Shown here in pieces: positions 1-64,000 of a DNA stretch of 64,000 nucleotides. Location of the stretch: contig JAJYSP010000006.1 of NCBI GenBank assembly GCA_021793515.1, positions 1 to 64,000 on the forward strand, in the 5' to 3' direction. How positions within the stretch are numbered: the first letter of the stretch is position 1; every line of letters begins with the position of its first letter. The notes under the pieces are model-generated. The model had not been told where the DNA came from and did no database searches. It was given only the letters and a program-made list of their open reading frames with translations. Made by a program: the position numbers and the translations under genes. The DNA is from Actinomycetes bacterium. Its GTDB lineage: Bacteria; Actinomycetota; Acidimicrobiia; Acidimicrobiales; RAAP-2.

Positions 1-1
1 C

Positions 2-865
2 GACCCCCTCGACTGGCCCGGTGTCCTCACCGGCACCACGGGGCTCTTCGCTCTCGTCTACGGCTTCTCCCACGCCGAGACCACGTCGTGGACCGACGTC
101 TACACGCTCGGTAGCTTCGTCGCCGCCGCGGTGCTGCTGGTCGGTTTTATGGCCGTCCAACGCCGCACGCGATTCCCGCTCCTGCCGCTTCGGGTCCTGA
201 TGGACCGCAACCGCGGTGGCGCGCTCGCGGCCATGCTCGTCGCCGGTTCGGGGATGTTCGGCGTCTTCCTCTTCCTCACCTACTACCTGCAGGTCACGCT
301 CGGCTTCAGCGCCGTGATGACCGGCGTCGCCTTCTTGCCGATGGTGGCGGGAATCTCGATCACCGCGCAACTCTCCAACATCTCACTGCTGCCCAAGTTC
401 GGCCCCCGCCCGCTCATCCCCGTCGGAATGCTGATGGCCGCGGGGTCACTGTGGTGGCTGACCCGCCTCGGGATCCACAGCTCCTATCTCACCGACATCC
501 TCGTGCCACTCATCACGATGGGACTCGGCGTCGGACTCATCTTCGCGCCGTCGTTCAACACGGCGACCCTTGGCGTCGCCAACCACGACGCCGGCGTCGC
601 GTCGGCGCTCGTGAACACCTCCCAGCAGATCGGTGGCTCGATCGGCACAGCGCTGCTCAACACGCTCGCCGCGAGTGCGGCGACGAGATATCTGGTCGGG
701 CGGGCACCCACTGCGCTCAACGTCGAGCTCGCCGGCGTGCACAGTTACACCGCGGCCTTCGGCTACTCGGCGTGGATCTTCGTTGGTGGAGCGATACTCA
801 CCGCGATCCTGTTGCGCTCGGGTGCGCCCGAGCAGCTGGGTGCGTCACCGACGATCGTGCACTAG
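2..865 (+). CDS. MFS transporter, DHA2/EmrB-QacA type (C-terminal part; 5' end outside window)
   Basis: Frame 2 is open from the window edge (DPLDWPGVLTGTTGLFALVYGFSHAE...) through the 131..865 ORF; multiple hydrophobic helices typical of 14-TM MFS exporters. Confidence 0.85.
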   Translation, partial: DPLDWPGVLTGTTGLFALVYGFSHAETTSWTDVYTLGSFVAAAVLLVGFMAVQRRTRFPLLPLRVLMDRNRGGALAAMLVAGSGMFGVFLFLTYYLQVTLGFSAVMTGVAFLPMVAGISITAQLSNISLLPKFGPRPLIPVGMLMAAGSLWWLTRLGIHSSYLTDILVPLITMGLGVGLIFAPSFNTATLGVANHDAGVASALVNTSQQIGGSIGTALLNTLAASAATRYLVGRAPTALNVELAGVHSYTAAFGYSAWIFVGGAILTAILLRSGAPEQLGASPTIVH

Positions 866-871
866 GTCGCG

Positions 872-2584
872 CTAGCCGAGTCGCTCGGTCAGACCCGAGA
901 CGCGGTCCACCTGGCGGTCCGTCGCCGCGGCGATCGCCGCGAGGTCCCCGACCAACGAGACCGACTGCTTCGCCCGCGTGACCCCGGTGTAGAGCAGCTC
1001 GCGGGTGAGCAGTGGCGACCCGACGCGCGCGAGCACCACGACGACGTGGTCGTACTCGCTGCCCTGGGACTTGTGGATGGTCATCGCCCACGCGGGCTGC
1101 GCGTGGGCGATCGCGGCGAGTGGTCGCTCGCGGCCGTCGTCGAACACCACCACGAGCTCGCCGTCGACCTCCATGATGACGCCGACGTCGCCGTTGTGGA
1201 GTCCTAACGAGCGTTGGTTGCGCGTGATGAGCACTGGCTCACCCACCGTGAACTGCGAACCCGCGCTTGCGCGACCCTCGCGCAGGGCGTCACGGACGTG
1301 GTCGTTCCACCACGCCACCGAACCCGGTCCCTCGCGGTTGGCCGCGAGCACCGTGAGTGCGCTCGCGAGCCCGACCAGCGCGGGCCGGTCACCCCGACGA
1401 GCCGCGTCGCGCAGCGCGCGCGCGTGCTCGACGACCAGCGCGACGAGCTCGGTGTCGTCGAAGCGGCCGTAGTGGTGCAGGTCGGTACGCCCGTCGGTCA
1501 TTAGACGCCGCACCCCTTCGCTGTCACCCGCATTCACGAGTGCCGCGAAGTCCAAGATGTCGCGGTTGTCGGTACGGTGCACCGTCGCCAGGCGCGTGAC
1601 GAGTACGTCGGTTTGGGCCTCGTCGGCCACTGCGTCAGCGAGGACGGCCCCCACGTTCACCGAGGCCAGCTGGTGCGGATCACCCACCAGCACCACCCGA
1701 CACGGCGAGGCCGCGCCCGCGGCCGCGCCCAGCAGAACGTCGAGCATCGCCAGGTCGGCCATCGACGCCTCGTCGACGACCACCACGTCGTGCCAGAGCG
1801 GGCGTGGTGGGGCCACGGCGGTGGGGTGGATCCCGAGGAGGTGGTGCAGGGACCCCTCGCGGTCATGGTCACGTTCGAGGACGGTGAACCCGACTCCGGC
1901 CACGGCGGCGTCGAGGGTCTGACCGAGTCGCCGAGCGGCCTTCGCGGTCGGTGCCGCGACGGCGAAGGACATCGACGGTGCCGACGCCATCGCCAATGCG
2001 CGCTCGAGCGTGCGCAGGGCCTGGGTGACGAGCCACGTCTTGCCGGTGCCCGGACCTCCGGTCACGAAGGAGACCCGGCGCGTCAGTAGCCGCCACACGA
2101 CGGCACCCAACTCATCGGCGACGTACCCGGCGCGCGCGAGCTCCGTGGTCGACGCGGTGATGGCGGCCTCGACGTCGGCGCGGGTGAGACCGTCGGGCAC
2201 CTCGAGCACGGTCGCGCGAGCTTCGTCGATCGAACGGGCGACGCGCCACTCCGCGAGCGCCCAGCGTCGAAGCGAGAGGAACCGGTCGTCGAGCACGACG
2301 AGCGGTGGACCGGTCGCCTCGACGGGGTCGTCGCGCCGAAGGAACTGACAGAGCGTCGGGGTCGCGCGCAGCGCGTCGAGTACGGCGTCGGGGTCCTCGA
2401 GCGCGGAACCGACGTGGTCGTCGTCGCGGCGCGCGAGATCCATCGCGGCGTGGTCCTCGCGCACGGCGCGCGCGAGCGCCGTGACGATGTGCACGAGCAG
2501 TGGTGATGAGTCCGTCGGCCCGAAGCGGCGCAGCACCACCTCGGCGAGCTCACGATCCGCGGCCGCGGCGTCGCCGGCGATCAC
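872..2584 (-). CDS. recD: Exodeoxyribonuclease V subunit alpha (RecD helicase)
   Basis: Walker A VTGGPGTGKTWL, VVVDEASMADL, C-terminal AMTIHKSQGSEYDHVVVVL; GTG start overlaps the recB stop (GTGA at 2581-2584). Confidence 0.93.
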   Translation of the reverse strand: MIAGDAAAADRELAEVVLRRFGPTDSSPLLVHIVTALARAVREDHAAMDLARRDDDHVGSALEDPDAVLDALRATPTLCQFLRRDDPVEATGPPLVVLDDRFLSLRRWALAEWRVARSIDEARATVLEVPDGLTRADVEAAITASTTELARAGYVADELGAVVWRLLTRRVSFVTGGPGTGKTWLVTQALRTLERALAMASAPSMSFAVAAPTAKAARRLGQTLDAAVAGVGFTVLERDHDREGSLHHLLGIHPTAVAPPRPLWHDVVVVDEASMADLAMLDVLLGAAAGAASPCRVVLVGDPHQLASVNVGAVLADAVADEAQTDVLVTRLATVHRTDNRDILDFAALVNAGDSEGVRRLMTDGRTDLHHYGRFDDTELVALVVEHARALRDAARRGDRPALVGLASALTVLAANREGPGSVAWWNDHVRDALREGRASAGSQFTVGEPVLITRNQRSLGLHNGDVGVIMEVDGELVVVFDDGRERPLAAIAHAQPAWAMTIHKSQGSEYDHVVVVLARVGSPLLTRELLYTGVTRAKQSVSLVGDLAAIAAATDRQVDRVSGLTERLG

Positions 2585-5500
2585 GCGTCGTCTCCGAGCG
2601 CGTCGGACGCACTGGCCACGGCCGCGGGCGTGACTGACCACTCGGCCAGTCCGTCCTCGGGGTGGGCCGAGGGGTCGCCCACGACGCGCAAGTAGTAGTA
2701 CCCGACCCCGGCGAGGTGGCGCGCGGGGTCGTAGTCGCGCAACGTCCCGCGAAGATGTCGATGCAGGGCGATCGAGTAGAGCAGCGCCTGGAGCGGATAG
2801 TGCTCGTGCTCCATGGACGCGAGGAGTCGCGTGCGCGCGTAGGGGCGCTCGGCTCCGGGTAGCTGATCGGTCTTGTAGTCGACGATTGCGAATCGGCCGT
2901 CGGATCGGCGCACGACGAGGTCGAGGCTACCGATGAGGAACCCTTCGTCGAGGCCGTCGACGTCGCTCGCGAGCCGGGCGAAGTAGTCGCAAAAGAGCCC
3001 GTCACCGCGGGGGCCCGAACGGTCGAGCTCGAGCATCGCCAGTGCCGCCGCCGAGAGCCGTTCGCGGCGACGCCGCTCGCCGAGGGCGAGCACGAAACGC
3101 ATCTCGCGCGCCACGTCGCGTCGGGCCAGTTCGCCGAGAGCGAGGTCGTCGAGCAACGGGGCCGTCGGCCGCCCGAGCAGCGCCGTCGTCGCGCTGAGGA
3201 CCGCCTCGAGGTTGTCGGTCACTTCGGACGCGGTGAAGCCCTCGCGCTCGAGCACGGCGACGGCGACGGCGCGCGGATCGCGGGCCTCGACGCCGACGAG
3301 GTGTTCAAGCAGTGCGTGCACCGCTGCGCCCAGGCGGGCACCGGCCAGTGAGCCAAAGACTGACCGCACGCCGGGCGACACGTCCACCACGTCGGACCCG
3401 TCGACCTCGCGCACCGTCTCGTCGTACCCACCGGTTCGCTCACTCTGGTCATCGGGTTCGCTCAACACGGGCGCGGTCGACTTGAGGGTCTTGGCGAGGT
3501 CCGTGTAGGACCACCGGCGTCGTTGCCAGTCGATCGACGGCGCACTGCCCGCCGCGAAGACACGAGGCTCGCGCGCGGCCACAGGGGCGGAGGCACGCTC
3601 GGCGGCGGCACCAACAAGCCCGTCGCCGATGGTGTAGATCGAGAACCGGTTGACACCGCCCCACAGGTCACGCAGGGCCGCGGTGGGATCGCTCTTCACC
3701 GCCTTCTCGCCCGTGGCGATCACGTTACGTTTCGATTCCATGAACAGCGGCCACACGTCGTCGACCGACCGAGCGGTGAGTGCCGGCGGGGACACCGCTC
3801 GGTCGAAGACGAGTCGCGCGAACTCCCCACCCAGCGGTTGTCTCGACGCGGCGGCGAACCACACGACCAGGTGGCGCTTGGCGCGCGTCAGCGCGACGTA
3901 GGCGAGTCGACGGTGTTCGGCGAGATTGCTCGCAATGACGCGCCGGTTGCGCGAGACCGGGTCACCCCACCCGATCCCCGAACCGGCGTCCACCACCACG
4001 TGGTCCACGTCGACCCACTGGCGAAGCGATCGGGAACCGTCCGCGTCGATGCGCGGGTACTGCTCGTTGAGAAACGGCACGAGCACCGTGTCGAACTCGA
4101 GGCCCTTGGCCTTGTGGACCGTCATAACGCGCACGGCGTCGCTCTCGGTCTCGAGGCGCCGCGCGCGCACGCTCGGCTCGGCGTCGTCGGCGGACGCGAG
4201 GTCGTCGAGCCAGTCGAGCACGAGGGGCAGAGACCGCACGGTGCGACACTCCACGCCCAACATCTCAGACAGGTGCCAGAGATCGGTCACGTGCCGTTCG
4301 CCATCGCGTAGCGACATCACCGTGGTGAGGACGGTTCGGTGGTGCAGGAAGCGGGCAATTGCGGCCACGCCGTGCATCGAGAACTCCTCGACGAGCCGGT
4401 TCACGAGCTCGTCGGGTTCACCGTCACGCCCGAGGGCGTCGCGGAACCACGAGACCCGTAGGACCTCGGTGTGGGCCGACTCGTCGGGGTCGGCCAGGGC
4501 CACGAGAAGCAAGCGCACCTGGAACGCCGCACGACTGGTGGCGACGCTCTCGTCAGCTGAGGTCGTCGCGGGAATCCCCCGGCGTGCCAGGTGGTGTTGG
4601 ATCTCCAGGCACTGATACCTCGTTCGACAGAGCACGGCCACCGCGCTGTAGGGGACGCCACGGGCGTGCACCAGTGCGACGTAGTCGCCGACCTCGTGAC
4701 GCACCATCGCGTCGTCCTTGGGACCCACGCGCAGGTGCATCGGTGCGGACTCGTCGCCGAGGGCGAGACGGTGAGGTGTCTCATCGCTTTTCAGGAATGC
4801 TCGCGCGGGCGTGAAGTCGATCGCGAGGTCGTCACGGTCGTCGACGTCGTAGCGGAAGGACGCCCCGTCGAAGAACTGGTTGACGCACGCGAGCAACGCG
4901 GGGTCCGAACGGTGATTGTCGGGCAACGTCGTGACCGGCACGCCCCGGGTCTCGCACATCGAGCGCACCGCGAGGAAGGTCTCGACGCTGCCCGAACGGA
5001 AGAGATAGATCGCCTGCTTGGGGTCACCGACCACCACGAGTCGGGTCTCAGGCGCGTCGAGGAAGAGTCGGGTAAAGATCTCCCACTGCAAGTGGTTGGT
5101 GTCTTGGAACTCGTCGATCATCACCACGCGGAACCGCTGTCGCATCCGCGCGATGAACGCGGCCGAACCGGCGTCACGGGTCCGCTCGAGCAACCCCAGC
5201 ATGACGTCCGAGAAGGTCGTGGCCCGAACGTGGCCGAGCAGTTCGCCGAAGCGCGCGACGATCCGATAGGCGAGGTCTCGTTGCACTCGCGCGGCGCGCG
5301 TCACCTCGTCGACGTCGGGGTCGTCGTCGGTCGGCAGGACCACGAGCGACGGCGGCGCCGTCACCCGTCCCTCGTTGACGCGCAGACCGGCGTCGTAGAG
5401 GGCGCGCGCGACCGCGCGCACCGTGTCGAGCGTCGCGTAACGATCGAGGAGGGCGGCGTCAACGGGCGAGCCGAGGGCGTGCGCCGCGATGGCCTCATTG

Positions 5501-5976
5501 CACGCCTGGCGCCATTGTCGCTTCGCCTGGGTTGTCGAGCGCGCGGCGCCCTCCACGTGCTCCGCGGCGAAGGAGTCGATGGTCTGGGCGTGCAACGCGT
5601 CGAGCGTCGCCAGTCGCTCACGACCGGCGACGAGCAGTTGCGTGCGACGACTGGGGTGAAGCGCCGCGAAGTACTGTTCCCAGGCCTGTTCCGGCGAAGC
5701 GGCACCGACTTCGAGACGTTCGAGGAGCTCCAGCACCTGGCGAAGGTGAGCGCGTACGCGCCCGCGCAGCTCGCGCGCGGCGTCACGGGTGAAGGTGACG
5801 AGCAAGAGCTCGTCGGGTGAGACCCCGTCTTCGAGCATGAACCGCACGGCGAGGTGGGCGAGCGTCCACGTCTTGCCACTGCCCGCGCTCGCCTCGATGA
5901 GCAGCGGGTGCGGCACGGCGTCGTGACCGTCGACCCGACGAAGTGGGCTCGTGGCGACGTCGAACGTCTCGGTCAC
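2581..5976 (-). CDS. recB: Exodeoxyribonuclease V subunit beta (RecB, UvrD-like helicase/nuclease)
   Basis: LIEASAGSGKTWTLAHLAVR, VVMIDEFQDTNHLQWEIF, VMTVHKAKGLEFDTVLVPFL, nuclease motif GSLDLVVRRSDGRFAIVDYKTDQL. Confidence 0.95.
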   Translation of the reverse strand: MTETFDVATSPLRRVDGHDAVPHPLLIEASAGSGKTWTLAHLAVRFMLEDGVSPDELLLVTFTRDAARELRGRVRAHLRQVLELLERLEVGAASPEQAWEQYFAALHPSRRTQLLVAGRERLATLDALHAQTIDSFAAEHVEGAARSTTQAKRQWRQACNEAIAAHALGSPVDAALLDRYATLDTVRAVARALYDAGLRVNEGRVTAPPSLVVLPTDDDPDVDEVTRAARVQRDLAYRIVARFGELLGHVRATTFSDVMLGLLERTRDAGSAAFIARMRQRFRVVMIDEFQDTNHLQWEIFTRLFLDAPETRLVVVGDPKQAIYLFRSGSVETFLAVRSMCETRGVPVTTLPDNHRSDPALLACVNQFFDGASFRYDVDDRDDLAIDFTPARAFLKSDETPHRLALGDESAPMHLRVGPKDDAMVRHEVGDYVALVHARGVPYSAVAVLCRTRYQCLEIQHHLARRGIPATTSADESVATSRAAFQVRLLLVALADPDESAHTEVLRVSWFRDALGRDGEPDELVNRLVEEFSMHGVAAIARFLHHRTVLTTVMSLRDGERHVTDLWHLSEMLGVECRTVRSLPLVLDWLDDLASADDAEPSVRARRLETESDAVRVMTVHKAKGLEFDTVLVPFLNEQYPRIDADGSRSLRQWVDVDHVVVDAGSGIGWGDPVSRNRRVIASNLAEHRRLAYVALTRAKRHLVVWFAAASRQPLGGEFARLVFDRAVSPPALTARSVDDVWPLFMESKRNVIATGEKAVKSDPTAALRDLWGGVNRFSIYTIGDGLVGAAAERASAPVAAREPRVFAAGSAPSIDWQRRRWSYTDLAKTLKSTAPVLSEPDDQSERTGGYDETVREVDGSDVVDVSPGVRSVFGSLAGARLGAAVHALLEHLVGVEARDPRAVAVAVLEREGFTASEVTDNLEAVLSATTALLGRPTAPLLDDLALGELARRDVAREMRFVLALGERRRRERLSAAALAMLELDRSGPRGDGLFCDYFARLASDVDGLDEGFLIGSLDLVVRRSDGRFAIVDYKTDQLPGAERPYARTRLLASMEHEHYPLQALLYSIALHRHLRGTLRDYDPARHLAGVGYYYLRVVGDPSAHPEDGLAEWSVTPAAVASASDALGDDA

Positions 5977-8900
5977 GAGGTCGCTCCACCGCAGAGCGCC
6001 ACCGGCCAGGCCGGTCCACCGGGTGAGCTCGACGTCACCACCACATCGTCAAAGAGACGGCGGACCCGTCGTGAGGCATCGCGAAAGGCACCCCCGTCGA
6101 GCTCGGTGAGCTCGTCGAACGTGAAGGGTAAGAGCAACTGGTTCACCCCTGAGGTACGATCCCCGCCTGGCGCCCCCGGTCGTCCCTCCCACGCCGCTGC
6201 GGCACTCTTGGTGTAGATCGTGTCGAGGTCGTCACGCCCCGAGCCGGCGAGCGACGGCCGATAGAGGTGCCGGGGCGGCGCGTCGAACTGCTCGCGATAC
6301 ATCGTCACGAGTCCTTCGAGCAGGCGCGCCGCTGCTGCGACCGAGTCGTCACCTCGCCAGGTGAGGGTGACGAATGGATTCGTCGCGGGGGGTTCGGATT
6401 CGTAGTCGGGACGCACGATCGCCGCCACCACCGCGGTGCCTCGCTCTACCGTCGCCACCGCGATCGTCACCAGGGCGTCGACCAGTGCCGTGGCGACGCC
6501 CTTGGAGACCGTCCACTCGACGAGCACGGGACCGCACGAGGTCTCGTAGACCTCGATGACGGGGCGCACCACCCGAAGCCCGGGAACGGCCACCGAAGCG
6601 GGCCGTTCACTCCAGGCCGCCCGCACCGCACCGACCAGTGCCAGGTCGCTCTGGAAGTGCTCGACGAAGGAGACGAGCGCCGCCTCGTTGACGCTGTGAC
6701 GCACTCGATCGCGCAGACCTGTCGCGACGGCCGCGACCGGGTCATCGGGGTGGTGGCCCGGCACGGTCACCTCCCCGGTCGCGAGGGCGCGACGCACGAT
6801 CGACTGTCGCACCCGCCACAGTGCGAGGCCGTCGCCGATGTCGAGTCGGGGTACGTCGGGCAGTTCGGCGCGCTGGTCGGCCACCGCGGCACCGTCAAAG
6901 ACGGTCTCGAGGAACGACCGTTGGGGATCCTTCACGAACTGGATCAGCCGCGACAGCTCGAGCACCGCGGGCGCCGTGGCGTCGGGCATCGTTGAGGGCG
7001 TGACGGCGAGGTCGTCCTCGAGTGACGGAGCGGGCTTGTTGATGAGCATCGTCGCCAACGCTGCCGCGGTCGGATCGAGGCTGAAGGATTCGTCGCCGTC
7101 GCCCTCCTCGGCGAGGTCCGCGGCCTCGACGGAATCGCCGTCAACACGAGTGGAGAAGGCGTACCGCGGGTGCGACCGCCACGGTATGGCTAGACCCACC
7201 CCGTCCGGTCCCGCGGTCGAGAGCGCCTCGGTCAACTCGGCGAGCACGAGGGCGGGCGCGAGCGGTGACCCGTCACCCACCTCACGGTCGTTGGTCACGA
7301 GGATCACCCGGTCACTCGTCGTCGCGACGAGTGACAATAGTGCAGCGCGGAACCGATCGCGCGGCGAGGGGTCACCGACCCTCGCCTCGCCGAGGTGTGG
7401 GCCGCTCGAGGACAGTGACGGGAGCAGCTCGTCGTCGAGTCCGAGGATGCAGGTGACCCGGTAGGGGGCGTGGCTGAGCGCGTAGGGACCCTGAACGGTG
7501 ACGCCGCCGCGGCCGATAACGGAGCTACCGCCGACGCCGGTTGACACCTGTTCGAACAGTTCGCGGGCCTCGTCAAAGGTGAACGAGCCCTCGCTCGTGC
7601 GCGCGAGGGCGTGGAACCGATCGAGGACCCGATCCAGGCCGACGTCGAGCGCGCCGGCCGGACTCACCACCAGCTGCGCCCAGTCGGCGAAGAGCTCCAT
7701 CCACGCCGGAAGCGTTCGCGCCACGCGCGCCGCCTCGCTCGCCTCGACGAGCGCGTTGAGCAGTCGCGAGACCGCGGCCATGACCGGTAGGTCCGCGGGC
7801 ACCCCGACTGGCCAGATCGGCAGGTCACCCGGCGAATCGGCGACGTCAAAGACTGACGCGAGCACTCCGCGGTCGCGGAACCGACCCCAGGTCCCCGCGT
7901 CGTCGCCGGCGCTGAAGGCCGCGACCGGCTCTCGGGACCGTCCGTCGAGACCGAGACTTACACCGCTCGCGAGGGCGAGCTCGAGGACACGCTCGACGTC
8001 GCGGCGCGTCAGTCCCACGCCCTCGTGGGCCGCCGGTTCGCTGAGCAGCGAGACGACGTCATAGATCGTCCCGTGCGAGGCGACCGTCGCGAGCAGCGTC
8101 GTGAAGCCGCTGAGTCGAGCGCTCGCGTGGGCGACAGTGGGGTCGGCGACCTCGAACTGGAGTGTCGGCGCTGTCGGGTCGCCGTGACGTGTCCAGTACT
8201 CGTGCATCAGTGCTACGAACCGCTCGGCGTCCGGGGTCACCACGCGGACCTCGTGCGGTGCCGCGGCGACCTCGCCGATCGCGGCCAGTATCGCGTCTCG
8301 AGCGATTTCGACCTGGCGCGCGTACCCGACGGCGCCGTGAACCACGAGCAGGTTCGTGCTGCGCAGGCTGTGTGCGACGTGGTCCGAAGCGGCGTGGAGC
8401 CGGGCCACGACCTCGGCGCGCATCGCGGTCGTGGCTTGGTTCTCGACCATCGTCCATCGCGCCGACGGACAGTTCACCCGCCACCGCTCCAGGTGTGCAC
8501 TCGTGCCGCGCGACCAGCGCGCGGCGAGCGACGCACCGTCGAGGTCGTCGGGCCCGGGCGCGACAAAGTACCCGTCGACGTTGACGCGTTCGCCGACTCG
8601 CGCCACCACCCGTGTCATCAAGTCCCCCATCGACAACTCACCGCAGTCAAAAAGGACGAGTCGATCGCCGAACACATCCTCGACTCGTTCGAGCCCATCC
8701 TCGAGCGCCGCCCACGGCAACGCCACACCTCGCTCGTTCAAGCGACCCAGGACCGCTCGTTCCCGTTCGTTGCCGTGCGATTCGAGGTAGTCGTCAAGTT
8801 GCTCCGGGCGCCAGTAGAGGACGTCAGCGAGACGCTGAGCGCGTCGCCACGCTTCGTTGACGCTGAGGTGTCGCTCGTCGCGACGGTCGGCGAGCATCGC

Positions 8901-9203
8901 GAGTGCGAACCCGTCAACGCCCCAACGCTCCAGGTCATCGGGATCCTCGTAGAGGGCTCGACCGATGAAGGTGGCGGGCAGGATCACATCGAGGTTCGCC
9001 GCAACGCCGTCGAACCCACCCGAGGCGCGACGCGCGAGTGCCTGTTCGAGCCACTGACCGACGAGTGAGTTGGGCACGACGACGGTGCGGGGAGTCAGGG
9101 GGTCGACTCGACGAGACGCACCGCCCAGCGCGTCAGCGAGTCCACCGAGGTCCTCGCCGATCCAGAATGTGGTGTCGGGCACGGTTCCGAAGATATCCGC
9201 CAC
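5973..9203 (-). CDS. recC: Exodeoxyribonuclease V subunit gamma (RecC)
   Basis: 1076 aa, upstream of and overlapping recB by ATGA; RecC-like segments (VVPNSLVGQWLEQALA..., VTVQGPYALSHAPYRVTCILGLDDELLPS). Confidence 0.9.
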   Translation of the reverse strand: MADIFGTVPDTTFWIGEDLGGLADALGGASRRVDPLTPRTVVVPNSLVGQWLEQALARRASGGFDGVAANLDVILPATFIGRALYEDPDDLERWGVDGFALAMLADRRDERHLSVNEAWRRAQRLADVLYWRPEQLDDYLESHGNERERAVLGRLNERGVALPWAALEDGLERVEDVFGDRLVLFDCGELSMGDLMTRVVARVGERVNVDGYFVAPGPDDLDGASLAARWSRGTSAHLERWRVNCPSARWTMVENQATTAMRAEVVARLHAASDHVAHSLRSTNLLVVHGAVGYARQVEIARDAILAAIGEVAAAPHEVRVVTPDAERFVALMHEYWTRHGDPTAPTLQFEVADPTVAHASARLSGFTTLLATVASHGTIYDVVSLLSEPAAHEGVGLTRRDVERVLELALASGVSLGLDGRSREPVAAFSAGDDAGTWGRFRDRGVLASVFDVADSPGDLPIWPVGVPADLPVMAAVSRLLNALVEASEAARVARTLPAWMELFADWAQLVVSPAGALDVGLDRVLDRFHALARTSEGSFTFDEARELFEQVSTGVGGSSVIGRGGVTVQGPYALSHAPYRVTCILGLDDELLPSLSSSGPHLGEARVGDPSPRDRFRAALLSLVATTSDRVILVTNDREVGDGSPLAPALVLAELTEALSTAGPDGVGLAIPWRSHPRYAFSTRVDGDSVEAADLAEEGDGDESFSLDPTAAALATMLINKPAPSLEDDLAVTPSTMPDATAPAVLELSRLIQFVKDPQRSFLETVFDGAAVADQRAELPDVPRLDIGDGLALWRVRQSIVRRALATGEVTVPGHHPDDPVAAVATGLRDRVRHSVNEAALVSFVEHFQSDLALVGAVRAAWSERPASVAVPGLRVVRPVIEVYETSCGPVLVEWTVSKGVATALVDALVTIAVATVERGTAVVAAIVRPDYESEPPATNPFVTLTWRGDDSVAAAARLLEGLVTMYREQFDAPPRHLYRPSLAGSGRDDLDTIYTKSAAAAWEGRPGAPGGDRTSGVNQLLLPFTFDELTELDGGAFRDASRRVRRLFDDVVVTSSSPGGPAWPVALCGGATS

Positions 9204-9291
9204 GTGCGACAGGGCCAGTGAGCGGCACCGCCAGCGCCCGGCGACGGCGGTATCATCGACTAGGTCTCAATTCGACACCGGGAGATGGCGC

Positions 9292-10068
9292 GTGGCCCTG
9301 TCGCGGTCCCTATATCGGCTCTACGAGCGACGTTTGGCATCAAGCCTTCCGACGTCCTCACTGCCACGCCATATCGGCGTCATCATGGACGGCCACCGAC
9401 GCTACGCCCGCGAAGAGGGCGGCGAGTATCGCACGAGCTATCAGGCGGGCATGTCCAAGTTCGAGGAGTTCCTGACCTGGTGCGCGGACCTCGATATTCG
9501 AGCCGTGACGGTGTGGGTCCTTTCGACCGAGAACCTCCAGCGCCCGACAGAGGAATTGGAGCCGTACTTTGACGTGTTGAACGGACTCTTCGAGCGCCTC
9601 CCCGCCCAGGCACAACGACTCGGCTTCTCCCTCGCGGTGAGCGGCAGTCTGGACCTGCTCCCGCCGACCCTGGCCCAGGCGGCAAAGCGAGCGGTCGATC
9701 AGACGACGTCGATCGCGAACCCCACGATGGCCGTGAACATCGCCCTGTGCTACGGCGGTCGTCAGGAGATCGTGGACGCGTGTCGGTCCCTCGTGACTGA
9801 CCTCGCCGACCAGGGCATCGCCGCCGACGAGATCGCCGAGCGGATCGACGCCGACGGCATCGCCCAGAACCTCTACGCCGCCGACCTACCCGACATCGAC
9901 CTCGTGATCCGCACCAGTGGCGAGTCTCGGCTGTCGGGCTTCCTGCTCTGGCAGTCGGCCTTCGCCGAGTTCGCCTTCGTCGACCCCTACTGGCCGGCCT
10001 TTCGCCGCATCGACCTCCTACGCGCGCTGCGTGACTTCACGCGCCGCGAACGTCGCTTCGGCAAGTAG
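9292..10068 (+). CDS. Isoprenyl (cis-prenyl) transferase, UppS family
   Basis: HIGVIMDGHRRYAR, VLSTENLQRP, DLVIRTSGESRLSGFLLWQSAFAEFAFVDPYWPAF; GTG start preceded by GGGAG. Confidence 0.9.
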   Translation: MALSRSLYRLYERRLASSLPTSSLPRHIGVIMDGHRRYAREEGGEYRTSYQAGMSKFEEFLTWCADLDIRAVTVWVLSTENLQRPTEELEPYFDVLNGLFERLPAQAQRLGFSLAVSGSLDLLPPTLAQAAKRAVDQTTSIANPTMAVNIALCYGGRQEIVDACRSLVTDLADQGIAADEIAERIDADGIAQNLYAADLPDIDLVIRTSGESRLSGFLLWQSAFAEFAFVDPYWPAFRRIDLLRALRDFTRRERRFGK

Positions 10069-10082
10069 CCGCCGCGGATCGG

Positions 10083-11090
10083 TCAACGCCGCAGCTGGTT
10101 GCGAACGGCGTCCGCGAGCACCGTCTGACCCATGGCCGTGGGGTGGAACGAGCCACCCGATTCGAGTGACGCCAGCGTCAGACCGTTGAGGTCGCGCGAC
10201 GTTCCGGTCGCGCAGTTGATCGGCTGGAACCGTACAGGGTTGGCGAGCACGAGGCGACTCGCGTGCGCGCGCAACCGCGCCACGACCGTCGCGGTCTCGC
10301 GGCGCAGCAGCATGTTCACCGCCAGCAACTCGTTGGCCGCGATCGCCGGGAAGGCCGGGTAGAGGCCGGCAGCCGAGGAGAAGCGCAACGGTGCCGGGCC
10401 GACGAGGCACACCGGCGTAGTCGGCGCCCCGATCAAGATTGGGTAGTCCACCACGACCACACGCGCGCCGGATCCGCCGTTGCCCGAGGTGCTCGACGAC
10501 AGCACCGAACGCAGTAGGGCGCCCAACCGGTGCTCGAGCGGCGACTGAGCCGTCTGGTTCGCGTCGGTCACCGACCAAGGGGCGCGCAGGGTGCCGGTGG
10601 ACGGATCGAGCGACGCACCGAGTAACCCGGCGGCCGTCGTGACCGCTCTGGTGCACGCGGTCGTCCCGCTGACGACGCCGTAGTACCGGACCACAGTCGA
10701 TGACGCGGTGAGCGCCCCACCGACGCACGACGTCAAGAGGTTTGAGAAGGAGAGGTCGTTGCCGCCGGCGGTCACCGTCACCAGGGCGGCGTGACCGAGC
10801 GCGGTGCGCGCTCCGCTCACCTGGGCTTGGACTTGACTCGTCGTCGCACCGGCGCAGGCGAGGAAGTCGAAACGCAGACCCGGTTGGCTGCGCGCGATAC
10901 GTGTGGGGAACGACTCGCGAGACCGCTCACAGCCAGCCGCTCCGGCGAGGTATGGTCCGAGACCGGCGCCCGACGAGTACGAGTCGCCCACGGCCACGTA
11001 GGTCCCGCGCGTCGCGGCGCCCACCGACGGTGCGACGCTGGCGACAACCGCGAACATCGCGATCGTCACGCTGCGGGCGAAGCGCACGAC
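10083..11090 (-). CDS. Secreted SGNH/GDSL hydrolase
   Basis: Signal-peptide-like N-terminus (RFARSVTIAMFAVVASVAPSVGAA), VAVGDSYSSGAG, TAGGNDLSF, GSFHPTAMG. Start codon approximate. Confidence 0.85.
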   Translation of the reverse strand, partial: VVRFARSVTIAMFAVVASVAPSVGAATRGTYVAVGDSYSSGAGLGPYLAGAAGCERSRESFPTRIARSQPGLRFDFLACAGATTSQVQAQVSGARTALGHAALVTVTAGGNDLSFSNLLTSCVGGALTASSTVVRYYGVVSGTTACTRAVTTAAGLLGASLDPSTGTLRAPWSVTDANQTAQSPLEHRLGALLRSVLSSSTSGNGGSGARVVVVDYPILIGAPTTPVCLVGPAPLRFSSAAGLYPAFPAIAANELLAVNMLLRRETATVVARLRAHASRLVLANPVRFQPINCATGTSRDLNGLTLASLESGGSFHPTAMGQTVLADAVRNQLRR

Positions 11091-11161
11091 GCCTCCCTTC
11101 GAACGAACCTGGTGGCGTTCCCAGCGTACCGAGCGGGGCCGCGTGACGGTCCCGCACCTCG

Positions 11162-11791
11162 TCAGTGCGCGGCGCCGTCGTCCTGCGGGCCGATCCACTC
11201 CCACATCAGTCGATGCACCGCTTCGGGCTCGATCGAGAAGTGCTCAGATCCTTCGAGCAGTATCCGACCGAGGATGGCGGTGCCCGAGTGAGCGACGTAG
11301 GCGCGCGCGTCCAGGTCGGGGTTCAACCACCCGAGTTGTTGCGCGTCGACGCAGATCGAGACGCGCTCTTCGAGTGCAGCGTCGTGTATCTCGACGAAGC
11401 GAAGGCGGGCCGTGCGGTCGTTGCGAATATCCGCGAGGACCCGCACCAGCTCCCACATCGCCTCGATCGTGCTGCTGGAGGCGATATCAAGGTGATAGGC
11501 GTGAAAGGAATCCACGAAGCGGTCGCGATCACCGCTCGCGATGGCGTCGCGCCACTCGCTCAGGTACTGGTGCCGGCTACTCATCAAGCGCCGGAAGTTC
11601 TCAACCTGCGCCTCGGAGATCAGGAGCTCACGCGAAGAGTAGTGGTAGTAGATCGTCGGGATCCCAACATTGGCCCGCTTCGCGATGTCGACGACCCGAA
11701 TCTCATTGCTCGAACGAGTGGCAAGGAGCTCAATCGTCGAATTAAGAATATGAGTCTTTGTCGTTGAATTGTTTCGTTCAACTCTCGCCAT
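11162..11791 (-). CDS. TetR family transcriptional regulator
   Basis: N-terminal HTH: ILNSTIELLATRSSNEIRVVDIAKRANVGIPTIYYHYSSRELLI. Confidence 0.88.
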   Translation of the reverse strand: MARVERNNSTTKTHILNSTIELLATRSSNEIRVVDIAKRANVGIPTIYYHYSSRELLISEAQVENFRRLMSSRHQYLSEWRDAIASGDRDRFVDSFHAYHLDIASSSTIEAMWELVRVLADIRNDRTARLRFVEIHDAALEERVSICVDAQQLGWLNPDLDARAYVAHSGTAILGRILLEGSEHFSIEPEAVHRLMWEWIGPQDDGAAH

Positions 11792-11977
11792 CGTGCCCCT
11801 TCGAATTACACCATCAGCCTACGGCACCCATTGGTGATTTATTTTCAAACTCCGCACGTCTTGACGCGCTCGTCCACGATATTTCGGCGCAGATACATTA
11901 GCCCTTCGCTCGACTCCACGCGAGCCACTTCGTGATCTCCCGTGACCGTACCGGTCGTCACGGCCATCACACGTTCG

Positions 11978-13585
11978 TTAGAGAGCGCCGTTCTTGCGCA
12001 GCCGCAGCGCCGCCTTATTCACCTTGCCGATGTGGGTCTGGGGCAGTTCGTCCACGACCTCGATGGACCGAGGTACCTTGAACGCGGCCAAGTGGGTCCG
12101 ACAGTGCACGAGCAGTGCGTCAACATTGATATCGGCGCCACGTCGGGGCACGACGAACGCCGCGCCGCTCTCGCCCCACGTCGCGTCGGACACGCCCACG
12201 ACCGCGGCTTCCGCCACGTCCTTGTAGGCGGTGAGGACCCGCTCCACCTCGACGGGGAAGACATTCTCGCCCCCGGAGACGTACATCTCCTTCGTGCGAC
12301 CGACGATGCGGTAGAACCCGTCACCGTCGCGCTCGGCGACGTCACCGGTGTCGAGCCACCCGTCCACCATCACCCTGGCAGTCGCTACCGGGTCACGCCA
12401 GTACCCAGCGAAGACGTTCGGTCCGCGAACCCACAGCTCGCCGCGTCCGGCCCCCTCGACCGTGTCGCCGTTCAGGTCGCGGATGTCGACCTCGACGTAC
12501 CGGTACGGCCGACCCACGGACCCGGGACGGAACGCCGCCTCCTCGGGCGCTAGGCAGCACACGTTCGGCGCCGCCTCGGTGAGCCCGTACCCCTGGACCA
12601 CGGCCACGCCTCGCTCGCGCCACCGGTCGACCAGGGTGCGCGGCATCGCCGCGCCGCCGACGATGACCGTGTGCAGGCTCGTCAGGTCGGCGTCGTCGAA
12701 CCCGGGGTGCTGGGCCAACATGAGGTAGGTGGTGGGCACCCCCATCATGGTCGTGACCCCGTGGTGTCGGATCGCCTCGAGCACGCGCGGCGCGTCAAAG
12801 GAGGACTCGAGCACGACCGTCGCGCCGCGCCACCACGCGAGCAGTGGCTGAACGTTCCATCCGCCGACGTGGTACTGCGGCAGCACCTGGAGCACGACGT
12901 CGTCGCCGGTCATGGGTATCGCCGCATCGAGCGACCGGTTCGTCCAGTAGCAGTTCGCGTGGGTCAACAACGCGCCCTTGGGCGTGCCGGTCGTGCCCGA
13001 GGTCGCGATGAGCAACAACCCGTCTTGTTCGTCGATTGACGGGAGGTCGCCCCGAGCGTCCGGGGCGACCAGTTCATCGTCGAGCGATTCGAGGTGCACG
13101 ATCAGGCGACGTGCGATCGCGGGATCGGTGGTGACGCGCGGCCACTGCGTCGCGGAAACCACGATCAGTGAGGGGTCGAAGAGTTCAACCTGGAGTCGTA
13201 GTTCGTCGGGGGCGAGGCGCCAGTTGAGCGGCGCGAGGATGAGTCCGGCCTTCGCGCACGCGAAGAGCAGCACGACGTGCTCGGGGTGGTTCTCGGTGAC
13301 GCTCGCCACGCGCGCGCCACGATCGAGCCCGCGCGCGAGCAGGGCCAGGGCGAGTCGCGTGGAACGATGATCGAGTTCTCGGTAGGTGACGGTGCGATCA
13401 TGGAAGGTGATGGCGACGTGCTCGGGGTCGCCCGCGCCACCTGCACCGATCCAACCGCCGACGAGCCGGCCGTCGTCCGCCGCCGTTGTCCGGCCCAGCC
13501 GCTCTATGGGCGCGCGCGACGCCACGTCACCGCGGGCTGCCCCGTGGCCGAGCTCAGTCGGCACGCTCGGCGACCTTCGGTGCAC
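11978..13585 (-). CDS. AMP-dependent synthetase/acyl-CoA ligase (substrate unassigned)
   Basis: LLIATSGTTGTPKGALLTHAN, VQGYGLTEAAPNV, GELWVRGPNVFAGYW, GWLDTGDVAERDGDGFYRIVGRTKEMYVSGGENVFPVEVE. True start may lie inside the called ORF because it overlaps the upstream TetR gene by 32 nt. Confidence 0.92.
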   Translation of the reverse strand: MHRRSPSVPTELGHGAARGDVASRAPIERLGRTTAADDGRLVGGWIGAGGAGDPEHVAITFHDRTVTYRELDHRSTRLALALLARGLDRGARVASVTENHPEHVVLLFACAKAGLILAPLNWRLAPDELRLQVELFDPSLIVVSATQWPRVTTDPAIARRLIVHLESLDDELVAPDARGDLPSIDEQDGLLLIATSGTTGTPKGALLTHANCYWTNRSLDAAIPMTGDDVVLQVLPQYHVGGWNVQPLLAWWRGATVVLESSFDAPRVLEAIRHHGVTTMMGVPTTYLMLAQHPGFDDADLTSLHTVIVGGAAMPRTLVDRWRERGVAVVQGYGLTEAAPNVCCLAPEEAAFRPGSVGRPYRYVEVDIRDLNGDTVEGAGRGELWVRGPNVFAGYWRDPVATARVMVDGWLDTGDVAERDGDGFYRIVGRTKEMYVSGGENVFPVEVERVLTAYKDVAEAAVVGVSDATWGESGAAFVVPRRGADINVDALLVHCRTHLAAFKVPRSIEVVDELPQTHIGKVNKAALRLRKNGAL

Positions 13586-14276
13586 GAGCCCCGATGCCCG
13601 ACGACTCGGCGACCGCGTGGCCCCCCAACATGCGCGCGATGATGGTCACCATCTCGTTGAAGACTTCGGGCGGGACCTCGTGCGCCTCGTTCCAGAGGAT
13701 CCAGCGCATCCCGATTGCCTCACCGACGGCGATCAACGACCACGCCAACACCATGGGGTCCCCCGCGGCGATCTCGCCGGCGTCCATCGCCTCATTGAGG
13801 GGCGGGATGTAGTTCTCGATAATGGTCTCGTAGTGGTGACGCAGTGCCTGGGGCGACACGAACTCGGCCTGACGGATCACTCGGTAGAGCGCGGGGTGTT
13901 CGGCCGTGAAACGGAAGAATCCCGCAAAGCCCAGACGCTCGGCCTCCAACCGGGTCGTCGCACCACGGGCCGCTTCGGACATCGCGTGGCGCACCCGCTG
14001 GTTCAAGTCCGCGACGACCTCGTCGAAGATCTCCCGCTTGCCCGAGAAGTAGAGGTAGAACGTGCCCTGGGCGACGCCGGCGAGCTCGGTGATCTTCACG
14101 ATCGACGCGTCGTGGTAACCCACGGCGCCGAAGACCTCCTCAGCCGCTTCGAGCAGGGCGCGACGCGTGCGCTGCCCCTTGCCCTTGAGCTCACCGCGGG
14201 CCGGTCGAGGAGCCGCCGTCGTCGCCTTATCCGGCGGGCCGACGGCCCCAGCGGGCGCGCGTCGCCGCTCAGCCAC
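13554..14276 (-). CDS. TetR family transcriptional regulator
   Basis: GKGQRTRRALLEAAEEVFGAVGYHDASIVKITELAGVAQGTFYLYFSGKREIFDEVV. Confidence 0.9.
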   Translation of the reverse strand: MAERRRAPAGAVGPPDKATTAAPRPARGELKGKGQRTRRALLEAAEEVFGAVGYHDASIVKITELAGVAQGTFYLYFSGKREIFDEVVADLNQRVRHAMSEAARGATTRLEAERLGFAGFFRFTAEHPALYRVIRQAEFVSPQALRHHYETIIENYIPPLNEAMDAGEIAAGDPMVLAWSLIAVGEAIGMRWILWNEAHEVPPEVFNEMVTIIARMLGGHAVAESSGIGARAPKVAERAD

Positions 14277-14362
14277 GCGCGAACCACCCCGTCGTGCGCG
14301 AAGCGCCTCGATTGGTCACGAGCATGACACTACCGAACGCGCGACCCGTCGAGTCGTGCGAC

Positions 14363-14998
14363 TCAGCCCAAGTCGATGTGCAGCTCCGGCTCGGTCGCGG
14401 CGCGCACCTGTTCGACGGTCACCCCGGGCGCGAGCTCGCGTAGGACGAGGCCATCGGGTTCGACGTCGATCACGCAGAGGTCGGTAATGATGCGCTGGAC
14501 ACACGTGCGCCCGGTCAGCGGCAGGGTGCATTCGTTGACGATCTTGAACGCACCGTCCTTGGCTGCGTGCTCCATCATGACGATGACACGCTTGGCTCCG
14601 TGGACGAGGTCCATCGCACCGCCCATGCCCTTGACCATCTTGCCGGGGATCATCCAGTTGGCGAGGTCGCCCCTCGCCGACACTTGCATGGCGCCGAGCA
14701 CCGCCACGTCGACGTGACCCCCTCGGATCATGGCGAAGGACGCCGCCGAGTCGAAGAACGACGAGCCGGGCAGCACCGTCACGGTCTCCTTGCCCGCGTT
14801 GATCAAGTCCGCGTCCACCGCGTCCTCGCTCGGGTACGGCCCGACCCCGAGGATGCCGTTCTCGGCGTGCAGCACGACGTGCACGCCCGATTCGACGTAG
14901 TTGGGCACGAGGGTCGGCAACCCGATCCCTAAGTTGACGTACTGGCCGTCAACCAACTCCTTGGCCACACGCGCGGCCAGCTCCTCACGGGTCCTCAT
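14363..14998 (-). CDS. scoB: 3-oxoacid CoA-transferase subunit B
   Basis: [38 protein letters not shown]-like [44 protein letters not shown]. Confidence 0.94.
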
Positions 14999-15744
14999 GA
15001 TCGCACCGTCCTCTTCTCGATGAGCTTCTCGACACCCGGCGCGTGGACGACGCGCTGGACGAAGATCCCTGGGGTGTGCACACGCGCCGGGTCGAGCTCG
15101 CCCGGCTCCACCACCTCCTCGACCTCGGCGATGGTGATGCGCCCCGCGGCCGCACAGAGCGGATTGAAGTTGGCCGCGCTCTCGTGGTACACGAGATTGC
15201 CGTGAGCGTCGCCGTACCGGGCGTGAACCAAGGCGAAGTCGGTCCTGATCGCCCGCTCGAGCACGTAGGCGACACCGTCGAACTCGCGGACCTCCTTGGG
15301 CGGCGACGCGATCGCGATACCACCGGCGCCGTCGTAGCGCCAGGGCAGACCGCCCTCGGCGACCTGGGTGCCGACGCCGGCCGGGGTGTAGAAGGCGGGG
15401 ATGCCCGCTCCCCCGGCGCGCAACCGCTCGGCCAGTGTGCCCTGGGGCACGAGCTCGACCTCGAGTTCACCGCTAAGGAACTGACGCTCGAACTCCTTAT
15501 TCTCGCCCACGTAGGAACCGGTCGTGCGCGCGATGCGCTTGGCCCCGAGCAGCACCCCGAGGCCCGCCGCGTCGACCCCGCAGTTGTTGGACACGGTCAC
15601 CAGGTCGGTGCTGCCGAGTTGGTAGAGCGCGTCGATCAGGGTGGTCGGAATTCCACACAGTCCGAACCCCCCGACCGCGATCGAGGCCCCGTCGGGGATG
15701 TCGGCCACCGCGAGCGCGGCCGAACTGACGAGTTTGTTCATCAT
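14995..15744 (-). CDS. scoA: 3-oxoacid CoA-transferase subunit A
   Basis: [60 protein letters not shown] overlap with subunit B. ORF opens at 15759; start at MMNKLVSS is approximate. Confidence 0.94.
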
Positions 15745-15786
15745 CTCCTCCTTCAACACTTCACAAGAAACGCGACGCGACCGGCA

Positions 15787-17016
15787 TCAGTCCACCAGGG
15801 ATGCGTAGACCAACTGCTGGATCTCTCGGCGGACCGGGTATATCCAGCTCGGCAGAAGTTGAGTGTAGAACCCGACGGTGAGCTCCTCCGTCGGGTCGAC
15901 CCAGAAGTACGTTGACGCCGCACCGCCCCACGCGAACGTGCCGACCGACGTCAGGCTCTTGTTGCGCGGCTGGTCCGCGACCACCGACATGCCGAGTCCG
16001 AAGCCCACGCCGGTCTGGCCGACTTCGCTGAAGGAGTCACGCGCGAAGGTGACCAGATCGCGTCCCTCGGGCAAGTGGTTCTGGGTCATCAGGTCGACGG
16101 TGCGACTTGAGAGCAGGCGTACGCCGTCGAGTTCGCCCGCGCCGAGAAGCATGGACATGAACCGCTGGTAGTCGTGCGCGGTGGAGACCAGCCCACCGCC
16201 GCCGGCGAGCAGCTTCGGTTTGCGGGTCGCCGCACCAGCGAGTTCGGGCACCAGCACGCTGGCACCGTTGGCGTAGGCGTAGAGCTGCGCGAGCCGGTCT
16301 ACTTTCTCCTCGGGGCAGAACCAGTCGGTGTCGTGCATCGCCAAGGGTGTCAGGATGCGGCGCTCAACGAAGTCATCGAGTGACTCACCACTCCAGATCT
16401 CGATCAGCCGACCGAGAACGTCCGTGGCGACTGAGTAGTTCCACGCGCTGCCGGGTTGGAACAGCAGGGGGGTCGAACACCAGTCGTGGACCGCGTCGAC
16501 GAGCGAGACGTCCTCGGGGTACGCGAGGTCGTAGCCCAACGACCGATAGATCTCGTCGATCGGTGTCAAACGTTGGAAGCCGTAGGTCAGTCCGCTCGTG
16601 TGCGACAAGAGATGGTGGACCCGCACGGGCTCGGTCGCCGCGACCGTCACCGGCGAACTGGCCGGTCCACTCACGTAGACGCGCGGCGCACGCAGCTCGT
16701 CGATCCACTTGCCCACCGGATCGTTGAGGTCGAAGTGGCCCTCCTCGTAGAGCATCATCGCCGCGACCGCGGTGATCGGCTTGGTCATCGAGTAGAGACG
16801 CCAGATCGTGTCGTCGGTGACCGGCAGGGACCGCTCGCGGTCACGGTGCCCTCCGCGACCGACCCAGGCGAGTGCACCGCCTCGCGCGACGGTCATCAAC
16901 CAGCCGCTGAAGTGGCCGCGCTCCACGTAGCGTTCGAGGTGCGTTCGAATCCGGTCCAACCGCGCGGCATCGAGTCCGACCTCGTGGGGTTCTCGATGGA
17001 TCTCGAGTTCCTTCAT
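15787..17016 (-). CDS. Serine hydrolase, class C beta-lactamase/EstB-like
   Basis: SxxK motif in TIWRLYSMTKPITAVAAMMLYEEG, VHHLLSHTSGLTYG, GWLMTVARGG. ORF opens at 17085; start at MKELEIHREPHEVG inferred. Confidence 0.85.
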   Translation of the reverse strand: MKELEIHREPHEVGLDAARLDRIRTHLERYVERGHFSGWLMTVARGGALAWVGRGGHRDRERSLPVTDDTIWRLYSMTKPITAVAAMMLYEEGHFDLNDPVGKWIDELRAPRVYVSGPASSPVTVAATEPVRVHHLLSHTSGLTYGFQRLTPIDEIYRSLGYDLAYPEDVSLVDAVHDWCSTPLLFQPGSAWNYSVATDVLGRLIEIWSGESLDDFVERRILTPLAMHDTDWFCPEEKVDRLAQLYAYANGASVLVPELAGAATRKPKLLAGGGGLVSTAHDYQRFMSMLLGAGELDGVRLLSSRTVDLMTQNHLPEGRDLVTFARDSFSEVGQTGVGFGLGMSVVADQPRNKSLTSVGTFAWGGAASTYFWVDPTEELTVGFYTQLLPSWIYPVRREIQQLVYASLVD

Positions 17017-17068
17017 CGCTGCATCCCTCCCGACGAACCGACTGCGCGTCGACCCACTCACAACGTAC

Positions 17069-17121
17069 CTCATTTTATGAGACATGATTCACTTGACATT
17101 TCTACGTCGCTCTGCTTAACT
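17069..17121 (+). promoter_or_regulatory. Putative promoter (TTGACA-17 nt-TTAACT) with adjacent CTCAT-TTT-ATGAG palindrome
   Basis: TTGACA at 17093-17098, 17-nt spacer, TTAACT at 17116-17121; palindrome at 17069-17081, in the gap between divergent serine hydrolase and ABC binding-protein genes. Confidence 0.5.
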
Positions 17122-17167
17122 CAAGTTCACGCGCGTCGTGGGGAAGCGTGATGTCTGGGAGGGATTC

Positions 17168-18382
17168 ATGAGAAGGAACTTACGGATGACCGTGGTGCCG
17201 CTTGCGGTGGCCACCATGGCCTTGAGCGTGTCGCTCGGCACGGTCCAGTCGTCGGGTGCGGCGTCGAAGAACGCGGCACCGGTGAAGGTGGGCATCGTCA
17301 CTGAGGAGAGCGGGATCTTCTCGGCCTACGCCACCGAGTGGTTGCAGGGCGTGAAGATTGGCTTCCAGTACGCGACCAACGGCACCAACAAGGTCGACGG
17401 ACACAAGATCCAGTTGTCGACCGAGGACTCGGCCGACAACCCGACCACCGCGGCCGCCGACTTCAAGAGCTACGTCGGTGCCGGCTACAAGATCATTGGC
17501 GGCACCGTCGACTCGAGCATCGCCACTGAGCTCGCGCCACTCGCCCAGCAGAACAAGGTGCTCTATATCTCGGGTGCGGCCGCGGCCGACCAGGTGACCG
17601 GCGCCAACCGCTACACGTTCCGCTCCGGTCGTCAGACCTACCAGGACGTCCAGACCGCCAAGTCCTACATCAAGGCCCTCGGCACCGGTAAGACGGTGCT
17701 CGTCCTCGGTCAGGACTTCGCCTTCGGTCAGTCCTACGTCACCGACGCGACCCAGGCCTTCGGTTCGCTCGGCGACACCGTCAAGCAGCTGCTCGTGCCG
17801 CTGACGACGACGGACTTCACACCAACGGCGCTGCAGGTCCAGGCCATGCACCCCGACATCGTCTTCCTGGCGTGGGCCGGGGCGACCGGGGCGCCGTTGG
17901 CCCAGGCCCTCGACCAGCAGGGGATCTTCGCGAGTTCCAAGGTTGTTACTGGACTGGCCAACACTGCGACCTACCAGTTCTACGGTACGGCGGGCCTGAA
18001 GTTCTACTACCTCTCGCTCTACAACTGGGAGTCGCCGCACAACAAGGTCAACACCTACCTCATCAAGGCGATGCTGCGCGAGTACAAGCAGTACCCGGAC
18101 CTCTTCACCGCTGACGGCTTCGTCTGGGCGCAGATGGTCGTACGCGCGATCCAGACCGGACAGGGCACGAACGTCATGAAGATGATTAAGGGACTCGAGG
18201 GATGGAAGTTCATGGCGCCCAAGGGCATGCAGCAGATCCGCGCCTCGGACCACGCGATGCTCCAGCCGATGTTCCAGGTCCAACTGGTCTCCACGGTGAC
18301 CGGCGTCTACAAGCCCGTCACACTTGCGACGTTGTCTGCGGCACAGACCGCCCCGCCCGTCGTGGCCCACTTCGGTAACTAA
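17168..18382 (+). CDS. ABC transporter substrate-binding protein, branched-chain amino acid (Liv/Peripla_BP_6) type
   Basis: Signal peptide (MRRNLRMTVVPLAVATMALSVSLGTVQSSGAAS) then VKVGIVTEESGIFSAYATEWLQGVKIGFQYA; followed by a full Liv-type ABC set. Confidence 0.92.
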   Translation: MRRNLRMTVVPLAVATMALSVSLGTVQSSGAASKNAAPVKVGIVTEESGIFSAYATEWLQGVKIGFQYATNGTNKVDGHKIQLSTEDSADNPTTAAADFKSYVGAGYKIIGGTVDSSIATELAPLAQQNKVLYISGAAAADQVTGANRYTFRSGRQTYQDVQTAKSYIKALGTGKTVLVLGQDFAFGQSYVTDATQAFGSLGDTVKQLLVPLTTTDFTPTALQVQAMHPDIVFLAWAGATGAPLAQALDQQGIFASSKVVTGLANTATYQFYGTAGLKFYYLSLYNWESPHNKVNTYLIKAMLREYKQYPDLFTADGFVWAQMVVRAIQTGQGTNVMKMIKGLEGWKFMAPKGMQQIRASDHAMLQPMFQVQLVSTVTGVYKPVTLATLSAAQTAPPVVAHFGN

Positions 18383-18398
18383 GTAGTCCACGCGTTCC

Positions 18399-19169
18399 AT
18401 GGATTCCGTCGTCGAACCCCAGTCCCTCGCCCTTCGGGTGACGGGACTGGGGTTCCGCGTCGGTGGCGCCACAATCCTCAGTGACATCGACCTCGCGGTA
18501 CCGACCGGCTCCTTCCTCGGGATCATCGGCCCCAACGGCGCCGGTAAGACGACCCTGCTCAACATGCTGAGCGGATTGCTCGTGCCCACCACGGGGTCCA
18601 TCACCCTCGAGGGACGAGACGTCGCCGGCATCGCGCCCTCGGGACGCGCCGGACTCGGTCTGGGGCGCACGTTCCAGACCTCGAGCCTCTTTAACGCACT
18701 GAGCGTGTTCGAAAACGCTCGACTTTCGGCCCAGGCCCGCCTTGGGGGCAGCGCCCGATTCTGGCGACGCCCGAAACTGAGTGACGAGGCGAGCCGGGTC
18801 GCCACCGAGGTGCTCGCCGACGTCGGGCTCTCACCCGTGGCCGACCGACCGACCGGTTCGCTCTCCCACGGAGACAAGCGCAAGCTCGAGCTCGCTATCT
18901 TGCTCGCCGCCCAGGCTCGCGTCCTGCTGCTCGACGAGCCCATGGCGGGGGTGAACACCGAGGACGTGCCGCTGCTCATGGAACTCATCGGGCGACTCCA
19001 CGGCGAGGGGCGAACCGTCTTGATGGTCGAACACCACATGGCCGTGGTTGTCGGCCTCGCCGACACGATCGCCGTGCTCGACTCGGGTCGCGTCCTCGCG
19101 ACGGGCGACCCCGAGAGCGTGGTCGCCAACGACGACGTCCAACGCGCCTACTTGGGACAGCCGCTATGA
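18399..19169 (+). CDS. livG: Liv-type ABC transporter ATP-binding protein (LivG)
   Basis: GIIGPNGAGKTTLLNMLSGLL, LSHGDKRKLELAILLAAQARVLLLDEPMAGVN. Confidence 0.93.
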   Translation: MDSVVEPQSLALRVTGLGFRVGGATILSDIDLAVPTGSFLGIIGPNGAGKTTLLNMLSGLLVPTTGSITLEGRDVAGIAPSGRAGLGLGRTFQTSSLFNALSVFENARLSAQARLGGSARFWRRPKLSDEASRVATEVLADVGLSPVADRPTGSLSHGDKRKLELAILLAAQARVLLLDEPMAGVNTEDVPLLMELIGRLHGEGRTVLMVEHHMAVVVGLADTIAVLDSGRVLATGDPESVVANDDVQRAYLGQPL

Positions 19170-19864
19170 CCAACGCGCTCGAGGTCGCCGACCTCCACGT
19201 CACCATCGCGGGGTCCCACGTACTCCAGGGCGTTTCGATCCAAGTACCCGTGGGTGGCGTGACGGCGCTACTCGGTCGCAACGGCGTCGGTAAGACGACC
19301 ACCCTGCGGGCCCTGCTAGGGCTCGTGCCGAGCACCGGCGCGATCTCGGTGCTCGACACCGACGTGCGCGGTTGGTCGACGCACCGAATCGTCCGCCTCG
19401 GCGTGGGCTACGTCCCCGAGGACCGCGACGTCTTCGCCGGTCTCACGGTCGCCGAGAACCTCCGGCTCGCCGAACGGGTCGACGAGCCGCGCTACGACGA
19501 CGTCTACGCAATCTTCCCCGAGTTGCGCGAGCGCACTCGCCAGCGCGCGGGCACCCTCTCCGGCGGCCAGCAGCAGATGGTCTCGATCGCGCGGGCGCTA
19601 CTCAACGGGTGGCCGTTGCTCTTGGTCGACGAACCGTCCAAGGGACTCGCCCCGCGCCTCGTAAGCGAACTCGCCGACGTACTGGAGCGAGTCGCGACGC
19701 TCGCCACCGTGCTACTCGTCGAGCAGAACCTCGCGGTCGTACGGCGACTGGCCCAGCGCGTCGTCGTGCTCGACCACGGCGAAGTGGTGCACACCGGCGA
19801 CGCGCACGAGCTGGACGACCCCGATCTAGCCAAGCGGTTCCTCGGGGTGACGGGAGTCCGATGA
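19166..19864 (+). CDS. livF: Liv-type ABC transporter ATP-binding protein (LivF)
   Basis: ALLGRNGVGKTTTLRALLGL, LSGGQQQMVSIARALLNGWPLLLVDEPSKGLAP; ATGA overlap with livG. Confidence 0.93.
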   Translation: MTNALEVADLHVTIAGSHVLQGVSIQVPVGGVTALLGRNGVGKTTTLRALLGLVPSTGAISVLDTDVRGWSTHRIVRLGVGYVPEDRDVFAGLTVAENLRLAERVDEPRYDDVYAIFPELRERTRQRAGTLSGGQQQMVSIARALLNGWPLLLVDEPSKGLAPRLVSELADVLERVATLATVLLVEQNLAVVRRLAQRVVVLDHGEVVHTGDAHELDDPDLAKRFLGVTGVR

Positions 19865-20766
19865 ACGTCTTGCTCGCACTCACCTTCAGTGGTATCGCGC
19901 TCGGCGCCGTCTACTTCCTCGCCGCCTCCGGCCTCTCGCTCATCTACGGGCTGATGGACATCTTGAACTTCGCCCACGGTCTGTTCATGACCCTGGGCGC
20001 GTACGCGGCGTGGGACGTCGCGTCCCACCTGCCAGTCTCGTGGGGCGCCCCGCTGCTATTCAGCACCGCCCTCGTCGCCTCGATCCTGGGCGGTGCCCTG
20101 GCGGCGGGGTTGACCGAGGTGCTGATCATCCGCCCGCTCTACGGACGACCCATCGGCCAGATCTTGGTCACGATCGGACTCGACCTGGCGGTCGTGGGCC
20201 TGCTCCTCGGCGGGTTCGGCAGCAACTCACTCTCGGTGCCCGTGCCGCTCTGGCTGATCGAGGCGACCCACGTCGGTGGGCTCAGCCTGCCCAACAGCGA
20301 CTTCGTCGCCCTCGTCGCGGGTGTCGTCGTGCTCGTCTCGCTGGAGCTGTTCTTGCGCAAGACCCGCTACGGCATCACCATTCGAGCCGGTGTCGAGAAC
20401 CGAGATATGGTCAGTGCGCTCGGCATCAACGTGGGTCGGGCCTTCACCCTCGTCTTCGTGATCGGCGGTGCCATGGCCGGGCTGGCCGGGCTGCTCTACG
20501 CCGTGGTCTTCAGTGGCGACCTCATCTCGCCCACCCAGGGTGACAGTTTGCTGATCTTCGCCTTCATCGTCGTCGTGATCGGCGGGCTGGGTTCGATTCG
20601 CGGCTCGGCCGTCGCCGCACTCATCGTCGGGCTCGTCCAGGACTACACCAACTTCTATCTGGGCAGCCACCCCGGGATGGCCGAGATCGGCAACCTCTCG
20701 GTGGTGCTCCTACTCGCGCTGGTCCTGGAGTGGCGGCCCCGCGGCCTGTTCGGGAGCACGCTATGA
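19861..20766 (+). CDS. livH: Liv-type ABC transporter permease (LivH)
   Basis: SGLSLIYGLMDILNFAHGLFMTLGAYAA, VVIGGLGSIRGS; ATGA overlap with livF. Earlier in-frame ORF start at 19372 rejected. Confidence 0.93.
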   Translation: MNVLLALTFSGIALGAVYFLAASGLSLIYGLMDILNFAHGLFMTLGAYAAWDVASHLPVSWGAPLLFSTALVASILGGALAAGLTEVLIIRPLYGRPIGQILVTIGLDLAVVGLLLGGFGSNSLSVPVPLWLIEATHVGGLSLPNSDFVALVAGVVVLVSLELFLRKTRYGITIRAGVENRDMVSALGINVGRAFTLVFVIGGAMAGLAGLLYAVVFSGDLISPTQGDSLLIFAFIVVVIGGLGSIRGSAVAALIVGLVQDYTNFYLGSHPGMAEIGNLSVVLLLALVLEWRPRGLFGSTL

Positions 20767-21863
20767 GCCCCGTCGTTCGCCGAAGCGCCCTCGCTGTCGC
20801 GCTGGTCGCCCTCTTCGCCTTCGTACCACTCATCGGGCTACACCTGCCCTGGGTCCTACCGAGCACGGTCAACGTCGTGAACTCGACGGGTACCCTCGAG
20901 GTCCTCGCCCTCTGCTTCATCTTCGCGGGCGTCGCCCTCGGTTACGACGTCATCTTCGGCTACACGGGCCTACTCTCGCTCGGGCCCGTGATGTACTTCG
21001 CGACGGGTGTCTACGTCTTTGACATCACCCTCACGCACTGGAACTGGCCGCTCCTGTCCGCACTCGTGGCGACCTTCGCGGTGTCACTCGTGCTCGCCGT
21101 CGTCTTCGGCGCTATCGCGCTTCGCGTGAGTGGCATCGCCTTCACCATGGTCACCCTCGCCTTCGCCCAGGCCTTCTACTACCTCATCGAGGACAATCCG
21201 CACGGCCTGACCGGTGGCGACACTGGACTCGCCCTCTTCTCGTCGAGGCTGCCCGGGTTCATGTCGGGTGCCGTCTCTAACACGCGCAACCTCTACTGGA
21301 TCGCGTTGGGCTTCCTCGTCGTCTCCTACGCCGTCGTCTGGCTGGTCACCGAGTCGGCGACCGGTCACGTCTTCGTCGCCATCCGCGAGAACGAGCGGCG
21401 CCTGGAGGTGCTCGGCATCCACCCGTTCCGCTACAAGCTCGCCGCCTACACGTTGTCCTCACTGGTGGCGACGGGCGGCGGCGTCGCCTACATCCTGCTA
21501 ATCGGCACCGCGGTGCCAAGCGCCGTCGCCTCGGTCACGGTCACGCTCTCGATCCTGATCATGGTGGTACTCGGCGGCGCAGGGACCCGGTGGGGTGCGG
21601 TTACGGGCGCCATGCTCTACGTCTACCTCCAGCAGTACCTCCTGAAGGTTGCGGCCGAGCCCTCCTTCGCCACCTTGCCCGCCGTCCTGCGAGTCCCCCT
21701 CTCTCAGCCGCAGTTCCTACTCGGCGCGATCTTCGTGCTCTTCGTGATCTTCGTGCCCGGGGGTCTCGCCGGCGTCGTGACCCGGCGACGGCTGCGAACC
21801 GCCGCGCGACGATTCGACCTCACTAGTGCAACACCGACGACCGTCCCCATGGAGGAACTATGA
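20763..21863 (+). CDS. livM: Liv-type ABC transporter permease (LivM)
   Basis: ALGYDVIFGYTGLLSLGPVMYFATGVYV, VVLGGAGTRWGAVTGAML; ATGA overlap with livH. Confidence 0.92.
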   Translation: MSPVVRRSALAVALVALFAFVPLIGLHLPWVLPSTVNVVNSTGTLEVLALCFIFAGVALGYDVIFGYTGLLSLGPVMYFATGVYVFDITLTHWNWPLLSALVATFAVSLVLAVVFGAIALRVSGIAFTMVTLAFAQAFYYLIEDNPHGLTGGDTGLALFSSRLPGFMSGAVSNTRNLYWIALGFLVVSYAVVWLVTESATGHVFVAIRENERRLEVLGIHPFRYKLAAYTLSSLVATGGGVAYILLIGTAVPSAVASVTVTLSILIMVVLGGAGTRWGAVTGAMLYVYLQQYLLKVAAEPSFATLPAVLRVPLSQPQFLLGAIFVLFVIFVPGGLAGVVTRRRLRTAARRFDLTSATPTTVPMEEL

Positions 21864-22645
21864 CGCTACGTGACAAGACCGCCCTCGTGACCGGATCAAC
21901 GAGCGGCATCGGGCTCGGGATCGCCCGAGCCCTCGCCGCCGAGGGGGCGAACATCATGCTCAACGGCTTCGGCGACGCGGCCGAGATCGACCGGCTCCGT
22001 CGCGACCTGGCCGACCAGTTCGGTGTCGAGGTCGATTACGACGGTGCCGACCTGATGCGCGCTGACGGACCGGGGGCGCTGGTCGAGGCGACCCGCGCGC
22101 GCTTCGGACGTCTCGACGTGCTCGTCAACAACGCGGGCATCCAGCACGTCGCGCCGGTCGAATCGTTCCCGACCGCCAAGTGGGACGCCATCATCGCGCT
22201 CAACCTCACGGCCGTCTTTCTCGGCATGAAGGCCGCCATCCCGATCATGAAGGGTCAGGGCTGGGGCCGGATCATCAACGTCGCTTCGGCCCACGGCCTT
22301 GTGGCGAGTCCGAACAAGGTCGCCTACGTCGCCGCCAAGCACGGCGTGGTCGGCGCCACCAAGGTGGCAGCGATCGAGGTGGCCAACGACGGCATCACCG
22401 TGAACGCCATCTGCCCGGGCTGGGTCCTCACCCCCCTGGTCGAGCGCCAGCTCGAGGAGCGCGCCGAGGCCGCCGGCACCGAGATCGCCGCGGAGTCCAA
22501 CGCGCTGCTCGCCGAGAAACAGCCGATGCTCCAATTCACCAGCCCCGACGCGATCGGCGCGCTCGCCGTCTATCTCTGCTCGGACGCCGCGCGCACGGTG
22601 ACCGGCGCCCCGATCTCGATCGATGGTGGCTGGGTCGCGCAGTAG
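21860..22645 (+). CDS. bdhA: 3-hydroxybutyrate dehydrogenase (SDR)
   Basis: ALVTGSTSGIGLGIARALAAEGANIMLNGFG, VNNAGIQHVAPVESFPTAKWDAIIALNLTAVF, SAHGLVASPNKVAYVAAKHGVVG, NAICPGWVLTPLVE, GGWVAQ C-terminus, all typical of bacterial D-3-hydroxybutyrate dehydrogenases; ATGA overlap with livM. Confidence 0.92.
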   Translation: MTLRDKTALVTGSTSGIGLGIARALAAEGANIMLNGFGDAAEIDRLRRDLADQFGVEVDYDGADLMRADGPGALVEATRARFGRLDVLVNNAGIQHVAPVESFPTAKWDAIIALNLTAVFLGMKAAIPIMKGQGWGRIINVASAHGLVASPNKVAYVAAKHGVVGATKVAAIEVANDGITVNAICPGWVLTPLVERQLEERAEAAGTEIAAESNALLAEKQPMLQFTSPDAIGALAVYLCSDAARTVTGAPISIDGGWVAQ

Positions 22646-22678
22646 TTCGGGCGCCTCGCGCGATCTTCCCTACCATGG

Positions 22679-23314
22679 GTGTCGGTGACCGATCCCATCC
22701 ACGCCTCGGACCCAACGGGTCGCACGATCAGCCGTGAGTGGCTGATCGGCGTCCTGACCGGTCTGGTCGCCATCGCCTCGGTCTTCCTCGGTCGCCATTT
22801 CCGCCACGTCGAACGCCAGTCCGACGCGCTGGTCGCGGGCGCCGCCGTGGTGCTCGTCGTGAGCGGGGTCTACGCCGTTCGACACCTCGCGCGCGCCGTC
22901 GGGCGCTCGATCGCGCGCCAGTCGTCCTTGAGCGCGGGCGCCACGGCCCGACTGGTCATCGACGGTGTCGGCGTCGTCGCTCTAATCTTCGGTCTCTTCG
23001 GCGTACTCGGCGTGTCCCTGCAGCACCTGCTCATCGGCGCGGGGGTCACCGGGGTCATCGTGGGGATTGCGGCCCAGCAGAGTCTCTCCAACGTCTTCGC
23101 GGCCGTCGTGTTGCTCTTCGCGCGGCCCTTCGTCGTCGGCGAGCGGATCCGCATCCGGTCCGGCGTGCTCGGCGTGCTCGACGTCACGGTGCTCGGCGCG
23201 GGACTCACCTACGTCACGGTGCGAACCGAGGACGGCGTGTTGAAGATTCCTAACTCGGTGATGCTCTCCTCGGGAATCGGTCGACCGCGAGACGACGGCA
23301 CAGCGCACCAGTAG
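22679..23314 (+). CDS. Small MscS-family mechanosensitive ion channel
   Basis: LLIGAGVTGVIVGIAAQQSLSNVFAAVVLLFARPFVVGERIRIRSGVLGVLDVTVLGAGLTYVTVRTEDGVLKIPNSVML. Confidence 0.88.
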   Translation: MSVTDPIHASDPTGRTISREWLIGVLTGLVAIASVFLGRHFRHVERQSDALVAGAAVVLVVSGVYAVRHLARAVGRSIARQSSLSAGATARLVIDGVGVVALIFGLFGVLGVSLQHLLIGAGVTGVIVGIAAQQSLSNVFAAVVLLFARPFVVGERIRIRSGVLGVLDVTVLGAGLTYVTVRTEDGVLKIPNSVMLSSGIGRPRDDGTAHQ

Positions 23315-23373
23315 GCCGGGGCGACGCGGTACGACGGGGCCGACGCCCAGACGTGAGTCGGCGGCGAAGACCG

Positions 23374-25002
23374 TTACGCGCCGGCGGTGCCGTTCGGACC
23401 GCACGAGCGCGGGTCCCAGGGCTGGAGCGGCTGAGCCACGGGCGTCGGCGCCGAGAACGAGGCGTCGGCGTGCACGAGGCTCGGGTCGGTCACGGTCGTC
23501 GTGGTGGTGGAGTCCCCCGCGGTCGTCGACGTCGTCGTCGACGTGGGCCGCGTCGTCGTGGTGTGCGTTGGCGAGGCCAGCACCGCGAGGTCCGAGCCCG
23601 TCACGACGGTGACGTCGGCGCCGCCACTCGTCGGGCCGAGTGCCATGACCGCCGGGCCGCTCAGATGGGCGATCACCGCTTCGGCCATCGCGATCGAGGA
23701 CGGCGTGTTGCTCGCGTGGTAGACGACCGTCTCGGACCTGGTTCCCACGGGCGTCAGGCTGCCGCCGACGGTCGCGTCGAAGCCGAGTTGGCCCAGCGCC
23801 GTCGCCGTCGCCGTCGCTTGCGCGGGAGCCCCCGTGCCGCCGTAGACCGAGACGCTCACGTGACTCGGTGTGGGTAGCGCCCGACCGTTCATCGTGTTGG
23901 TCGACGGACTGATCTCGAGGAACTGGTCGATGACCGACGTCACGTCCGGTCCGATCGGGAACTCGACGTCGCCGTAGTAGTAGCCCTGGTAGAGGTAGCT
24001 ACCCGTCTCAACGAGAACGACGGGCATCGTGACCTCGGGCACGCTACCGATAGACACCCCCGCGAAGTTGCTCGCGAGGCTCAGCATGTCACTCAGTGAG
24101 AACGAGCCGTCGACCTCGAGGTTCGGCGCAATCGCGGTCGCCAGTTGCTGGTCGGTGAGCGGGTTACCGAGCCCCTTCGCCTTCAGTGCCGCCGCGACCA
24201 CGCGCAAGAACTCGTGGTCGCGGCGGATGCGTGCGAGGTCGCTCAACGCCTCCTGGGGCCACGTCGCGTGGTTGGGGCCGTCGCCGGGGAAACGGATCTG
24301 CAGGTGACGCGCCCGCACCACCTGCAGCGCCTCATAGCCGTTCAGATGCTGACAGCCGGTATGGGTGATGTTGAGGCCCGAGTAGGCGTCGAAGACCTGC
24401 ATCGGGAAGTACATGTTGATCCCGCCGAGCACGTTGACCACGCTCGCGAAGGTGTCGAAGTTGAGCTCGATGTAGTGGTTGATCGGGATCCCGAAGTCGT
24501 TCTCGATCGCCGAGACCAGTTGGGACGGTCCCTGGTACAGCGCGGCGTCGATCTTGTTCGCCCCGGTCGTTCGGGCGTTGGGCACGAACACGTCACGCGG
24601 TATGGACAGCAGCGAGATGCGCTTGGTCGTGAAGTTCAGGTGCACGATCATCACGACGTCGCTGTTCACGCCGGTCACACCCTGGGAGCACAGGCCGTAC
24701 GCCTTGTTCTGGACCGCGAGCGCGCAGCGCGAGGTCGACCCCACCAACAGGATGTTCTCGGTGTCGTTGTAGCGCACGGCTTCGTTGGCCACGTTAACGC
24801 GGTGCACGAGCGAGTTCAGATAGAAGTAGTCCCCGGCGAACCCGCCGACGATGAGCACGACCAGCACCAGTAACACGATGGCAATCGTGCGTCCCCGGTG
24901 ACCACGGCGACGCTGGCGACGGTGGCGGGCTCGACGCCGCGCCCCTCGAGTCCCGGAAGGTTGAGGTCTCCCCGCGGGCGTCGAAGAGGGGTCTAATGGC
25001 AC
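23374..25002 (-). CDS. LytR-CpsA-Psr (LCP) family protein with C-terminal LytR_C-like domain
   Basis: VMIVHLNFTTKRISLLSIPRDVFVP, NKIDAALYQGPSQLVSAIENDFGIPINHYIELNF; Thr-rich C-terminal linker. Confidence 0.9.
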   Translation of the reverse strand: MPLDPSSTPAGRPQPSGTRGARRRARHRRQRRRGHRGRTIAIVLLVLVVLIVGGFAGDYFYLNSLVHRVNVANEAVRYNDTENILLVGSTSRCALAVQNKAYGLCSQGVTGVNSDVVMIVHLNFTTKRISLLSIPRDVFVPNARTTGANKIDAALYQGPSQLVSAIENDFGIPINHYIELNFDTFASVVNVLGGINMYFPMQVFDAYSGLNITHTGCQHLNGYEALQVVRARHLQIRFPGDGPNHATWPQEALSDLARIRRDHEFLRVVAAALKAKGLGNPLTDQQLATAIAPNLEVDGSFSLSDMLSLASNFAGVSIGSVPEVTMPVVLVETGSYLYQGYYYGDVEFPIGPDVTSVIDQFLEISPSTNTMNGRALPTPSHVSVSVYGGTGAPAQATATATALGQLGFDATVGGSLTPVGTRSETVVYHASNTPSSIAMAEAVIAHLSGPAVMALGPTSGGADVTVVTGSDLAVLASPTHTTTTRPTSTTTSTTAGDSTTTTTVTDPSLVHADASFSAPTPVAQPLQPWDPRSCGPNGTAGA

Positions 25003-25077
25003 CGAACGAATCTACTCGGGCACGCTGTCATGGTCATCGGCGCGCTTGCTACGGTGAACGAATCCGAAGGGAGTGCG

Positions 25078-26229
25078 ATGGCCTTCGACCGCGGCCTGGC
25101 CGACGAGTTGCGCGCGTGCGCCACGCGTCACGTTGAACGCGGCATCCCGGGCCTGGCCATGTTGGTCGCCCGTGACGGTGCCGTCTTCGTCGAGGCCGTC
25201 GGGTCGCTCGGTGAGGGACGCGGTCCCGCCACCCGTGACACCCAGTACCGCATCGCGTCCACCACCAAGATCGTGACCGCGCTCGCCACCCTCGCGCTCG
25301 TCGATGACGGCCTCCTCGACCTCGACGATCCGGTCGACGGACTCCTGCCCGAGCTCAGCGCACCGCGAGTGCTCGTCGCGCCCGACGGGCCGCTCGAGGA
25401 CACCCGCCCGGCTCGGCGCTCCATCACCGTGCGCGACCTGCTGACCTTCACCAACGGGTTCGGCATGTGTGTCGACATGTTCGCCTCACCTCACCCGTGG
25501 CCGATCGTGCTCGAGGAGCAACGACTCAACTTGGCCACGCTTGGCCCACCGAACCCGTCGGTTCAACCCCCGCCCGACGAGTGGATCGCGCGGCTCGGTG
25601 GTCTGCCGCTGCTGGCCGAACCGGGTGCCCGCTTCCTCTACAACACGGGTGCGTCGATCCTCGGCGTGCTGATCGCGCGCGCCAGTGGCTCGTCGTTGGG
25701 GGCCTATCTGCGCGAACGGGTTCTAGGTCCGCTCGCCATGACCGATACGGACTTCTTCGCATCGGACCCGCGGCGCCTCGCCACCGCCTACCGACCCACA
25801 CCCATGGGCCTCGAGCGCGCCGTCGAGGTCGACGAGGCCTACCGGCACCCGCCGGCCTTCGAGGACGGCGGGTGCGGGCTCGTCGCCACCGTCGACGACC
25901 TCTACGCCCTCGCCCGGCTCCTACTCGACGAGGGGCGTGACCTCGTCTCGGGTCCCGCAGTCCGTTCGATGACGAGCGACCAGCTGCGCGATGAGCAGAA
26001 GGTCGACGGCGCCTTCGGGCCCGACTTCTTCGCCGAGCGCTCCTGGGGCTACGGCCTCGCGGTGAACAGTGACGGCTCCTACGGGTGGGACGGGGGACTC
26101 GGCACGTCGTTCCTCGTCGATCCACCCCGCCAACTCGTAGTCATTGTGCTCACCCAACGACTGTTCGAGTCGCCCGAGACCCCGGCCGTGCACCGCGAGC
26201 TGCGAGCGATTGCACGGCGCACGCGATGA
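25078..26229 (+). CDS. Serine hydrolase (beta-lactamase family)
   Basis: YRIASTTKIVTALATLALVDDG, VRDLLTFTNGFG, FLYNTGASILGVLIARASG. Confidence 0.87.
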   Translation: MAFDRGLADELRACATRHVERGIPGLAMLVARDGAVFVEAVGSLGEGRGPATRDTQYRIASTTKIVTALATLALVDDGLLDLDDPVDGLLPELSAPRVLVAPDGPLEDTRPARRSITVRDLLTFTNGFGMCVDMFASPHPWPIVLEEQRLNLATLGPPNPSVQPPPDEWIARLGGLPLLAEPGARFLYNTGASILGVLIARASGSSLGAYLRERVLGPLAMTDTDFFASDPRRLATAYRPTPMGLERAVEVDEAYRHPPAFEDGGCGLVATVDDLYALARLLLDEGRDLVSGPAVRSMTSDQLRDEQKVDGAFGPDFFAERSWGYGLAVNSDGSYGWDGGLGTSFLVDPPRQLVVIVLTQRLFESPETPAVHRELRAIARRTR

Positions 26230-26816
26230 GCGCGAACCGCATCGAATCCTTCAGCGACGGCGTGCTCGCCATCGTGATCACGATCATGGTGCTCTCGTTG
26301 CACCGGCCCCAGGGCACGAGTTTCAGCGCACTACGTGGCGCCACACCGTCACTGCTCGCCTACGCGCTCAGCTTCATCTACGTCGCGATCTACTGGAACA
26401 ACCACCACCACCTGTTAAAGACGGTGAACCGGGTCACCGGTTCGCTCATGTGGTCGAACCTCAATCTCTTGTTCTGGCTCTCACTCTTTCCTTTCACGAC
26501 CGCGTGGATGTCCGAGAGTCACTTCGCCCCCGACCCCGTGGCGACCTACGGTGTCGTGCTCGTCTGCGCGGCCCTCGCCTACTTCAGCGTCCAAGGGGTG
26601 ATCGTGGCGAACCAGCGGCCGGACACGGGACTGCGTGACGCGCTCGGCTCGGACTGGAAGGGTCGCGTCTCGATCGTGGGCTACACGATCGCAATCCCGC
26701 TCGCGCTCTGGTTCCGCTGGGGATCGCTCACCCTCTTCGGAGCCATCGCCGTGCTCTGGCTCATCCCCGACCGACGCCTCGAGGTCTACCTCGCCCAACG
26801 CCCCGACGAGGGGTGA
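26226..26816 (+). CDS. TMEM175-like (DUF1211) putative cation channel
   Basis: RIESFSDGVLAIVITIMVLSL signature (RxxxFSDG), multiple TM helices, FIYVAIYWNNHHHL; ATGA overlap with upstream serine hydrolase. Confidence 0.87.
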   Translation: MSANRIESFSDGVLAIVITIMVLSLHRPQGTSFSALRGATPSLLAYALSFIYVAIYWNNHHHLLKTVNRVTGSLMWSNLNLLFWLSLFPFTTAWMSESHFAPDPVATYGVVLVCAALAYFSVQGVIVANQRPDTGLRDALGSDWKGRVSIVGYTIAIPLALWFRWGSLTLFGAIAVLWLIPDRRLEVYLAQRPDEG

Positions 26817-26859
26817 CGGCGACGAAATCGCGCGAAGGTCAACGCCTACACTGCAACGG

Positions 26860-28326
26860 GTGGAGTTCTCGTTGACCCAGTTCGCCCGGCGCGCCCTACT
26901 CGCCCTCGCGCTCACGGCTCCACTCGCCGCAACCTCTCCCGTCGGTTCGGTGACGGCCCCGCAGTGGCAGCGCGCGCGCATCACGGCGCTACCCGCGGGC
27001 GCGAAGGGCCTCTACCAGGGCTATCTGCCGACCCTCGCCTGCCCGAGTACCGGCAACTGCGTCGCAGCTGGCACGTACAACAACCGCGCAAGCCTCCCTG
27101 AGGGATTGGTCCTCACCGAGGTGAGCGGCCGATGGCAAGCGCCGCGCACCATCACGCCACCGCGGGGCGCCGCGTCGGTCGCGGCGACGACGCCGACGGG
27201 CCTCGCCTGCAGCTCAGTCGGCAACTGCGTGGTCGTGGGCACCTACCAGGTCGCGAGCGGGGACACGCAGTCCTTCGTCGTCGACGAGGTCAATGGAGTT
27301 TGGTCTGCGGCGACGCGCGTCACCCTGCCGAGCAACGCCCTCGGCAAGGGTCAGAGCGCGCAGCTGCGTGCCGTCGCGTGTCCCCGAAACGGTGACTGTA
27401 GCGCCGTGGGCACCTACTTCACCAACGCGACGAACCCCGTCCTCGTCGGCTTCGCGATCAACGAGGTCAACGGGACCTGGGGAACCCCCCAGATCCTCGC
27501 GGCACCCGCGAACGCGAACGCGAACCCCTTCCCGACGGTCACCCAGGTGGCCTGTAGCGCTCCGGGCGACTGCAGCGCGATTGGCAGCTACGTGGACGAC
27601 GCGAACGTCCAGCACGCCATCATCTTCAGCGAGCGAGCGGGGCGTTGGTCGACGGGCCAGCCCGTGAGCGTTCCCGCCGACGCCAGCCTGTACGCCCACG
27701 CAACCCTGAGCGCCCTCGGCTGTGCGCCAGCTGGACCGTGCACGGCGGTGGGCACCTACTACGACCACCGCGGCGCCACCCAGGTCTTCGCCACCTCGAA
27801 CGCCCACGGCGTGTGGTCGGCCGGACTGCCGGTCGCGATGCCGACCAACGCCGCGACCAACCCCAAGGCGTTCTTCTACGGCTACCAGGACATCGCCTGC
27901 GCGACGGCCACCACCTGCAGCGCCGGTGGCCAGTACCGGGCGGGCAACGGTCTCTACGAGGGCTTCATCGCCGACGAGGTCAACGGCGTCTGGCGCCGCG
28001 CCAGCGAACTCGCCCTGCCCGGTGGGGCGACGGCCGCCGGCAAGAACGGTGGGGTCGTGGCGTTGTCCTGTGTCAGCGCCGGTAACTGTCGCGCCGGGGC
28101 CGCCTACCTCGACGCCGCCGGTCGCTACCAGGGTCTCGTGGTCAGCCAGGTGAACGGCCGCTGGGGCACCGGGTCCGAGATCGTCCTGCCCGGTGGGGCG
28201 ACGACCGTGGGCGTCGCCGGCGGCGTCTACGCGCTCATCTGCCACCAGGACAATCGGTGCACGGCGACGGGCAGTTACCTCGCCGGCGGCGCCACCTACG
28301 AGGGTTTCAGCGTCACCACAAACTGA
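26860..28326 (+). CDS. Secreted protein with eight tandem Cys-pair repeats (possible beta-propeller)
   Basis: Signal-like N-terminus; repeat CxxxGxCxAVGTYx(8-12)FVxxEVNGxWxxAxxVxLPxxA occurs about 8 times. GTG start inferred. Confidence 0.75.
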   Translation: MEFSLTQFARRALLALALTAPLAATSPVGSVTAPQWQRARITALPAGAKGLYQGYLPTLACPSTGNCVAAGTYNNRASLPEGLVLTEVSGRWQAPRTITPPRGAASVAATTPTGLACSSVGNCVVVGTYQVASGDTQSFVVDEVNGVWSAATRVTLPSNALGKGQSAQLRAVACPRNGDCSAVGTYFTNATNPVLVGFAINEVNGTWGTPQILAAPANANANPFPTVTQVACSAPGDCSAIGSYVDDANVQHAIIFSERAGRWSTGQPVSVPADASLYAHATLSALGCAPAGPCTAVGTYYDHRGATQVFATSNAHGVWSAGLPVAMPTNAATNPKAFFYGYQDIACATATTCSAGGQYRAGNGLYEGFIADEVNGVWRRASELALPGGATAAGKNGGVVALSCVSAGNCRAGAAYLDAAGRYQGLVVSQVNGRWGTGSEIVLPGGATTVGVAGGVYALICHQDNRCTATGSYLAGGATYEGFSVTTN

Positions 28327-28471
28327 CCAAGTTTCATCTCGCGGCTACGCCACGGACTCGTGCGGATCACCGTGCGATTACCCGCCCTGCGTACCGTGAA
28401 CCCGTGGCCAGCCTCGACGATCGCTCTCCCTCGACCCCCTCGTGGTGTGGCCGCACCTCGCAGGTGTCGCC

Positions 28472-29167
28472 GTGAGCACCAACGGCCGCCCGGTCGTGCT
28501 CGTCGTGGAAGACGAGCCCAGTTACCAAGACGCGCTCAACGTCGGGTTGACCGTGGAGGGCTTCATCGTCGTTGGCGCCACGACGATCGGCCAGGCGCGC
28601 GAGGTCTTCGCGCGCAACGCCCCGAACCTCGTGCTGCTTGACGTCATGCTGCCCGACGGTTCGGGCATCGACTACTGCCGTGAGATCCACCAGACCCTTC
28701 GCACTCCGGTCATCATGGTCTCGGCGCGCACCAGCGAGGTCGACGTCGTCCTCGGGCTCGAGATCGGGGCGGCCGACTACGTCACCAAGCCCTATCGCCT
28801 CCGTGAGCTGGTGGCCCGGATGCGCGCGGTGCTGCGCCGACCCCAGAGTGAACCCAACGCGGGCGACGAACGAATCACGATCGGCGACATCGACATCGAC
28901 CTCGTGCGGCGATCGGTCGCCAAGCGGTCGTTGCCCATCGAGCTCAGTCGCAAGGAGTTCGACCTGCTCGCGCTCTTCGCCGAACACCGTGGCCAGGTGG
29001 TCACCCGCGAGCAGTGCCTGGACGCGTTGTGGTGGGGACTCGACCTCGTGGACACGCGCACGCTCGACACCCACGTGAAGCGACTTCGCCAGAAGATTGA
29101 GGACGACCCGCCCCGCCCCCGGCACCTTGTGACGGTGCGCGGCGTCGGTTTCCGACTCGACGACTGA
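28472..29167 (+). CDS. OmpR-family response regulator (RegX3-like)
   Basis: VVLVVEDEPSYQDALNVGLTVEGF, LVLLDVMLPDGSG, YVTKPYRLRELVARM, winged-helix VDTRTLDTHVKRLRQKIEDDPPRPRHLVTVRGVGFRL. Confidence 0.93.
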   Translation: MSTNGRPVVLVVEDEPSYQDALNVGLTVEGFIVVGATTIGQAREVFARNAPNLVLLDVMLPDGSGIDYCREIHQTLRTPVIMVSARTSEVDVVLGLEIGAADYVTKPYRLRELVARMRAVLRRPQSEPNAGDERITIGDIDIDLVRRSVAKRSLPIELSRKEFDLLALFAEHRGQVVTREQCLDALWWGLDLVDTRTLDTHVKRLRQKIEDDPPRPRHLVTVRGVGFRLDD

Positions 29168-29183
29168 CCGGTACAGTCGGTCC

Positions 29184-29630
29184 ATGAGACCAGGCGACCT
29201 CGCACCCGACTTCACCCTGCGCGACCAGCACGGCGTCGAGCAGTCCCTGAGCGACCTGCTCACCGGGGGCCCGGTCGTGCTCTTCTTCTACCCCGCGGCG
29301 ATGACCACGGGCTGCACCCGCGAGACGTGCCACTTCCGCGACCTCGCCGCCGAGTTCGCCGCGGTGGGCGCACAGCGGATCGGCATCTCGATGGACGACG
29401 TGGCCAAGCAGGCGGCCTTCAGCGACGCCAACGCCCTGGACTACCCGCTACTCAGTGACGTCGAGGGTCGCGTCGCCAAGTCTTACGGCGTCAAACGGGC
29501 GCTCGACGTCCTGCGGGTGAAGCGCACGACGTTCGTCATCGGCACCGACCGACGAGTCATGGACGTGATCAGCAGCGAGATGAACATGAATGTCCACGCC
29601 GATCGGGCACTCGCGGCGCTTCGCGCCTAG
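29184..29630 (+). CDS. Peroxiredoxin, BCP/PrxQ type
   Basis: GDLAPDFTLRDQHG, VLFFYPAAMTTGCTRETCHFRD (CxxxxC). Confidence 0.92.
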   Translation: MRPGDLAPDFTLRDQHGVEQSLSDLLTGGPVVLFFYPAAMTTGCTRETCHFRDLAAEFAAVGAQRIGISMDDVAKQAAFSDANALDYPLLSDVEGRVAKSYGVKRALDVLRVKRTTFVIGTDRRVMDVISSEMNMNVHADRALAALRA

Positions 29631-29635
29631 CGCCG

Positions 29636-30994
29636 TCAGCCGCCGATGATCGCGGCCGCGGGATCGGTGATGAAGCGACCGATGTGCGCGATCGCGGCCG
29701 AGGCCAGCGCGCCGTCGATCTGACGGTGGTCGAAGGACATCGACAGGTCCACGGTCGGACGCGCGACGACGTCGTCGCCGACGACCCACGGCCGCTTGGC
29801 GAGCTGACCGACGGCGATGATCGCCCCGGTGCCCGGCGGCAGGATCGGCACGGCCCCGTCGACCGCGAAGGGGCCGACGTTGGTGATCGAAAGCGTCGTA
29901 TTGAGCATCGCCTCCGGAGTCGTCGTTCCCGCGCGCGCCACTTCGACGAGCTCGTTGAGCGCCACGGCCATGGCGCGCAGGTCGAGGGTGTCCGCACCCT
30001 TGATGTTGGGCACGATCAGACCACGCGGAGTGTTCGCGGCGATGCCGAGGTTCACCCGGCGACGCACGACGACCTCCTGGGCCGGGGCGTCGAAGCTCGA
30101 GTTGAGTCCGGGGTAGTGGCGAGCCGCGTCACAGACGGCGAGCGCGACGATCGTTAGCGGCGACAGGCGCACACCAGCGAAGGCTGGGCGCCCACGCAGT
30201 GCCTCGAGTAGCGCGACCGTCCCGGTCGCCTCGACGCGAACCCAGACTGCAGCGTGGGGTGCCTGAAAGGCACTCTGGACCATCGCGTCGGCCATCGAAC
30301 GAAGCACGCCGCGCACGGGGATCCGCTCCTCGAGCGGGCCGGTGCTCCAGGACTCGATCTCACGACCGACGAAGCGCGTCGTCGAGGTCGGCGAGGTCGC
30401 CGCCGGTGCTGCCGGCGCCCGAGTCGGCGTCGGCGTCGCCAGAGCACGCGCCACGTCGTCGCGGGTGATCAACCCGTCGCGTCCCGTTCCCGTCACGGTC
30501 GCGAGGTCGACCCCGTGCTGCTTCGCGTAGAGCCGGACCGGCGGCGTCGACCGCACTGGTCGCGAAGAGGGTTCGACCGCTACGGGCGCGCCTGCGACCG
30601 GCGTTGCAACGACCGGTGCGGCGGTGCGACGGCGCCGTCGCGTGACCGGAGCGTCGTCCTCGGCGACGCCGTAGCCCACGAGCACTGGTGTGCGCCCGGC
30701 CCCGACCGACGCCCCGGCCTCGGGCGCGCTCGCCGGTGTGCTCGTCGTCGCGCCGTCAGTCTCGATGACGACCAACGGTTCGCCGACGGTCATCACGTCG
30801 CCGACGGCGCCGTGCAGCGCCGTCACCGTCCCCGCGTAGGGGCTCGGCAACTCGACGGTCGCCTTCGCGGTCTCGATGTCTACCAGGGGCTGGTTCAGCG
30901 TGACCACGTCGCCGACGGCGACCTTCCACGCGACGATCTCGGCTTCGACGAGACCCTCGCCCACGTCGGGCAGCAGGAAGATCGATTCGCTCAC
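29636..30994 (-). CDS. 2-oxoacid dehydrogenase dihydrolipoamide acyltransferase (E2)
   Basis: One lipoyl domain (PLVDIETAKATVELPSP), peripheral-subunit-binding domain, catalytic SMSFDHRQIDGA. Confidence 0.93.
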   Translation of the reverse strand: MSESIFLLPDVGEGLVEAEIVAWKVAVGDVVTLNQPLVDIETAKATVELPSPYAGTVTALHGAVGDVMTVGEPLVVIETDGATTSTPASAPEAGASVGAGRTPVLVGYGVAEDDAPVTRRRRRTAAPVVATPVAGAPVAVEPSSRPVRSTPPVRLYAKQHGVDLATVTGTGRDGLITRDDVARALATPTPTRAPAAPAATSPTSTTRFVGREIESWSTGPLEERIPVRGVLRSMADAMVQSAFQAPHAAVWVRVEATGTVALLEALRGRPAFAGVRLSPLTIVALAVCDAARHYPGLNSSFDAPAQEVVVRRRVNLGIAANTPRGLIVPNIKGADTLDLRAMAVALNELVEVARAGTTTPEAMLNTTLSITNVGPFAVDGAVPILPPGTGAIIAVGQLAKRPWVVGDDVVARPTVDLSMSFDHRQIDGALASAAIAHIGRFITDPAAAIIGG

Positions 30995-31977
30995 TGGTCG
31001 TATCCCATCACTCGGTCAATTGCGTCCATGACGCGGTCAACGCTCGGACGGTAGGCGTCCTCGATGCGCGACGGCGGGTACGGCACGTGGTAGGCACTCA
31101 CGCGAGTACCGGGCGCGCGCAACGAGTAGAAGCAGCGCTCGGTCACCGCCGCGACGATCTCCGAGCCCACCGACGCGGCCGGCGGCGCCTCCTGGACGAC
31201 GACGAGGCGACCCGTCTTGTCCACCGAGTCGGCGATCGTGTCGAGGTCAAGCGGCGAGAGGCTGCGCGCGTCGATCACCTCGAGCGAGACGCCCTCTTCC
31301 GCCGCGACGTCGGCCGCGCGAAGCGCGGTCTTGACCATGGAGCCCCAGGCCACGACGGAGACGTCCGTGCCCGGGCGACGCACGACGGCGTCGAATAGGC
31401 CGTACGGCGGGTTGTCGAGGTCGACGTCGCCCTTCTCCCAGTAGCGGCTCTTTGGTTCGCAGAAGATGATCGGGTCGTCATGCTCGACGGACTGCTGGAT
31501 CATCCAGTAGGCGTCGTTGGGTGTCGAGCACACCACTACCCGCAGGCCGGCGGTGTGCACGAAGTAGGCCTCGGGACTCTCGGAGTGGTGCTCGATGGCA
31601 CCGATGCCACCCTGGAAGGGGAGCCGGATGACCAAGCCCATCGTGTAGACGCCGGCCGAGCGCTTGTGGAGTTTGGCGACCTGGGAGACGATCTGGTCGA
31701 AGGCTGGGTAGACGAAGCCGTCGAACTGGATCTCCACCACGGTGCGGTAGCCCCGGATGGCCAGGCCGACCGAGGTCCCCACGATTGCCGATTCGGCGAG
31801 CGGGGCGTCGATCACGCGGTCCTCGCCGAAGTCCTTCTGCAGGCCGTCGGTGATCCGAAAGACCCCGCCCAGCTTGCCGATGTCCTCGCCCATTAAGAGG
31901 ACCCTGCGGTCCTTCTCCATCGCTCGCCGCAGACCCTCGTTGAGGGCCTTGGCCATGGTCATGGACTGCTGTGTCAT
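30991..31977 (-). CDS. 2-oxoacid dehydrogenase E1 beta subunit
   Basis: MTMAKALNEGLRRAMEKDRRVLLMGEDIGKLGGVFRITDGLQKDFGEDRVIDAPLAESAIVG; ATGA overlap with E2. Confidence 0.95.
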   Translation of the reverse strand: MTQQSMTMAKALNEGLRRAMEKDRRVLLMGEDIGKLGGVFRITDGLQKDFGEDRVIDAPLAESAIVGTSVGLAIRGYRTVVEIQFDGFVYPAFDQIVSQVAKLHKRSAGVYTMGLVIRLPFQGGIGAIEHHSESPEAYFVHTAGLRVVVCSTPNDAYWMIQQSVEHDDPIIFCEPKSRYWEKGDVDLDNPPYGLFDAVVRRPGTDVSVVAWGSMVKTALRAADVAAEEGVSLEVIDARSLSPLDLDTIADSVDKTGRLVVVQEAPPAASVGSEIVAAVTERCFYSLRAPGTRVSAYHVPYPPSRIEDAYRPSVDRVMDAIDRVMGYDQ

Positions 31978-33044
31978 CAGTGACCCCCGCCGATCCCGAG
32001 TTCAATTATCTCGCGCCGACCGGCCTCGACGAGCGGGTGCGACTCGGCGTAGACGTGGTCGAACATCATCGTCGGGTCCGGCGCGTCCATCGCGAGGACG
32101 TCCTCGCGCAGTTGGAGTGCCAGTTGCTCGGCCTCGGCGGCGACCTCGTCGAAGGTCACCTTGTGCACGCCGAACTCGCGCGCGAGCAACGCCTTCACGC
32201 GCTCGATCGGGTCACGGTGACGCCACACCTCGACTTCGGCGTCCACGCGGTAGCGGGTCGGGTCGTCGGAGGTGGTGTGCGCACCCATCCGGTAGGTGTA
32301 GGCCTCGATCAACGTTGGACCGCCGCCCGCTCGGGCGTTGTCGAGGGCGCGCTTGGCGACCTCGTACATCGCCAAGACGTCGTTGCCATCGACGCGCACG
32401 CCGGGGAAGCCGAAGCCGTGGGCGCGGTGGTAGAGCGGGATCTTGGTCTGCAACGACGTCGGCTCGGAGATCGCCCACTGGTTGTTCTGCAGGACAAAGA
32501 CCACCGGGGCGTTGAACGACGCCGCCCAGACGAAGGACTCGAGGACGTCACCCTGACTGGACGCGCCGTCGCCGAAGAAGGTCATGACCGCCTCCTCCGC
32601 GCCGTCACGCTGGATGCCCATCGCGTAACCGACGGCGTGCAGCGTCTGGTCGCCGAGCACCACCATGGGCAATGAGTGGCGGTACTGCTGGGGGTCCCAG
32701 CCCCCGGTCGTGGTCGCGCGAAAGATCCGCAGCATGTCGCGCGGTGGTACCCCGCGGGTCCACGCGACGCCGTGCTCGCGGTAACTCGGGAAGGAGAAGT
32801 CCATCGGGGCGAGCGCCCGGCCGGCGCCGATCTGGGCCGCCTCTTGGCCCTGGAGGGGCGCCCACAGCGCCAGCTGTCCCTGACGTTGGAGCGACGTCGA
32901 CTCGTTGCAGAGTCGCCGCACGATCACCATGTCTCGGTAGAAACCGAGGATCTCGTCGCGCCCGAGTTCACTGCCGTACTCGGGGTGGGAAATTCGCTCG
33001 CCCTCGGGGGTGAGCAGTTGGACAAGCTCGTCACTGATCATCAA
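31977..33044 (-). CDS. 2-oxoacid dehydrogenase E1 alpha subunit
   Basis: TPP motif FFGDGASSQGDVLESFVWAASFNAPVVFVLQNN; SFPSYREHGVAWTRG. ORF opens at 33074; the precise start is uncertain. Confidence 0.94.
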   Translation of the reverse strand: MMISDELVQLLTPEGERISHPEYGSELGRDEILGFYRDMVIVRRLCNESTSLQRQGQLALWAPLQGQEAAQIGAGRALAPMDFSFPSYREHGVAWTRGVPPRDMLRIFRATTTGGWDPQQYRHSLPMVVLGDQTLHAVGYAMGIQRDGAEEAVMTFFGDGASSQGDVLESFVWAASFNAPVVFVLQNNQWAISEPTSLQTKIPLYHRAHGFGFPGVRVDGNDVLAMYEVAKRALDNARAGGGPTLIEAYTYRMGAHTTSDDPTRYRVDAEVEVWRHRDPIERVKALLAREFGVHKVTFDEVAAEAEQLALQLREDVLAMDAPDPTMMFDHVYAESHPLVEAGRREIIELGIGGGH

Positions 33045-33094
33045 CATCTCCTTCAGCCCGGCCCTTCGAAACAATAGTCCCGTACGATAAATGG

Positions 33095-34315
33095 ATGCCT
33101 CGGCTCTGGGTGGACGTGGGTCCGCTACGCCACCACCGTGACTTCCGCCTCCTCGTGAGCGGACAACTGGTCTCGCTCTTCGGCAGCAATCTCACCGTCG
33201 TGGCCGTTCCCTACCAGGTGTACCGCGAGACCCACTCCAGTCTTTGGGTGGGTGTCGCGAGCCTCATCCAGCTCCCGGCGTTGATCGCCGGGTCACTCTG
33301 GGGTGGCGCCTTCGGCGACCGCTACGACCGACGCCACCTCTTCGTGCTCAGTTCGGTCGTGCTCGGCCTGCTGAGCGGCGCGCTCGCGCTCAACGCGAGC
33401 CCGACCCGGAGCCACTTCGTCGCGCTGCTCGTGCTCGCCGCCCTCGCCGCCGGCGCTGGCGGCTTCGCGGGTCCCATCCGCACGGCGACCATCCCGCTGC
33501 TCGTGGACGGTGACGAACTCGTGGCTGCCTATTCGATCAACCAGGTCATCGTGAACACCGCGACCATCGTCGGTACCGCGATCGCCGGCGTGCTGCTCGC
33601 CGCGGTCGGACTCGCGTCGTGCTACTGGATCGACGCAGGGACCTTCGCCGTGCTCGCCGCGGCCACCTCGCTCATGGCCCCGATACCCCCGAGCGGGGAC
33701 CACGGCGGTGTCGCGGTACTGCGCGCGATCCGCGACGGCTTCCGCTACGTGCGCGAGAACCCGACTGCCCAGGCCGTCTACCTGATCGACCTGAACGCCA
33801 TGGTCTTCGGTCTGCCGCGCGCCCTCTTCCCGGCCGTGGCGCTGACCGTCTATCACGGCGGGCCGCGTGTGCTCGGGCTGCTCTACGCGGCGCCCGGCGT
33901 CGGCGCCCTCGTCATGGCCGTGGCGACGGGCTGGATCGCCCACGTTCGCCGTCGCGGCCGACTCGTCGTGCTGGTCGTGGTGCTCTGGGGCGCAGCCATG
34001 GCGGTCTTCGGTGCGGTTCACGTGATCGCAATCGGTCTGGGCTGTCTCGCAGTCGCGGGTGCGGCCGACGTCATCTCAACGGTGCTGCGCAACACGATCC
34101 TGCAGAACGCGATCACCGACGAGTACCGAAGCCGCATCTCAGCGATCCAGCTCGCCGTCGTGACCGGCGGCCCACGTCTAGGGGACCTCGAGTCGGGCGC
34201 GGTGGCCAACCTCGTCTCCACGGAGTTCTCGATCGTCTCGGGTGGACTCGCGTGCATCGTCGGCGCCTGGCTACTAGTGCGCTGGCGACCGGCCTTCTGG
34301 CGCGACTCGGCGTGA
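33095..34315 (+). CDS. MFS transporter (EntS/MFS_3-like)
   Basis: FRLLVSGQLVSLFGSNLTVVAVPYQVYRETHSSLWVGVASLIQLPALIAGSLWGGAFGDRYDRR. Confidence 0.9.
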   Translation: MPRLWVDVGPLRHHRDFRLLVSGQLVSLFGSNLTVVAVPYQVYRETHSSLWVGVASLIQLPALIAGSLWGGAFGDRYDRRHLFVLSSVVLGLLSGALALNASPTRSHFVALLVLAALAAGAGGFAGPIRTATIPLLVDGDELVAAYSINQVIVNTATIVGTAIAGVLLAAVGLASCYWIDAGTFAVLAAATSLMAPIPPSGDHGGVAVLRAIRDGFRYVRENPTAQAVYLIDLNAMVFGLPRALFPAVALTVYHGGPRVLGLLYAAPGVGALVMAVATGWIAHVRRRGRLVVLVVVLWGAAMAVFGAVHVIAIGLGCLAVAGAADVISTVLRNTILQNAITDEYRSRISAIQLAVVTGGPRLGDLESGAVANLVSTEFSIVSGGLACIVGAWLLVRWRPAFWRDSA

Positions 34316-35344
34316 ACGGATCGTCACCGACCGCTTCGCGTTGGTGACCGCGGCCAGTTGGCCGCAGGCCGCGTCGATCGAACGGCCGCGAGTATTGCGC
34401 ACGGTCGCGTTGACCCCACGCGCGACCAGTCCGTCGCGAAACGCGCGCACCCGCTCGGGCGTCGAACCGCGCACCAGGTAACCGGGTGTCGGGTTGAGTG
34501 GGATGAGGTTCACGTGCGCGCGCAGTCCCGACGCGTAGTCCACGAGCTCGTCGCGGGCCCGATCGGTGTCGTTGACGCCGTCGATGAGGGCCCACTCGAA
34601 GCTGATCCGTCGCCCCGTCGCGTCGACCCACCGTTCGCAGGCCTCGTAGAGCCGCGCGAGTGGGTAGCGCCGGTTGAGCGGCACGAGCGAGTCACGGGTC
34701 TCGTCGTTCGCCGCGTGCAGGCTCACCGCGAGAGTGATTGGTAGGCCCTCCTCAGCGAGTCGCTCGATTCCCGGCACGACGCCGACGGTCGAGACCGTCA
34801 GGTGACGCGCACTCAGACCACGCGCGTCGTGCAACCGTCGAACGACCTCCACGGTGACCCGGTAGTTAGCCAACGGCTCACCCATCCCCATGAAGACCAC
34901 GTTGGAGAGTCGCCGCGGCGCGGCGGCGCGCGTCGCATAGAGCACCTGCTCGACGACCTCACCCACCGTGAGCTGGCGGGTGAAGCCGGCCTGGCCCGTG
35001 GCGCAGAACGTGCAGCCCATCGCGCACCCGGCCTGGCTGGATACGCACACCGTCACCCGGTCGTCGTAGACCATCAGGACCGTCTCAATCGTCGCCCCGT
35101 CAGCGAGCTCGAAGACCCACTTGCGCGTGGAGCCGTGGTCGCTCGCGACGTCGGCGCGGGGTGTCAGGGTCGAGGGGAAGCGAGTCGCCAGGCTCGCGCG
35201 AAGTCCGGCGGGCACCGTCGTGACGTCGGCGAGGGCGCGACCCTCGACCCAGAGTCCTCGCCACAACTGGTCGGTGCGGAACCGGGGCTCGCCCTCGAGC
35301 AGGGCCGCGAGCCCGTCACGGTCGAAGTCGTAGAGCGAAGCCAC
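34274..35344 (-). CDS. rlmN: 23S rRNA (adenine(2503)-C(2))-methyltransferase RlmN
   Basis: Radical SAM motif CAMGCTFCATGQAGFTRQLTVGEVVEQV, SNVVFMGMGEPLANY, VNLIPLNPTPGY. Confidence 0.95.
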   Translation of the reverse strand: MASLYDFDRDGLAALLEGEPRFRTDQLWRGLWVEGRALADVTTVPAGLRASLATRFPSTLTPRADVASDHGSTRKWVFELADGATIETVLMVYDDRVTVCVSSQAGCAMGCTFCATGQAGFTRQLTVGEVVEQVLYATRAAAPRRLSNVVFMGMGEPLANYRVTVEVVRRLHDARGLSARHLTVSTVGVVPGIERLAEEGLPITLAVSLHAANDETRDSLVPLNRRYPLARLYEACERWVDATGRRISFEWALIDGVNDTDRARDELVDYASGLRAHVNLIPLNPTPGYLVRGSTPERVRAFRDGLVARGVNATVRNTRGRSIDAACGQLAAVTNAKRSVTIRSRRVAPEGRSPAH

Positions 35345-35438
35345 GGGTCCACGCTAGGCGCCTGAACGTTGGGGTCGGCAATCTCTGCTTGACTCGATGA
35401 CGGACACCGGCGTGGTCCGGTTACTCGAGGAGCTAGTC

Positions 35439-36215
35439 ATGGAACTGAACAACACATCGGCGGTCGTCACGGGGGGCGCATCGGGACTCGGCGAGGCGAC
35501 AGCGCGCGCACTCGCTGCGCGTGGCGTGAAGGTCGTCGTCGCGGACCTGAACGACGGGCGCGGCGCCGAGATCGCCACCGAGATCGGTGGTGCCTACGCG
35601 CACTGCGACGTCACTGACACCGACCAGGTCATCGCCGCCATCGAGGCGGCGAGCGCCATGGCGCCGCTGTGGTCAACCGTCAACTGCGCCGGCATCGGCT
35701 GGGCGACACGGACGATCGGCAAGGACGGCGAGTACGCGTCGGCCCACGACCTCGACCTCTACCGCAAGGTGATCGAGATCAACCTGATCGGAACCTTCAA
35801 CGTCTGCCGGCTCGCGGCGACCAAGATGAGCCACAACGACCCCGACGTAGACGGGCTGCGCGGTGCAATCGTCAACACGGCCTCGGTCGCGGCCGAGGAC
35901 GGCCAGATCGGTCAGGTCGCCTACTCGTCCTCCAAGGGTGGCATCGTCGGCCTCACGCTGCCACTCGCACGTGACCTCGCGGCCATCGGGGTGCGCGCCA
36001 ACTGCATCCTGCCGGGCCTCATCGACACGCCCATCTACGGCACCGGGCCCCAGTCCGACGAGTTCAAGGCCCGCCTCGGCGCTGGTGTGCTCTTCCCCAA
36101 GCGACTCGGACATGCGAGCGAGTACGCGTCCCTCGCCGTCGAGTTGCTCGCCAACAGCTACATGAACGCCGAGTCGATCCGCATCGACGCCGGCATCCGG
36201 ATGCAGCCGAAATAG
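35439..36215 (+). CDS. SDR oxidoreductase, 3-hydroxyacyl-CoA dehydrogenase type-2 (HSD10)-like
   Basis: [72 protein letters not shown] opens at 35397; start at [10 protein letters not shown]. Confidence 0.87.
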
Positions 36216-36216
36216 T

Positions 36217-37797
36217 TCAACCCGCGAGGTCGCGACGGGCGAACCACCCGATCGCGACCGCCAGCGCGGTGGCGCCCATCACCACGAACCCCGCTACTGT
36301 GCCCCAGTTGGGCGCGACCGCGGGTACCAGTCGCGCGTAGTGGTAGATCGAAGCGTCCACGACCGCCGCGGGCCAGTGCAATGGCGGACCGAGGACAGCG
36401 TCGAGATAGCTGAGCGCAAGCAGTCCGCTCAAGGTGACCTGCACCAATCGGGGTACGAGTGCGACGGCCAATGCCGCCGCACCGAGCACCAGGGGCACCT
36501 CGGTGAGCGCGTTGGTCGTAGCGGCGAGTGCCGTCGGCAACGACAGCGACGAGCCACCCGACCCGACGCCGACCCAAATACCCACCGCCGTCACGACGGC
36601 CACGAGAACGGCGCCGACGGCCGCGACAACGCTCGTCGACCCGAGCCAGGCTCGTCGCCCGGCGCCGTTACCCAGGGGCAGCTCGAGACGCCCCGACACG
36701 GCGTCCGCGCCCACCGTGGCGACCACTGACACGACGAAGAACCCGAGCCCGAGGGCGAGGAACGTGCCGATCTCGCCCACGTAGCCGCGCACCGAGACCA
36801 ACTGACCGAGGTGCCAGCGGTTCAGGAGTTGGGTGAAGGACCGGTCGGTGCGGCCGAAGGTGACCAACGCGTTGGTGAGGTAGCCGATCACGAGACCCAC
36901 CACGCCCGTCACGACGAGCCAGACGATGAGTGTGCTCGCGAGCTCGCGCCAAGCGAAGCGCCACGGCGAGGTGAGCAGCGCGGGCCGTAGGGTCCCGCGG
37001 TCGCTGCGCCGCCACCACGCCGACCCGACGTCGCGGCGGCTCGCGATCGGTGCGAGCACCGCCACGACGAGTACCGGGGCGACGAGGAGTGGCGCCAACC
37101 AGATGGCCTCGTGATGTTGGAAGGCCCCGACACGCTCGAGCCACCCGAAGGGTGTGAGTGTCGCCAACCACGACCCGTTGGTCGATGCGTCGGCCACCAT
37201 GCGCGCGAGGTACCCCACGCCGACCGCACCGAGGGCCATCTGGGAGGCCGAACGACGCGGGGCGAGCAGCTCGGAGGCTACGAGGCCGGTCGCCTGGGCG
37301 CACCAGGCAAGGCCCGTCAGCCCGGCACCGTAGAGGGCGCTATCGAGGACCCGTTGGCCATTGAAGACCAGTGCGGCGAAGACGGCGAGACCCACCGCGA
37401 CCCCGCTAAGGGCGAGCACGCCGACGGTCTCACGGTAAACGATCGCGCGCGCGACCCGCTCGACGACGAGCAGGTCCCAGGTGCCGGTGTCCTCGGCCCC
37501 CCGGGTGACGCGCGTCGCTGCGAGCGCGGCCCAGATCGCGACGGCGAGGGTGACCACGATGCCAACCTTCCACAGCACGTACGCGCCGGCACTGTCTAAG
37601 CCGGTGAAGTTGCCGTAGAGCGCCCGGAAGGCCGGATTGCGTAGCAGCGCCGAGACGCCGGTCAGCGCCAGCGCGCCGCCGCTGATGTTGTAGGTGGCCA
37701 CGGCCACCGTGACGATCACGACGAGCAGCGCGGCCATCACCACCGTGGTGAGGCGAATCTGACGCCAGGTGACCCCGCGGGCGGAGCGAGGACCCAT
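36217..37797 (-). CDS. ABC exporter permease (large ABC-2-like, polyketide-exporter type)
   Basis: 526 aa with many TM helices, directly downstream of the ATPase at 37798..38676. Confidence 0.8.
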   Translation of the reverse strand: MGPRSARGVTWRQIRLTTVVMAALLVVIVTVAVATYNISGGALALTGVSALLRNPAFRALYGNFTGLDSAGAYVLWKVGIVVTLAVAIWAALAATRVTRGAEDTGTWDLLVVERVARAIVYRETVGVLALSGVAVGLAVFAALVFNGQRVLDSALYGAGLTGLAWCAQATGLVASELLAPRRSASQMALGAVGVGYLARMVADASTNGSWLATLTPFGWLERVGAFQHHEAIWLAPLLVAPVLVVAVLAPIASRRDVGSAWWRRSDRGTLRPALLTSPWRFAWRELASTLIVWLVVTGVVGLVIGYLTNALVTFGRTDRSFTQLLNRWHLGQLVSVRGYVGEIGTFLALGLGFFVVSVVATVGADAVSGRLELPLGNGAGRRAWLGSTSVVAAVGAVLVAVVTAVGIWVGVGSGGSSLSLPTALAATTNALTEVPLVLGAAALAVALVPRLVQVTLSGLLALSYLDAVLGPPLHWPAAVVDASIYHYARLVPAVAPNWGTVAGFVVMGATALAVAIGWFARRDLAG

Positions 37798-38676
37798 CTA
37801 CCCGCGCGACTCGTCGTAGTACGAGAGGAAGATCTCCTCGAGACTCGACTCGTGAGTGCGCATCGACGTGACCCTGCCCCGAGCGAGCACGGCGAGCAAC
37901 GGCTCGAGTGGCCCGATCACCCGGACGCGGACCTCGTCGCCCTCGCGCGACACGATGCTCACTCCCGGTATCGAGGTCAGATCGTCGAACTCCCCCGCCA
38001 CGTCGATCTCCACACCCACGACCTCACGGAGTTCGTCGATCGCCGACACGGTCACGAGACGCCCGTCGCGGATCATCGCGACGCGTTCACAGAGGTGCTG
38101 CACCTCGGCGAGGATGTGCGAGCTGAGTAGGACCGCCTGGCCCCGCGCCTGGGCCTCGAGCACGCAGTCACGAAAGACCCGCTCCATCAACGGGTCGAGT
38201 CCCGCGGTCGGCTCATCGAGCAGCAGCACGGGCGCGCGAGTCGAAAACGCACTGATCAAGGCCACCTTCTGACGATTCCCCTTCGAGTACGCCCGTATCC
38301 GCTTGGCCGGGTCGAGCTCGAAACGTTCGACCAGGTCGTTGCGGTAGGCCGCGTCGACCTCGCCGTGCAGGGACCCCAGCAACGTAATGACCTCGAGCCC
38401 GGTGAGCTGAGGCCAGAGCGCCACCTCGCCGGGCACGTACGCGACGGCGCGGCGAGCCGGCGTGGAACCGGCGCGATGGCCAAGGATGGACGCGGTGCCC
38501 GAGGTTGGGTGCAAGAGCCCGAGCAGCAGTCGCAGGGTAGTGGTCTTGCCGGCACCGTTCGGACCGAGGAAGCCGACCACCTCACCGGCGTCGACCGCGA
38601 GGCTCAGTCCCTCAACGGCCTTGGTCGGTCCAAAGTGCTTGGAGAGGCGAACCGCCTCGAGAGCGTGACCGGGCAC
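37798..38676 (-). CDS. ABC transporter ATP-binding protein
   Basis: GFLGPNGAGKTTTLRLLLGLLHPTSG, YSKGNRQKVALISAFSTRAPVLLLDEPTAGLDPLME. Confidence 0.93.
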   Translation of the reverse strand: MPGHALEAVRLSKHFGPTKAVEGLSLAVDAGEVVGFLGPNGAGKTTTLRLLLGLLHPTSGTASILGHRAGSTPARRAVAYVPGEVALWPQLTGLEVITLLGSLHGEVDAAYRNDLVERFELDPAKRIRAYSKGNRQKVALISAFSTRAPVLLLDEPTAGLDPLMERVFRDCVLEAQARGQAVLLSSHILAEVQHLCERVAMIRDGRLVTVSAIDELREVVGVEIDVAGEFDDLTSIPGVSIVSREGDEVRVRVIGPLEPLLAVLARGRVTSMRTHESSLEEIFLSYYDESRG

Positions 38677-38696
38677 GACTGCAATCTATCGGACGC

Positions 38697-38743
38697 CATG
38701 ACGCGCCCGGAACCCGATCAAGTCGGGACCCGAGCGCGTCATG
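38697..38743. terminator. Long hairpin, likely factor-independent-like terminator of the cupredoxin/NrfD operon
   Basis: CATGACGCGC ... GCGCGTCATG perfect 10-bp outer stem enclosing CCCGA-TCAAG-TCGGG inner stem; no clear U tract. Confidence 0.6.
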
Positions 38744-38780
38744 TCCTGTGTTCCTACGCGCACGCAATGCGCGGGCTAGT

Positions 38781-39353
38781 TCAGCGAGCGGTCTTCACCG
38801 GCCCCTGCTGCACGCGAACGACCAACGCGATGAGCGTCAGCCAGACGCCGATCACCAGCGAGAGCAACACCAGCACCGTCCATCGGCCGATCAGGCCGTC
38901 GGGTCGCAGACTCTCCACCGCGCCCGCGAACGGGTCGGTGCGTGCGGCCTGGACCGTCAGCGACGTCGTCGCGAGAACCGCACCGGAACTATCCACCGCT
39001 GAGGCCTCGAAGTTCTGTGTACCGGCCCACGTCGGCTGGTACACAATCGTGGCGACCCCGGCTGCGTTGGTCGTCGCCGTGCCGATCTCCAGCAGCGGGG
39101 CACCGGCGAACTCCTCGACGTGCACGTAGAAGTTGACCGTCGTGTCCGCCATTGGCGCGGCGGACGCGTTGGCGACCTGGGCCGTCAGCTCGACACCGCG
39201 CTGTGACGCGGGACTACCCGACGTCAGGGCGAGCGTCGAACCTGTGGAGGCTGCCGCCGGCAGGGCGGCCGCCGCGACGCTGAGCAGCACCACGCCGCCC
39301 AACCCCGCGAGTGCGCGCGTTGCGAGACGAGAGAAATTGGCTACTGATATCAC
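38781..39353 (-). CDS. Exported Ig/CARDB-like protein with C-terminal TM helix (hypothetical)
   Basis: GTG start overlaps NrfD-like stop; signal peptide (ALAGLGGVVLLSVAAAALPAAAS), beta-rich VELTAQVANASAAPMADTTVNFYVHVEEF..., C-terminal WTVLVLLSLVIGVWLTLIALVV. Confidence 0.65.
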   Translation of the reverse strand: MISVANFSRLATRALAGLGGVVLLSVAAAALPAAASTGSTLALTSGSPASQRGVELTAQVANASAAPMADTTVNFYVHVEEFAGAPLLEIGTATTNAAGVATIVYQPTWAGTQNFEASAVDSSGAVLATTSLTVQAARTDPFAGAVESLRPDGLIGRWTVLVLLSLVIGVWLTLIALVVRVQQGPVKTAR

Positions 39354-40756
39354 GCGCCCACCTCCTGGGAATCGAGCTCCTCGTGGCCCTCGGCAAGCTC
39401 TTCCATCTCCGCCATCGACAGAATTGGAACGAAGCGGAACACGACGAGCAACAGCAACGGAATGGCTGCGGTCGCGGCGATCGTGATCGAGATCGGCACC
39501 CACGTGAAGTGATACGTGCCCCAGTTGCCGGCAAGGACGCCACCCTTGGCCAGTGGCGAGTTCACAAGCGGCTCGGTCGCCGGGGGGATGACGATGACGA
39601 GCCGCTTGATCCAGAGCGCGGCCACCACGAGGAACGAGGCGACCACGACACCACTGGTGGTGCGAAACCGTCGGAACATCATGATGAACAGAGGCGCGAT
39701 GCCCCCCGCGACGAAGTAGATCCAGAACGGTATGGCGTAGCGACCCGCAACGATCTGGTACACCCAGGCGGATGCCCCGGCCGTTCCCGAGTAGCCGTCG
39801 ATGAGGTACTCGGTGAAGGTGAGGTACAGGTACGCCGCACCGAAGGCGATCATCAAGAACCCGAGGCGCACGAAGTGCCGGGGGGTGACGAACGCCTCGA
39901 GGTGGAAGAGATTGCGCGACGCGGCGACCGTCAGCACGACGAGCGCGACACCCGAGTAGAGCGCCGCGACGACGAAGTAGACGGGCAGGATTGTCTCCAT
40001 GTAGCCGGCCCGCGAGGACGATGCGAACGCGAAGGACAGCACCGAGTGCACCGAGACCGCCATCGGAATGATCATGATGGCGATCAATCCGATCGCCCCA
40101 TTCAGACGACGCCGCTCGTACGGTGTGCCGCCGAAGCGGCCGACGAGGACGCGGTAGAGCGACTTGCGCACCTTGACTCGTGTCGACGGCGCCTCATCCT
40201 CGAAACGCTCGAGGGCGATCGCCGCGTCCGGGACGAGTGGCAGGTAGAAGAAGACGATCGTCGCGAGGAGGTACGTGCTCACGGCGAAGAAGTCCCAAAG
40301 GATCGGCGACGTGAGGTTCCAGTACGGGGGCCACACGAGCTCCCAGATCCGGCTCGGGTCACCCAGGTGCGGGATGATGAAGACCATCCCGATGGGCAAC
40401 GTGACCAGGGCGGTGGCTTCGGCGATCCTCGTCAGTGGTGCACGCCACCCGGCGTGGGTCAGACGAAGAATGGCCGACACCACGGCGCCGCCGTAGCTCA
40501 CCCCGATGAAGGTCACGAGGTTGGCCTCGTAGATCGCCCAGAAGGCGCCGTCGCTATAACCCGCCGTGCCCAGGCCGTTGGCGACCTGATAGACCCAGGC
40601 CGCGATGCCGCCCAGCACGATCACCGTCAACACCGCGATCGAGGGCCACCACCACCGGGGCGTCTCGAGCACCGGTCGCATCGCCGCCGCTCGAAGGTCG
40701 GCGTTCTGGGGCGCCGCTTGATCGCGCCCCACGTTTGGAATGATGACGTCAGTCAT
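39350..40756 (-). CDS. NrfD/PsrC/ActC-like integral membrane subunit
   Basis: 468 aa, about 10 TM; FWAIYEANLVTFIGVSYGGAVVSAILRL, PHLGDPSRIWELVWPPYW, SVHSVLSFAFASS resemble NrfD/ActC family motifs; next to a multi-Fe-S subunit. Confidence 0.82.
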   Translation of the reverse strand: MTDVIIPNVGRDQAAPQNADLRAAAMRPVLETPRWWWPSIAVLTVIVLGGIAAWVYQVANGLGTAGYSDGAFWAIYEANLVTFIGVSYGGAVVSAILRLTHAGWRAPLTRIAEATALVTLPIGMVFIIPHLGDPSRIWELVWPPYWNLTSPILWDFFAVSTYLLATIVFFYLPLVPDAAIALERFEDEAPSTRVKVRKSLYRVLVGRFGGTPYERRRLNGAIGLIAIMIIPMAVSVHSVLSFAFASSSRAGYMETILPVYFVVAALYSGVALVVLTVAASRNLFHLEAFVTPRHFVRLGFLMIAFGAAYLYLTFTEYLIDGYSGTAGASAWVYQIVAGRYAIPFWIYFVAGGIAPLFIMMFRRFRTTSGVVVASFLVVAALWIKRLVIVIPPATEPLVNSPLAKGGVLAGNWGTYHFTWVPISITIAATAAIPLLLLVVFRFVPILSMAEMEELAEGHEELDSQEVGA

Positions 40757-40778
40757 CGGTCCCCTCCAGTCATCCGCG

Positions 40779-41636
40779 TCACGACGCGCTCGGGTTGTTG
40801 TTCAGGTCCTGGCCGTGGCCGGGGATGTAGTACACGCGTGGGTGGGTGCCGTACTCCTCCTTGAAGACGACGGCGTCGTTCTCGGCGAGGTAGGTGGAGA
40901 TCTTCACCGTGTTACCCATGCCGTTGACCGCAGCGTCCGAGGTCAGGTCACCGAAGTAGATCACGCCCATCGGGCAGTGGGTCACACACTCGGGCAACTG
41001 ACCGGTGGGCAGCATGGCCGCGCACTCGATGCACTTGCCGACGGTGCCCTTTACCTGCGGCACGGGCCACTCGGGCTCCTGCTTGAACGGCTGGCGTGGT
41101 GCCGGGACCGGGTCTGACCAGTTGAAGTAGCGCGCGTCGTAGGGACAGGCGTTCATGCAGATGCGCGTCCCGATGCACTTGCTCTGATCGACGAGCGTCA
41201 GGCCCTCCGGGGTCCGGAAGTTCGCACCGACCGGACAGACCGGCACACACGCGGGGTCTTCGCACATCTGGCACGGACGAGGCATGAAGTAGTTCTCGCC
41301 GGCCGCGTTCTGCATCGTGTAGACGTTCATCCACGTCTGGTCCTCATGCAGGTAGTGGGCCGTCTGGCAGGCGGTCGTGCAGAGCTTGCAGCCGTTGCAC
41401 AGGCGCAAGTCGATAATCATGCACCACTGCTTCACCGGCCCGCTCGGCGTGGTCGTGGCCGGCTCGGAGGCGGCGGCGAGCGTCTCGGTCAGCGCGCCGA
41501 GCACCCCGACGCCCAGGCTGCCGAGAGCCGCGGCTCGAAGGAGTCCACGCCGGCCGATGGTGACGGCCGCGGCCGTCAACTCCTCGTGCTGCGCGTCGTC
41601 AGTCGCAACGATTTCGTTGTCGTGTTTCGTGGTCAT
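40779..41636 (-). CDS. Tat-exported ferredoxin-like protein with four Fe-S cluster motifs (NrfC/DmsB/ActB-like)
   Basis: GRRGLLRAAALGSLGVGVLGA Tat-like signal; CNGCKLCTTAC, CQMCEDPACVPVC, CIGTRICMNACPYDARYFNW, CIECAAMLPTGQLPECVTHCP. Confidence 0.88.
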   Translation of the reverse strand: MTTKHDNEIVATDDAQHEELTAAAVTIGRRGLLRAAALGSLGVGVLGALTETLAAASEPATTTPSGPVKQWCMIIDLRLCNGCKLCTTACQTAHYLHEDQTWMNVYTMQNAAGENYFMPRPCQMCEDPACVPVCPVGANFRTPEGLTLVDQSKCIGTRICMNACPYDARYFNWSDPVPAPRQPFKQEPEWPVPQVKGTVGKCIECAAMLPTGQLPECVTHCPMGVIYFGDLTSDAAVNGMGNTVKISTYLAENDAVVFKEEYGTHPRVYYIPGHGQDLNNNPSAS

Positions 41637-42373
41637 GCTGCTTCCACCTTGATCGAACCTTCCATCCACTTCATGGTCGACATCGCGCCGCCCATGCCAT
41701 TCGTGCCTGCGCCGCACGGGGCGTAGCACTGCCACGTGAAGGTCCCCGTCTTGGTGGGGACGAACGTTGCGACGACCGTCACCGACTTGCCGGTTGGCGC
41801 AGCGGGAATCGGCATGTTAAAACTCAGCCCGGGCACCGTGAAGGTGTGGGCCACGTTCGTGTCCGACACCGACGAGATCGCGTGGCCCGCGACCGTCTCC
41901 TGTCCGGTGGTCGAACCTTGGACCTTCGCGAACATCATCTGAGCGCCCATGAGCGGCGCCGTGCCGTCATCGAAACTGACGATCTTTACGGTGACGCGCT
42001 CGCCGACCTGCACGGTCCAGTCCGGGTTCGTGTATTGCGGCTGATCGCCAAAACCGGTCAGGGACCCCGTCACGATCTTCATCGTCTCGGTCACGTGGCC
42101 GTGCGGGACAATGGCCGCCGGCGGGTTCGAGCGGGTGAGTCGCGTCACGCCGGCGGCGATGCCACCGACCAACGCGACCGTGACGGCGAGTCCGACCAAA
42201 ATGCCGGCGATCGATCCGAGAACCACGCCACCGTTACGGGCGAACGTTGCAGGACGACGCCAACTCAGACGGCCGAGGCGGTCGAGCGGATCGAGAGCGC
42301 CGAGACGCGCGAGCGGACCCCGGGCGCTCTCACGCCCGGGGTCGTTCACGCCAGTGGTGTGGCGGTTACTCAT
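41633..42373 (-). CDS. Membrane-anchored CuA/Cox2-like cupredoxin, paralogue 1
   Basis: N-terminal TM anchor; NVAHTFTVPGLSFNMPIPAAPTGKSVTVVATFVPTKTGTFTWQCYAPCGAGTNGMGGAM resembles the Cox2 CuA region. ATG overlaps upstream stop (42371-42375). Confidence 0.75.
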   Translation of the reverse strand: MSNRHTTGVNDPGRESARGPLARLGALDPLDRLGRLSWRRPATFARNGGVVLGSIAGILVGLAVTVALVGGIAAGVTRLTRSNPPAAIVPHGHVTETMKIVTGSLTGFGDQPQYTNPDWTVQVGERVTVKIVSFDDGTAPLMGAQMMFAKVQGSTTGQETVAGHAISSVSDTNVAHTFTVPGLSFNMPIPAAPTGKSVTVVATFVPTKTGTFTWQCYAPCGAGTNGMGGAMSTMKWMEGSIKVEAA

Positions 42374-42939
42374 CAACTGACCTTGACCTTGCCCGTCATC
42401 CACCCGGTGGTCTTCATCGCGCCGTTCATACCGACGGTGCCCGTGCCACAGGGGGCGAAGCAGTTCCAGGTGAACGTGCCGGTCTTCTTAGCGATGAAGC
42501 TCGCCGTGACGACGATGCTCTTGCCGGTCGGAGCGACCGGGATCGGCATGTTAAAGCCCAGTCCGGTGATGGTGAAGGTGTGCGAGACGTTGATGTCCGA
42601 CACGTTGCTCACGGTCTTGCCGCCGGCGACTTCCTTGCCATTCAGCGTGCCCATGACCGACGTGTACTTCATGTACTTGCCCATGAGCGGCGCTGCGCCG
42701 TCGTCGTAGCTGATGATCTTGACGGTCACGGTCTGACCCTTGTGCACGGTCCAGGCCGAGTTGGTGATCTTCGGCTGCTCGCCGCTACCCGCCAGCTTGC
42801 CCGTGGTCAGGATCTTCATAACCTCGGTCACGTGGCTGGGTGTGGCCGCGCTCGCCGTGGCGCCACTGACGACACCGGCGCCCAGCACGGGTGCGATGAC
42901 GAGTGCCAGGGCTGCCGCCTTGGTCATTGGGTGCTTCAT
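42373..42939 (-). CDS. Exported CuA/Cox2-like cupredoxin, paralogue 2
   Basis: Signal peptide; NVSHTFTITGLGFNMPIPVAPTGKSIVVTASFIAKKTGTFTWNCFAPCGTGTVGMNGAM. Confidence 0.75.
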   Translation of the reverse strand: MKHPMTKAAALALVIAPVLGAGVVSGATASAATPSHVTEVMKILTTGKLAGSGEQPKITNSAWTVHKGQTVTVKIISYDDGAAPLMGKYMKYTSVMGTLNGKEVAGGKTVSNVSDINVSHTFTITGLGFNMPIPVAPTGKSIVVTASFIAKKTGTFTWNCFAPCGTGTVGMNGAMKTTGWMTGKVKVS

Positions 42940-42999
42940 CTCATGTCTCCTCTTGGTTGAGTACTGCGATCCCGCTCGAACGCCTTGTTCGCGCCGGTA

Positions 43000-43560
43000 C
43001 TACTTGACGTGAACCTCACCCGTCATCCAGCTCATGGTCGACATCGCGCCGGCCATACCGTTGGTGCCGCTGCCGCACGGGGCGTAGCAGTGCCAGACGA
43101 ACGTGCCGGTCTTCTTGGCAACGAAGCTCGCCGTGACGACGATGTGACCGCCAGTCGGTGCGACGGGGATCGGCATGTTGAAGCCGAGTCCGGGCACGGT
43201 GAAGGTGTGGGCGATGTTGATGTCGGACACGTTGGCGACCGGCTTGCCGTTGACGAGCTCCTTGCCGTTGAGCGTGCCCTTCACGTTCGCGTACGGCATG
43301 TACTTGCCCATGAGCGGCGCCGTGCCGTCATCGAAACTGACAATCTGGACGGTCACGGTCTGACCCTTTTGCACGGTCCAGGAGGCGTTGGTGATCTTCG
43401 GCCAACCCGGCTTGTGGTCCATCTTGCCGGTGATCAACCGCATGTGCTCGACCACGTGGGTCGGGGTCGCGGCCGCGGCACTCGTGCTCGTGAGTGACAC
43501 CGCAGCCAGTGGGGCGGCGGCTAGCAGCAACGCGGTCAACGTGGTAATCGGGCGCTTCAT
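43000..43560 (-). CDS. Exported CuA/Cox2-like cupredoxin, paralogue 3
   Basis: Signal peptide; NIAHTFTVPGLGFNMPIPVAPTGGHIVVTASFVAKKTGTFVWHCYAPCGSGTNGMAGAM. Confidence 0.75.
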   Translation of the reverse strand: MKRPITTLTALLLAAAPLAAVSLTSTSAAAATPTHVVEHMRLITGKMDHKPGWPKITNASWTVQKGQTVTVQIVSFDDGTAPLMGKYMPYANVKGTLNGKELVNGKPVANVSDINIAHTFTVPGLGFNMPIPVAPTGGHIVVTASFVAKKTGTFVWHCYAPCGSGTNGMAGAMSTMSWMTGEVHVK

Positions 43561-43614
43561 GTCAATGCTCCTTGTTGGTTTGGTTGGGGGGGTAGAACTT
43601 CGAACCGGTTCGAC

Positions 43615-44181
43615 TCAGGCGACCACGGTGACGTAGCCGCGCATGTAGCCGTTGTGCGCCATCGCCCACTTGTCACAGGGCAGGGCGCAGAACCACTGGA
43701 TGGTTCCCGGCTTGGTGGGCTTAATCGTGAAGTGGGTGATCGACGGCGACGAGGCGGTGCCCGCCGGGGCCACAGCACTCACGTTCAGGTCGGGCGACAT
43801 CCACGAATGCGACTGCACGTCGTAGTTGTAGATCGTGACGTCGTAGGTCTTGCCGACGGTCATGGTGAAGGTTCCTGGGACGAAGGCGTCATGGACCAAG
43901 CCATCGGGGCCCTTCACGCCACCGAGCGGCGGCGGGTTGATCTCGAGCTTCACCTGGACGGCGTTTGAGGCGCTCGCGGGTACGACGGCGCTGGTCGACG
44001 CGCCGGGGGCCGGGGTCGTGCCCGTCACCTTGTGCCAGATCGCGCCGGCGCCGGCGGTGATCGCAAAGACGACCGCCGCGACGATGACAATCCCCGCGAT
44101 CAAGTTCACCAGTCCGCGAACCCGATGTGTCTCTGCTCCGCCGTTACCTCGGTTCACCACGGTCGTTTCGCTGCTCATCAT
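43615..44181 (-). CDS. Membrane-anchored cupredoxin, divergent fourth member
   Basis: N-terminal TM; NYDVQSHSWMSPDLNVS and TKPGTIQWFCALPCDKWAMAHNGYMRGYVTV (His, Cys-x3-Cys-x6-His-x3-Met). Confidence 0.75.
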   Translation of the reverse strand: MMSSETTVVNRGNGGAETHRVRGLVNLIAGIVIVAAVVFAITAGAGAIWHKVTGTTPAPGASTSAVVPASASNAVQVKLEINPPPLGGVKGPDGLVHDAFVPGTFTMTVGKTYDVTIYNYDVQSHSWMSPDLNVSAVAPAGTASSPSITHFTIKPTKPGTIQWFCALPCDKWAMAHNGYMRGYVTVVA

Positions 44182-44277
44182 TCGCTCCTCCCGGCCACCA
44201 TCACGATGGTGATTCGGACCTTGACCATCCTTGGGCCGCGAGCGGAGACTTTCTAGAGAAATCCCTCGGGTCCGTCG

Positions 44278-44295
44278 TCCCGTGGAATCACGGGA
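44278..44295. repeat. Inverted repeat TCCCGTG-GAAT-CACGGGA in divergent promoter region
   Basis: Read directly; shares core CCGTGGAWTCACGG with the element at 44510-44523. Confidence 0.6.
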
Positions 44296-44509
44296 CGCGC
44301 GAGAGCCATCGCGACGTCGAGGCCGTCCTGTGCGTCGGTCGCGATGACGTCCGCGGACACGAGCGACTCGGTGCGCTCCTCGCGTGGATGGGCCTCACGA
44401 CGGCAGTGTCGCGAACGCCCGGTCGGTGGATCCCCGTTCGGGCCGCACGCCCGTACTCGCGTCGTGACGTCGGTCGTGGTCACAACACGTGCTTTTTCAG
44501 GTCTTTCGT

Positions 44510-44523
44510 CCGTGGATTCACGG
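44510..44523. repeat. Inverted repeat CCGTG-GATT-CACGG in divergent promoter region
   Basis: Read directly; about 35 nt upstream of the response-regulator start. Confidence 0.6.
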
Positions 44524-44558
44524 TAAAGACCGGGGGGACACTGCCGTAAGGTGATGTC

Positions 44559-45233
44559 GTGGCCGACACCGAAGTGGTCAATTCGAGGTCGATATCCGTC
44601 ATCGTGGTTGACGATCACGAGGTCGTGCGAGAAGGAACCCGCAAGATGCTCGAGCGAGACCCCGATATCGTGGTGGTCGACGAGGTGGGCTCGGTCCAGG
44701 ACGCCCTCGTGTCCGCGCGGCGATTGCGCCCCCGGCTCATGGTCATCGACGTCGAGTTGCCCGACGGCAGTGGCGTCGAGGTCGTGCGCGAAGTTGTGGC
44801 CGAGAAATTGCCGATCCGTTGCCTGATGCTCTCAGCCCACGACGACTACGTCTACTTCTCCGAGGCGCTCGCCGCGGGCGCCGGCGGTTACCTCTTGAAG
44901 ACCGCGAGTGCGGCGGAATTCGTGGCCGCGGCCCGGACCGTCTCGGTGGGCGGCACGGTCATCGACGGCTCGCTCTCGCACCGGCTCGCCGGTCGGCGTC
45001 AACCACCCGAAGAGGAGCTGATTCACCGGCTCACGGCGCGCGAGCTCGACGTCATCGCCGCCCTCGTGCGGGGCCGCTCCAACAAGGAGATCGCCCTAGA
45101 ACTCGGCATCGGACTGCGCACCATCGAGAGTTACGTCTCGGCGATCCTCAACAAGCTGGGCGTGCGCTCACGAACCGAAGCGACGATCTTCGCGATCGAA
45201 CACCACCTCGCGTCACCCAAACCGAGCAAGTGA
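44559..45233 (+). CDS. NarL/LuxR-family response regulator
   Basis: SVIVVDDHEVVREGTRKMLERDPDI, LMVIDVELPDGSG, GAGGYLLKTASAAEFV, LTARELDVIAALVRGRSNKEIALELGIGLRTIESYVSAILNKLGVRSRTEA. Confidence 0.94.
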   Translation: MADTEVVNSRSISVIVVDDHEVVREGTRKMLERDPDIVVVDEVGSVQDALVSARRLRPRLMVIDVELPDGSGVEVVREVVAEKLPIRCLMLSAHDDYVYFSEALAAGAGGYLLKTASAAEFVAAARTVSVGGTVIDGSLSHRLAGRRQPPEEELIHRLTARELDVIAALVRGRSNKEIALELGIGLRTIESYVSAILNKLGVRSRTEATIFAIEHHLASPKPSK

Positions 45234-46669
45234 GTACGCCCAACCCCCGTATCCCGATCCGTGAGATCCTCGTGCGGGCACTGCACCCGCCCGTTCGCGA
45301 ATGGGCCTTTTGGGGCGTGCAGGCAATGGTGGTGTTCTGGGCCGTGATCCACGTGTGGGTCGACATGAGTAGCGCGTTGCACGGCAGCGTCCTGCCCTAC
45401 GGCGTGCCGATCGACCTGCTGCTGATCCCAGTCGGCTACGCCGCCCTGCGTTATGGCCTCTCCGGTTCGGCCGCCACCACCATCTGGGCGATCCTGCTGT
45501 GGATGCCCGACCTCCTGATCCCCGACGACCAGGGCCACTACCAGCAAGACCTCGTCCAACTCTTCGTCGTCACGGTGGTCGCACTCTTCGTTGGGCTCGA
45601 GATCGAGCGTGCCCACCTCGAACGGGCTCGCGCCGAGGTCGCCGAGGCCGAACGTCGCGTCGCCGAGCAGCACTACCACCGGCTCTTCGATGTGAACACG
45701 GCGCCGATCTTCCTGATCGATCCGTCGGGCACCGTGTTGGAGGCCAATCCCGCGGCGTTGCACCTGAGTGCCGGCGCGACGGCACGGCGGATCACCGACC
45801 TGTTCGATCTCGCCGACCACGACCTTGTCGAAGGCCGGACGAATCAGCTCACCATCCAGCAATCCGACGATGACGAGGAGCGCAACTTCCGCGTCTCAGT
45901 CACCAATTTCGAACCGAGCGCCGTTGGGCCGATTCGCCAGGTGGTCCTCGAGGACGTCACCGAGGAGTACCGCTCCGAGCGCGAGGCGCGAGCCTGGGCG
46001 ATCGAGGTCCTGCGGGCCCAAGAGGACGAGCGGCGTCGCATCGCCCGCGAAATCCACGACGACCCGCTGCAGCGTCTTCTCCAACTGGCCCGACGTCTCG
46101 AGGTCCTCGGCTCCCCGAGCGAGCAAATGGATGGTGACGAGCGCGTCGAGCAGTTCGTCACGGTGCGCGAAGAGTTGCTCAACGTCGTCGGGCACCTGCG
46201 CGAGGTCACCCGCGGACTGCACCCGGCCGGACTCGACCAACACGGGCTCGTCGCGGCGGTCCGTGGACTGCTCGTCGACCTCGAGGTCGACGAGGGCCTC
46301 GTCACCGACTTCATCGTCACCGGGGACATCGTCAGCGGTTCCCACGAGGCCGAGGTCGGGCTCTTTCGCATCGTTCAAGAGGCGGTGCGCAACGTCATCC
46401 GCCACGCCCGAGCGGCGAACCTCGTCGTGTCGATCCACTACGTGAAAGATTGCGCGCACGTCACGATCGTCGACGACGGCGTCGGCTTCGACGTGAGCCG
46501 CGACAGTCTCGTCTCGGGCAATCACCTTGGGATCTTGAGCATGCGCGAGCGCGCGAACCTCCTCGACGGTCACTGCGAGGTCACCTCGACGATCGGCGAG
46601 GGGACGACGGTCGAAGCCACCGTGCCGCTGCACCGCGTGGCGGTCGAGGCCATGGTCCGTCGCGACTGA
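45230..46669 (+). CDS. Membrane PAS sensor histidine kinase (HisKA_3/NarX-DegS type)
   Basis: N-terminal TM helices, PAS-like YHRLFDVNTAPIFLIDPSGTVLEANPAAL, RRRIAREIHDDPLQRLLQLARRLEVL, HATPase_c EAVRNVIRHARAANLVVSI, DDGVGFD; GTGA overlap with the regulator gene. Confidence 0.92.
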   Translation: MSTPNPRIPIREILVRALHPPVREWAFWGVQAMVVFWAVIHVWVDMSSALHGSVLPYGVPIDLLLIPVGYAALRYGLSGSAATTIWAILLWMPDLLIPDDQGHYQQDLVQLFVVTVVALFVGLEIERAHLERARAEVAEAERRVAEQHYHRLFDVNTAPIFLIDPSGTVLEANPAALHLSAGATARRITDLFDLADHDLVEGRTNQLTIQQSDDDEERNFRVSVTNFEPSAVGPIRQVVLEDVTEEYRSEREARAWAIEVLRAQEDERRRIAREIHDDPLQRLLQLARRLEVLGSPSEQMDGDERVEQFVTVREELLNVVGHLREVTRGLHPAGLDQHGLVAAVRGLLVDLEVDEGLVTDFIVTGDIVSGSHEAEVGLFRIVQEAVRNVIRHARAANLVVSIHYVKDCAHVTIVDDGVGFDVSRDSLVSGNHLGILSMRERANLLDGHCEVTSTIGEGTTVEATVPLHRVAVEAMVRRD

Positions 46670-46685
46670 TCGCGTCGGTGGTCGC

Positions 46686-47651
46686 TTACTGGGCAGCGAC
46701 TCGTGGCTTCGACAACGGCCAGAACGTCCACGCGAGGAGTGCGATCAGCGGTCCGGAGTTGACGTCCGTACCCTGCGCCGTCAGGAGTCCGCCGAAGTCC
46801 TGGACGAGCCACACGAACGCGGCGAAGACCATCGCGACAATCAGTGCCGGCCGCACGAGTGCTGGCTTGGCGACGGTGATCGCAATGACGAGACTGACCA
46901 GCGCGAGGCCGAGCGAGAACGCGAGGCCGCGACCAGCGAACACGGTCGCGAGGCCGTGGTCGATCGACCGGACCCAGCCCGGCTCACCGGACGCCGCGCC
47001 CATCACCAGGTCGTGCATCGCCTGGGGCGCCCGATTCGCAGGGAGCAGGAAGTACACCGCGAAGTCGACCCAGAGCACGACCCAGGCCGCTATCGCGCCT
47101 CGGCGACCCCAAGGACCGGCGTCGACGACCGAGGTCGCGTCACCACGATTAGACGGCCAGATCAAAATCGCGATCACGGCGTAGAGCACGACCGCACCCG
47201 GTTGACCCGCGAGCGGCGAGCCGCCGGCGAATACACCACCGAACCCCTCGGCGAACCACCAGACCGCCAGGCTCCAGACGATCGAGGTCCCCAAGGCAAA
47301 TCGGGCAGTGGGGCGCCAGAACAGGCCGAGCGCGATCACGAGTTGCAAGGTGGCGTAGAGCGCGTTCCACCACGCGATGTCGTGGACCATGAAGTGGTCC
47401 GCCCAGATCATGGGTTGCACGATCAGCCACGGGCTCCCCGACGCTGCCGGTTCGAGTGCGCCGGTCACGAAGGCCTTGGTGAACATGAAGGGCTGGAACT
47501 GGAGGGCCGCGTCAACGAGCCAGATGACGCCGAGAGCGATCTGGAGTGTACGCCGGCGCACCTCGAGCGGTGTCGTCGTGGCGTGCGTCGTCGTCCGACT
47601 CCGCCAACGAGTTGACGTCATGGGATTGACTACGTGACTCGACACCGGCAC
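46686..47651 (-). CDS. Multi-pass membrane protein of unknown function
   Basis: LQIALGVIWLVDAALQFQPFMFTKAFVTGALEPAA..., several TM helices; convergent with the kinase gene. Confidence 0.7.
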   Translation of the reverse strand: MPVSSHVVNPMTSTRWRSRTTTHATTTPLEVRRRTLQIALGVIWLVDAALQFQPFMFTKAFVTGALEPAASGSPWLIVQPMIWADHFMVHDIAWWNALYATLQLVIALGLFWRPTARFALGTSIVWSLAVWWFAEGFGGVFAGGSPLAGQPGAVVLYAVIAILIWPSNRGDATSVVDAGPWGRRGAIAAWVVLWVDFAVYFLLPANRAPQAMHDLVMGAASGEPGWVRSIDHGLATVFAGRGLAFSLGLALVSLVIAITVAKPALVRPALIVAMVFAAFVWLVQDFGGLLTAQGTDVNSGPLIALLAWTFWPLSKPRVAAQ

Positions 47652-47767
47652 CTCCTCACGATTCGGCCGGCATCAATCCTGTTTGGACACGCGTCGCATC
47701 ACTAGCGTGAAACCACGGTCCCGCGCCTCGTATTGCCACGGGGCTGGCCGGGAGGCCCCTGGACTAT

Positions 47768-49135
47768 TTAGAAGTCGCGAGCCTCGGCGACATTGTCGAA
47801 GCGCGCGAACTCGCCTCGCCAGGTCAAGTGGGCACTGCGGGTCGGTCCGTTACGGTTCTTGCCCACAATCACCTCGGCGTCGGCCTTCTTGTCGTTGGAC
47901 ACGTCACCGTACTGCTCGGGCCGGAAGAGGAAGAGCACGACGTCGGCGTCTTGCTCGAGCGAACCCGACTCACGAAGGTCCGACATGATCGGCCGCTTGT
48001 CGGCACGATCCTCGAGTTTTCGCGACAGCTGGGAAAGGGCGATCACCGGGCACTGGAGCTCGCGGGCGAGGATCTTCAGAGACCGGCTCATCTCGGACAC
48101 CTCCACCTGACGGTTCTCGGCGCGCGAACGCGAGCTCATGAGCTGAATGTAGTCAACGATCACCACGCCGAGATCGCCCTGCTGTTGTTTGATTCGCCGT
48201 GCGCGGGCCCGCACATCCATCACCGTCAGGGACGGGTTGTCGTCAATGAAGATCTTGGCCGGAGCAAGGAAGCTGAACGCCTCGTGGGCGATTCGCCAGT
48301 CGTTGTCATTGAGGTCGCCGGTTCGCAGCTTGGACGAGTCGATCCGCGCCGTGGACGCGAGGATTCGCTCGGCCAACTCCTGTCGGCTCATCTCGAGCGA
48401 GAAGTAGAGCGCGGGACGCCCGACGACGGCCCCGACGTGCACGAGGATGCCGAGGGCGAAGGCCGTCTTTCCGGTACCGGGTCGGGCGCCCACGATCGTC
48501 AGACTGGTGGGCTGGAGCCCTTGGAGCACGAGATCGAGTGAGCGGTACCCCGTCTCCAACCCGTTCAACTGCCCCCGAGTCTCGCCACGGGTCTCGAGGA
48601 TGTTGGCCTCCTCGAGCAGGAGTCCCTGGAGCAACGAGACCGAGTCGATCCGGCGGTTGTCCGCAATCGCGTTGATCTTGCGCTCGGCCTCGTCGATCAG
48701 GCCCGACACGTCGTCGGTCGGGCGGTAGGCGTCGTCGACCACCTCACCGGCCACGGCGATCAGTCGTCGCTGCTGGGCTTTGTCGCGCACGATCTCCGCG
48801 TAGTGCTGGGCGTTCGCGGCCGAGGGCGTGTTGAGTTGGAGCGAGGACAGCACGGCGAGCTCGACCGCCGCAGCCCCGTGCTCCTGCAGCTTCGCCTGGA
48901 CCGTCACGTAGTCGACGGGTTCGGCCGCGTTCACGAGCGCGACAATCGCGGTGAAGATCTGACCGTGCAGCGGACGATAGAAGTCCTCCGCGCTCACGGT
49001 CTCGTAGGCGATGCTCACGGCCTCGGGTGACAGGAGCATGGCGCCAATGAGCGACTCCTCGGCTTCGAGGGCGCTCGGCGGTACGCGGCCGCCACCCGGC
49101 AGCGTCCGACCACGGTCCGATTCAAGTTGCGTCAT
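47768..49135 (-). CDS. dnaB: Replicative DNA helicase DnaB
   Basis: PPSALEAEESLIGAMLLSPEAV, IVGARPGTGKTAFALGI, LGVVIVDYIQLMSS, RNGPTRSAHLTW. Confidence 0.96.
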   Translation of the reverse strand: MTQLESDRGRTLPGGGRVPPSALEAEESLIGAMLLSPEAVSIAYETVSAEDFYRPLHGQIFTAIVALVNAAEPVDYVTVQAKLQEHGAAAVELAVLSSLQLNTPSAANAQHYAEIVRDKAQQRRLIAVAGEVVDDAYRPTDDVSGLIDEAERKINAIADNRRIDSVSLLQGLLLEEANILETRGETRGQLNGLETGYRSLDLVLQGLQPTSLTIVGARPGTGKTAFALGILVHVGAVVGRPALYFSLEMSRQELAERILASTARIDSSKLRTGDLNDNDWRIAHEAFSFLAPAKIFIDDNPSLTVMDVRARARRIKQQQGDLGVVIVDYIQLMSSRSRAENRQVEVSEMSRSLKILARELQCPVIALSQLSRKLEDRADKRPIMSDLRESGSLEQDADVVLFLFRPEQYGDVSNDKKADAEVIVGKNRNGPTRSAHLTWRGEFARFDNVAEARDF

Positions 49136-49252
49136 AAGACATCAACGGTCGCCGACAACGCCTGTGCAGCGCAAGAACAACAACGTGGGGAAAATGCTGT
49201 GTCTAACCTCACGACAACAGAATGCCCCGTCCCTGTGACACGACTGGGACGT

Positions 49253-49285
49253 GACGACGCGCCGGGTAGAACCCGGCGCGTCGTC
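49253..49285. terminator. Perfect 15-bp stem / 3-nt loop hairpin between rplI and dnaB
   Basis: GACGACGCGCCGGGT-AGA-ACCCGGCGCGTCGTC. Confidence 0.7.
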
Positions 49286-49303
49286 ATCATTCGATCTTCG
49301 GTG

Positions 49304-49750
49304 TTACTTAGCGACCACCTCGACGGTGATCGTGGCCTCGACACCGTCGAACAGCGTGGCACTGGCCGTCGCCGGGCCGACCTCTTTGAGGTGTTCGGCC
49401 ATGTGGATCGCGGCACGGTCGAGGGAGATCCCCGTCGCCGTTCGAAGGGCGTTGACGATGTCGGCCTCGGTCACCGATCCGAACAGTCGTCCGTTACTGC
49501 CCGCACGGGCCGCCACGGTCACCGTAGCGGCCTCGATGACCGAACGCTGGGCCATCGCCGCCTCACGGCTCTGCGCGTCGCGCAGGTCACGCTTCTTACG
49601 CATCGAGGCGGCCTGCAATTCCATCGTGTCAGTGGCGGCGAGCGCCGCGCCCGATGGGAGCAGGTAGTTCCGCGCGTAACCGGTCTTGACGTCCACGATG
49701 TCGCCGCGGCGTCCAAGCCCCTGGACATCACTGCGCAACAGGATCTTCAT
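49304..49750 (-). CDS. rplI: 50S ribosomal protein L9
   Basis: [37 protein letters not shown]. Confidence 0.95.
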
Positions 49751-50205
49751 TCGCCCACCTCCTCGGTGGCCATGAACACTGCCGCCGCTTCACTCGCGTC
49801 CTCGAGCATCGCGTCGTCGACGCTGACCTCGGGCGACTCGACCTCAGCCTCGGCGACGGCGGCCTCACGGTCGGGACGCGGGCCGCGCGGTCCGCGATCG
49901 TCTCGACCACCGCGGCCGCCGCGACGCTCGGTCACGGTGCGCTGCGTGTAGGGCAAGAGCGCCAGTTCGCGCGCGGTCTTGATCGCGTCGGTGACGTCAC
50001 GCTGGTGCTGCTGACAGTTGCCCGACACCCGACGGCCGCGAATCTTGCCACGGTCGGAGATGTACTTGCGCAACTGGGCCAAGTCCTTGTAGTCGACCGT
50101 GCCGACGCCGTGTTGGCAGAAGGCACAAGGCTTCTTCTTGACGCCGCGGCGGGTGTCGATCTTCGGCGCGCGCTTTGGCGGCTTCGGGTTATTGATACGT
50201 GGCAT
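49747..50205 (-). CDS. rpsR: 30S ribosomal protein S18 with long C-terminal extension
   Basis: [65 protein letters not shown] followed by an RG-rich and then acidic tail. Confidence 0.94.
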
Positions 50206-50654
50206 TAGAAAGGCTCCTCGTCGTAGGCGTACGTGGTGGGTTCGTTGGGTCGGGGCGTTGCGGGGCGTTCAGCGTCACGGAACGGGGCGTCGGGTCGCGG
50301 TGTCTTGGTGACCACCGCGGTGGCGAAGCGGAGCGACGGTGCGATCTCGTCAGCATTGATCTCGACGATCGAACGCTTGTCGCCATTCTCGGTCTCCCAG
50401 CTGCGCTGCTCCAGGCGACCCGTGACGACCACGCGCGTGCCCTTGGACAACGAGTTGGCCGCGTTCTCGGCCATCGGCCCGTAGCCGGTCACCTCGAAAT
50501 ACGAGACTCGCTCTTCCCACTCCTGGGTCTGGCGATTCTGCCAGCGGCGGTTCACCGCCACCGACAGCCGGACTGCCGCTTGGCCGCTATTGAGGAACTT
50601 CAACTCCGGGTCGCGGGTTATGTTGCCCACGATCGTGATGGTGTTGTCAGGCAT
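50205..50654 (-). CDS. ssb: Single-stranded DNA-binding protein
   Basis: [35 protein letters not shown], acidic tip YDEEPF. Confidence 0.95.
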
Positions 50655-50663
50655 CTGCTCTCC

Positions 50664-51002
50664 TTACACTTCCTCGGAGCGGGCCGGGGTCGACGCGGGA
50701 ACGCGACGGCTGGGACGCTCGTTTCGACGAAGAATCTTGAAGCGCAGCACTTCATCGGACAGGGTCAAAATCCGGTGTAACTCGTCAACGGTCGTCGATT
50801 CTCCGGCGAACTCAACGAGCACGTAGTACCCCTCTTTGCGCTTCTTGATCTCGTACGCCAGTGGGCGCTTTCCCCAACGGTCGATGGTTCCCGGGGTTCC
50901 ACCATTCGTACGGATCGTCTCGAGTGCGCGGTCGAGCGCTACCTGGATCAACTGTGCGTCGACGGTCGTGTCGAACACAATCATGGTTTCATACGGCCTC
51001 AT
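50664..51002 (-). CDS. rpsF: 30S ribosomal protein S6
   Basis: MRPYETMIVFDTTVDAQLIQVALDRALETIRTNGGTPGTIDRWGKRPLAYEIKKRKEGYYVLVEF. Confidence 0.94.
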   Translation of the reverse strand: MRPYETMIVFDTTVDAQLIQVALDRALETIRTNGGTPGTIDRWGKRPLAYEIKKRKEGYYVLVEFAGESTTVDELHRILTLSDEVLRFKILRRNERPSRRVPASTPARSEEV

Positions 51003-51113
51003 GGCCACTTCCTTTCCCTGTGGTCCGGCGTGCCGGGCTGCGCGGAAAACGCAGCAGGGTTCATTCCCATCACCGATGGGACCGATAAGTCTAGCCCAGG
51101 GGACCGATTCTGG

Positions 51114-51935
51114 CTAGTCGAGCCACCCCGCGGGTGTCGGGTAGACCTCAGATTCGTCGGGGAACGACCCGGCGCGAACGTCGTCGCGGTACCGCGAGAC
51201 CGCCTCGGTGATCGCCGAGCCGAGGTCGGCGTACTGGCGGACAAACTTCGCGGGTTTGCGGTTAGAGAGCCCCAGTAGATCGTGGAAGACAAGCACCTGG
51301 CCGTCAGTGTCCGGTCCAGCCCCGATGCCAATCGTGGGCACGTCGAGCGCCTCGGTCACCATCGTTCCGACCACGGCCGGTACGCCCTCGATCACGATGG
51401 CGTAAACGCCCGCGTCCTGGAGCGCCAGTGCATCGTCGACGAGGACCTTGGCCGCCTCACGCGTTTTGGACTGGACCTTGAAACCGCCGAAGGCGAGCAC
51501 ACTCTGGGGCGTCAAGCCGAGATGCCCCATGACAGGGATCTCGGCGTCGTGCAGCGCCTTTACCACGCCCACCCGATTGCGGCCGCCCTCGAGCTTGACG
51601 CTCTCGGCTCCTGCCCGTACCAGCGCGGCGCCGTTTCGGACCGCTTCGGCCTCCCCAACGTGATAACTCAACCAGGGCATGTCGGCGACCACGTGAGCGG
51701 CGGGGTGCGCGGCCGCGACTGCCGCGACGTGGTGGACCATGTCCTCAACAGTCACGTGCAGGGTGTCAGCCTGACCGAGCACCACGTTCGCGAGTGAATC
51801 TCCCACGAGGATCATGTCGACGCCGGCGGCGTCGACGTAGCGAGCGCCCGGCTCGTCGTACGCCGTGAGCATCACAATCGGGTCAGCGCCGTTACGGCGC
51901 TTTCGGGTCCGCAGGGTCAACGCGCTTAGGCTCAC
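51114..51935 (-). CDS. panB: 3-methyl-2-oxobutanoate hydroxymethyltransferase
   Basis: PIVMLTAYDEPGARYVDAAGVDMILVGDSLANVVLGQADTLHVTVEDMVHH, VKLEGG, GHLGLTPQSV, IGIGAG. Confidence 0.96.
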   Translation of the reverse strand: MSLSALTLRTRKRRNGADPIVMLTAYDEPGARYVDAAGVDMILVGDSLANVVLGQADTLHVTVEDMVHHVAAVAAAHPAAHVVADMPWLSYHVGEAEAVRNGAALVRAGAESVKLEGGRNRVGVVKALHDAEIPVMGHLGLTPQSVLAFGGFKVQSKTREAAKVLVDDALALQDAGVYAIVIEGVPAVVGTMVTEALDVPTIGIGAGPDTDGQVLVFHDLLGLSNRKPAKFVRQYADLGSAITEAVSRYRDDVRAGSFPDESEVYPTPAGWLD

Positions 51936-51944
51936 GCTCCGACT

Positions 51945-52355
51945 TTACGCCCGGCCCCGAACGGCGCGTCGAGTCCGGCCACCGGCACCCCAGCGCCTCG
52001 CCAGATGGTGAAAGTGGCACGCAACGCAAACCTCCACGGCGTAGCACTGCACCGGCTCGTCGCGTCGCTCAAGCTTGGCGAGTTCGGCGCGCGACGTCGG
52101 ACACGTGCCCCCCGCGGGTAGTCGGGCACCGAACACGTAGGTCACCTCGACGAGCGGTCCGTCGTGACAAACGGGGCACTGCTCACCGCTCCCGCGACCG
52201 ATGTTGCGCGCCGCGCGCAACAGCTCGGGGTGTGCGTCGCACACGTCCTCGGCGCGCAACAGCCCCGAGGCAAGCTTCTCAAGCAGCGCGTGACGCACGA
52301 GGCCGAACTCGACAACGGCTCCGTCGGCCGAGGTGGTGCGCAGCGTGCGATCCAT
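51945..52355 (-). CDS. DUF5318-like Cys-rich protein
   Basis: CDAHPELLRAARNIG, EQCPVCHDGPLVEVTYVFGARLPAGGTCPT, VCVACHFHHLARRW. Confidence 0.75.
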   Translation of the reverse strand: MDRTLRTTSADGAVVEFGLVRHALLEKLASGLLRAEDVCDAHPELLRAARNIGRGSGEQCPVCHDGPLVEVTYVFGARLPAGGTCPTSRAELAKLERRDEPVQCYAVEVCVACHFHHLARRWGAGGRTRRAVRGRA

Positions 52356-52406
52356 TGGGCGAGACTACAACGCCCCGCCACCCCTGTCCCAGCACCAAAC
52401 GTCACG

Positions 52407-52420
52407 TTCGATATATCGAA
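52407..52420. promoter_or_regulatory. 14-bp perfect palindrome TTCGATATATCGAA, candidate PadR operator
   Basis: Lies in the 70-bp gap between the divergent DUF5318-like and padR genes. Confidence 0.65.
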
Positions 52421-52425
52421 TTGAT

Positions 52426-53049
52426 ATGATGAGTCGCATGTTGGACATCGCCATCTTGGGACTGCTCATGGACCGTGACCATCACGGCTATGAGATCCGT
52501 TCGCAGTTGCGCGAGCGTCTCGGCGTCTCGGCCAACGTGTCATTCGGGTCGATCTACCCCGCCCTCGCCCGCCTGGAGCGCCACGGCAGCGTCGAAGCCG
52601 TGGCACCGACGGAGTCTCGCTTCGGTGCCCTCTCGACCGGTTCGCTCTCGGGCGAACGGGCGTCGTTACGCGCACTTCGCGCGACCTCGGGCATCGGTCG
52701 GCGTGGTCGCAAGGTCTACCGCATCACCGACCGTGGTCGTCAGGAGTTTGCCGAACTCCTCGCCGACCCGACCACGATGGACGACGGCAAGAACTTCACG
52801 ATGCGCATGGCGCTGGCGAAGTACCTCACCCCGACGTTGCGCGTCGCGCTCCTCGAACGCCGCCGCACGGACCTCGTCTCGCGCCTGGCCGAGGTCCGTG
52901 CCGGCGCAGCGAACACTGAACTCGACTCGTACGCCCGCAGCGTGATGGAACACGCCGCGCAGGCGGTCGAGTTGGACCTCGCGTGGATCGACAGCCTGTT
53001 GACCACCGAACGCAGTAACCACAACAACTTCGCCCAAGACGCGAAGTGA
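52426..53049 (+). CDS. PadR family transcriptional regulator
   Basis: [55 protein letters not shown]. Confidence 0.92.
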
Positions 53050-53072
53050 GAGAAGAAGCAGAAAGGAGCGCC

Positions 53073-54167
53073 ATGGAGAAGATTCGTGTGGCGATCGCTG
53101 GCGTTGGAAACTGCGCTAGTTCACTCATTCAAGGCGTGACGTACTACAAGGACGCCAAGGCGGGCGACGACGTCCCCGGTCTCATGCACGTCGTGCTGGG
53201 CGGCTACCACGTGAGCGACCTCGAGTTCGTCCTCGCCTTCGACGTCGACGCATCCAAGGTCGGCAACGACCTCGGCAAGGCGATTGACGGCGGGCAGAAC
53301 AACACGATCAAGTTCGCGACCGTGCCGTCACTCGGCGTCACTGTGCAACGGGGTCCGACATTGGACGGTCTCAACAAGTACTACCGCGAGGTCATCGAAG
53401 AGTCACCGGCCGAGGCCGTCGACGTCGTCCAGGCCCTGCGTGACTCCGGCGCCCAAGTGTTGGTCTCTTACCTCCCCGTCGGCTCCGAAGAGGCCCAGCG
53501 CTTCTACGCCCAAGCCGCGATCGACGCCGGCGTCGCCTTCGTGAACGCCATCCCCGTATTCATTGCCTCGGACCCCGTCTGGGCGAAAAAGTTCGCTGAC
53601 GCGGGTGTCCCGATCATCGGTGACGACATCAAGAGCCAGGTCGGAGCGACCATCGTGCACCGCATCCTGTCGCGCCTCTTCGAGGACCGCGGTCTGACCC
53701 TGGACCGCACCTACCAGTTGAACGTCGGCGGCAACATGGACTTCAAGAACATGCTCGACCGCGAACGGCTCGAGTCCAAGAAGATCTCCAAGACCCAGTC
53801 CGTCACCTCTCAGCTGGAGAGCAGCCACCTCGAGCCCGAGAACATCCACATCGGCCCGAGCGACCACGTACCGTGGCTGCTCGACCGCAAGTGGGCCTAC
53901 ATCCGCATGGAAGGTCGCAACTTCGGCGACGTGCCGCTCAACCTCGAGCTCAAGCTCGAGGTGTGGGACTCGCCCAACTCGGCTGGCGTCATCATCGATG
54001 CCGTGCGCTGCGCCAAGATCGCCCTCGACCGCGGCATCGGCGGACCGGTCGTCGGTCCTTCGGCCTACTTCATGAAGTCGCCGCCGGTGCAGTTCCACGA
54101 TGACGTCGCCCACGACATGGTCGACGCATTCGCGAACGACGGCGCCGAGAACCCCGTCTGGCCGTAG
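53073..54167 (+). CDS. ino1: Inositol-3-phosphate synthase
   Basis: [97 protein letters not shown]. Confidence 0.95.
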
Positions 54168-54177
54168 TCCGCTGCGC

Positions 54178-54211
54178 AAAGTCCCGTCACCCAAATGGGT
54201 GGCGGGACTTT
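54178..54211. terminator. Terminator-like hairpin between convergent ino1 and cca
   Basis: AAAGTCCCGTCACCC-AAAT-GGGTGGCGGGACTTT, one wobble pair, A/T-flanked on both sides (bidirectional). Confidence 0.8.
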
Positions 54212-54212
54212 G

Positions 54213-55631
54213 TCATGTGGCGTTCTGTTGCGCCCACCACGCCGTGAGCCGTTGCGCTGCGTCATCCGGGTCGATCTCGCCCTCGTCGAGGCGGATCTCC
54301 ATCAGGAAGTCGAGCGCCTTGCCCACTACCGGACCCGGGGCGACGTGCAGGAGCTCCATCACGGCGACCCCGTCGAGCGCGGGGCGCAGTCGACTCAGGT
54401 CCTCGTTGGCGCGGACCTCTTCGATGCGCAGCTCCAGCTCGTCCATCCGCTTCGCGAACGTCGCGGCCTTGCGCGCATTGCGCGTCGTCGCGTCACAGCG
54501 CGTGAGCTCGTTGAGCTCGTTGAGCAGATGTCCCGCGTCTCGGACGTAGCGGCGCACCGCGCGGTCGCTCCAGCCCATCTTGTAGGTGTGAAAGCGCAGG
54601 TGGAGCTCGACGAGCATGCTCACATCATCGATCATGGTCTGGGGGTATTTGAGCGCCGCCATCCGCTTGCGCGTCATCTTCGCACCCACGATCTCGTGGA
54701 ATCGGAAGGTGACCCCGTCATCGGAGATGGCCCTCGTACGGGGCTTGCCAATGTCGTGGAAGAGCGCGGCGAGACGAAGGGTGAGGTTGGCCGACGTCTT
54801 GTCGACCACCGCCCACGTGTGCTTGAGCACGTCCTTGTGCTGATGGATCGGGTCTTGCTCGAGTTGCAGCATTGCGAGCTCGGGGAAGAACTGGTCCGAG
54901 AGCCCAGTCCGTACGATGAAGTCCAGTCCCGTCGACGGTCGCGCGGTCATGAGCAGCAGGTCGAGTTCGCCTCGTACCCGCTCCACTGAGACCTTGCGCA
55001 ACGACTCGGCCATCTCGGTCGCGGCCGCCTCAACGGCCGGGTCGATCGACAGGTCGAAACGTGCGGCGAAGCGAGCGGCCCGGAGCATTCGCAACGGGTC
55101 GTCCTGGAAGAGCCGGATCGGATCGGTCGGGGTGCGAAGGCGCCGCTCGAAGAGGTCGATGAATCCCTGGTGGTAATCGAAGAGCGTCTGGACACCCGGG
55201 GTCTCGTCGGCCAGTGCGATGACGTCGAGCGCCAGGGCGTTGATGGTGAAGTCGCGTCGACTCAGGTCCACCTCGAGCGAATCGCCCCACTCCACCGACG
55301 GCTTGCGCGAATGATCGACGTAGGCCTCGGAGCGGAACGTGGTGACCTCAGCCTTGACGCCGTTGGCCCGTATCACGCCCCCGAGCGTCCCGAATGCCCG
55401 CCCCTGCTCCCAGAGCGTGGTACACACCGGCGTCATGATGCGCGCCACGTCGTCGGGTCGGGCGTTGGTCGTGAAGTCGATCTCGAAGTCCTCGCGACGC
55501 GGCTCACCGAGTAAGGCGTCGCGCACCGATCCACCGACGGCGTACAGGGAGAACCCCTCGTCGGCGAAGACGCGCGCGAGGGGTCGCGCTAAGTCGGCTA
55601 GCTCGACTAGCCGTTCGTGGGCTTGCTCCAT
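54213..55631 (-). CDS. cca: CCA tRNA nucleotidyltransferase / poly(A) polymerase family
   Basis: LYAVGGSVRDALLGEPRREDFEIDFTTNARPD, RRDFTINALALD, LRMLRAARFAARFDLSID, HD-domain LAALFHDIGKPRT. ORF extends to 55898; start at MEQAHERLVELADL inferred. Confidence 0.93.
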   Translation of the reverse strand: MEQAHERLVELADLARPLARVFADEGFSLYAVGGSVRDALLGEPRREDFEIDFTTNARPDDVARIMTPVCTTLWEQGRAFGTLGGVIRANGVKAEVTTFRSEAYVDHSRKPSVEWGDSLEVDLSRRDFTINALALDVIALADETPGVQTLFDYHQGFIDLFERRLRTPTDPIRLFQDDPLRMLRAARFAARFDLSIDPAVEAAATEMAESLRKVSVERVRGELDLLLMTARPSTGLDFIVRTGLSDQFFPELAMLQLEQDPIHQHKDVLKHTWAVVDKTSANLTLRLAALFHDIGKPRTRAISDDGVTFRFHEIVGAKMTRKRMAALKYPQTMIDDVSMLVELHLRFHTYKMGWSDRAVRRYVRDAGHLLNELNELTRCDATTRNARKAATFAKRMDELELRIEEVRANEDLSRLRPALDGVAVMELLHVAPGPVVGKALDFLMEIRLDEGEIDPDDAAQRLTAWWAQQNAT

Positions 55632-55698
55632 GGACAACACTCGCCACAACGGTAGTGGGGCCAGTGGTCCGACACGGGCGACGGTAGCCTGGGTCTGC

Positions 55699-57651
55699 AT
55701 GTTCCACCGTTTTTCGACCTGGTGGCGGGCGCTCAGCGTGGTACTCCTCGGCCTCGCGACGATCACGTGGCCTTCGGCCTCGAGCGCTGCGACGACGCCG
55801 GTCTTCACCGTCGAGCACCAAGACGCCACCGCGGTGATGTCGTCGTCGGGCACCGCCAGGATCGTGATCACCCTGGCCTTTCGCCACCCGAGCGACACGA
55901 CGCAGGTGTCGCTCGCGCTCTACCCTCGAATCGTCATGCGATCGCAGATCGCGCCGATCATCTCGGGCGCGGGGGTCTCGGGGCCGGCGACCGCGTCGAC
56001 CGGCTCGTTCGAACCCGATTGCACGGCGTCACGCACGAGCACCATCGCGGTCGTGTTCTTCACGGGACGCCCGCTGACTAGTCGGGGCCGGTGCGGCCCA
56101 CTCCCTCGGTTACGACTCGCGTGTCGCGGCGCGACCTGTGACGGCGTGTACCCGCTGCGTTACGCCGTGAGCGCCCACGGCACCACGACGGTGTCGTGGT
56201 CCCTCGTCGCGATCCAGACCGCACCCGTCGCGAGTCCACTGCAGTTCTCCTGGATCACGACCTTGGGTGCGGGGACGTGGTCCAAGTCCGTTCGCACCGC
56301 GGCCGTGCTGACGGCGATCAGTCGACGTCCGACGATGCCGCTCACGGTCAGCGCGAACTACGAGACGCTCTCGAGCGCGTACGAGGCCGGGACGCGCGGG
56401 GCCGCGTGGCGTGGCGCACTCAACCACGCGGTCGCCAGTCCGCTGCACCGGATTATCGACGCCCCACCCCAGCGGGTCGACTTCGCCGGACTCGCGGCGA
56501 ACGGACTCGGAGCCGAGGTGAAGTCCCAGCTCAACCTGGCCGGTCAACTCGTCGGGGCCATCACCGGGCGCTACCTCGACGGACCCGTCCTGCTCGAAGG
56601 CGAGCCCTCGGCCGCGACCGTCGCCGCTCTCGGCGCGGCCGGCGTGTCCAACGTGGTCGTCCCCGAAAACCGACTCACGATTGAGCCCTCCACAACCCTC
56701 ACCTGGGGCTCCCCCTTCCACATCACGGGCGGTGGATCACCCATCGCGCTGACCGACGACCAGCCACTCTCGGCGCTCGCGGTCGATGGGGCCATCGAGC
56801 CCGGCCGCCGGGCCGCCATCATGCTGGCCACACTCGCCTTCTTGCACTTCGAGGCGCCCAACGCACCCGCCAGTCGATCAGTCATCGTCACCGTCCCTGC
56901 GACGATGACGTCGATTCCGTTCTTCAACCAGGTCGCCGCAGGCCTCACCGCTGATCCGTTCGTCGTGGCAAGCAGTCTGGTCCCCTCGTTCACTTCCTCA
57001 CTGGTGGGCTCCGATGGTGCGCCGTCCACCCGATCCCTGCTCGCGGTCCCGCCCTCCCACTGGAGTGCACGGAACATCGCCACACTCACCGCACTCGCGG
57101 CCCAAGTCAACTCCTTCAGCCAAGCCATCACCGATCACGCCGTTGCCTTCGCACTTCGTGTCGCGACCGCACGCGCCGAGACCGTCGGCGGAGCGTCGGC
57201 CCGCCAGAACGCCATCAACGCGGCCACCGCCGGACTCAACGCGCAGCTCGCCAAGTTCACCGTCGACCCGAGCGCTATCACTCTCGCCGGCCCCGGGACC
57301 GCGCTGCCGATCACATTGCACAGCACCGCCTCCTACACGATCACCGCAGTGGTTCATCTCCTGACCAATCAGTTGGACTTCCCCAAGGGATCCAACGTCG
57401 TGGTGACCCTCGGCGCACCGACGACCTCCGTGCGCGTGCCAACCGTGAGTCACCGCGGTAGCAGCCTCACGTTGCAAGTGAACGTGACCACGCCCGATCA
57501 ACAGGTCTTGCTCGCCCACGCGGCCATCCAGGTGCGTATCGCTGGTACATCGGTCGTCGGATACCTGTTGACACTCGCCTCACTCTTGGTGCTCGGGGCG
57601 TGGTGGTGGCAGACGTATCGGCGCCGCTCGAAGGGACGTCACGCTCGATGA
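55699..57651 (+). CDS. Large secreted, C-terminally anchored protein (DUF6049-like)
   Basis: Signal peptide, about 600 aa extracellular region, C-terminal TM and basic tail (VVGYLLTLASLLVLGAWWWQTYRRRSKGRHAR); position between cca and murJ matches the DUF6049 family in Actinobacteria. Confidence 0.75.
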   Translation: MFHRFSTWWRALSVVLLGLATITWPSASSAATTPVFTVEHQDATAVMSSSGTARIVITLAFRHPSDTTQVSLALYPRIVMRSQIAPIISGAGVSGPATASTGSFEPDCTASRTSTIAVVFFTGRPLTSRGRCGPLPRLRLACRGATCDGVYPLRYAVSAHGTTTVSWSLVAIQTAPVASPLQFSWITTLGAGTWSKSVRTAAVLTAISRRPTMPLTVSANYETLSSAYEAGTRGAAWRGALNHAVASPLHRIIDAPPQRVDFAGLAANGLGAEVKSQLNLAGQLVGAITGRYLDGPVLLEGEPSAATVAALGAAGVSNVVVPENRLTIEPSTTLTWGSPFHITGGGSPIALTDDQPLSALAVDGAIEPGRRAAIMLATLAFLHFEAPNAPASRSVIVTVPATMTSIPFFNQVAAGLTADPFVVASSLVPSFTSSLVGSDGAPSTRSLLAVPPSHWSARNIATLTALAAQVNSFSQAITDHAVAFALRVATARAETVGGASARQNAINAATAGLNAQLAKFTVDPSAITLAGPGTALPITLHSTASYTITAVVHLLTNQLDFPKGSNVVVTLGAPTTSVRVPTVSHRGSSLTLQVNVTTPDQQVLLAHAAIQVRIAGTSVVGYLLTLASLLVLGAWWWQTYRRRSKGRHAR

Positions 57652-59237
57652 GCACCACGTCGAGCCATTCCTCACGCGTGCTGTCGATGGCGAGCGGTAC
57701 GCTCGCCTCGCGGCTGACGGGACTGCTACGGGTCTTCGTCCTCGTCTGGGTCCTCGGGTTCACCCCGCTCGCGGACGCCTTCAACCTCGCCAACACGATT
57801 CCCAACATGCTCTTCGACCTCGTCCTCGGCGGGATCATGATCGCCACCTACATCCCCGTGTTCGTCGAGCGTCTCGCCGTCGACGGTGAGCGCAAGGCCT
57901 GGCATTCGATCTCCACAGTGCTCACGGCGTCGGTTATCGCCCTGGTCATCGGGTCCGCCCTCGCGTGGATCGCCGCCCCGTGGATCATCGACGGCTTCAC
58001 CGCACTACACCAACTCGACGCGGGTCACGCCGCTACGCTGCTCGAAAATCAACGCCGGGTCGCGACGGAACTGCTGCGTTGGTTCGTCCCCCAGATCTTC
58101 TTCTACGGTCTCATCGGACTGGCCACGGCCCTGCTCAACGTGCGTCACCGCTTCGGAGCCCCCGCGTGGGTGCCGGTGGCGAACAACGTCATCGCCGTCG
58201 CCGTGCTCATCTGGTTCCACCTCGTTGATCCGACACCGGTGCTCGCGCAATTGCCCGGATCGCACGACCTGCTGTGGCTCGGACTCGGCACCACCCTCGG
58301 CGTCGCCGTTCAGTTCCTCTGTCTTCTCCCCTCGCTCGCCCGCAGCGACCTCTGGCGCGTCGCCCCGCGGTTCGACCGGCACGACCCCGCGCTCCACGCC
58401 ATCGGCCGACTGGGCGGATGGACCCTGCTCGTCGTCGTCGCGAATCAGGCGTCGCTCTACGTGATACTCGCACTCGCCTTCGGCGTCGGCGGCAACGGAC
58501 CGGTCAGCGCCTACACCTACGGATGGTCGTTCTTCCTCATCCCCTACGCGGTCATCGTGGTCTCGGTACTGAGTTCACTGGCGCCCCAGTTGTCTCGGAT
58601 GGCCACCGATGAGGACTACACCGGCTTCAGCGAGCGACTCCGGTTTGGCCTACGGCAATCGCTCGTGATCATTGTGCCGTGCACCATCGGATTCATCATC
58701 CTCAGCCAGCCCCTCGTCGCGGTCCTCAACCACGTCAACGCCACGCACACACTCGCGGCGGGAACTGTGCTTGCGGTGCTCGCGGCCGGCATGCCGGGCT
58801 TCACTGTGTACATGCTCTGCGTTCGGGGCCTTCAGGCGATGCAGCGCGCCCGCGAGGTCTTCGTGCTCTACCTCTTTCAGAACGGCCTCAACATCGTCTT
58901 GGCCCTCGTGTTCGGGCGACACTCCATCGCGGCACTCACCTCCAGCGTCTCCATCTCGTACACGGTCGCAGCGGTCGCAGCCCTGTTCACGCTCTCGAGA
59001 CATCACGTCTCGATCACCACGACGATCTGGTCAATTCACGTTCGCCGAAGCACCGTCGCGTCGCTCATCGCCGGCACCGTGATGGCCGCGACGTACGCGG
59101 CGTCGAGCGCGAACGTCGGCCTCGGCCTGATCGTCCGGTTCGCGAGTGCCTTCGTGATCGGCGTGGTCGCCTACGTCGTGGTCGTGGTACTGGGACAGCG
59201 TCGAGCTGGCCGGCGACCGTCGAACGTGCAAGGCTGA
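57648..59237 (+). CDS. murJ: Lipid II flippase MurJ
   Basis: VLSMASGTLASRLTGLLRVFVLVWVLGFTPLADAFNLANTIPNMLFDLVLGGIMIATYIPVFVE; ATGA overlap with upstream gene. Confidence 0.94.
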   Translation: MSTTSSHSSRVLSMASGTLASRLTGLLRVFVLVWVLGFTPLADAFNLANTIPNMLFDLVLGGIMIATYIPVFVERLAVDGERKAWHSISTVLTASVIALVIGSALAWIAAPWIIDGFTALHQLDAGHAATLLENQRRVATELLRWFVPQIFFYGLIGLATALLNVRHRFGAPAWVPVANNVIAVAVLIWFHLVDPTPVLAQLPGSHDLLWLGLGTTLGVAVQFLCLLPSLARSDLWRVAPRFDRHDPALHAIGRLGGWTLLVVVANQASLYVILALAFGVGGNGPVSAYTYGWSFFLIPYAVIVVSVLSSLAPQLSRMATDEDYTGFSERLRFGLRQSLVIIVPCTIGFIILSQPLVAVLNHVNATHTLAAGTVLAVLAAGMPGFTVYMLCVRGLQAMQRAREVFVLYLFQNGLNIVLALVFGRHSIAALTSSVSISYTVAAVAALFTLSRHHVSITTTIWSIHVRRSTVASLIAGTVMAATYAASSANVGLGLIVRFASAFVIGVVAYVVVVVLGQRRAGRRPSNVQG

Positions 59238-59262
59238 CAGACGCAGAACGTGAGGGGGACCA

Positions 59263-60102
59263 ATGGCTCGAATCCGTGTGGTGTGTGACAGCGGCAGTGA
59301 CCTCCCCGACGACGTCGCCCAACGACTCGGCGTCGACGTGGTGCCGCTGACGATTCGCTTCGGGGACAACGAGTTCACCGACCGCGTCGACCTGTCCCCG
59401 TCGCAGTTCTGGGCCAAGTGCAAGGAGTCCAAAGTCCTCCCCGAGACAGCGGCCCCCTCCCCCGGCTCGTTCCAGGCGACCTACGAAGAAGCGCTGGCGA
59501 ACGGCTACGACGGGGTCCTCGTTCTCGCAATCTCGGCCGCGCTCTCGGCGACGCATCAGTCCGCCTCGCTCGCCGCCGAGGCGGTCGCGGACCGGATACC
59601 CGTGCGTGTCATCGACACCAAAGCCGTATCGATGGCCGTCGGACTCATGGCGATCGACCTAGCCGAGCTCGCCGCCACCGGGGTCGACCTCGACGGCCTA
59701 GAGACGCGCGCGCGAGATCTGCTCGGCCGCGTTGGTATCTGCGGCACGTTGGACACGCTCGAACACCTGGTCAAAGGGGGTCGGGTCGGTGGGGCACGCG
59801 CGCTGCTCGGTCAGGTCCTCTCAATCAAGCCGCTCCTCGCCCTCAAGGACGGGGTCGTCGCGGAAGCGGGCCGCCAGCGCACAAGGGCGAAGGCTCTCAC
59901 CGCGGTCGCGGCGGTGGTTCGCGCCAACGCCCCCTTCGAACGGCTCTCAATCGTTCACGGCGACGCGAGTGACGTCGATCAGTTGGTCGCGATGGTGGCC
60001 ACGATGTCGAGCGAACACAGCCTCGTCGTCTCCGACGTCGGACCAGTCGTTGGAACCCACGGCGGGCCGAGAATCATCGCGGCCTGCTGGATTAAGGCTT
60101 GA
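59263..60102 (+). CDS. DegV family fatty-acid-binding protein
   Basis: IRVVCDSGSDLPDDVAQRLGVDVVPLTIRFGDNEFTD, PSPGSFQATYEEAL, DTLEHLVKGGRVGGARALLGQVLSIKPLLALKDG. Confidence 0.92.
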   Translation: MARIRVVCDSGSDLPDDVAQRLGVDVVPLTIRFGDNEFTDRVDLSPSQFWAKCKESKVLPETAAPSPGSFQATYEEALANGYDGVLVLAISAALSATHQSASLAAEAVADRIPVRVIDTKAVSMAVGLMAIDLAELAATGVDLDGLETRARDLLGRVGICGTLDTLEHLVKGGRVGGARALLGQVLSIKPLLALKDGVVAEAGRQRTRAKALTAVAAVVRANAPFERLSIVHGDASDVDQLVAMVATMSSEHSLVVSDVGPVVGTHGGPRIIAACWIKA

Positions 60103-60128
60103 GCCTTTCGGACCACTATGTTCGTAGT

Positions 60129-60464
60129 GTGAGCGAGACGAGCCCCACCCCAGACCACGAACCTGACCTCGTCGACCGCGCGCTCGGAACCCTCGATCAC
60201 GCGCTCGACATCGTCCACGACAAGGTTCTGCGACCGATCCTGCTCGCCGGGCGCACACTCGCCTTCATCTTCGTGCTCTTTCTCGTCGGCCTCGTGCTCG
60301 TAAGCGTGCTGATCATCGGTATCATCCGACTCTTCAACGTCTACCTCTTCGCCAATCACGTCTGGCTGAGTTATGCCCTCGTGGGTGTGCTCTCCCTCGG
60401 TGCCGGTCTCGTCATCTGGCGTCGACGGCGACCTCTACCCCAGCGAAAGAATCAACATGACTGA
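60129..60464 (+). CDS. Small membrane protein with two TM helices, unknown function
   Basis: [32 protein letters not shown] and second TM; GTG start; overlaps trxB start. Confidence 0.65.
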
Positions 60465-61410
60465 ACACACCCGTGTCCTCATCATCGGATCGGGCCCCGC
60501 AGGTCTCACCGCCGCGATCTATACGGCGCGAGCGCAATTGCAGCCAATTGTCATCGAGGGCGAGCCATCCTCGACCTCCGACCAGCCCGGTGGCCAGTTG
60601 ATGCTCACCACCGACATCGAGAACTTCCCCGGTTTCCCCGAGGGCATCACCGGCCCGGAGTTAATGGCGAACATGCGCGCCCAGGCCGAGCGCTTCGGTG
60701 CGGACCTGCGCGTGAACAAGGTGCAGCGACTCGACGTGGGTGGCCGTCCGTTCCGCGCGTGGCTCTCGGGTGACGATGAGCCGAGCATCACCGCCGATAC
60801 AGTGATCTTGGCGACCGGCGCACAGTCACTCATGCTCGAAATCCCTGGTGAAGCCCGACTTCTGAGCCATGGTGTGTCCACGTGCGCCACCTGTGACGGT
60901 TTCTTCTTCCGGGGTCACGACATCGCGGTCATCGGTGGCGGTGACTCCGCGATCGAGGAGGCCACTTTCCTCACCCGCTTCGCGTCCAGCGTGACCATTG
61001 TGCACCGTCGTGACTCCCTTCGCGCCTCCAAGATCATGCAGGAGCGCGCCTTCGCGAACGAGAAGATCCGCTTCGCGTGGAACACGAAGGTCCTCGAAGT
61101 CCTCGGTGACGACAAGGTCGCCGGACTCCGTGTCGCAGACACGGTGACCGGGGAGGAACGCACCATCGACGTGACCGGCGTGTTCGTCGCCATCGGTCAC
61201 GTGCCGAACACCCAGCTGGTCCGCGGACAGGTCGAACTCCACGACAACGGCTACGTACGAACTGGTGTCGGTTCCTACACCAACATCGACGGACTCTTCG
61301 CGGCCGGTGACGTCCAAGACGACGAGTACCGCCAAGCCATCACGTCGGCCGGGTCGGGGTGCATCGCCGCCATCGACGCCGAGCGATGGCTCGAGGCGCT
61401 CGACGGTTAG
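60457..61410 (+). CDS. trxB: Thioredoxin-disulfide reductase
   Basis: [88 protein letters not shown]. Confidence 0.96.
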
Positions 61411-61520
61411 AGGTTCCGTTCGGTCCCGACCACGCGCGACCCGTTCACAGCGGTTATGAATTTGACGGCGCGGGGTAAGGTGGTCGCCACGACGCCACCG
61501 GGTGTCACTGGGAGGTAGCA

Positions 61521-61847
61521 ATGACAAGCCCGATCACAATTCTCACTGACGCCACCTTCGACGAAGTGATTGGTTCGGCGGAGAAGCCGATCCTCGTTGA
61601 TTTCTGGGCGGAGTGGTGTGGTCCGTGCCGCATGATCGCCCCAATCCTCGAGGAGTTCTCAACGGAGCAGGCCGACAAGTTCACCATCGGCAAGCTCGAC
61701 GTCGACGTCAACGTCGCTACCGCCACCAAATTCTCCGTCATGAGCATCCCGACCCTGCTGCTCTTCAAGGACGGTCAGGTCGTCGCACGAATCGTGGGGG
61801 CCAAACCGAAGGGCGCCCTCCTTCACGAGATCACCGCGTCCCTCTAA
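61521..61847 (+). CDS. trxA: Thioredoxin
   Basis: [37 protein letters not shown]. Confidence 0.97.
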
Positions 61848-61864
61848 CGACCCTGATAAAAGGC

Positions 61865-62806
61865 TTGATCCAACGCGGTGACACGGGCCAGTCGGTCCGT
61901 GAATTGCACAACCGGCTCCAACGTCTGGGCTACGCCGCGCCCTTCGACGACGATGAGGTCTTTGGGGACGCCACGGCCGCCATGGTCGAAGCGTTCCAAC
62001 GAGCGCGGGGACTTCCCATCACGGGTGAGGTCGACGCCACGACCTGGTCACGACTCGTCGAAGCCGGCTGGCACCTCGGAGATCGACTGCTCTACCTCAC
62101 CCGTCCCTTCCAACGCGGGGACGACGTCGCGGAGTTACAGATCCGCCTCGCCCAGCTCGGGTTCGACCCGGGCCGGATCGACGGGATCTTCGGCACCCTG
62201 CTCGACGGTGCGCTGATCGATTTCCAACGTAACCGCGCCCTTGAGCCGACCGGTGTGCTGACTCGCGCCACCTTGCTCGAACTCTGGCGCATGACTTCGA
62301 TCATGGCCGATCGAAACCTCGTCACCGAGGCCCGCGACCGGGCCGGGTTCAATGAACTGCCCTCCGACCTGGTAGTTGTCGCCGGATCGACTCCCCTCGC
62401 CGACGCCGTTGCTCGGGACTGGACGTCAGGGAACCTGATCCGTCTGGAGAGTTCCAACCCCGACCAGATCGCCGCGACCGCTAACGGTGCCAACGCAGCT
62501 ATCGTCCTCGCATTCCAGTTCAACGGTGAGATTCAGGGCATACACATCCACTATTGGGCCAGTTACCGGTCCCACTCACGCCGTGGCGAGCAGTTGGCTA
62601 GTTCCCTGGCGGCGGCGCTTGCGAGCAGGGAACTCCTCCCACGCGTCGAGGTGACCGGGATGGCGTTGCCCGTCTTACGCGAGACGCGCATGACCACCCT
62701 GCAGGTAGAACACGGTGCCTATCACAGCCAGGTCGACGAGATCGCAGCCATCGTAAGTGAGCTCGTAAGAAAAGTTCTCCACAACGAGGCGCCGACGTCA
62801 GTCTGA
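61865..62806 (+). CDS. CwlM-like protein: two peptidoglycan-binding repeats plus degenerate N-acetylmuramoyl-L-alanine amidase domain
   Basis: GDTGQSVRELHNRLQRLGYA..., GDDVAELQIRLAQLGFDPGRIDGIFG...; degenerate amidase C-terminus; location trxA-cwlM-parB. No signal peptide. Start codon (TTG) approximate. Confidence 0.82.
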   Translation: MIQRGDTGQSVRELHNRLQRLGYAAPFDDDEVFGDATAAMVEAFQRARGLPITGEVDATTWSRLVEAGWHLGDRLLYLTRPFQRGDDVAELQIRLAQLGFDPGRIDGIFGTLLDGALIDFQRNRALEPTGVLTRATLLELWRMTSIMADRNLVTEARDRAGFNELPSDLVVVAGSTPLADAVARDWTSGNLIRLESSNPDQIAATANGANAAIVLAFQFNGEIQGIHIHYWASYRSHSRRGEQLASSLAAALASRELLPRVEVTGMALPVLRETRMTTLQVEHGAYHSQVDEIAAIVSELVRKVLHNEAPTSV

Positions 62807-62925
62807 ATAAGTCTGCTGGGACAAGGTAATTTAGGCTTTTTCCAAGGCTGAATGAGAGTAAACCACAACTTCATCCACAAGTTGGGGAAAACTTCAACGA
62901 AAACGTTAGGTTTAACGTTGAGGGT

Positions 62926-63849
62926 TTACTTGGTCTGTGAAATAACGATATACAGGCGTTCTAGGTCGTCAAGATCAGCAAAATCTATAATGATTCGGCC
63001 GTTCCGTCCTTTGAGATCGACATGAACTCGCGTATTCAGGTAGTCCTCCAGCAGATGTTCGAGTTCGGCGACGCTGGCGTCGGGCACGGGTCGCAGCCGC
63101 GGCGCTGATGACACCTCACGAGTCGCGGGCTCGTCGACGGGGATGACCTTCGGCTCAAGGAAAGCCTTGACCGCTTCCTCGGTGGCTCGAACCGACAACT
63201 CGTTCTTGATAACACGAGCCACCATCAGGGCCTGGGCGTTCGGATCGGAGATCGCGAGTAACGATCGTGCGTGCCCTGCCGTCAGGTCACCGTTCACCAG
63301 TGCCGCTTGCGCGACCTCGCCGAGCTGCAACAGCCGCAACGTATTCGTAACATTCGCCCGACTCTTGCCCACTCGCTGCGCTACCTGCTCGTGTGTGAGG
63401 TCAAACTCGTCAATGAGCTGCTGATACGCCGCCGCTTCCTCCAGTGGATGGAGATCGACGCGGTGGAGATTCTCAACCACGGCTTGTTCCAGGGAGAGAC
63501 GATCGTTCACGTCGTCTTGCACCAGCACTGGCACCGTCTCGAGACCGGCGAGTGCCGCTGCACGCCACCGCCGCTCCCCCGCAATCAGTTCGAAGACTCC
63601 GGGCTCACCCTCAACCGGTCGAACGATGAGCGGCTGAAGCACCCCCAGCTCGCGGACCGAAGAAGCCAATGACTGAAGGCTGTCGTCATTGAATGACTTA
63701 CGCGGCTGAAACTGATTGGGCCGTATCGCGGTCACCGAGATTCGACGCAGTGGCCCACCGACCTCGACCTCTTCCTGCTCGACTTCGACGTCGGGTGCAT
63801 CGGGGATGAGAGCGCCCAGGCCCTTACCCAAACCTGGTTTCCTAGCCAT
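62926..63849 (-). CDS. parB: Chromosome partitioning protein ParB
   Basis: GKGLGALIPD, IRPNQFQPRKSFNDDSLQSLASSVRELGVLQPLIVRP, ELIAGERRWRAAALAGL, VGKSRANVTNTLRLLQL. Confidence 0.96.
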   Translation of the reverse strand: MARKPGLGKGLGALIPDAPDVEVEQEEVEVGGPLRRISVTAIRPNQFQPRKSFNDDSLQSLASSVRELGVLQPLIVRPVEGEPGVFELIAGERRWRAAALAGLETVPVLVQDDVNDRLSLEQAVVENLHRVDLHPLEEAAAYQQLIDEFDLTHEQVAQRVGKSRANVTNTLRLLQLGEVAQAALVNGDLTAGHARSLLAISDPNAQALMVARVIKNELSVRATEEAVKAFLEPKVIPVDEPATREVSSAPRLRPVPDASVAELEHLLEDYLNTRVHVDLKGRNGRIIIDFADLDDLERLYIVISQTK

Positions 63850-64000
63850 TAATGATCTCCTCCGCTAATGCGCGATATGCCTTGGCGCCCTTCGAATTGG
63901 GATCGAAGTACGTGATTGGCTGTCCGAACGATGGCGCTTCTGCCAATCGGACTGTACGTGGGATAACGGTGCGGCACAACTCAATGGGGAAGTGACGCCG
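63842..64000 (-). CDS. parA: Chromosome partitioning ATPase ParA (C-terminal fragment)
   Basis: Reverse-strand reading ...RHFPIELCRTVIPRTVRLAEAPSFGQPITYFDPNSKGAKAYRALAEEIING*; overlaps parB start. Confidence 0.9.
   Translation of the reverse strand, partial: RRHFPIELCRTVIPRTVRLAEAPSFGQPITYFDPNSKGAKAYRALAEEIING

Follow-up and report, generated by a model that had tools for sequence, protein, structure and literature searches.

A new family of predicted cupredoxins with a CuA-like motif encoded next to an Fe-S/NrfD quinone module in Acidimicrobiales

The window, that is the whole stretch of 64,000 nucleotides analyzed, comes from a MAG of 2.38 Mb (97.65% complete) and shows four adjacent cupredoxin-like genes, here named cup1 to cup4, beside genes which encode an Fe-S protein and an NrfD-type protein related to subunit C of alternative complex III (ACIII). 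On balance, we favor the reading that Cup1-Cup4 carry electrons on copper held in a CuA-derived site and exchange them with a quinone module which resembles ACIII but has no haem. The four proteins would constitute one new family of exported cupredoxins, whose site, either derived from CuA or convergent with it, would keep the N-terminal His, the C-x3-C pair and the C-terminal Met, with loss of the loop His and an extra invariant Met six residues ahead of the C-terminal one. A narrower proposal is tentative: a natural binuclear CuA-type centre with Met in place of one His, in free or tethered carriers of a haem-free ACIII-like quinone:cupredoxin oxidoreductase of acidophilic actinobacteria.

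Organization of the cup gene cluster

The genes cup1 to cup3 are real adjacent open reading frames spanning 41633-43560 of the minus strand, and because all three are on this strand their order of transcription is cup3-cup2-cup1. The complete operon is ordered cup4-cup3-cup2-cup1, followed by the Fe-S protein and then the NrfD protein (Table 1). About 55-60 bp separate cup4 from cup3 and cup3 from cup2, and the ATG of cup1 overlaps the stop codon of cup2 (TGATG); this ATG, at 42373, is most likely the start of cup1 rather than the GTG at 42403 of the listed ORF. The Big-type gene has a GTG start which overlaps the NrfD stop codon and recurs downstream of NrfD in most loci. Divergently upstream, the LuxR-type regulator and the PAS/HisKA_3 kinase are conserved alongside the cluster, and the response regulator is syntenic across loci with 46-100% identity. 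The ORF at 46686-47651 has no Pfam or NCBIfam match. Both cup4 and the Fe-S/NrfD (ACIII-like) operon were overlooked by the earlier note; the operon holds most of the functional information.

Table 1. Features of the cup cluster and its surroundings in the window
Feature	Positions	Strand	Remarks
Membrane protein, Big-type Ig-like domain	38781..39353	-	PF02369 below cut-off; C-terminal TM
NrfD/ActC-type quinone-binding integral membrane subunit (predicted)	39350..40756	-	NrfD 94 bits
Fe-S subunit, Tat-type (RRGLLRAA)	40779..41636	-	16 Cys; ATGA overlap with cup1
cup1, membrane-anchored paralogue	41633..42373	-	55% identity with cup3
cup2, secreted paralogue	42373..42939	-	66% identity with cup3; signal peptide
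cup3, secreted cupredoxin, CuA-variant site	43000..43560	-	Putative ligands H118, C158, C162, M173, M179
cup3 M173...M179 codons (M-x5-M)	43024..43044	-	Same spacing in every branch, cup4 included
cup3 C158-Y-A-P-C162 codons (C-x2-P-C)	43075..43089	-	Both Cys in 122/123 motif-bearing members
cup3 His118 codon (HTF motif)	43207..43209	-	Invariant 123/123; outside selection pattern
cup4, divergent membrane-anchored cupredoxin, heads array	43615..44181	-	C-x3-C-x4-M-x5-M-x-G
LuxR/NarL-type response regulator, divergent	44559..45233	+	PF00072 + PF00196
PAS/HisKA_3 sensor histidine kinase, partner of the regulator	45239..46669	+	Start approximate

N-terminal signal peptides were predicted in Cup2 and Cup3 and a single N-terminal TM helix (residues 50-68) in Cup1, in agreement with the two exported proteins and the membrane-anchored one of the earlier note; Cup4 shows one TM helix (residues 23-41). 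Cup1 and Cup4 would be tethered, and Cup2 and Cup3 mobile. No Pfam or NCBIfam model reaches its cut-off with any of Cup1-Cup4: Cup4 scores 24.9 bits with Cupredoxin_1, slightly below the cut-off of 27, and the best Pfam E-value of Cup2, to a viral superantigen model (18 bits, cut-off 25), was taken as chance. Cup4 and Cup1 are seemingly dissimilar (30% identity); whole-domain profile alignment of Cup4 with the Cup1-Cup3 family gives an E-value of 1.5e-22.

Conserved residues of the putative metal site

The three consecutive genes share exactly both motifs that had been described for them, (A/S)HTFT(V/I)(P/T)GLxFNMPIPxAPTG and KTGTFxWxC(Y/F)APCGxGTxGMxGAM. Across the family, C-x2-P-[C/S]-xn-M-x5-M-x-G was found in 123 of 128 stretches, a count that is partly circular for C, P, M and G, as members were chosen by that motif, of which the His is not part; in the remaining five the loop is absent or the sequence stops before it. 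The C/P/M/G motif also turned up independently in two alignments. Five putative soft ligands (His, C-x2-P-C, Met, x5, Met) are constant in the 123 complete-motif members, with one paralogue showing Ser in place of the second Cys. The fully invariant columns of a 56-sequence alignment are G, H87, F, C127, P, C131, M142, M148, G and V, in the numbering of mature Cup3 (+31 for the full-length protein), and Cup4-type sequences retain H, C, P, C, M, x5, M, x, G. Enrichment of H, C and M among columns conserved at >=95% is modest (p 0.0026 over all).

The His of the CuA loop (C-x3-C-x3-H-x2-M) is not conserved among the 123 members; its absence from the three genes had been noticed before. This His is present in Cox2 of the same genome, RCSELCGIWHGSM, and Cox2 sequences from cup-family loci (neighbouring ctaC) show the canonical C-x3-C-G-x2-H-x2-M. 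The His of the type 1 blue copper loop, Cys-x(n)-His-x(n)-Met, is likewise missing in Cup1-Cup3 and nearly all their relatives. Cup4-type loops have a His at one position (C-x3-C-x6-H) in 17 of 30 sequences, a frequency for which it was dropped as a candidate CuA His; its gapless pairing with Met169 was also discarded, since profile alignment matches M-x5-M instead. Met169 itself, in NGM, was rejected as a replacement ligand because ctaC-linked members do not keep it and have Gly, Phe, Asn or Trp there. The conserved Met residues of the family are those of GGAM and WM/YM, and so the retention of Cys, His and Met claimed for the three genes holds family-wide for the Cys pair, the His and these two Met, but not for the NGM Met.

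The ligand set proposed, one His, two Cys and two Met, would favor Cu(I) and confer a high potential suited to acid. Met in place of His should favor Cu(I) and raise the potential, and two His are thought necessary in CuA sites. Replacement of the His throughout a family would test how ligands control the potential and nuclearity of CuA, and all Cup proteins are small and expressible.

Predicted fold and relationship with CuA domains

The AF2 model of mature Cup3, from a 56-row alignment, has a pLDDT of 88.2 and a pTM of 0.85. The Cys lie at a strand end and M148 immediately before the last strand, which are the classical positions; M142 is within a short loop helix, and residues 133-137 of the loop have low confidence. 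Foldseek ranked the CuA domain of N2OR first (E 4.9e-6), with rusticyanin, CotA and AcoP also among the matches. The Cup4 model (pLDDT 69.7) resembles Cupredoxin_1, nitrosocyanin, Thermus CuA and also CupA. The models place Cup3 and, at lower confidence, Cup4 in the cupredoxin superfamily, as predicted Greek-key beta-sandwiches, with TM-scores of about 0.5 that support the fold, not the metal site. Structure prediction thus agrees with the cupredoxin fold and CuA-type topology suspected in the earlier note, and the parallel drawn there between the H...C-x3-C layout and CuA is also found by profile alignment with Cox2, which puts HTF/HSF and CxxPCG/CSELCG in register with an hhalign probability of only 43%.

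Cup proteins share with the CuA domains of Cox2/CoxB (PF00116) and N2O reductase the cupredoxin fold, the His of HSF/HTF, C-x3-C-G and the Met which opens the last strand. However, they show no loop His, an extra invariant Met, a longer loop (10-11 residues from the second Cys to the first Met, four in most Cup4) and a His-to-Cys spacing of mostly 40 instead of 35; moreover, CuA domains are oxidase subunits, whereas Cup proteins would be free or single-TM carriers. The COX2 score of Cup1 is 14.5 bits (cut-off 22), Cup2 and Cup3 have no COX2 match, the CoxB profile gives 18.8 with Cup3 (cut-off 147.7), and the two-TM N-terminal anchor of Cox2 has no counterpart in the Cup proteins, with zero to one TM. 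Judged from sequence, Cup proteins are not Cox2 members, and the label "CuA/Cox2-like" applies to their fold topology and not to their family.

Rusticyanin, sulfocyanin and AcoP are also respiratory cupredoxins of acidophiles, the first and last among the fold matches, but they have type 1 sites with a loop His and no C-x3-C. PmoD is a free cupredoxin with a CuA-type site and an unorthodox ligand set; its site, in contrast, is at a homodimer interface and comes from another region of the fold, C-x7-M-x-H (PMC6189053).

Fe-S and NrfD proteins and their relationship with alternative complex III

In the Fe-S protein, as in most related proteins, the third cluster motif is C-x2-T-x2-C-x3-C, and one [3Fe-4S] and three [4Fe-4S] clusters are predicted from its motifs; ActB of ACIII holds the same set (PMC5928083). 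Its matches include the Fe-S domain of ActB (6f0k_B, 6lod_B, 8k9e_B) as well as PsrB, and its best profile is DsrO (166.8 bits, below the curated cut-off). The NrfD protein scores 63.4 bits with DsrP, also below the curated cut-off, and its sole PDB relatives are subunits C of ACIII (6f0k_C, 1e-45; 6btm_C, 2e-41). Trp82, His139, Asp169 and Ser245 of R. marinus correspond, in the alignment with 6f0k_C, to W73, H130, D155 and S235, which are constant in all aligned relatives; Asp253, one of the three charged residues of the quinol pocket, is replaced by Ala.

The cluster thus shares with ACIII (6f0k, 6btm, 6lod, 8k9e) an ActC-type NrfD with the quinol-pocket Trp, His and Asp (PMC5928083), and an Fe-S protein exported by the Tat route, whose four cluster motifs include one predicted as [3Fe-4S]. 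It differs in that pocket Ala, in the lack of a Mo-like B1 domain in the operon, where the Fe-S protein of 285 aa has ferredoxin domains only, and in the lack of the haem-c subunits ActA and ActE, an absence which is possibly in part an assembly gap. No ActD was recognised, the genome shows a single NrfD match and hence no ActF-like second subunit, no CXXCH is present in the ORFs of the cluster, and the operon has cupredoxins instead. DsrOP, NrfCD and PsrBC are quinone-reactive Fe-S and NrfD pairs as well, but scores with them remain under the curated cut-offs, and the cluster has no recognised catalytic subunit of the Dsr, Nrf or Psr type.

The operon points to a possible reduced form of ACIII, in which its quinone and Fe-S core is paired with copper carriers. 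NrfD would oxidise or reduce quinone, the [3Fe-4S]/[4Fe-4S] chain would conduct the electrons, and the role of the haem-c subunits would fall to the cupredoxins. In Chloroflexus, ACIII transfers electrons from menaquinol to auracyanin, according to a passage of PMC3150298 which cites this result, and there is therefore a precedent for the proposed mode, with a different list of parts. Auracyanin of Chloroflexales is, like the Cup proteins, a cupredoxin partner with soluble and membrane-bound forms, but it has a classical two-His type 1 site and its sequence match to the cup family is weak (E 0.0011).

No oxidase gene is present in the cup operon. Electrons would probably pass on to an aa3-type oxidase, whose ctaC is directly preceded by a further cup family member in the same genome (contig C30) and in Acidimicrobium ferrooxidans ICP (G081); in the latter this ctaC-linked member is the only one, and the triple array is absent. 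Transfer could run downhill, towards the aa3 oxidase, or uphill, with Fe(II) or another external compound as the donor.

Cytochrome c (PF00034, PF13442) was not matched in the genome of the window, which may be a real absence or an assembly gap. One or other model matches in all 51 other members of the order tested; in those that bear the family, including one with the same cluster (G244), two domains are typically found in one QcrC-type ORF of about 300 aa. Of 17 genomes with related loci, 15 show a cytochrome c match, those of L005 and L006 being the exceptions. The idea of a lineage devoid of cytochrome c, in which cupredoxins replace it, was dropped because other members of the order have cytochrome c. 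Since most cluster-bearing relatives have a QcrC-type cytochrome bc1, the Fe-S/NrfD module is not the sole complex III.

Distribution and phylogeny of the cup family

A pattern scan over 85,488 species gave 18 loci, all in actinobacterial MAGs. Orthologues of the cup genes recur in these 18 other loci, with 50-91% identity and mostly the same gene order, and the array is therefore far above chance. Outside the window, 32 further loci have the cup, Fe-S and NrfD genes side by side, 16 of the first set and 16 in whole genomes; the latter belong to ten other families of the order, which makes more than 10 families in total. Some cup family member is found in 91 of 398 genomes of the order, many with only the ctaC-adjacent type. 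The Fe-S protein of the window is 85-89% identical to those of L008 and L014, which match acid-mine-drainage MAGs assigned to RAAP-2 (PMC8357290), and this identity suggests that the lineage of the window is related to RAAP-2. Open-access literature on cupredoxins in Acidimicrobiia or with ACIII/NrfD does not describe the cup family, and no biochemistry of any member was found in the literature.

A tree of 123 domains, based on only 143 columns and weak in places, shows Cup4-type (30), ctaC-linked (14), membrane-anchored Cup1-type and secreted Cup2/3-type groups. The Cup1 line and the Cup2/Cup3 line form separate clades that every related locus shares. Within the secreted line there were at least two independent duplications, one in the lineage of the window and another in that of L009/L013/G244. 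These clades and duplications therefore indicate layered duplications and not the single tandem triplication first proposed, and cup4 adds a fourth member to the array.

Alternative readings of the site and of the function

The earlier note left the choice between an unusual Cu site and a repurposed disulfide. A purely structural disulfide with no metal is quite improbable: the C-x3-C pair is able to close and one paralogue carries Ser at the position of the second Cys, but in all branches the His (123/123) and two Met show the same constancy as the Cys, which a disulfide leaves unexplained and which makes this reading less likely. It is possible that the site is a mononuclear type 1-like Cu, perhaps green or red, held by the His, the first Cys and the C-terminal Met, the fourth ligand being either the second Cys or the extra Met. 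The closing [YWF]M-x-G-x-[VIL]-x-V stretch would fit the start of the strand with the axial Met of type 1 sites, and rusticyanin and auracyanin are among the matches; however, two Cys four residues apart have the spacing of CuA, and CuA domains are top-ranked for Cup3.

As for function, the cupredoxins could accept electrons from extracellular Fe(II), as rusticyanin or sulfocyanin do, and send one part downhill to aa3 and the other uphill into the quinone pool by way of Fe-S/NrfD. Many close relatives are acid mine drainage MAGs, e.g., L008 and L014, known Acidimicrobiaceae oxidise iron (PMC4714123), no Cyc2-type gene is reported in the RAAP-2 MAGs with the cluster (PMC8357290), ACIII has been proposed in neutrophilic Fe oxidisers (PMC4643136), and the aa3 oxidase is rate-limiting in Fe(II) respiration of Ferrimicrobium (PMC8350767). 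Nevertheless, the known iron oxidiser A. ferrooxidans has the ctaC-linked member only, so the array is dispensable for iron oxidation in the order, and the cluster is also present in many members of the order of unknown habitat; a role in iron oxidation is thus doubtful. A role in copper handling is unlikely; the Cup proteins, with a Cys2-His-Met2 site, would then chaperone or store Cu(I) and load CuA/CuB of oxidases, with Fe-S/NrfD keeping the Cup proteins reduced or being unrelated. The soft, thioether-rich ligands, namely two Cys, His and Met, are compatible with a copper chaperone as well, one family member is directly upstream of ctaC, and the fold of Cup4 resembles CupA and Cupredoxin_1, but the strict co-localisation with the quinone/Fe-S module in 32 loci, and up to four copies per operon with membrane tethering, suit electron carriers better, and the cluster has no other recognised copper-homeostasis gene. 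Read as electron carriers, the Cup proteins make the cluster a concrete candidate for extramembrane electron transfer in the uncultured Acidimicrobiales of acid mines, for whose MAGs there is no report of a Cyc2-type gene.

A type 1-like site would correspond to a change of the PGH of blue proteins to PCG, which alters the model of the site and not the role as electron carrier.

Cupredoxin-family genes and their neighborhoods

The genome that contains the window (G000) also carries a single-copy gene of the cupredoxin family to which cup1-cup4 belong, matching no Pfam family, which lies directly upstream of, and overlaps, ctaC, the Cox2 gene of an aa3-type oxidase. The same arrangement is found in Acidimicrobium ferrooxidans and many members of the order.

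A multi-pass membrane protein of the window, with no match in Pfam or NCBIfam, recurs near the cupredoxin/Fe-S/NrfD clusters, and in some loci (L020, L087, L094 and L095) its gene sits between the Fe-S and NrfD genes. L095 also encodes a paralogue with Ser in place of the second Cys, a natural test of whether this Cys is needed. In L014 (4811-5540), tblastn recovered the cup1 orthologue in two segments, probably a frameshift, either real or an assembly error. The tandem cup4-type (divergent, membrane-anchored) pair of L048 adjoins response regulators, away from Fe-S and NrfD genes.

Location of the features described
Feature	Locus: positions	Strand	Genome or contig
Multi-pass membrane protein	window: 46686-47651	-	
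Cupredoxin paralogue, second Cys to Ser (CMAPSGTG)	L095: 461-988	-	
Two nearly identical tandem cup4-type genes	L048: 3104-4465	-	G222
Single-copy cupredoxin-family gene, 5' of ctaC	L046: 9022-9716	-	G000, C30
Split cytochrome b	L055: 4920-6484	-	G000, C29
Apparent membrane domain-Rieske domain fusion	L109: 8233-9393		G000

Other respiratory genes

Cytochrome c (PF00034) was not found in G000, G769 or G770 (the latter two being the genomes of L005 and L006), whereas every other relative tested has a diheme QcrC-type ORF; the absence reflects either gene loss or a missing contig. In the split cytochrome b of G000, the first gene encodes a 208-aa b6-type protein and the second a 313-aa membrane protein; no adjacent Rieske gene was recognised. 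The apparent Rieske fusion is close to a second cox1/cox2 pair of this genome.
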